A DNA stretch of 64,000 nucleotides, from assembly GCA_015143295.1 (NCBI GenBank), contig CM026551.1, positions 49,402,034 to 49,466,033 of the forward strand, read 5' to 3'. Shown piece after piece: positions 1 through 64,000 of this stretch. The notes below the pieces were generated by a model. It had not been told where the DNA came from, searched no databases, and saw only the letters and a program-made list of their open reading frames with translations. The DNA is from Tetracentron sinense (Eukaryota; Streptophyta; Magnoliopsida; Trochodendrales; Trochodendraceae). Each line of letters starts with the position of its first letter. Within the stretch, counting starts at the first letter, position 1. The translations under genes were made by a program, and so were the position numbers.

Positions 1-175
1 ATCTCTCGCCAAGCGGGAGGTCCTGGGCTCCATTCCTCACTCCCCCTTTGGAACCAGCCCCGCACGGGTTTACCCAGACTTACCTGTTGTGGCGGGTTGG
101 GGGCTCACGTCACACCCTCGGGGATTAGTCCTGACCCGAAGGGTTGGGGACACCCCGAGTTCTCAAAAATAATAC
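1..175 (+). repeat. Possible tRNA-derived SINE body, cut by the window start
   Basis: The first bases contain 'gaggtcctgggctccattcc'-like sequence, which resembles a pol III box B. A GC-rich tail with a small inverted repeat (ccccgagg/ccccga) follows. Plant SINE 3' bodies look like this, but box A would lie outside the window and no A-tail or target duplication is visible. Only the resemblance is seen; family membership is inference. Confidence 0.25.
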
Positions 176-1899
176 ACAGAGGTCAAAACTCTTTCATCAT
201 CACAACAAAAAAATCTTCGAAATATCTATGTGAGGACCACATTGATGGTACAAGTTTCCATCCCTATATCTTTCCACCTTGGAAATGTTAAAAGGCTTCA
301 ATTTGAAATTCATCACTTTAAATTTGCTTGATATAGATCAGCCATGAAAAAATAACAATAAAGTAAAGAAAATAATATATTAAAACTTTCTTAATATGAA
401 TCAATCATCAAAAGAAAATAAAGTGAAGTGAAGAACACAAAACTACCTCTCTCTCTCTCTCTGAGGCGCAATTCTTCAACTTGGGTGCAATCAACGCACA
501 AAAATCTACTTGATATAGTTCTAAGAAGATTCATCATCCAAGGGATCAATCTTATTATTATGTTTAAGGTTCAATGAGAAAGGAAATAAAAGTTTTGCTA
601 TAGAGAAAATACTTTATTCGCGTCGAAGTAGAAGAGAAACCAAGCAAATTAAGTACGGGCTATAACTAAGATGTAACCTGTATTATGTTGTAAAGGGGGC
701 CATATGCAACATTATATTTCTCGTGGACCTTCAAAATGATGCTGAAAGTTACAGGTCTTCAATGCTACCTAATACCATAAATGCCATACAACCTGTCATT
801 ATCTCACCTTCTTCCTCATCTTCTTCTTCTAAAAGAGAGAAGAATTTTTTTTGGGTAATCAAGAGGAAGATCTAGATGGAGAAAATATACAAAACAAAAT
901 GATTAGGCATTAAGTGTACAATTTCAATCATTTTAAGCTATTGTTTATATGTGAACCCATTCTATTATTATTTCCTAATCAGAGAGCTTCCTTAGTTGGT
1001 CAATATTCCTGTCTTCACCAGATAAGCTACTTACCTATGACTCGCTTGCCTATGAAAAATAATTGGAAAGAAGAAAGATTAGGGAGGAAAATTTCTCAAA
1101 GGAGGGTTGTTTGCCTTAATCATAGGTTAGCCGAAACAGATTTCCACATTGAGCAAAATTGTTTGTTGTTTAGCCATCACCTCATTTACACATTGAACCT
1201 CTGAATAATCTTGCATCACCCCTAAAAAGGCAGAAGTCATTTATATCATAATTCTATCGAATTTTATTCCCAAGTGGGTGTGGTAAACAACTCTTTGTAG
1301 CGCGTATTTCTTGATTTTAATAAATAGTATATTTGCACTATTGGGTGTGTATATCTTGAGAGAGCCTCAAGGTATGTAGCAACTACATATATTAGAGTCT
1401 ATGGTTGCCTTATATTTGGTAACCATAAGTTAAAATAGGATTTTACCTTCCAAAAGGAAAGTTAAAATAGTATTTTCTTTTCTTTTTTCATATGAGAAGT
1501 GGTTTTCTTGGAAGGTTTGTGTAGGAATTATATAAAAATAATAGAGAGGCTATCCTCACTGTTGTTTTTCTTCTTGATTATCATAATGTAGATTATCCTT
1601 ACTCTTTGGGAAAGAAGCTCACATTAGGTAAACCACTTAAATATGTCTTCATGCTATAATTTCTACTTTGTTTGAATATTCCACAAAATTATTGCTCTAT
1701 TGCTAACAAAGAGAGCTTTTTGATTTTTTATCAGAAGGATCTTTGATCCAGTTGGATCAATGTCCAAAGAAAGAGAAGAAGGAGAATGAGAATGATTAAG
1801 AGGAATTATAATCTCATGTTCTCTTATTCTCTACATAGTCTTGGCATAGAACCGTAGAAGCCTAATGTGTATTAGGTAGTCTCATCACAAGGCCAATCG
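176..1899. other. Intergenic, no gene recognised
   Basis: AT-rich sequence with a short (CT)n run near 463-482. The longest open frame (914-1204) has no recognisable domain and no coding look. I see no element boundaries. Confidence 0.5.
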
Positions 1900-3440
1900 G
1901 GAATTGAGACAGCGGGAATGAAGATAAAGTTGGAGGAGAAATGGTGTCGAGTTTCTCGTCACAGTCTCCTTGTAATATTATTCCATTGAATAGTGAATAT
2001 TATTCTTTGCCTGATTTTCATGGACAAATCGCCATTGTGGGTGAACCACGATAAATTTTCGAAATGTGTCCTAAATTATATAGAAGGTAAAACTATTGTT
2101 CTTAAATTGTATTTGTTGCAATTTAAGATGAGGGATTTTTTATTATTTTAAGACTTGTGTTTGAGACTATAAAAAGAGCCTCATGTGCAAGCTTATGCAA
2201 GTGAGCATGGCTCCCAAGTGACTCCTAGAAAGAAGAGCAATGGCTCTTAGGAAGAAGTGCAGTTGCTCTTAATTAGAGTAAACGAACTTTCTTTTGTCAA
2301 ATCAAATTGAAGGGACATAAACCTTACCCCTACAAAAGGATGAATCTCATCCATTAATCACTGCCCTATTTGGGAAATGCTTAACTTACTGTCGCATTTG
2401 ACAATGCAGTCAATTGTGTAGTCCTCATCAGTCAATGCCCCCATTTTTACCACACATCAAGTGTGGTTAAGATTCACTCACTACTAAGGTTAAGCAATCT
2501 AACCTTGGTTTTTAAAAAGAAAAAAAAAAAACAAAAATATTAACCTTAATTTTCCTAAGATTAACCAAGTTAAAGGAGTGTTAAAAGGGACACGAGGCCA
2601 TGGCATTTGACTACATAGTCAAATGTGCGGTGTGCTAATCACTGTCCAAGTTGTAGGTGACTAGGCCTAAGTATGTTCCAATTTTAATGAGTTTTGGAAA
2701 TTATGAATATATAGTTGTTTGGGTGTGAGGTTCATTCTACCCTTAAGAAGGTGTGAGGTGTTCTCTTAGGCTCTTTCACCTTGGTGAGTTCAAGAAAAAT
2801 AATCAACTTTGATGAGTTCAAAGTTTGTGCAAATGGCGATAACATTTTGAGTTCAAGCTAATACCTAACACAATACAGAGCAACCCTGAATTGGGGGTGC
2901 CAAGGAATTGGTATCAGAGCAGGTTCTCTTCAAAATTAAAACTAGAGCCCAGGGCGAGAAAGGGAGCGAGAGCACCAATTTTAATTATAGCATAGGGTTG
3001 AAAGGAGTGCAGACTGATAGCAGAAGTGAGGTTTGAGGGCGGGATTGCAAAGGTATTGCAAGGTTTTGCCTAGTTAACCACGTGGGAATTTTATTTCCCA
3101 AAATCTGCTTGCACGTACTTGGATATGCCCAATGACTGTATAAAAGGACCAGTCACATGATAGGTAGTGTGGAGCCTACTAGGACTTAACCACATAAATC
3201 TGGTTTTCTTAATTGTGTGTGTTCTTGTTATCTATTTCTGTCTATTTTCCGTATCTCACAGATCTTGTTTAGGGTTTATTTTCTAACATCACGTCCCCTT
3301 AAGTTAGGGCTAGCTTCGGCCTTGTTTAGAGCTTGGACTAACCCAAAATGTATCCTTAAGTTAGCCATGATCCTCAGTTTGAGTCAAATCTATTGTGTTA
3401 GTTTCCAACGGTTGAAAACATAAATTGCGAAACTTTTTCA
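1900..3440 (+). mobile_element. Probable Ty1/copia LTR-retrotransposon relic
   Basis: The sequence TGGTATCAGAGC at 2909-2920 is the plant Ty1/copia primer-binding site, complementary to initiator tRNA-Met. The region before it would be the LTR. It contains 'gaaccacgataaattttcg' near 2043-2062, a type of sequence common in plant copia LTRs. A foldback MITE (2442-2600) sits inside this LTR-like part. No gag or pol frame is recognisable downstream, so this is an old, broken relic. The left boundary is not defined. Confidence 0.4.
2442..2600. repeat. Foldback MITE of the TTAACC/GGTTAA family
   Basis: The left arm reads GTGTGGTTAAGATTCACTCA, then 'aaggttaagcaatctaaccttgg', then an A-rich centre. 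The right arm returns in inverse order to 'gttaaaagggacac'. The same layout recurs with almost the same length at 59503-59681. It is embedded in the copia-like relic. Confidence 0.6.
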
Positions 3441-4454
3441 TGAGATGTATATACGATTTTCCTTTTTCAAATCTTCACTTGAAGATTTAGATCTTAAAGT
3501 AGATTTAAGAACTACTAACCTTTATTTGCAAGCTACTCAAGTGCGTAGCCTACAATATTGATTCATGTCATTCCTCTCTTTGATTCTATATGCTCATCCA
3601 CATAGGACTATCAGCCTTCTCCATTGCTTAATGTATGCATTCAGCCCAAGGGATCACATATTTTTTCCTTTTCTTCATAAGCAAGGAAGAAGACTACAAA
3701 TAATGTAGAAAAATTTTATTACCGTCTTTTCTTTCAACTGGTGTTTTGACTCAAAACGATTGATTATAGAAAAACTTTCTAAAAAAAGTTGTAGGTCTCA
3801 AAAACATCTTCAAAATGGCAAACTGGCGGACCAAATTCAGAGTTACAATGACTAGACTTATGATTTGTACATTGAAACAATGTTGATTTTCTTTATAAAA
3901 AACAAGGCCGAAAATTTAATAGATAATTTGGGTTAGATGAATACTCTTATAATATTGATATCACATATAAATTGTGGAACAAGTCATAGAGAAAGTAAGA
4001 AACTAATAGCATGGGATCTCAAAGGATCTCAACCCTTGGATGTGAGAATAGAATTACAATTTTAATTTAATCCTTATGAGGTTTTCCTTTTACAAAAATC
4101 TCTTAGAGTTTCACATATTGCAATAATATCCATTAACACATTGCAACCCCAAATGTAGAGACTTATTAGAATAAAGCCCTTCAATCACAACTTGTTTGTA
4201 ATAAGATACCTTCCACTTAAGAATATTCATGCATTCCATATAAACCACTACAAATGGATTGGTGATCACTATCGATCTCTAGCTTATAAATTCATAATTT
4301 ATCATCTCATTAGACTTAGAGAAAATATATCAAAAACTCTTTTGATAAAATAATGTATTTTAATAATATATTACATAAAAATAATTTTGATAAACTCTTT
4401 TATCAAAACCACCATGCGTGGATTTATTGAGTCCGATCTTGATGATTAAATTAG
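3441..4454. other. Intergenic, nothing recognised
   Basis: AT-rich DNA without a convincing open frame, RNA gene or element end. It stops at the terminal inverted repeat that begins at 4455. Confidence 0.5.
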
Positions 4455-4714
4455 GGTGGTGTTACGCGCACCCCAACCTTTACTTAAAAACACCAATCTT
4501 CAAAAATAACCGAGTTAAACACCAAAAGTAAGTTGAACGAACAAAAACAAAACCCTTCTTGGAAATTGTCTTTCTTGTGGTTAGATTCCACCATCTCAAC
4601 CTTCATGAGTTCTTTTCGGAGACACCCCCCTCGTGATTCATGAAGATCTTCCAAAATCTCGTCGGTGTCTACTAACTTAAGAAATTCTGCCATCCTAAAC
4701 TGATTGAGATGCAG

Positions 4715-5076
4715 AGAGGTCAGTATGGAAAAATCCAAGTCAATGCGATCAAAAGCAGAGAGATGCAACAGATTTCCATCCTTGATGTCGTGGTTGGCGA
4801 TGTTGTGGATCAAGAGGGATGGCTGGGGATCGGTGATCGAGTTGCGGCTGATGGTTTGTTCATAAAAGGGAATTCTTTAGAACTAGACTTGGATCCTGAG
4901 ATAGCCAAGGAGAGCAGGGAAGTGGTTTCCATTGCTAGGATAACCCTTTTCTATTTGCACACTCCAAGGTTGTCCAAGGTGAAGCCCACATGCTCGTCAC
5001 ATCTGTGGGCTTAGATACTCTCTGAGGTGAGATATTGGGGTCGATGTCGAGGTAGCAACGAGCACAAGAAACCATT
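4715..5076 (+). pseudogene. Captured fragment of autoinhibited Ca2+-ATPase (actuator domain)
   Basis: The frame around 4730-4935 encodes 'MQQISILDVVVGDVV', then 'LGIGDRVAADGLFIKGNSLE'. This is the actuator-domain entry of P2B (ACA-type) calcium pumps, whose consensus here is QQISI.DVVVGDVV....IGDQVPADGLF..GHSL. The downstream position that should read TGES (the dephosphorylation motif) reads AKES. A different frame near 4955-5070 then gives 'KVVQGEAHMLVTSVGLDTL', a stop in place of the usual Trp, and 'GEILGSMSR', which matches the next conserved stretch of the family. The fragment is therefore out of frame and dead as a pump. It lies between Mutator-like TIRs and is cut by a solo LTR at 5077. 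Confidence 0.8.
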
Positions 5077-7713
5077 TGTAGAGACCCGAATTTTAATTTA
5101 TCGATAATTGTGTCATTCATATGATGTATGCAAAAATAAGAAAAATAAAAACAAAAAAGAAAAAGAAAAATGGAATAAAATAGTGGAGCCCACCATAGAC
5201 CTTCTTTTAATAAGTTCGAATTAGATTAGAATTATAACCAATAGATAATAGGAAGGGACCCACACAATCCTCTCTCTTTCTAATTATTAGAGAAGAAATC
5301 CTAAACTAATTGACAGGCTATTTTGAACTCGAATGACTTAAAATTGGGACATCTCTATTTCACAAGAAATTTTTTCCCTTTGAATAAGGTTTCCAACGTA
5401 TTTTGAAACATCCAATTCCGATAACCAAGTCAAAAGTTATGCTCAGATACCGGAGTAGGGTTTGAAGCGGGATTTTTCCAAAAAAACGCTAATTCCGAAC
5501 TTTTTTAATATTTTAGGGTCCCTAACTCTATAAATACCCCCTGTTTCGTGGATTTAGGGTTAGAAAAGTATTCTAAGACTTTTAGGAATTTCAAAGAGAG
5601 TTAAACCTAGGTTTTCTCAAGGGTTTTCATCTCAAGGAGAAGGGAAAGCTTAGAGATCGAGATCCAAGCTCTTCTCAAGCGAGGGATCGTAGGGAAACGG
5701 TCAAGGAAGGTACTATACAGTGTTCTAGCTAATTATTTTTATAAGATAAGTATTTTTAATATCTGGATGTTTTTATGTGTTATCATGGTTTGTATGAACA
5801 TGTTAAAAGTATGGGTTACATGATTTAAAGAGAGTTTGATGTTAAGATTTGGAAGAGAATGAATGATTATGTACTATGCATTGTTCTAGCTAATGGTTGT
5901 TATAAGATTAAGTATTTTCAAGACATGGATATGTGTTTATATATTATGCATTGTCAAACCTAATGATATCTCTAAGAGTTTGTATGAAATCAAGATCTAG
6001 GGTTGATTATGAGTTTATGTGTATTGAATAAACCTATTGTGATATTTTTCTTGTATAAATTGAAGAAAATTTCAAGGATGAGACGTAGAGTGAATGGATG
6101 TATGAATCTATATTTATGATTGAGAATGGAGGAAGGGATTGAATTATGGATCTATGGATTATTAAAGTAGGATGTGCATAACATGAGTATGATCTGAATA
6201 ACCCTGTTAATATTATATTTTTTCTTGAAACAAGAAGAATGAGAATAATCATGAAATTATGATGAATTATAAAGAATGCTAGAAATTGGTAATTTCTATT
6301 AATGCTATAAATTAACCTTGTCAATTATTAAATCTAATTTGTATATTGCGAATTATTCTTCATGTATGAGTAAGTTTTAATGTGATTCTTAAATGTTATT
6401 TATATGAAATTATGCATGTTTATTGATTGATTGAATTTCGGATAGGTGAATACTTAAAGGATGATATCAATGCTCTGAATCCCCTAACTTTAGTTATATG
6501 GGTGGCTTTGGTGGGATTCGGTGAATTGATATGGAACCTAAGAGATAACCTAAATGAAGGTTGATCATGACACGATTAAGCATAGTCTCATGTCATGATA
6601 ATTGATAAGTCCTCACAAGTTCACAAGTCATAAATCTGCATAAACTAACAAGAGTTGTAAGATCCTGGTTCAAGGACCTATATGAACATGTAAAAAGGTA
6701 TAACAAACATGACAACATGTGGTTATAAGGACTTGTATGAATATGAAAAAAGATATAACATGCACGGAAACATGTGATTGTAAGGACCTGTGTGAATATG
6801 GGAAAAGGTATAACAAGCATGGCAACATGTGATTGTAAGGACATGTATGAATATAGAAAAATGTATAACAAGCATGACAACATGTGGTTGTAAGGACCTG
6901 TATGGATATGAAAACTAGTATAACAAGTATGACAACATGTGGTTGTAAGGACTAGTATAACAAGCATGATAACATGTGATTGTAGGGACTAGTATAAGAA
7001 ACACGATAACATGTGGTTATAAGGACCAATCTAGCATGGTTATGTGCTACTTGTAAGAAACCTAGAAATAACTAACAAACATCTCATAAGTCTCACAAGT
7101 CCGCACAAATCAAGAGTCTGGTTATATGCTTTGCATGATGGTATGTTTATATGTTTTCTGCAATGAATTGTAAGATATGTCATTTATATTAAAGTATGAG
7201 CATTTAGATATATTATTGTATATTGTTAGCTAGACTTTGTATACGCTGCTGAGCTTTCATTTGCTCGGCCATACTTTTTATGTCAGTAGTTGCAAGAGGG
7301 TTTGATATTTGTGCTCCACCACCTTGGATAGAAGAGTACCCCAAAGAACAGGAAGGTGATTCCAGGAAGAGGAAGTCAATCTAGTTTACTTTCCCTATTA
7401 TTGAGTCTAGATGATTAGTGGTTTATTTCAATTTATTTAAGGGATGTAATAAGATATTTTCGAATTATATAGCTTAGATTTATTTTCAATCATTGATCAT
7501 GTTTAAGGATTGGGTTCACTTGGATATTTATTTATTGGTTAGACAGGTTGGATTGAATTATTGCAATTATCATTTGTGTTTGAGGTTAATGATTATGAGG
7601 AATTTTCAGGTTCGTTTTTTATGATGCTTTTAAATGTTCTTGAATAGATTAAGTCAAGTAAGTCACGTGCCAAAGTTCCACATTCTTCTTAGGGGGGATT
7701 TTGGGGCGTGGCA
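5077..7713 (+). mobile_element. Solo LTR, Ty3/gypsy type (Tekay/Del-like), copy 1
   Basis: It starts TGTAGAGACCCGAATTTT and ends TTGGGGCGTGGCA (TG...CA), with the 5-bp target duplication CCATT on both sides (5072-5076 and 7714-7718). A plus-strand TATA box (CTATAAATA, 5528-5536) sets the orientation. It is about 2.6 kb long with no internal coding region, so it is a solo LTR left by recombination. A related copy lies at 30819-33180. It inserted into the Ca2+-ATPase fragment of the Mutator-like element and is therefore younger than it. Family assignment rests only on the terminal sequences. Confidence 0.82.
6660..7030 (+). repeat. Minisatellite inside LTR copy 1
   Basis: The landmark 'acatgtg(a/g)ttgtaagg' recurs at about 6715, 6770, 6825, 6880 and 6935, a 55-bp period, followed by shorter units of about 38 bp. 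LTR copy 2 has the corresponding array at about 32300-32520 with the short unit only. Confidence 0.8.
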
Positions 7714-7755
7714 CCATTGCTAGACTAACTGGAAAAGCTCTCTTCCTGTTTAGGT
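7714..7755 (+). pseudogene. Rest of the captured Ca2+-ATPase fragment, beyond the LTR
   Basis: Immediately after the LTR and its CCATT duplication, one frame gives 'LEKLSSCLGG' after a stop. This resembles the conserved 'LNKLTSSIGK' segment that follows the TPLQ stretch in ACA pumps. The match is short, but its position is exactly where the family predicts it. The right TIR of the host element begins just after. Confidence 0.5.
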
Positions 7756-7858
7756 GGAAGAGGAGTTTTTGTCATTTCAACTTGTTTTTGGTGTTTAAAT
7801 CGGTGATTTTTTAAGATTGGTGTTTATAAGTAAAGGTTGGATTGCGTTTAGCACCACC

Positions 7859-8390
7859 TTTAAATCATCTAAAGGCATTCCTCCTTCGAGAGCAATTTAT
7901 TTTATAGAATGAGTAGTGAATTTCTTATTTGAGCATTTGCTCATCTTCATACACCATGTGCATAACCCAATGTACCCGTATATAGCCCGCAATCAAGCAC
8001 CATTGTTTAGTAACATCAAAGTCATACAGACAATGCATGAAAGGAAGCAAATCTCCCAGGTCTGAGAACAACATGCATGCTACAAAATTCTTTGCACAAT
8101 GCAGCAATAATCACTCTTATTAAACATAATAGTAATTTTTCTTCAAAATTCATGGATAGATCTATTAGTACTATGTAACCCATTACATGCACCTACATGT
8201 GTGTCTAATAGTCGTTATTCTCTATGATGGAGATACATTATACTATCCTATAGAGACATCACATGTATAGGTCATAGTGAAGTGTGATGTCCAACCAACA
8301 CCCATAGCCTAGACCATTTTAAGATTACTAAAGTGCCTTATCTTATATCCATGGTCTCAATCATGACTAGTAATGTCATTCAACAGTAGA
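7859..8390. other. Intergenic, nothing recognised
   Basis: No supported gene or repeat end. The open frame at 7925-8107 (minus) has no recognisable motif. Confidence 0.45.
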
Positions 8391-8960
8391 ATTGTTTGGG
8401 TCATAACTTTTGATCCGGAAGTCCAATTAACTATTATAATATATGAATTTGGGGTAGCTCAACGAGACAAACTTGGGGTAGCTCGATGAGACGAATCCGG
8501 GTTGAATAACTATGCGGTTCTCTGACACTCGGATTTCTATTTTGAGGTTGTTTTGAGGGTTTCAGAGCACTTTTCAATTCCCATGGCATTTTTGTAATTT
8601 GTCTTTTATGAGTATTTTTGTAATCTATCCATAGAGTTTGTTTAGTTCCCTATTTAAGGTCTTTTTAAGCCTCTTTTGTAATCAATTTTGAAGAAACCCT
8701 AATCTAATGCAACAGCAGAGAGTCTTCTTCTTCCCACTATTCTTTGCCTTTGATTTTCGCCTCCATTAACAAGGTTCTCCTTCGTAATATATCCCAAAGA
8801 CATAGTATTCACATTACAATCGAACATTTACAATACTCTTTATAAATATCAAGTGTGCAAGATTGTTGGATTCTTGGACCCTTTGGAGTGATTGAGTGGG
8901 GTTTACCCTTATGGTACCTTAGCGGTAATCTTAGGTTTGACTTTGTGTGTGGGCTTAGGT
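8391..8960 (+). repeat. Dispersed repeat, LTR-like; partner at 36040-36245
   Basis: About 200 bp from 8391 ('cataacttttgatccggaag' onward) is matched in reverse orientation at 36040-36245. A 24-bp unit ('ttggggtagctc...gagac') is doubled at 8450-8500. Downstream are a TATA-like 'ctatttaagg' and 'gaaaccctaatctaatgcaa', which resemble an LTR transcription start. From about 8870 to 8960 the sequence resembles pieces at 29800 and 41779 ('ttacccttatggcacc ttagcgg'-like). No clean termini were found. Confidence 0.45.
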
Positions 8961-9065
8961 GTTACCAAAAAAATACGCATGCAAGGGACTATAAATGAAT
9001 ATATAAGTGATTAACCACATTAATCACGTGTACTTAGCTTTCGAGAGCATATTATACTAACATAT

Positions 9066-9250
9066 GGGTACTCCAAAATATACTCCCCAATCCTAACCGC
9101 CTATAGCTAAACACTAAGGGTGAGGATTTGGCCTGACTTATTTTGTCTTTTCTAATTACACACTGATCAATTTTAATCTTGACCCTTTAATGATTGAATT
9201 CAAGGATTAGGATTAGGAAGTATATTTGTGAGTACACATTGGGAGTACCC
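9066..9250. repeat. Short MITE with GGGTACTCC termini
   Basis: It starts GGGTACTCCAAAATATACTC and ends with the inverse GGGAGTACCC, and both arms continue into 'cctaatcctaa'-like sequence. About 185 bp. No target duplication is evident. Related internal sequence ('cttaaccgttt...aaacggttaggatta') occurs near 11960-12020 and 29570-29650. Confidence 0.5.
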
Positions 9251-9379
9251 GTAGACTTACACCTCGGTTCAGGCTTGGTTTGGCTGTGATGACCGTATAC
9301 ATGGCGTAAAACAAAACAATTAAGGCCGAAGCCCAATCCACTTGAAGGTTGTCCATCAAAAGGAGGCCTTTGTAAGCAC

Positions 9380-10240
9380 CATGGTTCTAAATTTTGGTTT
9401 CACACTCACCCATAAAAATGAAGTTACAAATATATTGGACAGCACACTTATGGCCAAAATTTAGATTTTTTGCCGAAATAATTTGCCTTTATTCAAAATT
9501 AAAATTTATTTATAATTACCAAATTTTCAAGAAACTTCTACAATTGAAATTTTGCATTATTTTTTGAAATTCCAAGGTTTTATTTTAAAATATTAATTTT
9601 GGGTTTTATACAAATTCTCTTTATGTTAAATACTTTATACAATATAATAAGTATAAATTATTATACTTATAATATCTTATAAACTGTTTTCATGTTATAG
9701 TTATTAACTATAAATTATACTTAATTTAATAAGTATATAAGAGTATAATATATTAATACTATAATTCTATACTAATAAGTATATAAAAATATAACATAAT
9801 AATTATATTACTTACAGTAAGTATATAATACTTTATAACTATACTTATGTTATATTTATTGATTAAAAATTATATAGTATATTATAAACTACACTTAATC
9901 TAATAATAATTCTTTACTCAATATAATTTTCAAAATATAAACTATAAATTATAAATATAGTTTATGGTTTATAATTAATACTTTGGAAATCTATTAATAT
10001 GTGTAAATTATATAATTATAGTATATGTATAAATTATATGGTGAATATTTATATTTATTTTTAAAAAAAAACTGTAAATTCATTTTAAAAAATCATTCAT
10101 AAATGAAAAAATAAAAATATTTCGGAGGAATTCCAAAATTTTGGATGTGAAATTTCAGAATATTTTGAAGGAATAAAATGTTCAAAATTTCATCCAAAAT
10201 TTTGAAATTTTATTTTGGATTTAGTACTAAATGACTGGTT
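9380..10240. repeat. Very AT-rich stretch, degraded repeat
   Basis: Long runs of TATAA/TTATA and 'aaattttg' in both orientations (for example around 9390 and 10190) suggest an old inverted-repeat element of the same style as 42198-42659. I cannot place termini and see no coding. Confidence 0.35.
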
Positions 10241-10494
10241 TAGCACAAAAATAACTTCTTTGACAGTAAGTGATTACAGGTAAAATAAATTATCAATATA
10301 ACAATTAATCCATTGTGTGTTTTGGCACAAATTTGAAATGTGTGGAATGTTACCCCCTTGTATCTTAAGAGCTTTTCTAAATATTTTTTTGTGGAATCAT
10401 CATCATAAATGTTTTATCCCAAATACTTATTTGAATTGGTTCTAGTAAAAGTATAAATGTTTATGGAATGAATAACCTCCACCACACCTGACCA

Positions 10495-10570
10495 TTGGTC
10501 TTAGTGGTAGTGTATGTATCCCTGCGCAAGGATGCGCCTGCAGCCCCAAGGCTGAAGATTAATAAAAACA
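10495..10570 (+). repeat. Truncated SINE head
   Basis: 'ggtcttagtggtagtgtatg' resembles the box A start of the SINE at 57643-57812 ('tttgtcccagtggtagtatc') and the reverse copy near 62985. It ends in an A-rich tail ('aataaaaacaaatcaaaaa'). Box B is missing. Confidence 0.4.
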
Positions 10571-10770
10571 AATCAAAAATGCTTCTAGCCAAGGGAGGAC
10601 CCAAAAGCTGCTAGGTGGTGAGCATAGACATTGGCAGACTGCAGAGTGTGAAGGATGCGAAACTCAGATTTCTCTCCCAATACTGCTCGGATATCGTCCA
10701 CCAAAACCCGAACCTCCCAATGCACCATACCAGCAATACCTTAAATCATGCCATCAGATAACACCAACAC
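10571..10770 (-). pseudogene. LINE RNase H-domain remnant
   Basis: On the minus strand one frame gives 'EVRVLVDDIRAVLG' and then 'LQSANVYAHHLAAFGSSLG', followed by a stop. The pattern (D-I-R, then R/S-A-N-x-x-A-H-x-L-A) is the C-terminal part of the RNase H domain that ends many plant L1-type LINE polyproteins. Nothing upstream is recognisable, so it is a 5'-truncated remnant. The SINE head overlaps its 3' side. Confidence 0.5.
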
Positions 10771-11203
10771 TTTGTGTGGAATACTTCCTCATACATGGAG
10801 TACATGGAGGGATGAGTTTGAAAAGGGCCATTTTCATACTCTTTGTGTGTGAAGAAGGTCTTCTTCGGTTCTTCCCTCTTTCGCTTTCTCTCTCTCTCTC
10901 ATATGATTGATGGCAACAGGGGATATAGAACTTGAAAGTGGGTCCCACCTGCACAAAATTTCAATAAAACCAGTTATCTATCTCTTAAAGACACCTCCTC
11001 TCATGGGAGGACTTGGGTTTGAGTCTCTTGAGAGTGAAACACTTAGAAAGCCCCTAATAATTTATTAACATAGTGTCAAATGTCAAAGTCATTCAAATGA
11101 TGCAGAGTGTAAAAAAAATATTAGTAATAATATAATAAAATAAATAAATAAATAATATCTTACATTTTGGGTATCTTATTTTGGATGAGATATTATCAAA
11201 GGG

Positions 11204-11445
11204 CAGTGGTGGAGCCACATGGGACCGGGGGCTGAAGTCCCCTTCAAATTTCGAAAAAAAAAATCCTATAGTATTAATAAGGGTGTATCCTGGGAGATCT
11301 AGGCATGGAGCCGGGGGATGGGCTATAGTCCCTCCTAAACTTTTGAGAAAAAATATATTTTTTACAAATTGACACAAACAGAAGCAATGGCACATGAACT
11401 AAACCCTCAAAAAATATTTTTCGGGCCCCTGAACCCCCATTGTCC

Positions 11446-11480
<35 letters not shown>

Positions 11481-11504
11481 ACGAGAATCCTAGCTCCGCT
11501 CCTG
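11204..11504. repeat. hAT-like MITE with CAGTGGTGGAGCC ends
   Basis: Left end CAGTGGTGGAGCCACATGG; the right end read in reverse is CAGGAGCGGAGCTAGG. Flanks (atcaaagg-like and atcaagag) look like a decayed 8-bp duplication, as expected for hAT. A run of about 37 C lies inside at 11444-11480. Related sequence occurs at 41546, 33450, 45978 and 63683. The phrase '...gccccc...aactttga' recurs in the family. Confidence 0.6.
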
Positions 11505-11679
11505 ATCAAGAGAAATGTGGTCCAACAAGCCCCAACCCTTCCATAGCCCATTTATATATATATATTTGGAAACAATGATGTAGGGTTACACGTGGCCCAC
11601 TTGCAAGGGGATGGGATTCGTCGCTACCAAGGTACGATTTAGATGATATCCTGAGTTAAGTTGTAACCAAAATCATCTA

Positions 11680-11919
11680 GGGTGTGTTTGTTTGGCGAGA
11701 AAGTGGGTGAAAGAAAAGAAATGAAATGAACAGAAAAAAAAATTTGAATTTTCTTTCCAAACAACCATCAAAAGATGGCGGAAGTTTTTGGGAGAAAGTT
11801 TGTCACTATTGAAGAATTGCAAGAAAATGAAATTATTTTTTGCACACCAAAGGCAAGAAAAGTTCAAGAAAACTCACTTTCTTTTACTTTCCCTCACTCT
11901 CGCCAAATGAATGCACCCC
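11680..11919. repeat. Tourist-like MITE, copy 1
   Basis: The left terminus GGGTGTGTTTGTTTGGCGAG is inverted at the right (ctcgccaaatgaatgcacccc). Three-base flanks are CTA and TTA, consistent with PIF/Harbinger. Internal 'ccatcaaaagatgg' is shared with the copy at 15405-15551; terminal sequence is shared with 58084-58339. Confidence 0.65.
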
Positions 11920-12370
11920 TTAACATTAATGAATATCTTTCTAATGCCACATCAGCTCTAATCTTAACCGTTTAATAATTTAATTTTAACCGTTAGGATT
12001 AGAGAGTTTATTTGGGAGTATCCCTAGACTAATTCTTCGTTAAAACCAATGATATATATTCCTTTTCTTTTGGTTAAGAAGAAACAAAGTCACACACCGT
12101 AGGCCAACACACACAAGCTTAATAGACTAAACCCAATACATCTCTACAAAAAGGCCAACTCTTGTGGAGAGGGAAGAGCCTAATAAGCTATAGAGAGGTC
12201 TACATATCATTGACTTTCCTAATTTCATGTACGCCGCAACTTCGGTCTGCCACAGCCAAGAAAACCTGAGTTTCACCGAGCAGTTCATAATCATGTAGAC
12301 GTAGCACAAGCATCATTGTTTTTCTTTCCTTCTTTTCCTTTTTAGGGATCCGTAATCTTCTTCTTTGTCA

Positions 12371-12594
12371 ATGCCTTATCTCAAGTATTTGGCATGAGCA
12401 ATACAAATGTTGCTCTTCCATTCTAATCTATCAAGAGTAATATCTTTCTTTACGATGAGTTTAACCAAATATTTATCTCTCCAAATGCCTTATCTCGAGC
12501 ATTTGGCATGAGCAACACAAATGTTGCTCTTTCATTCTAATCTATCAAGGGTAATATCTTTCTTTATGATGAGTTTAACCAAATATTTCTCTCC
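12371..12594 (+). repeat. Tandem duplication, 114-bp unit
   Basis: Two consecutive copies start 'atgccttatctc' at 12371 and 12485 and run to 'ttaaccaaatattt', about 93% identical by eye. No element ends are visible, so this looks like a local duplication. Confidence 0.85.
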
Positions 12595-12599
12595 CCACC

Positions 12600-15027
<2,428 letters not shown>

Positions 15028-15185
15028 CACATGTCCCCTTTTAACTCCCTTTAACTGTGGTTAAGATTCATTAATCCTTAAGGTTAAAGCATTTAACCTT
15101 GATTTTTAGGAAAAAAAATTAACAAAATATTTAACCACAAGGATTAAAACTTCTTAATCAGAGTTCAAGGGCAGTTAAAGGGGCT
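15028..15185. repeat. Foldback MITE of the TTAACC/GGTTAA family
   Basis: 'acatgtccccttttaactcc', then 'aactgtggttaagattcatt', then the inverse arm to 'gttaaaggggctttgtgag'. The same subfamily (same tail 'ggctttgtgagtggc') occurs at 61044-61200. Confidence 0.65.
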
Positions 15186-15404
15186 TTGTGAGAGGGCTCC
15201 TAGTACGAGTAGATTATTCCTCGTTATAGACATTCTGTGAAAATTGTCCAAATTGGCCCAACAGGCTTTCAAAGCCCAGACCATTTTGGGTTCAAGCATG
15301 GGCCTGCCTGATGAGTCAGTCAACCTCTTCCAACCATATCCAATCAATGACTGTCAAATAATATATTTCCTAAGCTAAACGTACTCCATCTAAATAATAG
15401 CTTA

Positions 15405-15551
15405 GGGGGCGTGTTCTTTTAAAATAACCATCAAAAGATGGAGAAATATTTTTGGGAGGAGTGCAAGAAAACTCACTTTTTTACTTTATACTTTCCCTCA
15501 CTTTCTCTTCTTTACTTTCACTCACTTTCCCGCCGCCAAACTAACACCCCC
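15405..15551. repeat. Tourist-like MITE, copy 2
   Basis: It starts GGGGGCGTGTTC after TTA and ends 'ccaaactaacaccccc' before TA. It shares 'ccatcaaaagatgg.gaa.ttttt' with copy 1. Confidence 0.55.
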
Positions 15552-15556
15552 TACCC

Positions 15557-15946
15557 TAGGGCTGTCAATGGATCGGATCATGATCCGGATCCGATCCGAT
15601 TAGCAGGACTTTGGACCCTATATGTGATCCGTTGGATCATATTCGGATCGGATCGGTGGAATCCGATTATAATCGGATCGGATCTGGATATAGAGTGATC
15701 CGATCCGATTATAATAATTTTTTTATATCATTTTAAATATATTACTTAGATTTTCTATGTATAAAATATTAATTTAAAAAAAATTAACAATAATTAGAGT
15801 TAATTAAGGTATAATTAGATTTTATATTATTAAAATAGATTTTTTTTAAAAAATTAACCTTATTCGGATTGGATCGGACAAACTGTAATCAGATCGGATT
15901 TGGATCTAGACAGATCCGGTCCAAATCCGACCAGTTGACAGCCCTA
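15557..15946. repeat. hAT-like MITE, GATCC/GGATC-rich
   Basis: TIR TAGGGCTGTCAATGGATCGG at the left, inverted at the right as '...ccagttgacagcccta'. The 8-bp flanks ccctaccc and ccctactc match at 7 of 8, as hAT duplications do. The interior is built of ATCCGATC-type repeats. It inserted directly beside Tourist copy 2. A longer relative is at 59274-60335. Confidence 0.78.
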
Positions 15947-16078
15947 CCCTACTCCCCTAGAGGCTTAACAACACTCAAGTGTCCACAAGATATTCCAAGC
16001 TTGGTCCTGTTTCGCAATCCCATTCTGTCAATGGCCACCATATCACCCATCACCAGATCCATGTGATGTAACCTTGCA

Positions 16079-16310
16079 GGGCCGGCCCATCCATTACGCC
16101 ATCAAAGCTTTTGCTTTAGGCCCCATTAAAAAAATAATAATAAATAATATTAAAAAGGCCCTATTCAGAATATTAAAAAAAATAAAAGGCTCATTTAGAA
16201 AACTAAAAAGGCCCTATTTATAGTTAATTTATTTTAATAATATTAAAAATATTTTAAAAAAAACCTCATTTAAAATTTTCGCTTGAGCTGGCCTATCACC
16301 TTCCTTCCGG
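16079..16310. repeat. Possible hAT-like repeat with CAGGGCCGGCCC start
   Basis: It begins cagggccggcccatccatta and carries the repeated phrase 'aaaaaggccctattta'. The right terminus is unclear and no target duplication was found. Confidence 0.35.
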
Positions 16311-17533
16311 CCCTCTCTCTTTTTAGAGCTCTCAACTTTTGCATATGAGCACCCTCCAGTAGCTCACTCTTAAGTTTACAGGTGACCAACCAAATGAAGT
16401 GTTCGAATGACTGGTGGGGATAAGGATTACTAATTTGGAACATGGTATCCCAAATATTAGGGTCAACAACACAAATCCGCTCCAGCATTCCTACCCTACT
16501 CTCACCACAACTGGGTCTCACTCCACGAGTTTCTGTTACTTGAATCTCTGAGGGATCGCAAGCTCTGCAGTAGCAATTTTATGGTTTTCTAAGTAATTTT
16601 AGCTTCTTCTTTTTCCTTTTTTTAGGGTAATCTCAGGGTTCTATCCTAGAGAGTGCAGTGCTTTAAAGTGATTTTAGGATTCTTGCTGTGGTTTTGAATG
16701 ACTGGTTTTTTCAATCTTTGAAGTGATTTTTTTTTGGTTCCATAGAATCAAGCTTTACAAGAAAAAAGACCCAAAAAATGTGACATTCCAATACTAAATA
16801 AATCTAACATGTCCCCATACCTCGAATTGTCCCCCCCCACCCCCTTCTCCAAACCTGGAACTAAAAGGAATGTCCAAAGTGGCCTCGGCAATCACAACAA
16901 CTGCTGCAGCAAGGGTGGCTGTAGGAGATCTCCGGGTTCTTCTACTAAACACCTGACTCAAAACACTTCCTGTGGATGAGCTGATCAACATCAATTTCCA
17001 ATCTCTTCCTTTCTAGATTTGGGTCTTCTCTGAAGGATAAGTTCTTGTTACCCCATCTCTTCTACCCCAGGTAAGAATAAAGGGTGGGGTTCAAGGTTAG
17101 ATCCAAAGGGGTTCTGATCTGACCCCTCCCTACCCCTATTCATGATCTGAACCTGGATCTGTACAAGCTGTACAGAACCTTTTTTTAAAAAAATGCATCT
17201 GTGGAACACATTAATAACAGGACTTGCATACATGTATTGAGATACCAGGCAACATAGCCGTTAAGTATGATAACAGTAAACATTTCTGATAGTAGCAACA
17301 CTAGCATCAAAGTAAATGATTATATCAAGTGAAACAAAAGTTCCTCAATAACACTACACCAACTCTTCAAATATGTAGAGTACATAACCAATCAGACACC
17401 GCCATCTGATCCAATAATCCAGCAACCTTATGGAACAAAAGAGATTTTAAACAAATTAGTGTATTGAAATAACACATAAGAAATATAAAAGGTTGGGAAA
17501 GCTAAAGACTAATTAAAACATACCATAGACATG
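16311..17533. other. Downstream region and probable 3' UTR of the BED/hAT gene
   Basis: Just after the predicted stop (17534-17536) the minus strand reads ATG|GTATGT at 17524/17523, a good splice donor, so the 3' UTR may be spliced. Open frames at 16794-16994 and 17048-17233 (minus) have no recognisable domain. Confidence 0.35.
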
Positions 17534-19678
17534 CTAATTTGAGGTGATGCACAAGGTCAAAGCAGGATGGCTTGAGGATGGTTCGGAGCCTGGTTTGGAC
17601 AGAATATGAAAAATATTAATTTAAAAAAAAATGAATATTAGAACTGAATTAATAAAGTGAAATAATAATATAAACTAACCTTCTAATTCAGTACGCAACC
17701 AATCTTGTGTGCATATCAAAGCTTGGACAGTATCTGGATTTAGAGAACTCCGAAAATGATCAAGTACTCTATCTCCAGTGTTGAATGCTGACTCCAATCC
17801 AATGGTTGACATTGGAATCCCCAAAACATCACGTGCCATCATGGATAAGATGGGATATCTTGGTGTTTGAACTTTCCACCAATTTAATATGTTAAAATCA
17901 ATATTACGAGGAAAGACAGGTTCCTCCAAATATTTATCCAGGTCTGACTTAATGCTCTGGCTTTGTGAAGTCTCGTGGAGGAACTTGTCAAACCCTCTCA
18001 GCCTATCCCTAGTGTCATTACTAACACTAGATACGCCACCAGCACTAAGCCCGCTACTACCTTGTACTTCCCAACCCAACCCTTGATCAAGCGAAGCTAA
18101 TGTTGAGCATATAGAATATTCGTTGTAAAGATCCTTAATACCATTGGAAACGGCGTTAATGCGATCTTGGGCACTATTACCATAAACCTGTGGGTAGTAA
18201 TATTCCACCAATTTCATCTTGAATCGTGGATCCAATATGGCTGCTATTGCTAAAATCAAACTGCAAGTGTTCCAATATTTATCAAACTTATTTTTCATCT
18301 TCAATGCCATAGAACTAATAAAAATATCTGAGCTCTTGCACCATTCAATCAATTGCAAGTGAATATCACAAATCTCGGGAAAATAAAGATTTGCAGTTCG
18401 ATATCTGCTACCTGAGAAAACACTAGTAACATCAAGGAAGAGCTTCAAATAGTTAGTAATGGCACTTGCCCTTTCCCACTCTAGATCGGATGGTACTATT
18501 GTGTAGGCAGAGTCATGTTCTTGCAAGAGGGAAAATGCACCCCTGTACTCCAAGGCAACTTCAAGCATGAGATATGTCGAGTTCCATCGCATTGGACAAT
18601 CAAGGCGTAAGTTCTTCTGACTATCCACTCCAGCTTGTTGAGCCATCTCATTGAACTTTTCTTGTGTTGCATGCGAACTTTTAACATACCTAACACTTTC
18701 TTGAATATTGGGGCTTACCTCACGTAGTGCTTCCAGCGCATCTTGAACAATCAATTTGAGAAAATGTGACGCACAGCGCACATCAAATAATTGACCATTA
18801 CTCAAAAGCAGCCTGTTTTGAGAGAGCCGATCTCTAATTCTAAAGACGATATTGTAGTTGGTGGAGCAATCATCAAATGTCAAGGCAAACAACTTACGGT
18901 CAATATCCCAATCCATCAGACACGTCATAATAACTTCTGAAAGTATGTCCTCCGTATGAGAAGGATTAACCATTACAAAATTCAGAATCTTCTTCTGTAA
19001 TTGCCAAGCCTGATCAATGTAGTGTGCTGTCAAACACAAGTATAAAGCATTTTCTGATGAAGCCCACATATCAGCAGTGATGCTAATTCTACCAGGCAAT
19101 TTATCCAACATCTCATACACTTTTTGTTTCTCTTTCACGTAGATTGCCATGCAATCAGCCTCGACACTGTTACATGTCATAACATCAAATAATGGCTGAA
19201 GATTCTTTACAAATACTTTGAATCCGACATGCTCAACCATAGCCAATGGGTAACCATGTAAGATAATCATGCGCGCAAGATCGACTCGACTCCGTTCCTG
19301 ATCGAACTTAAAATTTCCAAGGTTAATGGTTTCGTCTTTTCTGAGATCTTTTTCAAACTTAATATTTCCAACATTAATCAGTTCATCTTCTTTCTGCTCT
19401 TGATCAAACTTAAAATTTGTAAGGCTAAGAGTTCCCTCCTTTTTCCTTTCTCTTGCGGCAAGTAGCAGACTTACGTCATGATTAGATCTTTTTCGACACC
19501 TAATTAAATGATTTCTCAAATGTGACGTTCCACTAGTACTTGATCCACTGAGTTTCTTTTTGCAATGTTTACAAACAGCAACACAAACGTCACCCTTCTT
19601 AACCCTTTCAAAGTCATTCCATACAAGAGATGTCAATCTCTTTGGTTTTTTAATAGCAGACGGGCTTGATATTTCCAT
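17534..19678 (-). CDS. BED zinc-finger hAT-derived protein (RICESLEEPER/DAYSLEEPER type)
   Basis: Predicted 684-residue nuclear protein from two coding exons, 17680-19678 and 17534-17589. The unspliced frame stops at once inside the donor (GAAG|GTTAGT at 17680/17679). With the acceptor at 17590 (ACCAG|GCTCC), the C-terminus gains 17 residues. The ATG at 19678 is the first in the exon, whose acceptor (TTGCAG) is near 19703. A BED finger lies at about residues 14-65 (ligands C36, C39, H57, C61). Three copies of a 17-residue unit (like NFKFDQE) follow. The hAT core shows 'ITADMWASS' and 'TFDDCSTN'. The C-terminal dimerisation domain has WW, 'PILSMMARDVLGIP' and 'RSSLNPDTVQALICTQDWL'. The usual SE in 'STV.SESAFSTGGR' is LE, and GGR is GDR. 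An intact long frame, introns and the absence of element TIRs suggest a domesticated host gene; such proteins bind DNA and regulate transcription. Transposition activity is unlikely but not excluded. Confidence 0.88.
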
Positions 19679-19702
19679 CACGTGAACTTGATATTTACCA
19701 CT

Positions 19703-22700
19703 CTGCAATCACATAAACCAAATGCAAATATATCACTCTTAAGAAATAAAATTCCAAAAAGACATAAAAACAAAATGAATTTATTCAGAAAAACAAACGA
19801 TAATAACCCAGACAAAAAGTCCTAGAGTAATTAACTACGAAGTATGATCAACTATTGGACCTAAACCAGCTATGAAATGCATATATCAAAGTTATAGATT
19901 CTCTAAACCGAACCAAATCCACTCCCAGTAGTTTGTTAAAAAGAGGTAAAATCAACAGAATTATTATTTATACACAATTTCATAATGATGTATATTGAAA
20001 ATTCTGCCGTAAAGGAATTGTTTTATTCTGCCACAGATCAATTGATAGATTCTGCCGCAAATGAATTAGAATTTAGAACCTTTCTAATACTCCCTAACCA
20101 AACGAAAATTGGAGAATGGCTCATAAAAGACTATACCCAGGATAACAAATATTTGCTAAAATCTATACAGGGACAAAAATGACAAAGACAACATGCAAGT
20201 CCATTAAAGTGCAAAGCTGTCGTGTGAAGGTGATTTGAAAGAGAAAAAAAAACTGCAACACAAATGCAGTGTGCAATCTCAGAACCCATCATCAAAATGA
20301 TGAGTGGAACCATAGATCCATGGCATTCGCCTGAACGGTTCAAAAAGAACCATATAAATTCTCCTGACCTGCCAAAATATATAGTGATCAAGGTCCTAGG
20401 ATCAGGTCAAGTTTGGGCATTGAGGCCTGTTGGGTAGCACCCTTTAGGTAGGTGGTCCCACTTGTCTGCAGGGCCGCAGACCTTCTAGATCCTTGTATAT
20501 CCATCAAAATTGAATGCTTTGTTCTTATTTCAGCAGATAAAATTTTGAATCATCTGATCATACCACGTTAAAGGTTTTCCAGAAAGAAACGCAACTGCTT
20601 AAATTAGTCATGAATGCAACCCTATGTTCCCTGTCAATATTGAATCGGACGAAATTCCTGCTCCTCATACTGGTTGATTATCGCTCAAGAATTCTCTATG
20701 AATTTGCTAAAGAAGCAAATGTCACCTTCATTTATCACGAAACCATTGGAAAACATCAACTTCCTGAACCAGTCATGCCACTGCAAAGGGGCTTGCCTTT
20801 CTACAACACTTCAGGTCCCGCCGCTGCACCATCAAGCTGCAAGTGGAAAGAATGATCCTTGCAGCTATCTCCTCTTGTTGCTCTTCTGCTTGTAGGCCTG
20901 TAGCTACTGCAATACGCTCCTCTTGACTTGGGTTTGCTATTTGTTGCTCTGTATTGAGTTAGCTCTGTAGTTCTGTCTTTCTTGAGTTGCCAATGTATTA
21001 AAAGGATAATTTCAAAAATATCAAAGAAAATAAAGTAAATCAATTTCCCCACTTCTACTCTTATTCAACCCAAGAAAACCTTAGCCTATTAATATTCTGC
21101 TAATAACAAACTAACAAAGTGTCTAGGCCTCATCTAAATGGGTTACGTGCTCATGGCATACGCAGGATATTTTCAAAAATATCAACGAAAAATTATGTAA
21201 ATCAATTTCTGTAGTTCTAGTCTTATTCAACCCAAGAAAACCTTAGCCTACTAACACTCCTACTACCAGGTGTCTAGAACTCATCTAAATGGGTGACATA
21301 GTCTTGTCATACACATATCAGTTTTGACACATCTAATTCTAGTTGCACGCCTCTGGATTTTCTTTTCCTCTAATGTTAATTACACAACATAAATTGACAT
21401 GCATCATAGATAGGTGTGCTAGTTTATCACTTTATTCTTTAGAATGATGATAGGTGGTGAATACAACCAACACTATAACATTATTTTATGCCCTTATTTA
21501 TAAGTATAGACTATAGATATGCATCCTAAGATATCTAAGTTAACAATGCCCTAAAAAAATTAACTATTGCCAGAGACCTCGAATCTTATTTTTTAGGGGT
21601 CACCAAATCCAACACATCGCACAATATTATGTCAATCCTTTACCAAGAAGGTTCCAATCCAATGATACTGGTGTCTACATCCCAGGTTGTGTCTATCCCA
21701 CCACGTCCTGCACACATAGCCCTCTTTGACCACTAAATGAGACATAATTGAAGCAAGCTTTCAACCCTATACATAGCTTCCCTACAACTATAGGTTAATC
21801 TGTATCACAATCCATCAAAACAAATGGATGCCTATAAAGCTCATTAAAACTCAATAGTACTTCAAAAGAGGCTAAGTTGACTATCAAGTTACAAAGCTAA
21901 AGCAATTATCTTTTTTCAGTAAAGTTAAAACAATTATGATCTTGACAAGTAAGAGATATCAAGTCTTATAACCAAATAAACTCAAATGAGCAACTAGAAA
22001 TTTTAAAAATAGAACATAAATCAACCCCAACTTTAGATAACACTAAACAACCACATAATTGTATGCCTTTCAAGATTAAAACACAGGCATGCACACACAA
22101 ACACTGAAAAAAAAAAATTAACAAAATTTAAGTTGAATGGTTGTTGAACTTCAATCTAGGAATCCATGATTACCAAAAGTTGATCAATCTCGGCATCATT
22201 AGGGCTGTAAATCGTTCGAATGAGGTTCAACCCGGATCTGACCTGATAATAACCCAACCCTGAAAAACAAACCTAGAACCCCACCTCTCTCCCTGCCAAA
22301 GCTGGCATGCACACCCAAAGACCTTGTCAAAAGGGATTACAATTCGCCATTAACAGAGTACAGAGCCTGCCAGGATCTGGACTGGTTATTGTCAACCGGA
22401 TCCATCGGATTACCCCGGAATTAAGATCAAAAACTATACCTGATCCACGACGGGGTAACATGTTGGCGGGTCAAACCGACCCATTTACAGTCCCGTGCCA
22501 ACGGATCATAATCTCACAAGAACCACAAACAAATACCCAGAAGAACATTCGGATCCGGGGACTCAAGAACAAAATTACACAAACATTTTAATTACATAAA
22601 TCTGCTATCTACAGATTTAAACCGCCATTACCAGAAATTCAACATCGATGCTAAAATCACAAATTCGAATGATGAACTGACAAAGATCTTGAAAAGGGGA

Positions 22701-22711
22701 AATGACTGAAC
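19703..22711 (-). other. Probable 3 kb intron in the 5' UTR of the BED/hAT gene
   Basis: It is bounded by a candidate donor AATCAG|GTTCAG at 22712/22711 and the TTGCAG acceptor next to the coding exon. Between them I see no convincing gene; short plus-strand frames at 19985-20182 and 20610-20895 match nothing I know. The phrase 'ttcaaaaatatcaa.gaaaa...gtaaatcaatttc' is repeated at 21008-21090 and 21170-21245 (about 160 bp apart). The intron could contain additional non-coding exons. Confidence 0.45.
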
Positions 22712-22870
22712 CTGATTAGGGTTAGGGTTAGGTTTACAGCAGAAACTCAACCAATGATGAAGTTTTGCAGAGGCTTCCTCTGCCTCTCCTTCGCTTCCTT
22801 TCTCTGAGTCCGATTGAATTCTCGATTAGGGTTTCTGCACTACCATGTGGATTTCTCGCTCTGAGTTCTG
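22712..22870 (-). promoter_or_regulatory. Probable 5' UTR exon with telo-box
   Basis: On the minus strand it carries CAGAAACCCTAATCGAG, a pyrimidine/purine-rich leader, and AACCCTAACCCTAACCC close to a donor site. Telo-boxes (AAACCCTAA) in leaders and core promoters are typical of broadly expressed plant genes. The transcription start is inferred; the promoter would lie at about 22871-23100. Confidence 0.45.
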
Positions 22871-23174
22871 GAGCTGTCGGAGCTCTGAAACATTTGGCAC
22901 GCGCGACTGAGAATATCAGTAGGTAAAAACCCATTTAGGCGCTGACTTCGTGGATAGGCGCGTACCAAGGAAACTCGTTTGTTCCTAACCGAGAAGAGGA
23001 ATTGGTATTTCATGGAAATAGCACACATATCTTTGTAGCCAAACAAACTCTATAGGTAAGTTGAAATGGGTTGCTACTTGCTAGTCAATGATTATGACGT
23101 CATCATTATCCATATTAGTTGTTTGCTTTATCTTATTACGATAGTACATGAGGCGCCCTCACATTACTAACGTC

Positions 23175-23684
23175 TAGGGGTGTCTCGGCTCGGCTCGACT
23201 CAAAAAAAAAGGAGCTTGAGCTTTTACTTTGGGCTCGTTGAGCTGAGCCGAGCCTTAAAAGTGAGCTCAAAAATTAAACGAGCCAAGCCTGATCAATAGG
23301 TGGCTCAGCTCGGCTCGATTAATTTTATAATAATACCCTTTAAAAATTAAATTTATATTATATATTTAATATACCTTTTTTTGGTAAAATTTATATAGTA
23401 TACATTAACATAATTATTTTTGTTTAAGTTTTGACTCAGGCTTTCACATGAGTCACATGACATCCCAAAGAAAAAATATGCCCTTTTAAATTTTTTTTAA
23501 ATTAAATTTAGTGCTTATCGAGTCGAGCCAAGCTCGAGCTCAATGATCTGTGGACGAGCCGAGCTCGAGCCTCTGTAAAATTCAAACGAGCCGAGCCGAG
23601 CCGAGCTTGAGCCTCTGTAAAATTCCAACTAGCCGAGCTCGAGCAGTGCCCAGCTCGACTCAGCTCGGCTCGTTGACACCCCTA
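23175..23684. repeat. hAT-like MITE, GGCTCG/CGAGCC-rich
   Basis: It starts TAGGGGTGTCTCGGCTCGG and ends with the inverse cgttgacacccCTA. The perfect 8-bp duplication CTAACGTC (23167-23174, 23685-23692) proves the boundaries. Both arms are made of repeated GGCTCGGCTCG and CGAGCCGAGC, with an AT-rich middle. It sits about 300 bp upstream of the BED/hAT gene leader. Confidence 0.88.
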
Positions 23685-23692
23685 CTAACGTC

Positions 23693-24797
23693 TACCAATT
23701 TTTTGGGAGTCCTCTAATTAAAAGACTATTAATGGGCCCAATTTGAACGGAGCCATTTACTGTCCAAGCCCAGTTCTATCAAGGAAACATTAAGCCCAAG
23801 CCTGACTAGGCCTAGGGAAGTCAAGCCCAAACCCTACCCTTACACGGGCTCGGGCTAAATTTTGGCTTTATATTTGGGAAGATAGTATAACAATATATAT
23901 ATATCTCTACTAAATAAAGAGGATTCGAGGATTCCTCTGTTGAAAACGTTGATTAATATCTGTGTTAAATTTCAAAATTGCCCCTTTGACTTCTACTCTA
24001 TTAAATGAGAATGCTACCTTTAAAAACCTAGACTAAATTTCTAAATTCCCAAATTGTCCTTATCATAATATGTATATAGGATAAATTTTATTAAATGTTT
24101 GCTTAATTCTCATACTACCCCTTGCTCATTTATATTTGAAATTCTCTACGGTTATATATTCCTTAACTATGGTTAAGATTCACCCACCTCTAGGGTTCAC
24201 CCACTTATCCTTGGCTTTTAGGAAAAAAATAACCCTAGGAGTCCAATTTCAGTATTTTCGGCTCCCTCATCGATAAGCTATAACACCACTCGAGCTTTTA
24301 CTCAAAATGAGATCACCACCGATCTTGACCCTTGTCTCACCTTAAGGGGAGAACTATGGAGGAGTTTATGTGAGACAACATCAGAATTCTCCAATTCAAT
24401 AGGGTCAACAAGACCTAGGTGACCAGAGTGATCAGCTTAAGGGGCAATTTCGCAAGTTTTCGAATTGCTTAGATCTAAAAGCATCCCTTCATATGATCCG
24501 ACTATGGATATCTACATAAATATATAGATACATTGACTTTCCATTTCAGACATTTGTTGATCTATTTTAAAATATCTATAATGCATCTATCCATATATCA
24601 TGTTTCCGCATGCATAAGAGCGCTTTCATTTGTGTTCAGAGGAAGCCACATGTTGTATCATATTCAACTAAATGTATATATGTATTAAGATCCAAGTCCA
24701 AGTCTTGAAAAGAAAAAAAAAAAGGACCAAGTTGTGCCAATCAAACTATACTGTATACTGAGTCTGACACCTGAAAATAGGTAATCCATATCGTGCT
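23693..24797. other. Intergenic; contains half of a foldback repeat
   Basis: At 24160-24235 one arm of the TTAACC/GGTTAA foldback family is present ('aactatggttaagattcacc'); its partner arm is absent. Otherwise nothing is recognised. Confidence 0.4.
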
Positions 24798-27700
24798 TGT
24801 GAGCGCGGGTTTTGGGAAAACCCTAATTAGATCTCACGGGGTGAGTTTAGAGTCGCCACCTATTCATTCAGAATAGATAAGTCCTCAGGATTTGGATAAG
24901 GTCTTGGTCTGTGATTGAGATTACGGTAAGAGGTTCGGTTAAGTCCGGGAAGGAGTTAAGCACCCCAGTACTTCCACTTTTCAGTGGTTCCCTACTTGTT
25001 AGGGTTAAACCAAATTAAGCTCAATTTTAATCAAATATCTTAGTGTTTAATGTAATGCTAATCCAAGAATGAGAAAATCCTAGACTATGGTCGAACTCGG
25101 GTTGGGCTGCCTACATACTCACATAGGAGTGAGATCAGACCGAGCGTAGTTTTGGCACATGAGCCCGTGCCAAGGCTAGAGATGTGTGTCTGCACCAATG
25201 GTGGCTTAGGGTCTAGCCGGGAGGCTAGGGGTGGTTGATCGAGTTGGTCAAGTGCTCGATATTAGGCCCGGTAGGCCAATGGGTAGTCTGGTAGACTAGG
25301 GTTTGGGTCCGGTAGTCCAAGAGTGAGCTCGGTAGGCTAGAGTTTGGGCCATGTAGGCTGAGATTTGGCCGGGTAGGCTAAGGGTGAGCCCGGTAGGCTA
25401 GGGTTTAGGCCTGGTAGGGCGAGATTGGGTCCGGTAAGCCAAGGGTGAGTCCGGTAGGCTAGGTTTTGGCCCTGTAGACCAAGATTAGGCCCGGTAGGCC
25501 AAAGGATGAGGCCCAGTAAGCTCAAAGTGTTTTAACCAAGGGTTAGGGTTGCTAACCGTGGTTAAAAATGTGATTAACCATGGTTAAGGGGGTTAACCAT
25601 GGTTAACAAGTCCAAATTCAGTATTTTTGGTCTTTTTGAATTTTTCTGATTTTTTTTAATTTTTTCCAGTGGTTAAAGATGCTTAACCGCGGTTAAGGGG
25701 GGAGGTCACCATGGTTAAGGGTCTTAACCAGGGTTAAATGGTATAGTGAGACCATTTTTGGGCTTCTAAAATTATTTTAGAAATTTTGATCATTTTTCCA
25801 GATTTTTTCTGGTTAAGGGTCGCTTAACCATGGTTAAAAATCAATCCGGATGGGGTTTTTAACTGTGGTTAAGGATCCTAACCACAATGAAAAAAATCAC
25901 AAAAAATATTTTTGGAATTCAGAGAATATTTTTGATATTTTAATGATTTTTCCAGAATTTTCTGAGGTCATGGGCTGTTTAACCATGGTTAAATATTAAC
26001 TACGAGTGGGTTTACCCGTGGTTAAGGGTCCGACTGAGGCAAAAATGGGCCCAGGGTCCATGGCAGGGCCTAGACTGGCCTCCTACCCGGTCCGGGCCCT
26101 CACAAAGTCCAGGAAATGTAAAGAAACCTCATATTTTATCCAAATTCTAACCATCATTAACGCGAGTTTAACCATGGTTAAGGGTGAATCCCGGGAATCC
26201 GAGAATACCAGAGGGTAGCCTGAAGAGTAATGAACAATTTGGACTCTTTTGGGGCCCAAGATGATGTCGTGTGTGGACCCCACATGGGTCTAAAGTCGGC
26301 CAAAAATGATCACATAAAATGATAGATTTTTAACAAAAAGACCCAAACAGTTTTTTGGTGATCTTTGCGGCGATTTTGTCGCGGTTTAGCTCAACCCCAG
26401 GGGGACCCGAGACCACCATTGCGAAGCTGAAAAAGAGGGGAACAATTTGAGCCTTCGTGGAGCCCAAGAGAAGTTCGAATGTGGCCCCACAGAGGTGCAA
26501 AGTTGCTCCGCCGCAACTGTTTTTCTGCATTGTCGACCCCACTTTGGGGTCGATTTTACCTGGGTTAACAGCGAATTCAAAGGCTGAAAATTTACAGGAG
26601 GGTTGCCCCATGTGTGGGGAGTCTACTCATGGCCCTGGTTTCGACCAGGGTCGAGACTAATCGGGGTTAAACCCGGGTTTACATGTGGCTGCCTGAAACC
26701 GCAATTTGCAGAATTTTTTTTTTCTTAAAAACAAACTTAGTTGCTATGATGTTTAACTCCTGAGAGTCCAGGGGGGTTCCTCATGGATTGAGGACCCCCC
26801 CAGACATCATGGAGTACCCCAAATGGTGGCATACGGTTGTGGGGGGTGGTGCCCGTGGCCACTGCCTCAAGGAAATACCCCCCCCCCGGTGAAGAAGGTA
26901 AAAGGGGGAGCTACTGTCCTCGGCTACTGATGTAATAGCAAAAAAAAAGATCAATATGGGACCCCTGGAATGGGACCAGGGGTCCCTTACATTAATGAAA
27001 TCAAGTTTTTCAAAAAAAAAAAAAAAAGCAAAAGAAGAAGGGGTATACCCTGTGTGGCTGTTACGGTGGTGAGAATGAGGGAGAGGACTTCGCTCGGTGG
27101 TGGCCACTTGTTGCAGGTCTTAGGGGACACCTAGGGATTACGGGAGGTGAGGTATGTGGTTGGGCTGGCTGAAGGGGAGCTCTCTCTTTCTCTCTGTATA
27201 TTTAAAATAAAAAAAAAAGGGTTGACACAGTGGCTGTGGTGGTGGTTGGCGGTAGTGCAAGGGGGTGCCTAGGGCAATCTAAAGCCTAGAGGGATGGAGG
27301 GAAAGGACTGAGGAAGGTTGTGTATGGCTGTGGATGATTGGACTGATTTTTTTTTTCAAAACTCTCCTCTCCAAACCGTGGAGAATGTGGGGCTACTTTC
27401 AGTGGTGGGTCGTGGACTGTTTCTTTTTTTGAAATTTTTTCCTCCCCAAACCCGTGAAGGTGAGGGGGATTAAATAGAAGAAGATGGAGGAGAAGGATAA
27501 GGATGACCGGCGTGGGGGATGAGGTAGGAGGGGCAAGGCGACAGGGGGCGTGGCAGGCAGCTGTACCCATAGCCAGCTGGGTGGGGAAGACGATGAACAG
27601 TCCCCACCCAGTTTGAACCCTTTTTCTTTTTTTTGGTTTTTAATTCCGGTTTTGGGCCTAGCCCTTATCCACATGGGCTACCACCCTGTTGGCTTTGCCA

Positions 27701-28379
27701 AACAAGGGTTGGTGCCCTCAAAAGAATTTCTTTCCTTTTTTTTTTTCTTTTTTTTTTTTCATGTTTTTGGGTCTACCCTCACCTATGTAGGGTAAAGCAA
27801 AAAAGGTTTTACCCTACTTGGAGTTGGCTCCCAAATTCAAATTTTGAAAAAGCAAGTGGACCCCACTTGGGTTGGGCTAAGTGGGCTCATGCTTGGGCCC
27901 AAACATGGTTTTAATTAATTTTCTTTTGAGTTTTGGACTTGAGACGGGCCTTGAGCCCATGGGGCTTTGCCTAGGGTTTGGACTAGAGGTAGGCTAGGGT
28001 TAGGTCTAGGGTTAGCCTAGGGTTAGACTAGGACTTAGGGGTTTTATTTGAAATGGGCCTTGAGCCCATGGGGTTTTAGCCTAGGTTTAGACTAGGGCTA
28101 AGCTAGGGTTAGGCCTAGGATTAGGTCTAGGGTCTACCTAGGGTTAGTTCTAGGGTTAGCCTAGGGCTTAGGGGTTTACCTAGGGCTAGGCTAGGGTTTA
28201 GGGTTTTCCTAGGGCTAGGCCAGGGTTTAGGGTTTACCTAGGGTTTAGATTAGGGTCTACCTAAGGCTACTAGGGTTTGGATTATCATCTACCTAGGGCT
28301 ACTAGGGTTTGGCCGGTGATAATCATGGTTAACGGAGAGTTAACCATGGTTAAGCAGGGTGTAAAATTGGGTGCTTACA
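24798..28379 (-). mobile_element. Solo LTR of an Ogre/Tat-type Ty3/gypsy element (3.6 kb)
   Basis: It is a complete LTR in the minus orientation: plus-strand ends are TGTGAGCGCGGG and GGGTGCTTACA. The 5-bp duplication GTGCT flanks both sides (24793-24797, 28380-28384). No internal domain remains, so it is a solo LTR. It aligns along its length with the LTR at 53307-56744, which has the primer site and ORF1 that identify the lineage. Inside are an array of 'ggtaggc(c/t)' units (25258-25525), many TTAACCATGGTTAA palindromes (25560-26180, 28325-28355), a GGGCCC-rich duplicated block (26190-26560) and a 'ctagggttaggc' array (27960-28330). Age cannot be taken from a single LTR. Confidence 0.88.
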
Positions 28380-28734
28380 GTGCTTAATGTTGACAAGCAG
28401 ATCCCCTAGGTAAGCCTAGGATCCATGTCACATTGCCTAAAGTGATAGAGATCTCCCCTAAAAACGCGAAGGATATTCATGAGGTTGGATTTATGTTTAT
28501 TCGCTCTGCTCGCGGAGCCGCATACAGGGAAAAAAAATAAAAAATTAGGCCTTTCTAAAGCCATCTCACGAATTGGATTTCTGTGCACTTGCCAACAATC
28601 CCCAAGCCATTCAATAAGTGAATAGCGCAGCATTAGGCGAGCACCTAGATAAGAAATCAAATAGATGAAGATTTCTTTCTTTTTAGATCTTCATCTCAAA
28701 GGTATAGGTGCAGAAAAAGTAGTGTCGCAGGGGT

Positions 28735-29090
28735 GGGAGAACTTTAACTAGCCATAGTGAATTTTAACTAGAGTTTTAAAAAAATTAATATTTTTTTTCT
28801 TAAAAGCCAAGGATAAGTGGGTGAACCCTAGGGGTGGGTGAACTCTAGGGGTAGTTGAATCTTAACCACAATTAAGGAGTGTCAAAAGAGACACATGGAA
28901 CCCCTAGGGTTCACCCACTTATTCTTGGTTTTTAGAAAAAAATATTAATTTTTTTAAGCCTTGGTAAAAATTCATTAACTCCTAAGGTTAAAAAAAAAAA
29001 ATTTTTAAAAAAAAAAAAACCAATGATAGGTGGGTGAACCCTAGGGATGAGAGAACCTTAACCATAGTTAAGGGGTGTCAAAAGAAACAA
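28735..29090. repeat. Two adjoining foldback MITEs of the TTAACC/GGTTAA family
   Basis: 28735-28897 and 28898-29090 each have arms ending in 'gtgtcaaaag(a/g)gacacatgg' or its inverse, with 'gtgggtgaaccctagg' phrases and A- or T-rich centres. The subfamily with 'cacccacttatccttgg' also occurs at 24185, 47666 and 48069. Confidence 0.6.
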
Positions 29091-29430
29091 ATGGCAACCT
29101 CAAGGGCGTAATTGAACTCCTCATTCTCTTGGCAAAACTCTTCAAAAGAAGAACGTCTCGCCAAGGCCCTACCCGCCCCTTTCTTTGCTATACCCAAAAT
29201 ACCCCTAAAGCTTTTTGAGTCTCAAAATATCTCCACGTCATATTTCTATAACCAACGTGTCCCTCACAATTTTTTCATATGGGATATCCAAAATGTCCCT
29301 CAAGTTTCTATACCCAAAATATTTATTAATCTTTTTTTCAAATGACCTCACTAGGGTCCCTCTTCCCAGTCTCTCTCCCCTTCCCCTCTCTCTCACGTGC
29401 ATTGCACATGCTGCCCACTAGTATATATAT

Positions 29431-30360
29431 ATAGGGAAATGCTATATGTCATTTTATACACTGTTATAATAATGTATAACGTAGCATACATATGGTTATA
29501 CATTATATATTAAAGTTAATACAAATATAATGTATACAAAAGAATTAGTCTACAGAGACTCCCAAAGTGTACTCCCAAATATACTCCCAAATCTTAACCG
29601 TTTAACTCAATTGTTAAACGGTTAGGATTAGAGCTGATGTGGCATGAGAAAAGACGTGTATTTAGTGTGTGATACTTGATACTCTACCAACCTAAAAATC
29701 TTCGTTGCGACTGGGCACATTGTCCTATCTTTAGTTTGTGATACATGGGGTGTATAAGGATCCACATCTCCTCCATTAGTCAGGCCCTTTTGGAGTGAGT
29801 GTGTGGGTTTACTCTTGTGGTGTTGGCTTTACTGTGTGCATGTGTTTAATGTGTGTTACTTGATACCCTTCCAACCAAAAATAATATGCACTGTAATAAT
29901 GTATAACATTGTTGTACATGGGTATATTTTTATAAAAGTGTATAACATAGTATATATATGGTTATATATTATATATTAAAAACAATACAAAAATATTATA
30001 TATATTTATATAACAATAGTATATGTTAAGATATACGTTGTTATAATAGTGTATAATATTGTTATACACCAATAATGCTTATAGCATATATAACAGTGTA
30101 TATCACTATTATACTCATTGTTACAATAGTATACAACACTTTCTATATACTACACATTAAAGGTATATTACACATTGTTACGCATTAAAGGTATATTATA
30201 TAATATGAATAATACATTGTATCATATGTAATAGTATTTTATATTAACATTATCATAACAATGTTTTATGCTATAAACTTTATCAGTATATCATGTAACA
30301 TGTATATAACTAAAATGATATATTATATAATAAATGTATACATATTAAATATATAAGTAA
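29431..30360. repeat. TATA-rich stretch with a duplicated block
   Basis: A block 'ataatgtataac.....tatggttata.attatatattaaa' occurs at 29466-29540 and again at 29890-29985. Between them are a 'cttaaccgttt/aaacggttagg' hairpin (29595-29635) and the LTR-like phrase shared with 8870 and 41779. No gene. Confidence 0.5.
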
Positions 30361-30818
30361 CTTACCGGATCTAGCTAGGCCCATGCTTTAAAGAGCCAAG
30401 ACCAATCCTACATTAATATGGGCTTAAGGAATTGAGACCGGTCCTAGCCCTAGGACCTAAAATATGGGTAATTAGCGGGCTTTTTTGAGCCAGCCCGGCC
30501 CATTGACACCCCTACCTCTAGTGAGGAGTACCAGACACACATTAACTATTCAACAACACATGAGATGTGGAATCTTAGAGAGGGATCAGTAGTGGGATTT
30601 GGGCGGTTGGGGGACCCCTATGGCTTCTCTCTTCTCGAGAATCCATGAGTGGGTAGATCCTAGGGTTATGTTTTTGTTGGATTGTCAAACATCACCTAGT
30701 TAAGCCCAATACTTGCAACGTTTTTAAGGCCCTGCCCGTGATCTAAATTTTGGGCAAGAGCTACAATTACCAGCATATGCAATCTAAGCCCAAGCACAAT
30801 AGAAGCTCATGACAATTG
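30361..30818. other. Intergenic; right end of an hAT-like MITE
   Basis: 'cattgacacccCTA' near 30500-30513 is the typical right terminus of the TAGGGGTGTCAA MITE group, preceded by 'gcccggccc' repeats. The left end is not identifiable. Confidence 0.4.
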
Positions 30819-33180
30819 TGTTGAGATCCGAATTTAATTCCTCAGCATTCGTGTTGTTTATATAAATTCTTAGAAAAATATACCTGATTTTAATGCAAGT
30901 GTTCCTATGAGAATTCATGTAAAGTGCCTAGATGTAGAAACTCAAATATCTCGTTCGTTATTAGCCATTTTTATGATCTAATTACATGAAATTGAAGATA
31001 TCAAAAAATGGTGAGACTATGAGTTTTTCCTTATATAATAATAATAGTTATTAACTTATTATTATTATTAAATTAAAAGTATCGTGTCTACGGGGTTATT
31101 CTGTTGCATATAATAAGGTTAATATATTTATTTTCTAACTTCTAGGAGTCTAGAGTTCTAATCTTGGGTTTTCAGTACTAATCCAAAAGTATTGGGGTTC
31201 TCTCTTACATTCATCCAACTTAACGGGTCTTTTTAACCTCGCACACTTAAAACTGGGACATATCTATTAGAACAATAAATTGTTCCCCTTCGAATAACGT
31301 TTCCAACGCATCTTGAATCGTTCAATTCTGATAACTGAGTCAAAAGTTACGGTTCAAATACTGGAGCTGGGTTTTGAGAACGGAATTTTTTTCAGAAAAC
31401 ACTGATTCCGATTTTTTAATATTTTAGGATTCTAAACTCTATAAATAGACCTTAAACTCGTGGGTTTTATGTCTTTTATCATTCTAAAACTTATTAGAAA
31501 AAGAGGGAAAGAAAAACTTAGGGTTTTCAACTAAAGAAGAAGAGGAGAGCTTGGAGATTTTATCCAAGACAATTCTCAAACGAGGGATCGTAGGGAAATG
31601 ATCGAGGAATGTACTATACATTGTCTAACCTAATAATATCTCTAAGAGTTTGTATGAAATTAAGATTTAGGGATGTTTATGTGTTTATATGAATTTAATA
31701 AACATATTGTGATGTTTTCTTGCATGATTTGAAGAGAATTTCAAGGATAAGACCTAGAATGAATGGATGTATGATTTATATGCTTATGATTGAGAACGGA
31801 GGAAGGGATTGAATTTTGGATTCATTAGTTATTAAAGTAAGATGTGAATAACCCTGTTAATATTGTGATTTATGCTTGAAATAAGAAGAATGGGAATAAT
31901 CATAAAATTATGATGAATTATCGACAATGTTAGAGATCAATAATTTATATTGATGCTACGATTTAACCTTGTCAATTGTTAAACCTTATTTTATATTGTG
32001 AATTATTCTTTATGTATGAATAAGATTATGATGTGGTTCCCTTATGTTTTTGATATGAAATTTTACATGTATACTGATTGATTAAACTTCGGATAGAGGA
32101 ATACTTAGAGGATGATATCAAGGCCCCGAATTCGTTAACTTTAGTTATATGGGTGGCTTTGGTGGGATTCGATGATTTGATATCGGAACCTAAGGGATAA
32201 CCTAGATGAATGTTAATTATTACACAATCAAGCACAAGTTTCACGGTATAATAATTGATAAGTCCTCTTAAGTTACAAGTCATGAGTCTGCATAAATTAA
32301 CAAGACTTGTAAGACCCTAGTTGCGATGACCAGATATGGAAACATGTAGTTGTAAGAATGGTATAACAAGTATGACAACTTGTGGTAATAAGAATGGTAT
32401 AACAAGCATGGAAACAAGTGGTGATAAGAGTGGTATAACAAGCATGGAAACAAATGGTAATAAGACTGGTATAACAAACATGACAACATGTGGTTACAAT
32501 GACCGCTCTAGAATGGCTTTATGCTACTCACAAGAACCTAGAAAGAAATAATAAGTATCTCATAAATCTCACAAGTCCACACATGTCAAGAGTCTGATTA
32601 TATGCTTTACATGATGGTATGTTTCATATTTTCCATACATGAATTGTAAGATATGTTATTTATGCTAAAGTATGAGCATGTGGATATGTTATTGTTATTG
32701 TTAGCTAGACTTTGTATACACTGAGCTTTCGTTTGCTCAGTCGTACTTTTTATGTCGGTAGTTTCAGGAGGGTTCGACACCTATACTCCACCATCTTGGA
32801 TAGAGGAGGAGTATACAGAAGAGTGGGAATGTGATTTCCAGGAAGAGTAAGTCAATATGGATTAGTTTCCCTATTATTGAGTCTAGATGATTAGTTGTTT
32901 ATTTTAGTTTATTTTAGAGGATGTGATAAGACAAATTTCAGATTATATTATTTAGCTTTATTTTCAATCATTGATCATGATTAAGGATCGGGTTCACTTG
33001 GATATTTATTTATTGGTCAAACAGGTTGGATTTAATTGTTGGAATTATTATTTATGATAAATGAGAAATTTCCAGGTTCAAAATTAGTATGTCTTGTATG
33101 TTTTAAGGATAAGGATTGGATATGTAGTGTCACGGGTCCAAAGTCTCATTATGACCAAGATAGGAATTTGGGGCGTGACA
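30819..33180 (+). mobile_element. Solo LTR, Ty3/gypsy type (Tekay/Del-like), copy 2
   Basis: It starts TGTTGAGATCCGAATTT and ends TTTGGGGCGTGACA, flanked by the perfect duplication AATTG (30814-30818, 33181-33185). TATA box CTATAAATA at 31439-31447. It is similar to 5077-7713 along its length but about 275 bp shorter, largely because its minisatellite (32300-32520) uses a 38-bp unit instead of 55 bp. No coding inside. Confidence 0.85.
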
Positions 33181-33344
33181 AATTGTCTGGACAAACCTTA
33201 AGCCTATCAACTGATGGTTTGAAACTGTGGAACGTGGATGGACATGGTTTTCTCAGTGTGGTAAGTGATTTCATCTTAAATCTTTGTTATGTTTGTATCT
33301 AGAATTACTCATAAAAAAATTAATAAAAATAAAAATAATATATG

Positions 33345-33415
33345 TATAGTGGGAGGGAGGGAGGGAGGGAGGGAGGGAGGGAGGGAGGGATAGATAGATA
33401 GATGGATAGATAAAA
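33345..33415 (+). repeat. Compound microsatellite (GGGA)n(GATA)n
   Basis: About 10 GGAG/GGGA units followed by ATAG units with one interruption (GATGG). Confidence 0.95.
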
Positions 33416-33449
33416 GAGGACTACATGTTGGGCAGATCGAGTCAGGATT

Positions 33450-33850
33450 TTCTTATAGAGGGGTAAGCGATGGTTGATTGATAATAATAATTATTGATGG
33501 ATTTGTGAAGAATGATAAGGTGAGTACAAAATATTCTTGGTCTAGGGGTGTGGGTGGGCCTCGCTTGGTTTTTTTTTTTAGCTCAAATTCGTGTGTCATC
33601 TCATCCATATTGGAGGACAGATACCCCTTGCCCATGGCTATGCCCTCTTAAATTAAATAATATAACCCTTGCCTATGGCTATGCCATTTTAAATTAAATA
33701 GTATATATAGTATAAAACTTAGCTTTTTATCACAAGTTAAGGGGGCGGTTGCTCCCCTTGCCTGCCTATGCCCTCTTAAATTAATAATATGGTATAAACT
33801 TAGGTTTTTTTCTCAAAAGTTCAGGGGCTCTAACCCCCCCCCCCCCCCTT
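33450..33850. repeat. hAT-like repeat fragment
   Basis: Segment 33468-33570 ('gttgattgataataataatt...tattcttggtct') matches 46017-46100. Then come repeated 'ccttgcctatggctatgcc' phrases and 'aaagttcaggggctctaacccccc', as in the element family at 11204 and 41546. Confidence 0.5.
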
Positions 33851-33985
33851 TCATCCCAAACTACAAGTACCAAACCATCAACATTGATGTCATGCATGTT
33901 AAATACCATATCCACTTAAATTTTATAAATAAAAAATTATTGTAGGAATCATAAATATTCGGATTTGTGTTACATTAAACCTAAG

Positions 33986-35177
33986 CAATGTTTTAAAACT
34001 CAGATCGACCCGCCCGGTCAGACTGATCGGGACCATAGGTTGGGATAAACTCTTAATGGTCGATTGTCTAATCCAGATTACCCGGTGAAAATCGGCTGAG
34101 GCAGAATAAACCAATCTACCCGAACAATGTTTTTTGAACTAACCAAATTATGGAAAAACCCTTATTTTCATTATCCATTCCAATTTAAAATTAATAAGGT
34201 TCATTGTCTCAACTAAAAAAACTAATAGCTAAAGAAAATATATTGAAAATTAGGATTTTAAAACAAAACTCTAGAGAAAAGAAAAACCTTGCATAGAAAA
34301 TGGGGAGGAGATTAGAGATGGAAATAGAGCTCAAGTCAAAGTGAGGATAAAAACAATCTTTTTTTATTGATTCTAATCATTTATATATTTTTTTCTACTT
34401 CAGTTTGGATAGGAATCACAAATTTCAATAAATCAATTTCTTAATATAACCTATATGTTTTTAATTATTTTAATTTTTTTAAATATTTTGGTGACAAAGT
34501 GAGATTATGTTGATTTTTTTTCAATCTATGAAATCTCTTTTTGTTTTTTTAATGTATTTTGATTGATTGTAGTAGCTATGCATACCAATTATCAAGTATT
34601 TGTAAAACTATCTAAAATGGGTGTTGTATGTGTTATATTACTTTGTTTACTCTTTTAGATTGCATACCTATGTTGCCTAGAAGGTAATTAACAAATTTTA
34701 TTGTTCTTGAACTTTCTAATTTTATTTATTCCAAATTATTTGAGACAAAAAATATTTTTTCCTAAATTCTTGTTGGAGCCTTAATGGCTACTATTTAACT
34801 ATAGAAATGTATTTGTAAGAGAATGACTATTTAATAATGCTAACACATCTTTAATTAGCGTTTTTATTTATTTTGTATTTTGGTGAGAAATTTATATTAT
34901 TTTGTGTATTTTTTTTAATCTATGAGATCATTTTTTTTAAATGTGTTTTGATTGATTGAAGTAAATACGCATACCAATTACCAAGTATTCATAAAAATGT
35001 CTAATAGTTACCAATTACAAACAACAATTTCCTAAAACGTTTTTTAAAATATAATATCAATATTAACTATTTTTATGGCAACACTTGGCACCTTTGGATT
35101 GACCCGACGGTCCGACTGAGTTGGACCTACCCACCCCCTTGATAGGGTCAGTGTCCGATCTAATTTTTAAAACATTG
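33986..35177. mobile_element. Non-autonomous hAT-like element, 1.2 kb
   Basis: TIR CAATGTTTTAAAACTCAGATC at the left; the right end in reverse is CAATGTTTTAAAAATTAGATC. Subterminal sequences are GACCCG/CGGGTC-rich. Flanks aacctaag and atcctgag match at 6 of 8 positions, suggesting an old 8-bp duplication. The AT-rich interior has no coding. An internal phrase ('tgtgttttgattgattgaag...gcataccaatta') is present twice (34550-34600, 34940-34990). Confidence 0.65.
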
Positions 35178-36480
35178 ATCCTGAGTGGGTTTTATAGATA
35201 AATAAAAGGCAATACTAATCTTGAAAGACAACAAATGATATGAATAGAATCATAAAAATACTATGATTGTGCATATCATACAGTGTATCGCATATGCGTT
35301 ATAATCATAGATCGTATAGTATTTTCTTAGTTATCTATATCTTCTCTTATAATCATGGGATTTTTCCCTACCCTCAAGTTTGGGGTTGTTCCTTAAATAA
35401 CCAAGCTTTTAAAACTCTCATCTGAATGCCTCCACACATGTAAAGGAGTTCGCACATGCGAATTTTTTCTATTTTATCTAAACTATTTGAAGGAAAGACA
35501 TTTTGTCTCATTCTTTCCTTATCAGCCATGGAGAGCTTCATTCGTTCTTTATCAACAATAGAGCCACTTTGTTGATCAAGAAGAGTCCCCAAACATTTCA
35601 TTACATACTGTTTCAACTGAAATTTTCACAAGAGAGCTTCGTTCCGCCAAATTAGTAACCACGACAGTGAAAGAATGCCATTAACCGAAGAAAAATACTT
35701 ATTTTTCGGTTTCTTGTATTTTTCTTTTTAAAAAAGAATTAATTTAACCTAAAAAAAGGATTATAATCATTGCAATTATGATTTTAAACCTTAAATCCCA
35801 TGTTAGATGGTTTTAAATGTGTTTTCTTTGCTTTTTTTTTTTTATAGTTAACAGTGTGCGGTCAATTTAAACAAGTCAGGTCGATACTGGTTATGTTTCA
35901 AGGTTGAAGACGATTTGTATTGATATGTATCAATACAGGGTGTATCAACCATGTGGTGTATCGATGTGTATTGATATGTATCAATATGAATCGATATGTG
36001 TATTGATATGTATCAATATGAATCAACAATGGAGGCGAAAGTTAAGAAAATGTCATTGAAACTGAAAAAGTGCCTGAAAACTCTCAAAATGACCTCAAAT
36101 TGGAAATCAGAGCGTCAGAGAACTACTTTAGTTGTTTAACTATGATCCGTCTCGTCGAGCTAGTTCAAATTCATATATTATAATAGTCAATTGGATTTCC
36201 GGATCAAAAGTTATGGTCAAAACAAGTTCTACCATCATATCGATATGTATCAATATGGGTATCAAGCAAGTGTATCGATCCTGCATGCAAAAGCTTCGCC
36301 CATTAAAGGGGAAATGAGTGAGGAGCTTCGTGAGATGGGAAGATGAGGAGAGTGGGAAGCTTCTCCAATCTCATACGCCCATACGTACATCCCTCTTTTC
36401 CTCTTTCTCTTCTTTCAAAATCATTCTTTAAAGTGTTGGTGGTAGTGGAGGGATGTTTCAGACTTTTCATAAATAATAAA
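35178..36480. repeat. Dispersed repeats, including a 'gatatgtatcaata' array
   Basis: At 35910-36030 and 36238-36262 the unit 'ttgatatgtatcaatatg' recurs six or more times; it is itself an inverted repeat. 36040-36245 is the reverse partner of 8391-8600. The open frame 35374-35616 has no recognisable domain. Confidence 0.5.
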
Positions 36481-38011
36481 TTATAAGAAAATACTCATAA
36501 GCCTTTTATGAGAAGGGTTTTTAAAACATGGGTAGTTTGAGAACAAACTCATTCTTGAGGGATAATCATGAAAAAAACCCCATATTCATAGTACCCAACA
36601 CATAGATCACTTTCTAACTTCTTTTGTAATCAACTAAAGGCTATTAAAGCAACATAAAGTATTAATTTATTAAAGACTTTTGTAGAGGTAATTATATATA
36701 ATGTCCCAAGGAGCACAAAGTCCATGTTCCATTAGGTTTATGCCAGGATCCCTTCTTGGGTTGAATTTAGGTTTACCTTTTTAAACTCATTTATAAACAA
36801 GCCTGGACAAGGGTAAGGGTATTCTAACTCGATCGAAAAACAAATTTGACATGACCCAATCCATCTTCAAAATTTAGGTAAACCACGAAGAACTCGTCTA
36901 AAATCCTAAATAAAGCATGTATAAAAAATTATTGCACAAGCAATGCTTACGAAAATGTGAAAGGTCGTATCTGAGAGCGTTTAATGATTAAGTTGAGCTT
37001 TGTAGCTTAAAGTCCATACTTGAATAGTTAATTGACCAGTTAAGATTATTTGGTAACAAGGATTTGAATTTGAAATAAGATCAAAAGCTTGTTTTGTGAA
37101 TGATTGGAAGTGGGATTACAATTTCCTACCGAGTCAACTTGCTCGAAATCGTCACCTTTTACATGGGTCAGGATTGTGGTTTTGAACGGGTTTGGGTTCT
37201 GGGAATCCTTTTTATAATGTTTAAGATCGGCTACCCAAAGGTTCTTAATACCTACTTAATATTTTGTTTAACATTATATAATAATATAAATAATATATTT
37301 ATTAAATTTAATTTTCAATGTAATCATAATCTAGTTATAACTAACTTATATGTTCAATTATATAAGTATAATTTATTAAATATTTATTATAATATATTTA
37401 ATAAAAGTATTGTGTACATACTTTTAAAAAAATTATAATTTAAATTATTAATAAATTTATGCATTTGAATAGAAAATATAACTTATATATTTAATTATAT
37501 AATTAATAATTTGTTAAATAGTTAATTATTACTTAGCTATTTTACATGGATTAAGCTAGTGCATTTAGGTTGAGTAGACTTTTGTTGGGCAAGGTTTTTT
37601 TTGGGGTAGGAGGGTGTCCCAAACCCTTTGAGGTAAGGACTAGTCCTTTCGGGTGTCCACATCAACTCACTTGAAATTTTCCATATGGACACTAGGGTAA
37701 GTCGAGGCATGGGAGTTGAATACACTCAAAACCACAGGGAGCAAACTGAGGATGCTAGCCAACTGCACCAACCCTGATGGGTTGTTAGGCAAGGTTAAGG
37801 TTAAGGTTTGGGTTTGCCTTTTCCAACTATTTATAAACATCTCGGTGGTCTCGGCCCTAAGGGGGTCACAAAAGCTTTATCCTACTACCATACCCCAAAA
37901 TAAAACGTTTTCAAAGATTTATATGGAAATTTAAAAAATAATACTCATAAACATTATATACACAAATAAACATATTTTTACTATATACTATATTTACTAT
38001 GAGTAATAGTT
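36481..38011. other. Intergenic, nothing recognised
   Basis: AT-rich (very much so at 37260-37530). The long plus-strand frame 37100-37438 is a product of low-GC sequence and has no motif. Confidence 0.45.
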
Positions 38012-38232
38012 CGCTCCTCGCGGGGTGTTTTGACGAGCGACGTTTTGCCCCTTTGAAATTTGCTCCTTACAGGGTGTTTTAAGGAGCAGCGTCTCACCCC
38101 TTTAAAACTCACCAAGTGTCATTTTTAATTGTGGTTAACTTCTTTTAACTATAGTTAATATTTTAAACTTTTTTTTTTCTTCTAAAACCCAAGGTTGCAT
38201 TGTCGGTCCGAAGACCTAATAAAGGAGGGTTT
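38012..38232 (+). repeat. 46-bp tandem repeat plus foldback arm duplicated at 44247
   Basis: 'gctcct..c(g/a)gggtgtttt' units are doubled at 38012-38105. 38136-38232 is nearly identical to 44247-44345 (starting 'aacttcttttaactatagtt', ending near 'ggagggtttta'). Confidence 0.7.
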
Positions 38233-39307
38233 TAACTTTTCACGACATGTTGACATTTGGTGTAGAGATGATTAAAATGCTAAAACTACTCTTCGCTCAT
38301 CTTTTCGGGCCTGACTCTTAAAGGTAGTACTAGCCTACTAGGGCCTATTCAATCCAGGCTCTCTAAGAGCTGGGATAGGAAACGAGGATAAACTCTAGCT
38401 TTGGATTGACATGCCTTTGTATCATTATCTAGTTGCAAAAGCATGAGGATTTTTCCCTAAATACACCTGGGGTTTCATGAGACCCCCAAAATACACCCCA
38501 CTTATAAAATCTTCCCGTAATACACCTGAAAGTTATTCTGAGACCATTTTATCCTTAATTGAAAATAAAAGGTAAAATAAACTCAAGAGTCCAAGAGTTT
38601 CTCTTCTCCTCACCATAATCTCTCTTCTTCTTCACCATTTTTCCAGTCTGCTCCCTCCGTCTCACGCCGCTGCCTCCCACCATTGTTCCGCCATTAGATC
38701 CTGTGGTTGTTAACACTCTCACAATCCCTCCTCTCTATTTTCTGTAATATGAAAGTTAGGGTTTATTCTTTCCTCTCTCAAATTTCTTTCTATCATTAAC
38801 TCTCCTATTTTCATGTCATTTTTTATTTAATAGAAGATTTTTAAAGTAAAATGGAGGATCCATGGAGGGATCCTCCATCTTGAATGATTCGAAATCGAGA
38901 GGTTGAAGAAGATCAAATTTCTAATTTTCGCGATCATTTACGGAAACTCCCGATCAAGATATAATTATCGCGATCAGATCAAAATATTCTCGATCAATCT
39001 TTATTCTCGCTAGTTAGCGGTCAATTGATCATGACAAGTTAGCATCAAACCATTACCATTGATTGATCGCGAATATTTTACGGTTGATCGTGATTTGTCT
39101 ACCATTCCGCAATTAAAGTTTTCCACTCATTCACGATTGATCATGACATTTCCAAAAAATTCACGATTGATTGCACTGTAATTAACGATCTTAAAAACAT
39201 ATTATGTGAATAAACGGATTAAGTGTCCTAACGTCTATTATTTATGATTTTACCTTTATTATATGTTTATTAATGCATGCATGTTCTCATATTTACAGGT
39301 AATAATC

Positions 39308-39439
39308 ATGAAATCTATTGTTTGCTTTTATGATGGTGAATGGGTATATGAAAATGATAGATTCTCCAACAATGGTGGAGTCTCAAGATGTGTAGTTTTG
39401 AGCAATGAAATTACATACGATCATGTCCATCCTAATTAA
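39308..39439 (+). pseudogene. MuDR/MURA-type transposase N-terminal remnant
   Basis: A 43-codon frame starts ATG at 39308 directly after a good acceptor (ttacag, about 39299). It contains 'CFYDGEWVYE', 'RCVVLSNEITYD' and then a stop. Plant Mutator transposases begin with this layout: a short strand, G-x-W, a variable loop, then a basic strand and 'I(T/S)Y'. The remaining transposase core (DDE, SWIM zinc finger) is absent. Confidence 0.5.
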
Positions 39440-39665
39440 CGATCCAATGAAAAAATCATGGTAAAAAAAAAATACTGCGATTGAAATTCGGCAATTGAAA
39501 CCTGCATTTAACGATCATGTCCATCCTAATTAACGATCCAATCAAAAAAATCACAGTCAAAAAAGCAGACCGTGATTGAAACTGAGATTTAAACTTGTAT
39601 TTAAAGATCATGTCCACCGTAATTAACGATCCAGTGAAAAAAATCACAGTAAAAAAAACAGAGAA
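39418..39665 (+). repeat. Tandem repeat, about 93-bp unit x 2.7
   Basis: 'gatcatgtccatcctaatta' begins units at 39419, 39513 and 39606. A second local duplication (about 81 bp x 2, 'gacaaccactc...ttattgaagacc') lies at 39729-39890. Both are inside the Mutator-like element. Confidence 0.8.
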
Positions 39666-41778
39666 TGACAAAATTCCCCCATTATCTTAAGCATCTACAA
39701 ATATGCATAAATACATTCATCAATGCCCATCCATGACAACCACTCTCCTCTATCAATATTATTGAAGACCCCGCTGCTTGATGTGCTTCCAGCATTGCTT
39801 TGGGAGCCCATCTGTGACAACCACTCCCATCTACCAATATTATTGAGGACCTTGCTGCTTTATGTGCTTCAAACAATCAAATATAATTGTCTTCCTGAAG
39901 TTTGTAGAATTTTTCTGCAAGTTAACATACAAAATGCAAGTTATAACCAAAATAGAATATGGATGCTAAATATAAACACATGTATCTTAACTTACTAGAT
40001 CAAAATTGACGGGAAGGTAACATAAGAGATCAATGTACTTCATGACAAACATTCCACAGTCATGGCTAAACAATGAAGCAAGAATAAACATGTGATCGTT
40101 TACATTTATGTATCAATAAACATTAAAAAAAAAAAAGTTAAAACATAAAGAATAATCTGATTTTTAGATCATTAATTATACTTCATCCAATCGTGGATTT
40201 TGGGAAACATCACGATCAATCGTGAATTTATGAAGAGAAAATAACGATCAACCGCAAATTTGTTTTAAAAAAATATCAACATGTGATTGTTTCTATTCCG
40301 TTTATATTCTTTCAAAACAAAACCCCCAGATTTTTTCTAATGTAACACGAAGAAGAGATCTAAACCAATTTCTTCTTAAAGTCACGATCAACTATAACAC
40401 GATCAATTATAACCAGATGATGGAAAAATCACGATTAACTATAACACGAAGAAGAGATCGTTTCTTCTTAAAGAAAAATAAAGCTAACATAAAGGGATCG
40501 ATTCTTCTTAGAAATAAAACCCCCCAAAAATCAAAACCTAAATCAAATCAGTTTTACTATAATCTGCAAAAAAAATATTTTTAAATTATTAATAATAAAA
40601 CTCAGACAACCCAGATTGCGAAAAACAAACCATTTTTTTTTTCTTTCTTAAGAAAAACAAAAGCTCAGAAAATGATGATGCCAACCTTCTCAAGGTATTA
40701 CAGGAATTAGAGACTTGACCGTTTGTTTTTATCAAAAAAAAATTTCAAATATTGGAAGAGAGTTTTATCTTTGTTCCTTGGGTATTTTGAAGACCAAAAA
40801 TCTGAAACCAGATCTTCTACTATAGCCTTAAGACCTTCTATCTGTATAGTTCGACTATTAGTTATCAACTGTACAAAACCAGAAAAAACCATGTTTGCAA
40901 CAACAATTTTGCAACTCAAAGCAACGGGTTACTATAATCTGCAAAAAAAAACCATCTCAAGAGATGAAGATCCAAAAGCACAAAGAGAGTTTTTTTTTAG
41001 GGTTTATTGTGAGCTAAAAGAATATGTGAGAGCACTAACCATCACCGGAGCTAATGGCGGAGCGGCAGCAGGATACGGCGGCGTGAGACAGAGGGAGCTG
41101 GCAGGAAGAATGGTGAGGAAGAAGAGAGGTGGGGAGAAGAGATTTACACTGTGGTAGGGAGAGACTCTTGAGTTTCTTACCTTTACCCTTTATTTTGGTT
41201 AAAGGGTATAATAGACTTTAAAAAACTTTTAGCTGTATTTGGGGAAGATTTTAAAAGTGGGGTGTATTTTGGGGCTCTCAAGAAACCCTGGGTGTATTTA
41301 GAGAAAAATCCTGACACTGGAACCCTCAGCTTAGATTTGTCACTAATTGAAGGAAATCTTATTACCGAGTCCCAAATAGAGGCCAATAGATTCGTAGTCT
41401 TTCTCTGTTATCTATCTTGTGGACCTGTGTGTGCCCTTGTACCACACCTCCTTCAAAAGATAGGTACCCTTTTGTGAGGAAAGGTAGTGGGGTTAGCCTC
41501 ATGCTACCGGGTGGGTGCGTGAGTGTGTCTAGGTGCCTGTGTGCAAGGGCGGGGCCACATGGGGACCAGGGAGGCTGAATCTCCCCCTCAACTTAGGTTA
41601 ACATGGGCGTAGTTTGGGAGGAGGGGTGAAGCCAGGTGGCGATGGGGCTCTAAGCCCTCCTCCCCAACTTTTGAGGAGGAAAAAATAAATAAATTTACAC
41701 TTATATTATTTAATTTAAGATGACGTAGGCATGGAAATTATTTAGCTTAATATGGCCTAGCCATGAGCAAGTGAACAA

Positions 41779-42080
41779 CTGCCCTTTTGGATGGAGTATG
41801 GACTTACCCTTATGGCACTTTAGTGGCTACCTTAGGTCTAGTTGTGTGTGTGAGTTTAGAGTGGATGTTATATAGTTGCCTGATAACATTTCCACCAAAA
41901 AATCCAATTTGGTTCTCTATTACCATGTGCGTTAGGGTGAATCCCGAGTTTAATCCTACATCAGTTGGGAAGTGGACTTTGTAGGAGTGTATATAAGGGG
42001 TCATCAACCCTCCTTAAGACATGCCCTTTTGGAGTGGCTGCTTGGACTTACCCTTTGGCACCTTAGCGGCTACCACCAAA
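41779..42080 (+). repeat. Possible TRIM-type element
   Basis: Two direct repeats of about 50 bp ('ccttttgga', 'ttaccctt', 'ggcacctttagcggctacc'-like) lie at 41779-41828 and 42025-42074. Between them is 'cagttgggaagtggactttg', a phrase common in plant miniature LTR elements. Related pieces are at 8870 and 29790. No coding. Confidence 0.35.
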
Positions 42081-42197
42081 AAAAAAAAACATCTGCCCCT
42101 AACCAATAAAAATATATTATTTACAAATAAAAAAAGCGACAAGATGGCCCACAAACTTGGACCTAAAAAAAAAAATTGGGGGCATAGCCCCCGAACT

Positions 42198-42659
42198 CAA
42201 GGTTTTTAATTTCGAAATTTGCGACGATTTCGGTAAACCAACCCGAACCAAAATCCCGAAAAATTGCGGGATTTCGGCGAAATTTCGAAATCCGAAATAA
42301 TAATATTTTATTAATATATATATTTTATTAATATATGTTAAAAAATTATATTTTATTAAAAAAAATTATATTTAAATAAATATTATTATTTTATTTTTGA
42401 AATTTTACGAAATTTCAGTAAAAATTTAGAAATATTTCGGAATATTTCAAAATATTTAGGAATATTTCGGAATTAAAAAATAAATAAATAAAACCTATTT
42501 AAAAATAAATTTCGCCAAAATTTCCAAAATCTAAAATTTGACCCGAAATTTTTCATAATTTTGGCCGAAATCTAATTTTCAAAATAAATTCAGTTTGAAT
42601 GTCTTTGGGGTTGGCCGAAACCAAAATTTCACGAAACTTTAACGAAATGTCAAACCTTG
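42198..42659. repeat. hAT-like MITE, AAATTTCG-rich
   Basis: It starts CAAGGTTTTTAATTTCG and ends with the inverse 'gaaatgtcaaaccttg'. Flanks cccgaact and cccaaacc agree at 6 of 8. The interior consists of 'gaaatttcg/cgaaattt' and 'aatatttcggaatatttc' repeats. It is nested in the hAT-like element 41546-42695. Confidence 0.65.
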
Positions 42660-42841
42660 CCCAAACCCTGGAAGAAAATCCTGGTTCTGTTCCCTCCTGT
42701 GTGTGTTATGTGTGATAAAAAAAACATATTAACATAGATGAATGCAATGGGAGAGTAAACGTGTTCTCATTCTGTTTTGATTTTTAGGCGTGCTACCCTA
42801 TTCTTAGGCATATTTCACTTGTTAAAGTAGACAAAAGATTA

Positions 42842-44038
42842 GGTGCCGTTTGGATATACTTCCATTTTTTTGTTTTTATTTTTTGTTTTTAAAAATTGGA
42901 AACGACTTTTTGTTTTCAATTTTTTTTAAGTAGGAAACATGGTATTACTAAAGGTTACTTATTTTTAAAAAAGAAAAACAAAAAAATGTATTTGATAAAT
43001 ATGATTAAATAATTTCAATTCATGGTGGTGGTAGTGGTGAGTGGTGGCGGTAGGTGTAGTGTGGTGGTGTGTGGTGGTGGGTGGTGGTGGTGGTGTGGTA
43101 GTGGTAGTGGTTGTATTGTGGTGGTGGGTGGTGGTGGTGGTGGTGGCGGCGACGGTGGCGCTGGAGGTGGAGGTGGTGGTGGGTGGTGGATGGTGGTAGT
43201 ATTATGGTGGTGGTGGTGGTGGTGGTAGGTGGCGGTGGAGGTGGAGGTGGGTGGTTGGTGATGGTGTGGTGGTGGTGGTGGGTGGTGGTGGTGGTGGTGG
43301 TGGTGGTGGTGGGGGGTGGGGGTGGTGGTTGTATTGTGGTGGTGGTGGTGGTGGTGGTGGTGGTGGTGGCGGTGGTGGTGGTGGTGGGTGGTTGTGTAGT
43401 GGTAGTGGTGGTGGTTGTGGTGATGGTGGTGGTTGTATTGTGGTGGTGGCGGTGGCGGTGGAGGTGGAGGTGGTGGTGGGTGGTGTGGTTGTGGTGGTGG
43501 TGGTGGATGGTGGTAGTATTATGGTGGTGGTGGTGGTGGTGGTGGTGGTGGTGGGTGGTGGATGGTGGATGGTGGATGGTGGGTGGTGGTGTAGTGGTAG
43601 TGGTGGTGGTGGGTGGGGGCGGTGGTTGTATTGTGGTGGTGGGTGGCAGTGACAGTGGAGGTGGTGGTGGGTGGTGAGTGGTGAGTGGTGAGTGGTGGTG
43701 GTGTGGTGGTGGTGGTGGATGGTGGTCGTATTATGGTGGTGGTGGATGGCAGTGGCGGTTGAGGTGGGTGGTGGTGATGATGGTAGTATTGTGGTGATGC
43801 AGTGGTTGTTGTGCGTTGTAGTGTTGATGGTGGGTCGGTGTTTTCCATTTTTGTTTTTTGTTTTCAAAAATAGAGGTAGAAGAAAATTTTTGTTACCTTG
43901 ATTTTAAAAAATTTTGTTATTAATTTTTAAAAACAGAAAACATAAACATGTTTACGAAACATGTTTTGTGTAAAAATTTTCAAAATTTTGTTTTTGAAAA
44001 CAAAAAAACAAAAAACGGAAGTGCAACCAAACGGGGCC
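42842..44038. mobile_element. Tourist-like MITE expanded by a GTG repeat
   Basis: Left TIR GGTGCCGTTTGGATATACTTCC; right TIR in reverse GGCCCCGTTTGGTTGCACTTCC. The target duplication TTA (42839-42841, 44039-44041) is that of PIF/Harbinger elements. Subterminal parts are 'tttttgtttttaaaaa'-type. The centre is the GTG array 43022-43830, so the original MITE was probably only about 390 bp. Confidence 0.82.
43022..43830 (+). repeat. (GTG)n trinucleotide array, about 800 bp
   Basis: Mostly GTG/GGT with GTA, GAG and GCG variants. Open frames on both strands (Gly/Val/Trp or His/Pro/Thr homopolymers) are artefacts of the repeat. Higher-order units are visible: 'gtggtggttgtattgtggtg' recurs at about 43105, 43325, 43430 and 43622, and 'gatggtggtagtattatgg' at 43190, 43507 and, with change, 43719. 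Confidence 0.97.
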
Positions 44039-44040
44039 TT

Positions 44041-44190
44041 AGCTCTCCACAAATGATTGGGCACCTTATGATAATTTGGAGGAAAAGTCATTTCATTTTC
44101 TCCCTATTATTTTGACTTCTCCCCACTTGATATCTCTCCCCTTAAAAACATCACGTCACATATCCCAATCATTTGTGGATGCCCTATCGC
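44041..44190. repeat. Short foldback repeat
   Basis: 'ccacaaatgattgggca' at 44047-44063 is inverted as 'cccaatcatttgtgg' at 44164-44178. The core 'gtcatttcattttctccc' is shared with 45640-45690 and 47500-47530, so these may be one MITE group. Confidence 0.55.
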
Positions 44191-44246
44191 TTGGCTCGAG
44201 CATCCACCAGAGCTAATCTTTTCCCCTTAAAGTAAGGATAAGCAGA

Positions 44247-44345
44247 ACTTCTTTTAACTATAGTTAATATTTTAAACATTGTTTTTTTCTTCTAAAACCC
44301 AAGGTTGCATTGTCGCTCCCAAGACCTAATAATGGAGGGTTTTAC
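44247..44345 (+). repeat. Near-identical copy of 38136-38232
   Basis: About 100 bp from 'aacttcttttaactatagtt' to 'ggagggtttta' with only a few differences. One arm resembles the foldback family. Confidence 0.7.
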
Positions 44346-44436
44346 TTAAATAAAAAAAAAAGTAAGGATAAGCAGGCAATGGATTTACTCTACCTGAAGC
44401 CCGAGTAACTTGCTCAGGCCTAGCCTCTTTGTCTCA

Positions 44437-44613
44437 CATGTGTCCCCTTTTAACTGTGGTTAAGATTCACTAATCTTTAGGGTGAAAGAATCTAACCTTA
44501 TTTTCTTAGAAGAAAAAGAACTTGTTCAAAAAACATTATTATTTTTCTAAAAATCAATATTAGATTATTTAATCCTAAGAGTTTGTGAATCTTAAATCAC
44601 AGGAGACACACGT
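44437..44613. repeat. Foldback MITE of the TTAACC/GGTTAA family
   Basis: 'acatgtgtccccttttaact', 'gtggttaagattcactaatc' at the left; inverse arm 'gtgaatcttaaatcacagg', 'gacacacgt' at the right; A/T-rich centre. Confidence 0.65.
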
Positions 44614-44763
44614 TGGGCAAAGAGACGGCCTGAAAAATCCGTAGCTGGATAGGTGTTGGTTTTTAATTGAGATTAGGGGATGCTTGAGAGTAGGGCTAGC
44701 ACAGCTCCTCTTTTTAATTTGTATGGAGAATGTTAGCAGGGATCGGATTTGGTCTGCCTCGCC

Positions 44764-45031
44764 TAGGGCTGTATTCGGCTGGGCTTAACCGGGCTTGTCC
44801 AAGCCCGGCTCGGCTTGAATAAGTTTGATCGAGACCCAAAGCCCGGCTCAGCCAGAAATCTTGTTTGATTGTGCGGCCCAAAGCTTGGCCCAAAAAAAAA
44901 AACTTGGCTTGAAGCCCGGCTCAGCCCGAATTGATTCAAGCTCAAGCCGGGCTTGGCTTGGCTCGAGCTCAGCTTGAATCCTTTTTTTTTTTTTTTATAA
45001 TAAAATTTTATATTATTTATATACATAATAA

Positions 45032-45082
<51 letters not shown>

Positions 45083-45256
45083 TAATATTCTAACCGAGCC
45101 GAACCTCAATCGAGTCGGGCCGAGCCGCACAAGGGTTGGCTTGAGCTCGGCTTGAATTAGATTTCGGGCTTTTTTTTTAGGCTTGGCTTGGCTTGAATTA
45201 GTTTTCGGGTCGAGCCGAGTCACACCAACGGGCCGATGGGGCTTTGTGCAGCCCTA
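44764..45256. repeat. hAT-like MITE, AGCCCGGCTC-rich, with (TA)n core
   Basis: It starts TAGGGCTGTATTCGGCTGGG and ends 'gggctttgtgcagccCTA'. The perfect 8-bp duplication GCCTCGCC (44756-44763, 45257-45264) proves the ends. Arms are repeats of 'aagcccggctc/gagccgggct'; a (TA)n run of about 45 bp lies at 45034-45078. Confidence 0.88.
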
Positions 45257-45294
45257 GCCTCGCCATTCTAAAATCGTCTTGCCCACTCACATAG

Positions 45295-45445
45295 CCCTTT
45301 AACTGCATCCGGGTTAAGAAATTTAACTTCTATGGTTAGTTTTTTTTCTAAAAACCAAAGCTACATGATTGAACCAAAAGGATTAGTTCATCTTAACCAT
45401 AAGGATTAGTTAATTTTAATTACAGTTAAGGAGTGTTAAGGGCCA
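45295..45445. repeat. Foldback MITE of the TTAACC/GGTTAA family
   Basis: 'ctttaactgcatccgggtta' at the left and 'attacagttaaggagtgtta' at the right with 'ggttagttttttttct' between. Degraded copy. Confidence 0.5.
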
Positions 45446-45479
45446 GACCAAGTCCCATTCCTAGCCGGTGGTCGGGCTT

Positions 45480-45761
45480 TGGATTGTCTCTGGCGAAGCC
45501 AGAAAGGGCTTGTCTCGGGTTTCCATAAAATACGGGACAAGTGGTGGAGAAGTCAAAATCATGGGGCCCATGATTTTCACTTTCCCACACAGAATAAGAC
45601 ATGTGGCAATAAGTGTGTGAGAATAAGGGGGAGAGATAACAAATGGGGAGAAGTCAAAATCATGGGAGAAAATAAAATGACTTCTCCCCATTTTTACGCC
45701 AACTGTCGCACAATGTATGGAACCCCAAGAGCTCTTTCTGGCTTCGCCAGAGACAATCCGA
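45480..45761. repeat. MITE with 26-bp near-perfect TIRs
   Basis: GGATTGTCTCTGGCGAAGCC at 45480 is inverted at the right end (45761), with the match continuing through 'agaaag'. The TIR itself contains the palindrome TGGCGAAGCCA or TGGCTTCGCCA. The centre carries 'gacttctccccatttt' in both orientations (inner foldback). A diverged relative is at 47310-47590. Flanks are not clearly duplicated. Confidence 0.7.
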
Positions 45762-45869
45762 GGCTGGTCGGTCTTGGTTACCTCTCAGTGGCGCAGAAAG
45801 TTTTCCTTTTTTTAAAATGGGACGTATTCTTCTCCGGTTGTAATCGGTTACACCCCTGATTAGACACAT

Positions 45870-47008
45870 GTCCGTTTGTAATTATTTTATTTTTTTTGAT
45901 AATCTTTTATATACCTTTTTAGCTCATAATATTTTTTAGTTGTAACTGATTTTTGCCAAAACCAATTATGCTCCCCCAGGGCCGAGCCTGGATTTTCTAG
46001 CGTGGGGGCACACAATTGTTGATTGAAAATGGTAATAATTATTGATAGATTTGTGAACAATTATTTGGTGGGTATGGAATATTCTGGGTCTAAGGGATTA
46101 GGGAGCATAGCCCCCAAAATTTTTTTTGATGACTAAGTTCTTTAGTCATTCCATCCCTACATTTCGTATATATCTTATGAGTATTATTTCTCCTTATTTA
46201 CGATACAATTGTCTCCTTAGCGAGATGAAAGAGTTAACCACAGTTAATAGAAATTAAAAGGGACACGTGTTATTTGGTGCGATTGAACTCTCTCCAAGTT
46301 CAATCGCGATTGACTGTAATTCTATTATCTAAATAGATAGATGAGGGTAGTTTGGAAATTAAAGTAAAATATTAAATCAAAGTTTTGTTTTATATAAGGG
46401 TAGTTTAGGAATTTTGTAAAATTCAGGCTACGCCAGACTCTCTCTTTATAATAGTAAAGATATGTCCGGTTAAATAATTAAATAAAATGATATAAAAGAT
46501 ATATTGTCTTTTCAAAAGTTCAGGGGATAGGTGTTCCCTTGCCTCATGGTTATGTCATATTAAATAATTAAATAATATAATATAATATGATATTTTAGGG
46601 GATAAGCTCCTTGTCCATAATTATGCACACTTAACTAATTAATCAACTTAGTATAAAATATATTTTTTATTTAAAGTTTAAGAGTTGAGATCATAGTCAA
46701 TTGTGTTAAATTCGGGAGAGTTCAGTTGCACCCACAGGTCAACACATGTCCTTTTTAACTCTGGCTAATTATGATTAGATTCATTAAACCTTAGGGTTCA
46801 ACAATCTACCTTGGTTTAAAAATATATATATTTAGAAAATATTAACCCTCCACTTCAATTCCCACCCCTATTGTGAGTGCAATCCAAATTTCAATCACAA
46901 TTGGACAAACTCGAACTCAAAGCTCAAGTAGCCCTAGCCTCCATTCCTAGTGATTGAATCACAAGTCAATTGTGATTGAACTCTGGGAGAGTTCAATCAC
47001 ACCCACAA
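45870..47008. repeat. Mixed repeat region: hAT-like fragment and foldback arms
   Basis: 45978-46110 ('cagggccgagcctggatttt...catagcccccaaaa') belongs to the 11204/33450 group. Foldback arms with 'gtt(a)aaaagggacacgtg' and a flanking 'gattgaactctcggagagttcaat'-type hairpin appear at 46240-46320, 46690-46860 and 46940-47005. No gene. Confidence 0.45.
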
Positions 47009-47224
47009 CCAACACGTATCCCTTTTAATCATTATTAACTATGGTTAAGATCACTAACCATTGGGATTCAATAATATAACATGGTTTTTAGAAAAAAAAC
47101 ATTTAAACTTTAAGAGTTTTAAGCCCATGAGATAATATTTTATCAAACAAACCAAGGTTATATTATTGAATCTCAGGTTGATGAATTTTAACCACAATTA
47201 ATATAAGTTAAAAGGGACACTTGT
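47009..47224. repeat. Complete foldback MITE of the TTAACC/GGTTAA family
   Basis: Left arm 'caacacgtatcccttttaat', 'aactatggttaagatcacta'; right arm 'gatgaattttaaccacaatt', 'gttaaaagggacacttg'. It is flanked on both sides by 'attgaactc...gagtt(t)caat' hairpins, which seem to be the outermost part of a longer form. Confidence 0.65.
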
Positions 47225-47309
47225 TTTGCCTGTGATGTTTTATTGAACTCTCCCTGAGTTTCAATTGCTAACTCTCAGTGGGTCCCAGCGCAGAACCTTT
47301 TTTAGGCTC

Positions 47310-47590
47310 CTCTCTCTGGCCCGGTGCCAAAGAGATGCTCTCGGCCACCACCAATTGCAACAAGTGGAGGGAGAAGTCATTTATGGGCCATGATTTTTGA
47401 CTTATCCCCCCATTATTTGACCCCCCCCCAAAAAAACCCCCCTGGGGATAAATGGTGGAGATAAATGGATAGATATATCAATTGGGGAAGAATTCAAAAT
47501 CAGGGAGAATGAAATGACTTCTCCTTCCACTTGTGCGTCAATGTGGTGGCCCGAGAGCATCTCTCTGGCATGGGCTAGAGAGAATCCGAA
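47310..47590. repeat. MITE related to 45480-45761
   Basis: 'ctctctctggcccggtgcca' and 'gagatgctctcgg' at the left are inverted at the right ('ccgagagcatctctctggca', 'gggctagagagaatccg'). The core contains 'gagaatgaaatgacttctcc', as in the relative. Confidence 0.6.
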
Positions 47591-47617
47591 ACCTTTTTTA
47601 GGAGTCAAATCCTCTAC

Positions 47618-47965
47618 GTGATAGCCGGATTTGGCAAATCCGCACCTCCCTAAGTCGCCACGCATCTCCTTGACACCCCTTAACTGTGGGTAGGTTCATT
47701 CACCCACCCCCAAGAGGGGTCACCCCCCATTTTTGGTTTTTTTTTTTTTAAATATTTTCTTTTTTTAACTTTAAAAACTGTTTTAGAGTTTTTTAATATT
47801 AAAACAAGTTTTTTAATTTTTAAAAAAGAAATTAATTTTAAAACAAAAAAACCAAAAATGGGTGGTGAACCTAGAGGTGGGTGAACCTTACCACGGTTAA
47901 GGGGTGTCAAAAGAGACACGTGGTGACCTCAGGGGTGAACACCGGTTTTGCCAATCCGGTTATCA
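47618..47965. repeat. Long foldback element, TTAACC family with CCGG outer arms
   Basis: Arms are about 110 bp: 'gatagccggatttggcaaat', 'ttgacaccccttaactgtgg', 'gttcattcacccac', with inverse 'gggtgaacctta(c)cacggtta' and 'gtgtcaaaagagacacgtgg' on the other side, then 'ccggttttgccaatccgg'. T-rich centre. Confidence 0.65.
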
Positions 47966-48027
47966 CCGGATATGATTTGGCTCTTTTTTTTTTATCATTA
48001 ATTTTTTTGCACCTATTCCTCTCAGTT

Positions 48028-48345
48028 GTAACCGGTGTTGCCAAAACCGGTACACTCCTTAGGTGGCCACATGTCCCCTTTTGAGACTTTCTTACTAGGG
48101 TTTTAAGATTCACTCAACCCCTAAGGTTCACCCACCATCCGTGTTTTTTTAAAAAAAAATTAAAAAATTTGTTACCCGTGTTTAAAATTTACCAACTCCT
48201 AGGGTTAATTATTTTAAATATTTTTTCTAAAAACTAAAACCAAATCATAAGTGGGTGAACCTAAGGGTAGTGAACCTTAACCCACTTAAGAGGTGTAAAA
48301 AATTTGGTCATTTGGTGCCATAGGGGAGTAACCGGTTACAACCGG
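48028..48345. repeat. Long foldback element, second tandem neighbour
   Basis: 'taaccggtgttgccaaaacc' with 'cacatgtccccttttgagac' at the left; 'gtgggtgaacctaagggtag' to 'gtaaccggttacaaccgg' at the right. It has the same architecture as the preceding element, about 60 bp away. Confidence 0.6.
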
Positions 48346-49884
48346 AGAAGATCACCAGTCCTATTTTTTTTTTTTTCACATTGGTAAGCTAACAACGTTT
48401 TACGTAACGGTATATTTTGTCCACTGGGAAAACCTCCCTTTTGGTTTAATTTCTCCTTCTCTTTTTCATTACCTTTCAAAGGAGGAAAGAAGACTTTGGC
48501 CCTCCAACAGACATGATGCTTTACTTTCGTTTCAACCCACCCCCACGTGTTTTCCATTTTTAACCTCTGCAATGATCTAATTTTCTCCATTATCGCGCAC
48601 CCGGAAATCTCGAGACAGACGGGTCGATCGGAACGAAAAGCAGAAAATAGCATTGCCACATGGGTTTTTCTGGAGCTATCGCCAGAACATTTGCGATACG
48701 TTTCGGGTATTAATCGCCAAACATACACAAATCTGTGATAACATTTTCCATACTATGTCTGTTCATTGAATTCATGTCTGATATATTTTTGGTTGTGAAC
48801 CAGGCCAGGATTTAGCCTCCTCCTTTTCCTCTGTAAGTGTGTCTCCTTTCTTATTTTCTGTAGAACGCTCTTATTGATACCCAGCGTTTCTCGGGACCCT
48901 TTCCTCATTCGGGGCTGGACCGCCCTATCCTCCCCAGCTACTATCTTTTCCGATGAAATGCTTTTTCGGCTTTTGCTAAAATACGTTATTCAAGTTTATT
49001 TTTCTTGATTTAGTTAATTTTTATGTTCCACTCGAGTACCATTCAAGCTAATACATGATTGAGTGTATTTTACTTGAATTAGTTTTATTTGTCGCTTTCC
49101 TTCCAATAAATGATCCTTAAAATAACATGACTCGATTTAACATTTATATGGATCAACAGTAAGGGGCACTAGGGCATCCTAAAAAATTGGACTCTAGAAT
49201 CCCAATTTCCCTCGTCCGGTCTCGGTTTGGTCCTATGAACCGAGGGTCCCTCAGAAAAGCTTTTAACCCATTTTCCTTCCTACACTTGCCTTTGCAGTCC
49301 TATACAATAAGATTACTGAAAGAAAAATTTCATTTAAAGATACATTCACTACTTCTCCATGAATGAACAGATATGCGTCCCATCGAGCGATGAAGTCCTC
49401 GCCCTAGATGATCAACAATGGCTCCAAAACATATTTGGGTTTATATCTCTGTTTTATCACCCTGTTTGAGCTCTCTTTGTTGGAAAATCCCTTGTCCTGG
49501 GTAAGTAAACACAGTTGAGATCAAATATACAGATGATAACCCTAGCATTCATATACAATACACTACCAGTATATATAATCTTCTCATAATCCGGGTGCGA
49601 ATAAATGTGACAGCTTCCATTTTGGGCCATACGTGAAGCGGGTAATTCTGCTTATGGTTGTTGTTACCACTTTCAATGGAGCGCGTATATCTACTCGGGA
49701 ATTTGGTGAGGAAGTAACAAAAGATTGGGGTTTCAAGTTAACTCAACTTATCCTGACAGCCAGAGGAAGGTTCTCCAGCATGATGACCCGGGAGCGAGGA
49801 AGTCATAGAGCGATACATTTGAATAAATATGACCAGATGCCCCTTCGATCGGAGTCGTTCAAGCGGTATAACATCAACATATTT
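48346..49884. other. Intergenic up to the assembly gap, nothing recognised
   Basis: The frames 48336-48728 (minus) and 49633-49884 (plus) are open, but I recognise no domain. The second runs into the gap and could be part of a gene or of the retroelement beyond. Treat as unknown. Confidence 0.4.
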
Positions 49885-49984
49885 NNNNNNNNNNNNNNNN
49901 NNNNNNNNNNNNNNNNNNNNNNNNNNNNNNNNNNNNNNNNNNNNNNNNNNNNNNNNNNNNNNNNNNNNNNNNNNNNNNNNNNNN
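49885..49984. other. Assembly gap (100 N)
   Basis: Exactly 100 N, the customary size for a gap of unknown length. It cuts the Ogre-type element that follows; its remaining interior and second LTR are not visible to the left of the gap. Confidence 0.99.
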
Positions 49985-52900
49985 CTTGTGCCACCTGGAG
50001 CTTATCGAGAGCGGTAGCCATATCATAGAGGAGAGACTTGATTTCCTTGATGTCCTGCTCTTGTCGGAGAAGGGTTGTCAAGATGATTTCTTGGCTGCTC
50101 GATGCTTCTCCGCGTTCCATCGCTTGAGTCCTTAAGTTACCGCCTCAGTAAGGTAGGATCTGGAAATGTAGAGCGAGTCAATACCAGGGGTAAGGTATGT
50201 GAATCTAAAATGCATGAGCATGCACGGGTAAAAACCCAATGAATGAGGTGAGACTCAAAAAGAGAAAATACTCGACCCTAAGCAACACTCCTGATGGGAT
50301 AGAGTGAAAGATAGATATGGTCTATTGATTCTTGTAGTTGGGTCACTTCTAGGGTGCTGTCGATTACATGATGGGTGAGCTGTACTCTACAGATGCATGA
50401 GTGATGCAATGATGCCCTAGCTAGATAGAGTGGGACTCTATGCTTTCATAAGTAAGTGCAGTGTTGTGCCCTAGTAATGCAGATGCGGGGTAACGATGCA
50501 TGTTAAATGCCTAGCGTAGTGTACTGGTGCTGATAGTGTAGCGTACCGGTGGTGCAAGTGCAAGTGTAAGGTGCAGTGTACATGTAGTGTATGTGCAGTG
50601 ATCCTAGCTAGTGCAAATGCAATGCATGGACAATGATGAGGGTGCATGGATGATGCAATAATGTCAGAGGGCCCAGTGCAGGTGTTTGTGCCTAATGTCA
50701 TGGTACATTGTGAATAGAGTGACTTATCGGTTATGCACGTTTATGATGGAGGAAGAAGATGCAAGGAAAGGACTTTGTGCGGAAAAGAGTACAGGAACTG
50801 TGACTCAAAAGAGAAAAAGACCGATCCTAGGCAGTCCATCGGGATCGCGAAGTCAAGCGGTCGGGGCACACCGTCTAGGTCCCATGATTTGCTGTTGGAG
50901 GGATGTGACCCCAACCTCCATGTTTGCAATGGTCTCAGCAGCATTGAACATCCGGGATCCGAACTGTTGGATCCGAGCGGTCATCCCAGCCTTTGCACTG
51001 TCAAGCTGCTCTTGATAGAAGTGCAGCTGAGCCTTGATGATGGTTATTTTCTCTGGTGTCGCCTTTCCGCTTCTTCTGACAAGACCGGACTGTCTGCTCG
51101 AGATGCTCTATCTATGGCCTGAAGTTTTGCTGTCCCGCTCTACATCCTGAATGTTTGTTGAGCCTTCCGTAGCTGCTTCTCTTTCAGCTGAATTTGAAGC
51201 TGTCTCTTCAGGAAGATGTTTCTCCAGTGGACTACCTTTTCAGCCAAGGGTATAGTCCCGTGTGACTGGAGCCGAGATGGGTGTGGGCAGTTCCCTGGGT
51301 ACAGGACATGGGAGATGGAATGTCAGGATTTTCCATCCAAAGTCGGTATACTGCATCTGTAGGTGGTCCTAATGTAACCACAAAGTCTGTTCGCTGATCT
51401 CGTCCTGAAGTTTTTGCCAATCTGACTGGAATCGACCTGTGAGGCTTATCGGAACGTACAGTGAAAGTGATCTAATCATTTCTCTGCCGGTCTATAACTG
51501 GGATACGCTGAGGGAATCCGAACTGTCGAAGGACTAGGAGTGGAATGTAGGCTGCGAGCCTGTAAGTCTGGCAAGGATCATGCATGCCTTCCAGTGATGA
51601 CAACTTACTGCCGTATGATCTCCTCTGACAGGGTTTGGAGAAGCTGGTAGAGCTTTTTGATGTCTGTAGTTGCTATCGAGCCCTGATTCTGAGAAATCTC
51701 TCGATGTAGACTGTAGACTTCACGGAGGTTGATTGGTGCAGCTATGATCGTAGGCAGGTGTCCTACTAGCCACAAGTGTAGGAGATATGCACTGGCATGG
51801 AAGATGCCCCTTCTGTGGTCTGCTGCCTGATTGAGAGCCCTGAGAAGCTCTGCAAAGATGATTGGTACTGTGCAGGAGTTGTGCATGTCCTTGAGGATCC
51901 CTACCTTAACTGGTTCGACAAGGGTACGGCATCTCGGGAATACCAACTGAGGTATGGTTATCAGTGCAAAGGCACTGAGGCTCGGGAAGTTCCGCTATAC
52001 TAGAGTCAGGGTTTCCCTTGCACTTGTACTGCTTTCAAGATACTTTACTGGTATCCGACCAAAAAGAGCTGTTAGGACCGGGCTACAAGCAGGCAGGCTT
52101 GATATGCAAAAACCTAGACAGGTCTGCCTAGTATGTTGTCTTGTAGCGCGGTACTATGGCTACGCCGTCCATGTTTAACCCTAAGATGCGCTGAATCTCT
52201 TCCAGTGTTGGACATAGTTTGTTCTTACCAAAACGGAACACCATGTAAGATGGGTTCCAACACTGGAAATCTGCGTTCATGAGGCGCGGATCTGGTTTAA
52301 CCATGGATAGGTTTAGGATAGTCCCGGTTTTGTAGTACTGAGCCCAAGCATACGCTGACTCGAGGTGAAGGCCTCTATTGCTTTTTGGAGGTTGTGATCA
52401 CATTCCCCCTATGAAGTCAAATGCACGGGCTGGGCCAGTTGACCAATTGACTGGGTTATCCTTGAAGGACTTGTCATCTAGACTCGATGTGAGTGCACTG
52501 TGTATGCAGATGCAATATGAAAAATGATGCAATATTTTCTGGGTGTGACATGGCACATGTGATCCGATAGAACAATCAGACAGAGATCTGGTATGCTTTA
52601 CCCGGTTTGTTGGGAACCGGGGGCCTATCAGGTCAAGGCGAAATCGGTCTTGTGAGAACCGGTCTTCCTGGGATTTGAACCTCATGTGCTATGTTGAGAT
52701 GCAGGGTAGGATGTGTTTTATTACATGCACAAGTTCTGCTCATCACATGCCCCTGGGTGAGTGCCGATCCGGGTAGGATGTGCCCGCCCGGGTAATCAAC
52801 CATGATTGGGGACATGTATAGGGTGTAAGCAGGTTAGGATTTAGAGTATCCCTTCAAGTTGGCTACTTGTAGACTATACCCTACCCTAGGCTATATGTAT

Positions 52901-53282
52901 GCATGCTGGTATAATACAAGTGTATTCCTAGTAGGATGGGGGGTCAATTAACACCGTATATGCGATTCCCTTGAAAAAGAATGATTGGTGTAAGGGGAAG
53001 CATTCAAAATCTTTCCCTAAGGGTAATGACTCAGCAAGAGTAACTCTACGGACCTCCAAGACTTTTAACCCTTTGTCACTAAGGATAATCGTCCAGCAGT
53101 CGTAAGCGCATTAAACCTGTCTAATGGTATTGGGTTGATTACACTACAATAGTATGAATGATATGCACAGTACACAAATCATCAAAGAGATGTAAAATGA
53201 TTAGTATTATGTTAAATACTTAAGCATTTGATTAATTTGAGGTTTAGTTTGGCTTAAACCTAGGTTCCGGGTTGAACCTTAA

Positions 53283-53302
53283 AATCCCCAGCAGAGTCGC
53301 CA
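53283..53302 (-). other. Primer-binding site of the Ogre/Tat-type element
   Basis: On the minus strand, 4 bp after the LTR, it reads TGGCGACTCTGCTGGGGATT. This resembles the tRNA-Arg-complementary site known for Ogre/Tat elements (TGGCGACTCC.CTGGGGA form). It fixes the orientation of both large LTRs. Confidence 0.75.
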
Positions 53303-53306
53303 GAGC

Positions 53307-56300
53307 TGTGAGCGCGGGTTTCGGGGGAACCCTGGCTTGCATCTCACGGGTTGAGTTAAGAGTCGCCACCTATTCATTTGGAAGGGATAAGTCCCCGAGA
53401 TTTGGATAAGGTCTTGGTCTGTGATCAGAGATTAGGGTAAGAGGTTCGGTTAAGTCCGGGGAAGGGGTTAGGCACCCCGGCACTTCCACTTTCAGTGGTT
53501 CCCTACTTGCTAGGGTTAAGCCAAATTAATCTCAGATTTAATCAAATGCCTTAAGTATTTAAGATAATGCTAATCTAAGAAGGAGAAAATCCTAGACTAG
53601 AGTCGAACCCAGGTTGGGCTGCCTACGTACTCACATAGGGGTGAGATCAGACCGAGCGTAGTTCTGGCACATGAGCCCGTGCCAAGGCTAGGGGTGTGTG
53701 TGTGTGTGTACCAAGGGTGGCTTAGGGTCTAGCCGGGAGGCTAGGGGTGGGTTGACCGGGTTGGTCAAGTGCTTGGTATTGGGCCGGTAGGCCTAAGGTA
53801 AGTCCGATAGACTTAGGTTGGGCCCGGTAGGCCAAGGGTGAAGCCCGGTAGGCTAGTTTGGGCCCGGTAGGCCGAGATTGGGCCCGGTAGGCCAAGGGTG
53901 AGCCCAGTAGGCTAGGGTTTGGCCCGGTAGGTCGAGATTAGGCCCGGTAGGCCAAGGGGTGAGGCCCGGTAGGCCCAAGGTGTCTTAACCGAGGGTTAGG
54001 GTTGCTAACCGGGGTTAAGAAAGGTGATTAACCTTGGTTAGGGGTGCTAACCATGGTTAAAAAAGTCCAATATCAGATTTTTTTGGTCTTTTGAATTTTT
54101 CTGATTTTTTTTGGGATTTTCTCAGATTTTTCGCAGCGGTCAAAGGTGCTTAACCGCGGTTAAGGAGGGCGGTCACCATGGTTAAGGGTCTTAACCATGG
54201 TTAAATGGTCAAAAGAGACCATTTTTGGGTTTCTCCTAATATTTTGGATTTTTTGAACATTTTTTCCAGATTTTTTCCGGGTCAGGATTCTTTTACTCGT
54301 GGTTAAGGGTCCAAAATGGGGTCGACTCTGATTAAGTGTCTTAACCACAGTAAAAAATACAATTGAAGACATTTTCTGGATTCCATGTAATATTTATGAT
54401 TTTTTGATGATTTTTTTAGAATTTTTGCTAGATCATGGACCGCTTAACCATGGTTAAATGTTAACCACGGGTGAGTTTAACCTATGGTTAAGGGGCCGAC
54501 TGAAGCAAAAGTGGGCCCAAGGTCCATGGCAGGGCCTAGACTGGCCTCCTACCCGGTTTGGGCCCCCTCAAATATCCGAAATTGCAAAAAATTCTAAATT
54601 TTCATCAAATTTTTAACCATAGTTAACATGAATTTAACTATGGTTAACGGGGGAATCACGGGAATCCGAGACCACCAGTGGGTAGCCTGATATGTGGGGA
54701 ACGATTTGGGCCCTTGTGAAGCCCAAGGGGAGGCCGTATGTGGGCCCCACAGAGGCCCAAAGTCGCCCCAAAAAACACCACATAAAATGACGATTTCCAC
54801 AAAAACCGATTTTTTTTCCAAACTTTGCGGCAATTTTACCGCTGATTGGCTCTACCCCTGGGGGATCCGAGACCACGTTCGTGAAGCATACTATGAGGGA
54901 AACAATTTGGGCCCTTGTGGGGCCCAAGGGGAGGCCGGATGTGGGCCCCACAGAGGCCCAAAGTTGCTCCATCGCACAGATTTTCACACTGTCGACCCCA
55001 CTTTGGGGTCGATTTAACTATGGTTAGAATGAGAGTTAGGGGCTGAAAATTTACAGGGGGGGTAGCCCTACATATGGGGAGTCTAACCATGTCCTCGGTT
55101 TCGACCAGGGCCGGGGCTAACCATGGTTAAACCGTGGTCACAGGGAGTGTCAGAAACTGATTTTTTTTGAAAATTTTTTGCAAAAAACTTTTTGGTGGCT
55201 AGGCGTGCTTGGCCCATGTGAGTCTAGGGGGATCACTCATTGATTGAGGACCCCCTCAGACCTCCGGGAGTGGTCGCCATGGTGTGGGGTGGTGGTGTCC
55301 GTGGCTACGCATCAAAGGGAGACCTCCTTGCCAAACGGTTTGGAACTACCCCAAAATAAAATAAAAAATAAAAAAATGGCAAAATGGGACCCTGGAATGG
55401 GACCAGGGGTCCCTTACAAGGGCAGTGACAGCAAATAAAAAAATAGGGGAGTATATGTATACCCTGTGGCTATAGTGGCCGCGCGGTGATGGCGAGGTTG
55501 TGGTAGTGCTACGAGGTTGTGGCGATGCGACGAGGCAGTGGCGATGCGACGAGGCCGTGGCGATGCTACGAGGCCGTGGTGAGCAAAGGATGGGGTGTGA
55601 CGGCTGGGATGAGGGGAAACAGTAACTGTAACAGATTTTTTTCTTAAAAAAAAAACCTCAATACGGTGGCTTCAGTGGTGGAAGGGAGTGTCTAGGGGAT
55701 TTGGGTGAAGTGTTGGGAGACTGGGCTCCCTTCTTAGGTGAAGAGGGATGTATAAGGATGGGCTAACAAGTTTTTTTCTTTCCCAAAAACCTCCCCTCAC
55801 AGTAGCTAACGTTGTGATTTTTTATAGAAGAATGGAAGGAGATAAGGTGGATAAGGATGAGGATAGGATCAAGGCGCATGGGGGACAAGCCTGGAGAGGC
55901 CAGGTGGTCAGGGGAGATCCGGGCAGGAAGAAATCGGGAGGGACTGTACTCCCATCCTTACGACAGGGACGATGAACAGTCCCCTAAAAACAGACTTTTT
56001 TTTCTTTTTTTTTTTTTTTTTTTTGTTCCGGTTCTTGTGGGTTCGGTTATGTGAGTTGGGCCCAACCCACATATGGGCCCTGCCACATGGGGTTGGTGCC
56101 CAATCACACCCCAAATTTTTTTTTTTTATTTATCTTTTTTTTTTTTTTTTTGTTTTTCTTTTCTTTGGAAAAAAAAACTCTTTTTTTTTCTTGTTTTTTT
56201 TTTAGACTTAAAAAAAACCTCTTTTTTTTTTGTTGTTTTTTTTTTTTAGATTTAAAAAAAACCTTTTTTTTTTAGACTTTAAAAAACCTTTTTTTTTAGA

Positions 56301-56744
56301 CTTTAAAAAACCTTTTCTTTTTTTTTTTGTTATTTTTTTTGTTTTGTTGTAAAAAAAAAAACTCTGTTTTTTTTTTGTTTGTTTTTTGCCCTTTTGAGCT
56401 AAACCACCACACATGTGGGGGAAAGCAAAAGTATTTTACTTTACAACAAAAATTTGAATTTTACAAAGGGGTAGTGTGGGTTCTACCTGCTTGGGCCCAA
56501 AAACAAGGTTTATCCATTTTGGACTTGAAAAGGGCCTTGAGCCCATGGGACTTCGCCTAGGGCTTGGGCTAGGGCTAAGCTAGGGTTAGACCTAGGTTTA
56601 GGTCTAGGGTTTACCTAGGGTTAGCCTAGGGTTAGACTAGGGCTTAGGCCACTACCTAGGGTTAAACTAGGATTTGGCTTAGAATAACCATGGTTAACGG
56701 AGATTTACCGTGGTTAAGCAGGGTGTAAAAATTGGGTGCTTACA
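53307..56744 (-). repeat. 5' LTR of the Ogre/Tat-type element (3.4 kb)
   Basis: Plus-strand ends are TGTGAGCGCGGG and GGGTGCTTACA. It contains the same ordered modules as the solo LTR at 24798: a 'cccggtaggc' array (53775-53985), TTAACCATGGTTAA palindromes (54000-54660, 55120, 56690), a roughly 195-bp GGGCCC-rich block present twice (54650-54830 and 54850-55020), a T-rich array of 'ttttagactt(t)aaaaaa' units (56190-56315), and a 'ctagggttaggc' array (56560-56665). Confidence 0.88.
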
Positions 56745-57060
56745 AAACTATAACATGGTACGTTTGTAATTATTGAAATAGGTTGGGACAATTTTGCAAC
56801 ACACCAAATTACAAGATTGTCACCATGATAGTGTAAAAAGGGGAGGTCCGCTCAACGCCGTGAAGCAGAGCTCGTCTTTGTATTTAAACTGGTACAAGAA
56901 AGAAATAAAGGACGGAAAGTTCGAAAGCATGATTAAGTGAAAAATACAGTTGTAAAATGTATTAAACAACGAATAGTATGAACGAAACAGATTATAATTT
57001 TAATGAAGGTATTGAATTACAAAAATTGCAGGTGTAATGAACTAAGTATTTGATTGTTAT

Positions 57061-57126
57061 TTGCCAATGCAATGGTTACATTTGGATTATGTTGGTGAGA
57101 TTACTCAATGCTTGTTATCTCTTTGG
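57061..57126 (+). repeat. 66-bp direct repeat, copy 1 (partner 58457-58522)
   Basis: 'ttgccaatgcaatggttaca' to 'ttgttatctctttgg' is repeated 1396 bp further on with one difference in 66 bases. The DNA between holds a SINE and a Tourist-like MITE. No other part of the flanks matches. Confidence 0.9.
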
Positions 57127-57642
57127 GTTGCATTCTTGGTCACAAGCCCAAATAAATGAATCCCATAAAGCTATATAAAATCCTTGAAACTGTATAAATT
57201 TAAGGACGATAGCTACACTTTCAAGGTCCCTTTGGATTTGGCATTGCATACATCACTTCAGATGGATAGTGAGGGGATGGGTATTTGGAAATGGACCACA
57301 GGTTGAAAGCTGTGGACCTACATGCGCCATTACAGCTCTCAGAAAGGTTCCCCACCAACTAGTTGCAGTTGGTAGCCATTTTAATGGTGGGTTGATCCGA
57401 TCATAGCGAGGAGTAATGTGGATTTTCATAAACCAAGAAGTCAAGAGAAAGTTGTTCTCCTACATGAAAAATGTAGTGCTGTGTCACCGACTTAGTCGTT
57501 GACCTACGTGTGTTGGCCGGGTGCCAAAAGCTAAGGTTCCATAAAGCAGAAGGGGTCAACCCAATGCCATTTCGATTGGCAAATAGCAGTTGGGCAGGGT
57601 CGGCATCCAAGTCTTAACACCGAATTCAAAGTACTATATATG

Positions 57643-57812
57643 ACACACCAGGGTTTTGTCCCAGTGGTAGTATCCCCTGCTTTGGGGGGAGGTACCGGGT
57701 TCCATTCCCGAGAGGGTGAGAGTTTGTATATACTTTTCACCCGCCCACTAACTAAACAGATACTAACACCTAACCGGCGTTGTAGCCTAAACGTATATCT
57801 CGAACCAAAAAA
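57643..57812 (+). mobile_element. tRNA-derived SINE, full length
   Basis: 170 bp bounded by the perfect 14-bp duplication AAGTACTATATATG (57629-57642, 57813-57826). Box A-like 'cccagtggtagtatcccc' and box B-like 'ggtaccgggttccattcccg' are correctly spaced near the 5' end. The 3' end is an A-run. The box A phrase also occurs near 10500 and, reversed, near 62985. The perfect duplication indicates a fairly recent insertion. Confidence 0.92.
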
Positions 57813-58083
57813 AAGTACTATATATGGTTCTAATTTATTAAGAGGACACTGACTCAAATTTCTAAGATAAACTAAAAGAAAAGAAAAATAAAGTGAAATT
57901 TTTTTTAGGAGTTCCGATTAGAGGACCACAAGGTCCTCTTCCAAGTCGGCAATTAAATTTCAACACATTGGGAAAAGAGAAATAAATTAAAATAGAATAA
58001 TAGTTTTACTACCACGTGTCAATTTGCAAGTTGTCAGTTTGGAAGAGGACCCTGTGATTCGTTTTCCATTTTCCTTTTTTTTA

Positions 58084-58339
58084 GGGTGTGTTTCTTTTGA
58101 GAGAAAGTGTGAGGGTAAAGACTTGCTTTTCATTTCTATCATATTCCATTTATTTAGTGAATTGAAAATAGGTGAAAGTGTGAGAAAAAGTTACACTGTA
58201 GAGAAAAGTGTTTCTCAAGAAATTATCGTTTTCTCACATACCAAACGGAGAGTTTTCTATCAAACCAAAAATGGAGAGTTTTTGTGGGTTCCCCCTACTT
58301 TCATCTACTTTCCCTCACTTACTCCCCAACCGAACACCC
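58084..58339. repeat. Tourist-like MITE, copy 3
   Basis: GGGTGTGTTTCTTTTGAGAG at the left; inverse 'ccccaaccgaacaccc' at the right; flanks TTA/TAG. Internal 'gtttctcaagaaattatcgt' and 'ctttccctcactta' parallel the copies at 11680 and 15405. Confidence 0.65.
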
Positions 58340-58456
58340 TAGCCAGGGGAAGAACAGGTGTGTGTATGTATATATATATAGGATTTTCTTTTACTTTTTC
58401 ATAAGGATATAAAATATATAGGATAAAATCTTTTGTTTTTCAAAAGTTAGGGATAG

Positions 58457-58522
58457 TTGCCAATGCAATGGTTACATTTGGATTATGTTGGTGAGTTTAC
58501 TCAATGCTTGTTATCTCTTTGG
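58457..58522 (+). repeat. 66-bp direct repeat, copy 2
   Basis: 65 of 66 bases are identical to 57061-57126. It is preceded by 'aaagttagggatag' and followed by 'attatttggcc', unlike copy 1. Confidence 0.9.
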
Positions 58523-59265
58523 ATTATTTGGCCAAACCCAGCCCAAGTAATTTTTTATGAGTTCGGGCTGAGCCCGAATTAACCAGAGCAGGCCAAGCCC
58601 GTTCTCAATTCAGGCCTACCCACTTTACCCAAAAGGAACACATGAAGCAGGAATCGAGGCCTCAGAAGCTTCAATGGATTGAGATGTTTGAGTGACGGCA
58701 CAATCACTAGCTAGGTTTGGTGCTGAGGCATTGCAATTACATCACCCAGAGCTTGCTTCTCCACTTAAAAGAGTCCAACGATTCCACTTTCTTTGAAATA
58801 CTCCTAGTTTTTGTCTCATCGCACACTTCTTTGGAATCCTTTCACCCACGTATATGCCTTTACCTTTAAACCATTGAGACTTTCTTTACTTCTAATTAAT
58901 TAACATCTAAGGCTTTTTTTTTGGTAACTGACAAAACAGTGTGCAAGCATATAAAATAAGAAAAAGTAAAGCTTTATGTAAGAGAAGTAAAGCGTTACCT
59001 TCTGTATTCTTCTTTGATTGTATGATTTACCGCTACTCTATTAAAAAAAGGTTTGACCGCTACTCTATCCGGAGAAGTGAAGAAAGGGAGAAGGAAGATA
59101 TGAGTAAGGAGATGCCACAGTCCTCCGTATCTACTCAATAAAGAATGCATATTTTTAGGTTTTACTTTCTTTTTCGAGTTTTACACTTTTCTTCTCCCCT
59201 TAGATTTAGTTTTATCTTACCATATAAAATAAATTAAGTAGTATTAATATATTTTTACTTATATG
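58523..59265. other. Intergenic, nothing recognised
   Basis: 'gttcgggctgagcccgaatt' near 58560 hints at a fragment of an AGCCCGG-type MITE. The frame 58941-59141 is of no known type. Confidence 0.4.
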
Positions 59266-59273
59266 TATATGAG

Positions 59274-60335
59274 TAGGGTTGTCAATAGATCAGATCAAGA
59301 TCCAAATTCAATCTGATTAGACGGGATCTTAATCCTATTATAGATCCATCAAATTGGATACAAATTTGAGATCTTGAATCCGATTAATCGGATCGGATTC
59401 GAATCTATAGTGCTCCGATTCGATTATATATATATATATCATAATAATTAGAAAAAGACTTAAGGTACCTGTGATTTCCATTTTGTAACAGAATGGCCGG
59501 TCCTTATTGGTCCACGCCCCAATTTTAAATACACATCAACTGTGGTTAAGATTCACTCACCCCACCTAGGGTTAAGCAATCCACCCTTAGTTTTTCAAAA
59601 AAATAAAAAAACCAAAATCTTAACTTAATTTATTTAAGCTTAACTAGGCTTAAAGGGGTGTTAAAAGGGATACGAGGACACGGGATAAGATAGGAAACGG
59701 ACCAGGGTCAGCTAATCACTACTCTAATAATTATATTAAAACCTTATAAATATATTCCAGTATTAACTGCATATTTTTAATTAAATATTAATTTTGAGAT
59801 ATATTATCATTAATCGATTCAGATGCAAATCTTGAATAAATAATTGGATTGGTATTCAAATTGGACAATTCAAGATCCGGAGTCAGATCTAGACAAATCC
59901 AATCCAAATTTGACATGTTTACAATATGGCTGTAATTGGATTGGTTTGAACAAATCTGCCTAAATCCGAATCTGATATGAGATCCATCGGATTCCGAACT
60001 ATCCAATTCGAATCTGATTATCTATTTAAGATCCAAATCCTATCCGATTAACATTAATGTATCTAAAATTAATATTTTAATTAGAAAAAAAAAATTATGG
60101 TCAGTTCTATAATATATTTATAAATTACATAGATATTATTATTGTTATATATAATCGAATTGAATCAAATTTTAATCGGATCAAATCACTATAGATTCGA
60201 ATTCGATCGGAATATTAATCGGATTCAAGATCTTAGATGCATATTCAATTTGATGGATCTATATTATGATTATGATCTCGTCTAATCGAATCAAATCAAG
60301 ATCTGATCCATTGATAGCCCTAGTTTACAACCCTG
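59274..60335. mobile_element. hAT-like non-autonomous element, GATC-rich, 1.06 kb
   Basis: It starts TAGGGTTGTCAATAGATCAG and ends '...attgatagccctagtttacaaccctg'. The perfect 8-bp duplication TATATGAG (59266-59273, 60336-60343) supports the ends. Arms are made of 'ggatc(g)gattc'-type repeats like 15557-15946. It carries an inserted foldback MITE (59503-59681). Confidence 0.78.
59503..59681. repeat. Foldback MITE of the TTAACC/GGTTAA family
   Basis: 'aactgtggttaagattcact', 'agggttaagcaatccaccc', then A-rich centre and the right arm 'ggggtgttaaaagggatacg'. It is the same subfamily as 2442-2600 and is nested in the hAT-like element. Confidence 0.65.
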
Positions 60336-60502
60336 TATATGAGTTCAGGGCAGGACAGGTTGGAACAATGTTGGCTCGAACTCAATTTCGAGCCCAAAAA
60401 TTAACCCAAACCCAACCCATTATGATCTTAGCTTAACACACTCTTAACTCAGGCTGGGTTGGGCGGGCTTCAAGCTGGCCTGACCCAATGTGCAGCCCTA
60501 GT

Positions 60503-60618
60503 GCTAGCCCTACTCTCAGAAAATCTCTACTCTCAACCAGAAACCAACACATCTCCATGCTTTCAATCAAAAACCAACACCTGTCAGGTGTTGGTTTTTA
60601 GCTAAGAGTAGGGCTAGC
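60503..60618. repeat. Short hairpin MITE
   Basis: 'gctagccctactctc...aaccaacac' is inverted as 'gtgttggttttt...gagtagggctagc' within 116 bp, so the single strand can fold almost completely. Half of a similar copy is at 44655-44702. Confidence 0.65.
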
Positions 60619-60839
60619 AGTAGCAGGCCTCAAGTACTTTTCTTTTGTCTCCAACCTGGTATTTAGGGGGTATTTGGTAGCAGTAATAGCTCTTTGGATA
60701 AGAGTTTCAAGTATTATGAGGGATTTGGAGCATTGGACTAGGTCATGTAGGGCCAAACATATTATTATATAGAAAAAATGGGGAACATTTACATCATAAT
60801 AACTTTGTTCCTATATAGTTACATATTATTGTTGAACCC

Positions 60840-61200
60840 CAAGGTTAGTGAATCTTAACTATAGTTAATAGGGGTTAAAAGGGACACATGTTGACCTGTA
60901 GGTGCGATTGAACTCTTATCCCCGCGTTCAATCGCAATTGGCTGTGATTCAATCTCTCTACTTTGGGGATTTACCACCCCCAAAATGAGGGGTGCACCTT
61001 CCCTACTTGAGGAGTGGGACGTATGGCATTGGTCCCACAGGTCAACACATGTCCCTTTTAACATTCCTTAACTGTGGTTAAGATTCGTTAACCCTTAGGG
61101 TTTGACTATCTAACCTTGGTATTAGAAAAAAAAATTACCCTAAAGGTTAAAACTTGTTAACTAGAATTTAAAAGGCATTTAAAGAGGCTTTGTGAGTGGC
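60840..61200. repeat. Foldback MITEs upstream of the GDSL gene
   Basis: 60840-60960 is one arm ('gttaaaagggacacatgttg' plus the 'gcgattgaactc' hairpin). 61044-61200 is a complete copy ('acacatgtcccttttaacat' to 'ggctttgtgagtggcc', same subfamily as 15028). The second ends 174 bp before the TATA box, so its 'ctgtggttaagattcg' motif lies in the probable promoter. Confidence 0.6.
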
Positions 61201-61374
61201 CATCAAGATTTGTTATGGCGAGGTCCAGACCAAATCCGGTCTCCACTATCTGATATTAATGCATAGACCAATTCCCTCAGCCGTATAAGTGAAGATATGG
61301 AATTAGTCCATCTTTGTCTACTCTCTCATTCTTTTGACATTCCCTATTAATCTTAGCTTCACTTCCTTCCCCTC

Positions 61375-61383
61375 TATATATAT
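61375..61383 (+). promoter_or_regulatory. TATA box of the GDSL gene
   Basis: TATATATAT sits 82-90 bp before the ATG at 61465. It is followed by a pyrimidine-rich leader ('cccctttccttcttctactt'), as usual for plant leaders. Confidence 0.6.
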
Positions 61384-61464
61384 CACCCTTATCTTTCAAT
61401 TTTCTCATAACGCCCCTTTCCTTCTTCTACTTCTCTCATTCTTGCTTCTTACTTACTAGCTCTA

Positions 61465-63380
61465 ATGGCTGGTGAGCTTAAGAAATTATGGGTGCTACTG
61501 TCACTGCGTGTGCTGTTGTCGGTGTCGGGCTCGTGGTCTGGGGTTCGAGCCCAGACCCAAGCCCAAGTTCCTTGCTACTTCGTCTTTGGAGACTCCTTGG
61601 TCGATAATGGCAATAATAATGCAATTTCTTCCTTGGCTAAAGCCAATTACCGGCCTTACGGTATTGACTTCCCCAGAGGACCTACTGGGAGGTTTTGCAA
61701 TGGTCGCACTACAGCCGATGTCTTTGGTGAGTTCCATACATCTCTCTCTTATTCATCCACGGGCCAAAATTGGGCCTCATCAAAACCCCTTTTTTTTTTT
61801 TACCAGTAATCAAACATAAATATAATAAAAAAGATAGCAAGGATACTGGAAAAGAACAAATGCACAAAGCAGAGTTTATAAGCAAATAAACTCAGCACAC
61901 CAAGAAAAACATCAAATTCCTGACTTCTAGCCTAAGAAGAACCCCGGCCCTCCCAAACTGAATTTAGTCCAACACTTCCCGAAGCTCCTTCCTTTTTGAG
62001 TTTAGGCTCGCCCACGCCAAAGCAACCAACTGAATCTTAGCACAGATACGGAATTGAGAAAAGGAAGAATCTTCAAACACTCCATGATTCCTCTTTATTT
62101 TAAAGAAGTACATTTGTTATATGATTAGATCATGATCATCTGATTGAGATGATCATTCTTTGGCAAGCTGCGACTTTGAAGGCGTCCAATCGATTAAACA
62201 AAGCGATTGATATCCATTTGTATCATAAGTATATATAAACAATAGGAAATCTATGTCATTTTTAGATTTATTTATATATCACCTAAAGTCTATTACACTG
62301 CTACTCTTATAATTATCAAACATTCCCTTGCTAATCAAACATATTACTAATGTGCAGCTCAACTTTTGGGTTTCGATAATTTCATTCCACCTTATGCAAC
62401 GACAAGAGGCCAAGATGTACTCAAAGGCGTGAATTACGCATCGGCTGCTGCTGGTATAAGAGATGAAACTGGGCAGCAATTGGTAATTAATTAACCTCGC
62501 TTTCGCTAATCATAGTGGTCCTTCTTGTGGGTCGGATTAGTTCTTATATATTTTACCTTCTCACAGGGTGCTCGGTTAGTATGAACAGGCAGCTAAGGAA
62601 TTACAAAAATACGGTATCACAAATTGTAAACATACTAGGTGATGAGAATTCGGCAGCAGATTATCTAAGCAAGTGCATCTATTCGGTTGGAATGGGTAGT
62701 AATGACTACCTTAACAACTACTTCATGCCCCAGATTTACTCAACAAGCTGCCGTTACACCCCAGAACAATACGCCGACGTTCTTATTAAACAATATTCAA
62801 AGCAATTAAGGGTCCGTAATATTATTTTTTTCATATATATATATATATATAGTATTAGTATCTGTTAGTGGGTTAAGGCCTAGCATTTTGAAGCTTGGTA
62901 AAGGGTGGCAAGACAACCAATTTAATGCACCCCTCTGGATTGGATCCTAGAACCTACCCCAAGAGGGGGAGATACACTACCACTGGGACAAGCCCACGGT
63001 GTATCCAGAATAGCTTGTTGTACATGATAATGATAATGAGGCTTTTGTGTTTAACTATTTGCACCTCTAATTATAAACCAATTAAGTTAAAATTAGTTGG
63101 TTTTCTGCTGTTTCTTGATTCTAGACTTGGTACAAATATGGAGCAAGGAAGGTGGTCCTGATAGGAGTGAGTCAGATAGGGTGCAGCCCAAGCGAATTGG
63201 CTCAGTTTAGCCCCAACGGCACTGCCTGTGTAGAGAGAATCAACAGAGCAAACCAGCTTTTCAATATCAGGCTTAAATCTCTCGTCGACAATTTCAACAA
63301 AAATCTAGCAGACGCCAAATTTATCTACGTGAATGCTTACGGGATTTTTCAGGATCTATTGGAAAATCCTTCATCTTTTG
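61465..63380 (+). CDS. GDSL esterase/lipase, 3'-partial, with an apparent frameshift
   Basis: Secreted SGNH-fold hydrolase. Exons: 61465-61726, 62358-62482, 62567-62811, 63125-63380; donors are GTGAGT, GTAATT, GTCCGT (weak) and GTAGAT. A signal peptide (about residues 1-30) precedes block I 'FVFGDSLVDNGNNN' with nucleophile S44. Block II is 'VNYASAAAGIRDETG', block III 'VGMGSNDYLNNYF'; 'ARKVVLIGVSQIGCSPSEL' lies in exon 4. The last exon, with 'CCG.GR', the catalytic D..H and the C-terminus, is not seen before 64000. Oddity: exon 2 ends in phase 0, but exon 3 is open only one base out of step. In phase, 'GGTGCTCGGTTAGTATGA' hits a stop; adding one base after CGG would give the family's G-A-R-I-S-M. 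Either one base is missing in the assembly or the gene is a young pseudogene. Exons otherwise look well conserved. Substrate unknown. Confidence 0.85.
61789..62070 (-). repeat. Possible 3' end of a LINE inserted in intron 1
   Basis: On the minus strand a GC-richer stretch (62060 to 61920) leads to an A-run at 61801-61790 (seen as T on the plus strand), as for a reverse-transcribed insertion. No target duplication was found, and no domain is long enough to be certain. Confidence 0.35.
62880..63005 (-). repeat. SINE-related sequence in intron 3 of the GDSL gene
   Basis: In reverse orientation it reads 'gggcttgtcccagtggtagt', the box A head of the SINE at 57643, followed by 'ggtaggttctaggatccaat' at the box B position. 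Ends and target duplication are not clear. Confidence 0.5.
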
Positions 63381-63682
63381 GTAGATAATCTCAATTATAT
63401 GTATATTTTTTTTTCGTAGGAGAGCCATGGAAACAACATTTCGAAAGAAGTAATGGCATTTCAGCCCATCGACATGGAATTATGGAAACCCCATGGGAGT
63501 TCTCCCACCAAAAATAGTGATCTTGTTTGGTGATGGTAACCATTTGATATGCTGCTTTCTATCAATCATGGTTATGATCTTCCAATTCCTCGTTCGGATA
63601 TATGACACAAAAGATCTCCAAGGGGAAATCCATCCTTCATTCATTTACCCTTATGCCATCAGCAGATCATGGTTATTGTCTG

Positions 63683-64000
63683 GGTCGGAGCCACATGGGG
63701 CCGGGCGGGCTCAAGCCCCCCTAAGGAAATTTTTTGGGTAGCATTAACTGCCAGGGAAAAAAATATTTGGTCGAATGCCGATCCTCATTAATTAGTCGAT
63801 GTCCCCCTTTTAAACACCAATGAGGGCATAGGCATGGGCAAAAGGGCATTTTTACGTCCCCTGATTTTTTTTGAATTAAAAAAAAAAAAAAGTTTTGTAG
63901 GAGAGCAGCAATCCGTCAACTTAATATATATATTCTTTACAATCAGAGGAGATGACCCACGAAATTAGCCCTCAAAAAAACAAATTGGGGCCTATGCCCC
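63683..64000. repeat. hAT-like element, left part, running off the window
   Basis: It begins 'ggtcggagccacatggggcc', the terminus type of the 11204 family, and continues with 'caagcccccctaagg' and 'aaaacaaattggggcctatgcccc'. It lies in the intron (or gene end) after GDSL exon 4. Between 63381 and 63682 no fifth exon was found. Confidence 0.5.

What the first reader, a model, noticed from the sequence alone, without database searches (positions are those of the whole stretch)
4455..7858. Three-layer nest: Ca2+-ATPase fragment, captured by a Mutator-like element, then split by a solo LTR
Seen: about 100-bp TIRs, ACA-type actuator-domain motifs between them, and a TG...CA LTR with CCATT duplication that interrupts the ATPase reading exactly where family order predicts the next segment. 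Known: Pack-MULEs carry host gene pieces between long TIRs. Inference: order of events is capture, transposition, then LTR insertion and LTR-LTR recombination. The captured piece covers the TGES dephosphorylation region (here AKES).
Basis: partly seen in the sequence, partly recalled or inferred. Interest (0 to 1): 0.72.

Follow-up and report, generated by a model that had tools for sequence, protein, structure and literature searches.

The report
Decayed calcium-pump fragment in nested transposons
A plant DNA transposon with long inverted ends carries a decayed piece of a calcium-pump gene that was later split by a retrotransposon leftover, which is ordinary plant genome archaeology rather than a new kind of element.

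Summary
A 3.4-kb unit (4454-7858) has inverted repeats of about 95 bp (82% identity). Between them lies a decayed fragment of a P2B (PMCA/ACA-type) Ca2+-ATPase (TIGR01517, E 2.9e-9 and 6e-4 in two frames), covering the actuator domain, with AKES in place of TGES. A 2637-bp TG...CA solo LTR with a CCATT duplication splits it. A second solo LTR of the family lies at 30819-33180 with its own AATTG duplication. All three ATPase pieces score better with the recalled ACA13 than with ACA8, and no intron is seen, so an intron-less ACA12/13-like parent is likely. No ATPase homology was found elsewhere in the window. Flanks match 7 of 9 (about 2% by chance): Pack-MULE is the best filing, unproven. The window's genome could not be searched (tool unreachable), so parent gene and LTR-free copies are unknown and the order of events is inference. 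Most likely no present function. A new example of a well-known kind; low interest.

The parts
4445..4453 (.). left candidate 9-bp target-site duplication ATTAAATTA
   Evidence: 7 of 9 match with 7859-7867; a best-of-12-offsets match this good occurs in 2.2% of 20000 random pairs from the window
4454..4548 (+). left terminal inverted repeat (GGGTGGTG...)
   Evidence: 82.4% over 108 columns with 7765-7869, E 2.6e-26
4568..4664 (+). possible 5' continuation of the ATPase fragment (end of M2 and linker; domain names recalled), heavily frameshifted
   Evidence: weak: 11 of 300 shuffles reach the score at frameshift cost 12, 0 of 300 at cost 8; 10 of 160 window tiles reach it at cost 12
4733..4941 (+). 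P2B Ca2+-ATPase actuator-domain fragment, first frame; AKES where ACA8 has TGES
4942..5052 (+). ATPase fragment, next frame, one internal stop
   Evidence: TIGR01517 E 6e-4, ACA8 301-336 E 0.02, tblastn with recalled ACA13
5072..5076 (.). CCATT target-site duplication, left copy
   Evidence: sequence
5077..7713 (+). solo LTR, TG...CA, TATAAATA near 5530 (seen by eye), tandem repeats of 55 and 37 bp at 6646-7036
   Evidence: 5-bp duplication; no second LTR copy within it; same-family solo LTR at 30819-33180
7714..7718 (.). CCATT target-site duplication, right copy
   Evidence: sequence
7714..7773 (+). ATPase fragment probably resumes, one stop; reaches the right TIR (overlaps its inner edge by 9 bases)
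   Evidence: 1 of 5000 shuffles against recalled ACA13; not significant against ACA8 or PMCA2; no NCBIfam or PDB hit
7765..7858 (-). right terminal inverted repeat (...CACCACC)
7859..7867 (.). right candidate target-site duplication TTTAAATCA

Best explanation
A non-autonomous TIR transposon of the Pack-MULE type. It picked up the actuator-domain coding region of an intron-less ACA12/13-like plasma-membrane Ca2+-ATPase gene and inserted here. It decayed by frameshifts, stops and small indels without selection for coding. An LTR retrotransposon inserted into the captured piece at CCATT, and recombination between its two LTRs left one solo LTR. Shown: TIRs, ATPase homology between them, the solo LTR with its duplication. 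Likely: the ATPase resuming after the LTR, an ACA12/13-like parent. Inferred: the superfamily, capture followed by transposition as a unit, the order of events, LTR-LTR recombination. No present function is expected: no open frame spans the fragment and the phosphatase motif is altered.
For: TIRs E 2.6e-26. ATPase E 2.9e-9 and 6e-4, collinear on ACA8 237-336. ATPase across the LTR: 1 of 5000 shuffles; with the sites joined, the real right flank scores 87 and 0 of 100 shuffled right flanks reach it (max 75). No ATPase found outside the TIRs. GC 0.47 in 4701-5076 against 0.30 and 0.36 in the flanks. 9-bp flank match with 2 mismatches, within the limit used in PMC3310237 (9-10 bp, at most 2 mismatches; passages seen). 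All 3 of 3 pieces score higher with recalled ACA13 than with ACA8: 118/103, 83/76, 41/22. ACA12/13 are intron-less in Arabidopsis (PMC5920303, passage); GmACA12/13 have one exon in soybean (PMC9161174, passage).
Against: The flank match is imperfect and about 2% by chance; an 8-bp offset matches 7 of 8 and TTA/TTA fits too. No second copy of the TIRs in the window at E 0.01, and no MULE transposase or parent gene was seen. The clean TIR (95 bp) is just under the 100 bp that PMC3310237 asked for its TIR library (passage). The left part 4568-4664 is weak.
Confidence: 0.78

Rival explanations
1. A Pack-PIF/Harbinger, Pack-hAT or other TIR element carrying the ATPase piece, not a MULE.
For: TTA at 4451-4453 and 7860-7862; an 8-bp offset (4446-4453 and 7860-7867) matches 7 of 8, 0.8% by chance. 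PMC8903248 reports Pack-TYPE elements in several TIR superfamilies, hAT with 8-nt and most PIF with TTA/TAA duplications (passages).
Against: TIRs of about 95 bp fit MULEs (typically 100-500 bp, PMC3310237, passage); the 9-bp match is within the limit used there.
Confidence: 0.17
2. A local ACA pseudogene flanked by two independent inverted insertions, not captured.
For: TIR copies could insert separately; a short inverted match GATGATT lies outside both TIRs.
Against: No ATPase homology outside the TIRs by tblastn of recalled ACA13 or by motif scan; the homology reaches the inner edge of the right TIR.
Confidence: 0.07
3. The LTR was already in an ACA pseudogene before capture, so the nest formed in another order.
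For: Nothing here dates the LTR relative to capture.
Against: It needs capture of a piece of about 3 kb including an LTR; the simpler order needs no such step (inference).
Confidence: 0.1
4. The captured piece is kept because it regulates a parent ACA gene through small RNAs.
For: A potential to regulate parental genes is named for such captured fragments in PMC3310237 (passage).
Against: 35% and 43% protein identity to recalled ACA13 suggests little DNA match to a parent, though the host's own parent gene was not seen; a 2.6-kb LTR splits the piece.
Confidence: 0.03

Closest known systems
Pack-MULEs (e.g. PM-ZIBP of tomato, PMC3310237, passages seen)
   Same: Long TIRs, a host gene fragment between them, AT-rich flank duplication
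   Different: Flank duplication imperfect, interior split by a solo LTR, copy number unknown
Plant P2B Ca2+-ATPases, cluster ACA12/ACA13
   Same: Collinear actuator-domain sequence, no intron seen
   Different: Only about 128 residues, two frameshifts and two stops within them, AKES in place of TGES
Solo LTRs of plant LTR retrotransposons
   Same: TG...CA, 5-bp duplication, no internal region found; a second one of the family in the window
   Different: Family not named here; 2.6 kb with 55- and 37-bp tandem repeats inside

Membership tests
Pack-MULE | long terminal inverted repeats | tested here: met
   about 95 bp, 82.4% over 108 columns. PMC3310237 used at least 50 bp in one step, and at least 100 bp with 80% in its library step (passages); 95 bp is just under the latter
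Pack-MULE | 9-11 bp target-site duplication | tested here: inconclusive
   7 of 9 match, 2.2% by chance; TTA or 7 of 8 fit too
Pack-MULE | host gene fragment between the TIRs | tested here: met
   TIGR01517 E 2.9e-9 and 6e-4
Pack-MULE | homology to the gene stops at the TIRs | tested here: met
   tblastn of recalled ACA13 over the window and motif scan. The profile scan of the flanks did not run
Pack-MULE | parent gene elsewhere, further copies of the TIR family, related autonomous MULE | not testable with these tools
   The genome search not answered
Solo LTR | single TG...CA LTR bounded by a 5-bp duplication | tested here: met
   5077-7713, CCATT; second example 30819-33180, AATTG
Solo LTR | no second LTR copy between the duplications | tested here: met
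   only tandem repeats and short matches inside
Solo LTR | no internal protein-coding region | not tested
   no profile scan of 5077-7713 was run; the only frame of 130 aa or more inside is an antisense frame over the tandem repeats
P2B Ca2+-ATPase, ACA12/13 cluster | closer to ACA12/13 than to other ACAs | tested here: inconclusive
   3 of 3 pieces score higher with recalled ACA13 than with ACA8; the other ACA clusters were not compared and no tree was made
P2B Ca2+-ATPase, ACA12/13 cluster | intron-less gene | tested here: inconclusive
   no intron within the matched stretch; a single exon or a reverse-transcribed copy would look alike

The most novel reading that the evidence does not exclude
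The decayed ACA piece, transcribed from a TIR or from the inserted LTR, still yields small RNAs that tune Ca2+-pump genes of the host.
Probability: 0.02. Interest if true: 0.5.

Novelty: new member of a known kind. Interest (0 to 1): 0.12.

Why it matters
It is a clear example of gene-fragment capture followed by a nested insertion and LTR loss, and adds one instance to known patterns. It matters mainly for annotation: the ATPase piece should not be called a gene.

Tried and rejected
Rejected: a second captured gene in the 130-aa antisense frame 4484-4876; no Pfam hit at E up to 1, and no NCBIfam hit at E up to 10 for its last 69 residues. Set aside: IARLTGK as the reading of the right piece; it scores best against ACA8 340-379 (24, not significant), but the other frame scores 41 against recalled ACA13 and 22 against ACA8 at the collinear place. 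Led nowhere: paper search for TIR letters with 'mutator' and 'tir' (0 papers); Pack-MULE with Ca2+-ATPase (0 papers in this open library; nothing is claimed about print in general); ends of the hAT element near 17.7-19.7 kb (one poly-A match only); tRNA and Rfam scans of the window (0 hits each).

Left part, told in full: one search ran two frameshift costs. Only the lower one puts 4549-4732 above all 300 shuffles; at the higher one 11 of 300 shuffles and 10 of 160 window tiles reach it. The three best of 65 tiled ACA13 stretches start at residues 196, 211 and 181, around the expected place, but the first two reach past residue 223, where the next block already begins. One search shows a competing match of 4549-4760 that runs over the same residues in another frame. 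So the left extension is a lead only.

LTR ends: the global alignment of the two LTRs places the first bases of LTR 1 at about 30933 instead of 30819. The 30819 start rests on TG, the AATTG duplication and a by-eye match of 15 of the first 17 bases.

Full report
What is there. The inverted arms 4441-4548 and 7765-7869 are 82.4% identical over 108 columns, E 2.6e-26 within the window. Clean ends are GGGTGGTG at 4454/4455 and CACCACC at 7858. No other copy of the TIRs is in the window at E up to 0.01.

ATPase. The frame 4712-5011 matches the PMCA-type Ca2+-ATPase model TIGR01517 at E 2.9e-9, profile positions 155-203. It matches ACA8 (8qmp) at 237-292, E 1.7e-4, then PMCA2 (8.8e-4) and PMCA1 (0.021); the other 6 of 9 PDB matches are unrelated, at E 0.85 or worse. 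Pfam E1-E2_ATPase is below its cut-off (17.2 against 28.1 bits). After a frameshift, 4942-5052 matches TIGR01517 221-253, E 6e-4, and ACA8 301-336, E 0.02, so the order is collinear. tblastn with a recalled ACA13 gives the same two blocks at 35% and 43% identity, E 1.3e-13; its 9 other hits in 64 kb are at E 1.9 to 9.6.

LTR. 5077-7713 is a 2637-bp TG...CA unit between two CCATT copies. Its relative at 30819-33180 (2362 bp) is also a lone LTR, with AATTG on both sides; 1657 of 2177 aligned positions are identical. Two independent duplications support the ends, but blastn aligns only LTR positions 242-2499, and the global alignment places the 5' end differently.

Across the LTR. The right piece, in frame from its own CCATT copy, reads PLLD*LEKLSSCLGGRGVFV. 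It fits the next segment of recalled ACA13 with score 41, reached by 1 of 5000 shuffles and 3 of 2204 window tiles, the tiles lying elsewhere. With the sites joined, real sequence scores 87 against at most 75 in 100 shuffles of the right flank. Results against: no NCBIfam or PDB match at E up to 10, not listed by tblastn, and no significance against ACA8 or PMCA2 segments (139 and 555 of 2000 shuffles).

Left part. 4549-4732 gives a frameshifted match (4568-4664) to the ACA13 stretch just upstream, with significance that depends on the frameshift cost: 11 of 300 shuffles or 0 of 300; 10 of 160 window tiles reach the score at the higher cost. The best of 65 ACA13 tiles lie around the expected place, but two of the three reach into residues already covered by the next block. 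If true, the ATPase piece fills the element nearly from TIR to TIR, with about 65 extra bases at 4665-4732. This is a lead.

Parent. No intron is seen within the matched stretch. ACA12 and ACA13 are described as intron-less in Arabidopsis (PMC5920303, passage); in soybean GmACA12 and GmACA13 have one exon, GmACA8 38 and GmACA10 42 (PMC9161174, passage). All 3 of 3 pieces score higher with recalled ACA13 than with ACA8 (118/103, 83/76, 41/22). An ACA12/13-like parent is likely; other ACA clusters were not compared.

Kind of element. Flanks ATTAAATTA and TTTAAATCA match 7 of 9; a match this good at any of 12 offsets occurs in 2.2% of 20000 random pairs. PMC3310237 (passages) accepted 9-10 bp with at most 2 mismatches and gives MULE TIRs as typically 100-500 bp. 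An 8-bp offset with 7 of 8 (0.8% by chance) and TTA on both sides also fit hAT or PIF/Harbinger duplications (PMC8903248, passages). Pack-MULE is the best filing, not a proof. [quoted passage not shown]

Limits. The source genome could not be searched: seven identical requests did not complete. The order of events is therefore inference. That the host is a plant is itself inferred from the ATPase and transposon types, not from a record.

Noticed in passing
30819-33180: Second solo LTR of the same family, 2362 bp, with an AATTG duplication on both sides.
   Followed up: yes
17675-19708 (minus strand): Open frame of 677 aa, stop to stop, with BED zinc finger, hAT RNase-H-like and hAT dimerisation domains; perhaps an intact or domesticated hAT transposase. 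No convincing element ends found.
   Followed up: partly
24798-26991 and 53307-55418: Direct duplication of about 2.2 kb at 76% identity.
   Followed up: no
61411-61806 (plus strand): Start of a GDSL-lipase-like protein (Pfam E 0.0011, below its cut-off).
   Followed up: no
43015-43903: Long simple repeat giving spurious Pro/His/Thr-rich open frames.
   Followed up: no
47602-47983 and 46975-47265: Self-complementary stretches, foldback- or MITE-like.
   Followed up: no
49885-49984: Run of 100 N, an assembly gap.
   Followed up: no
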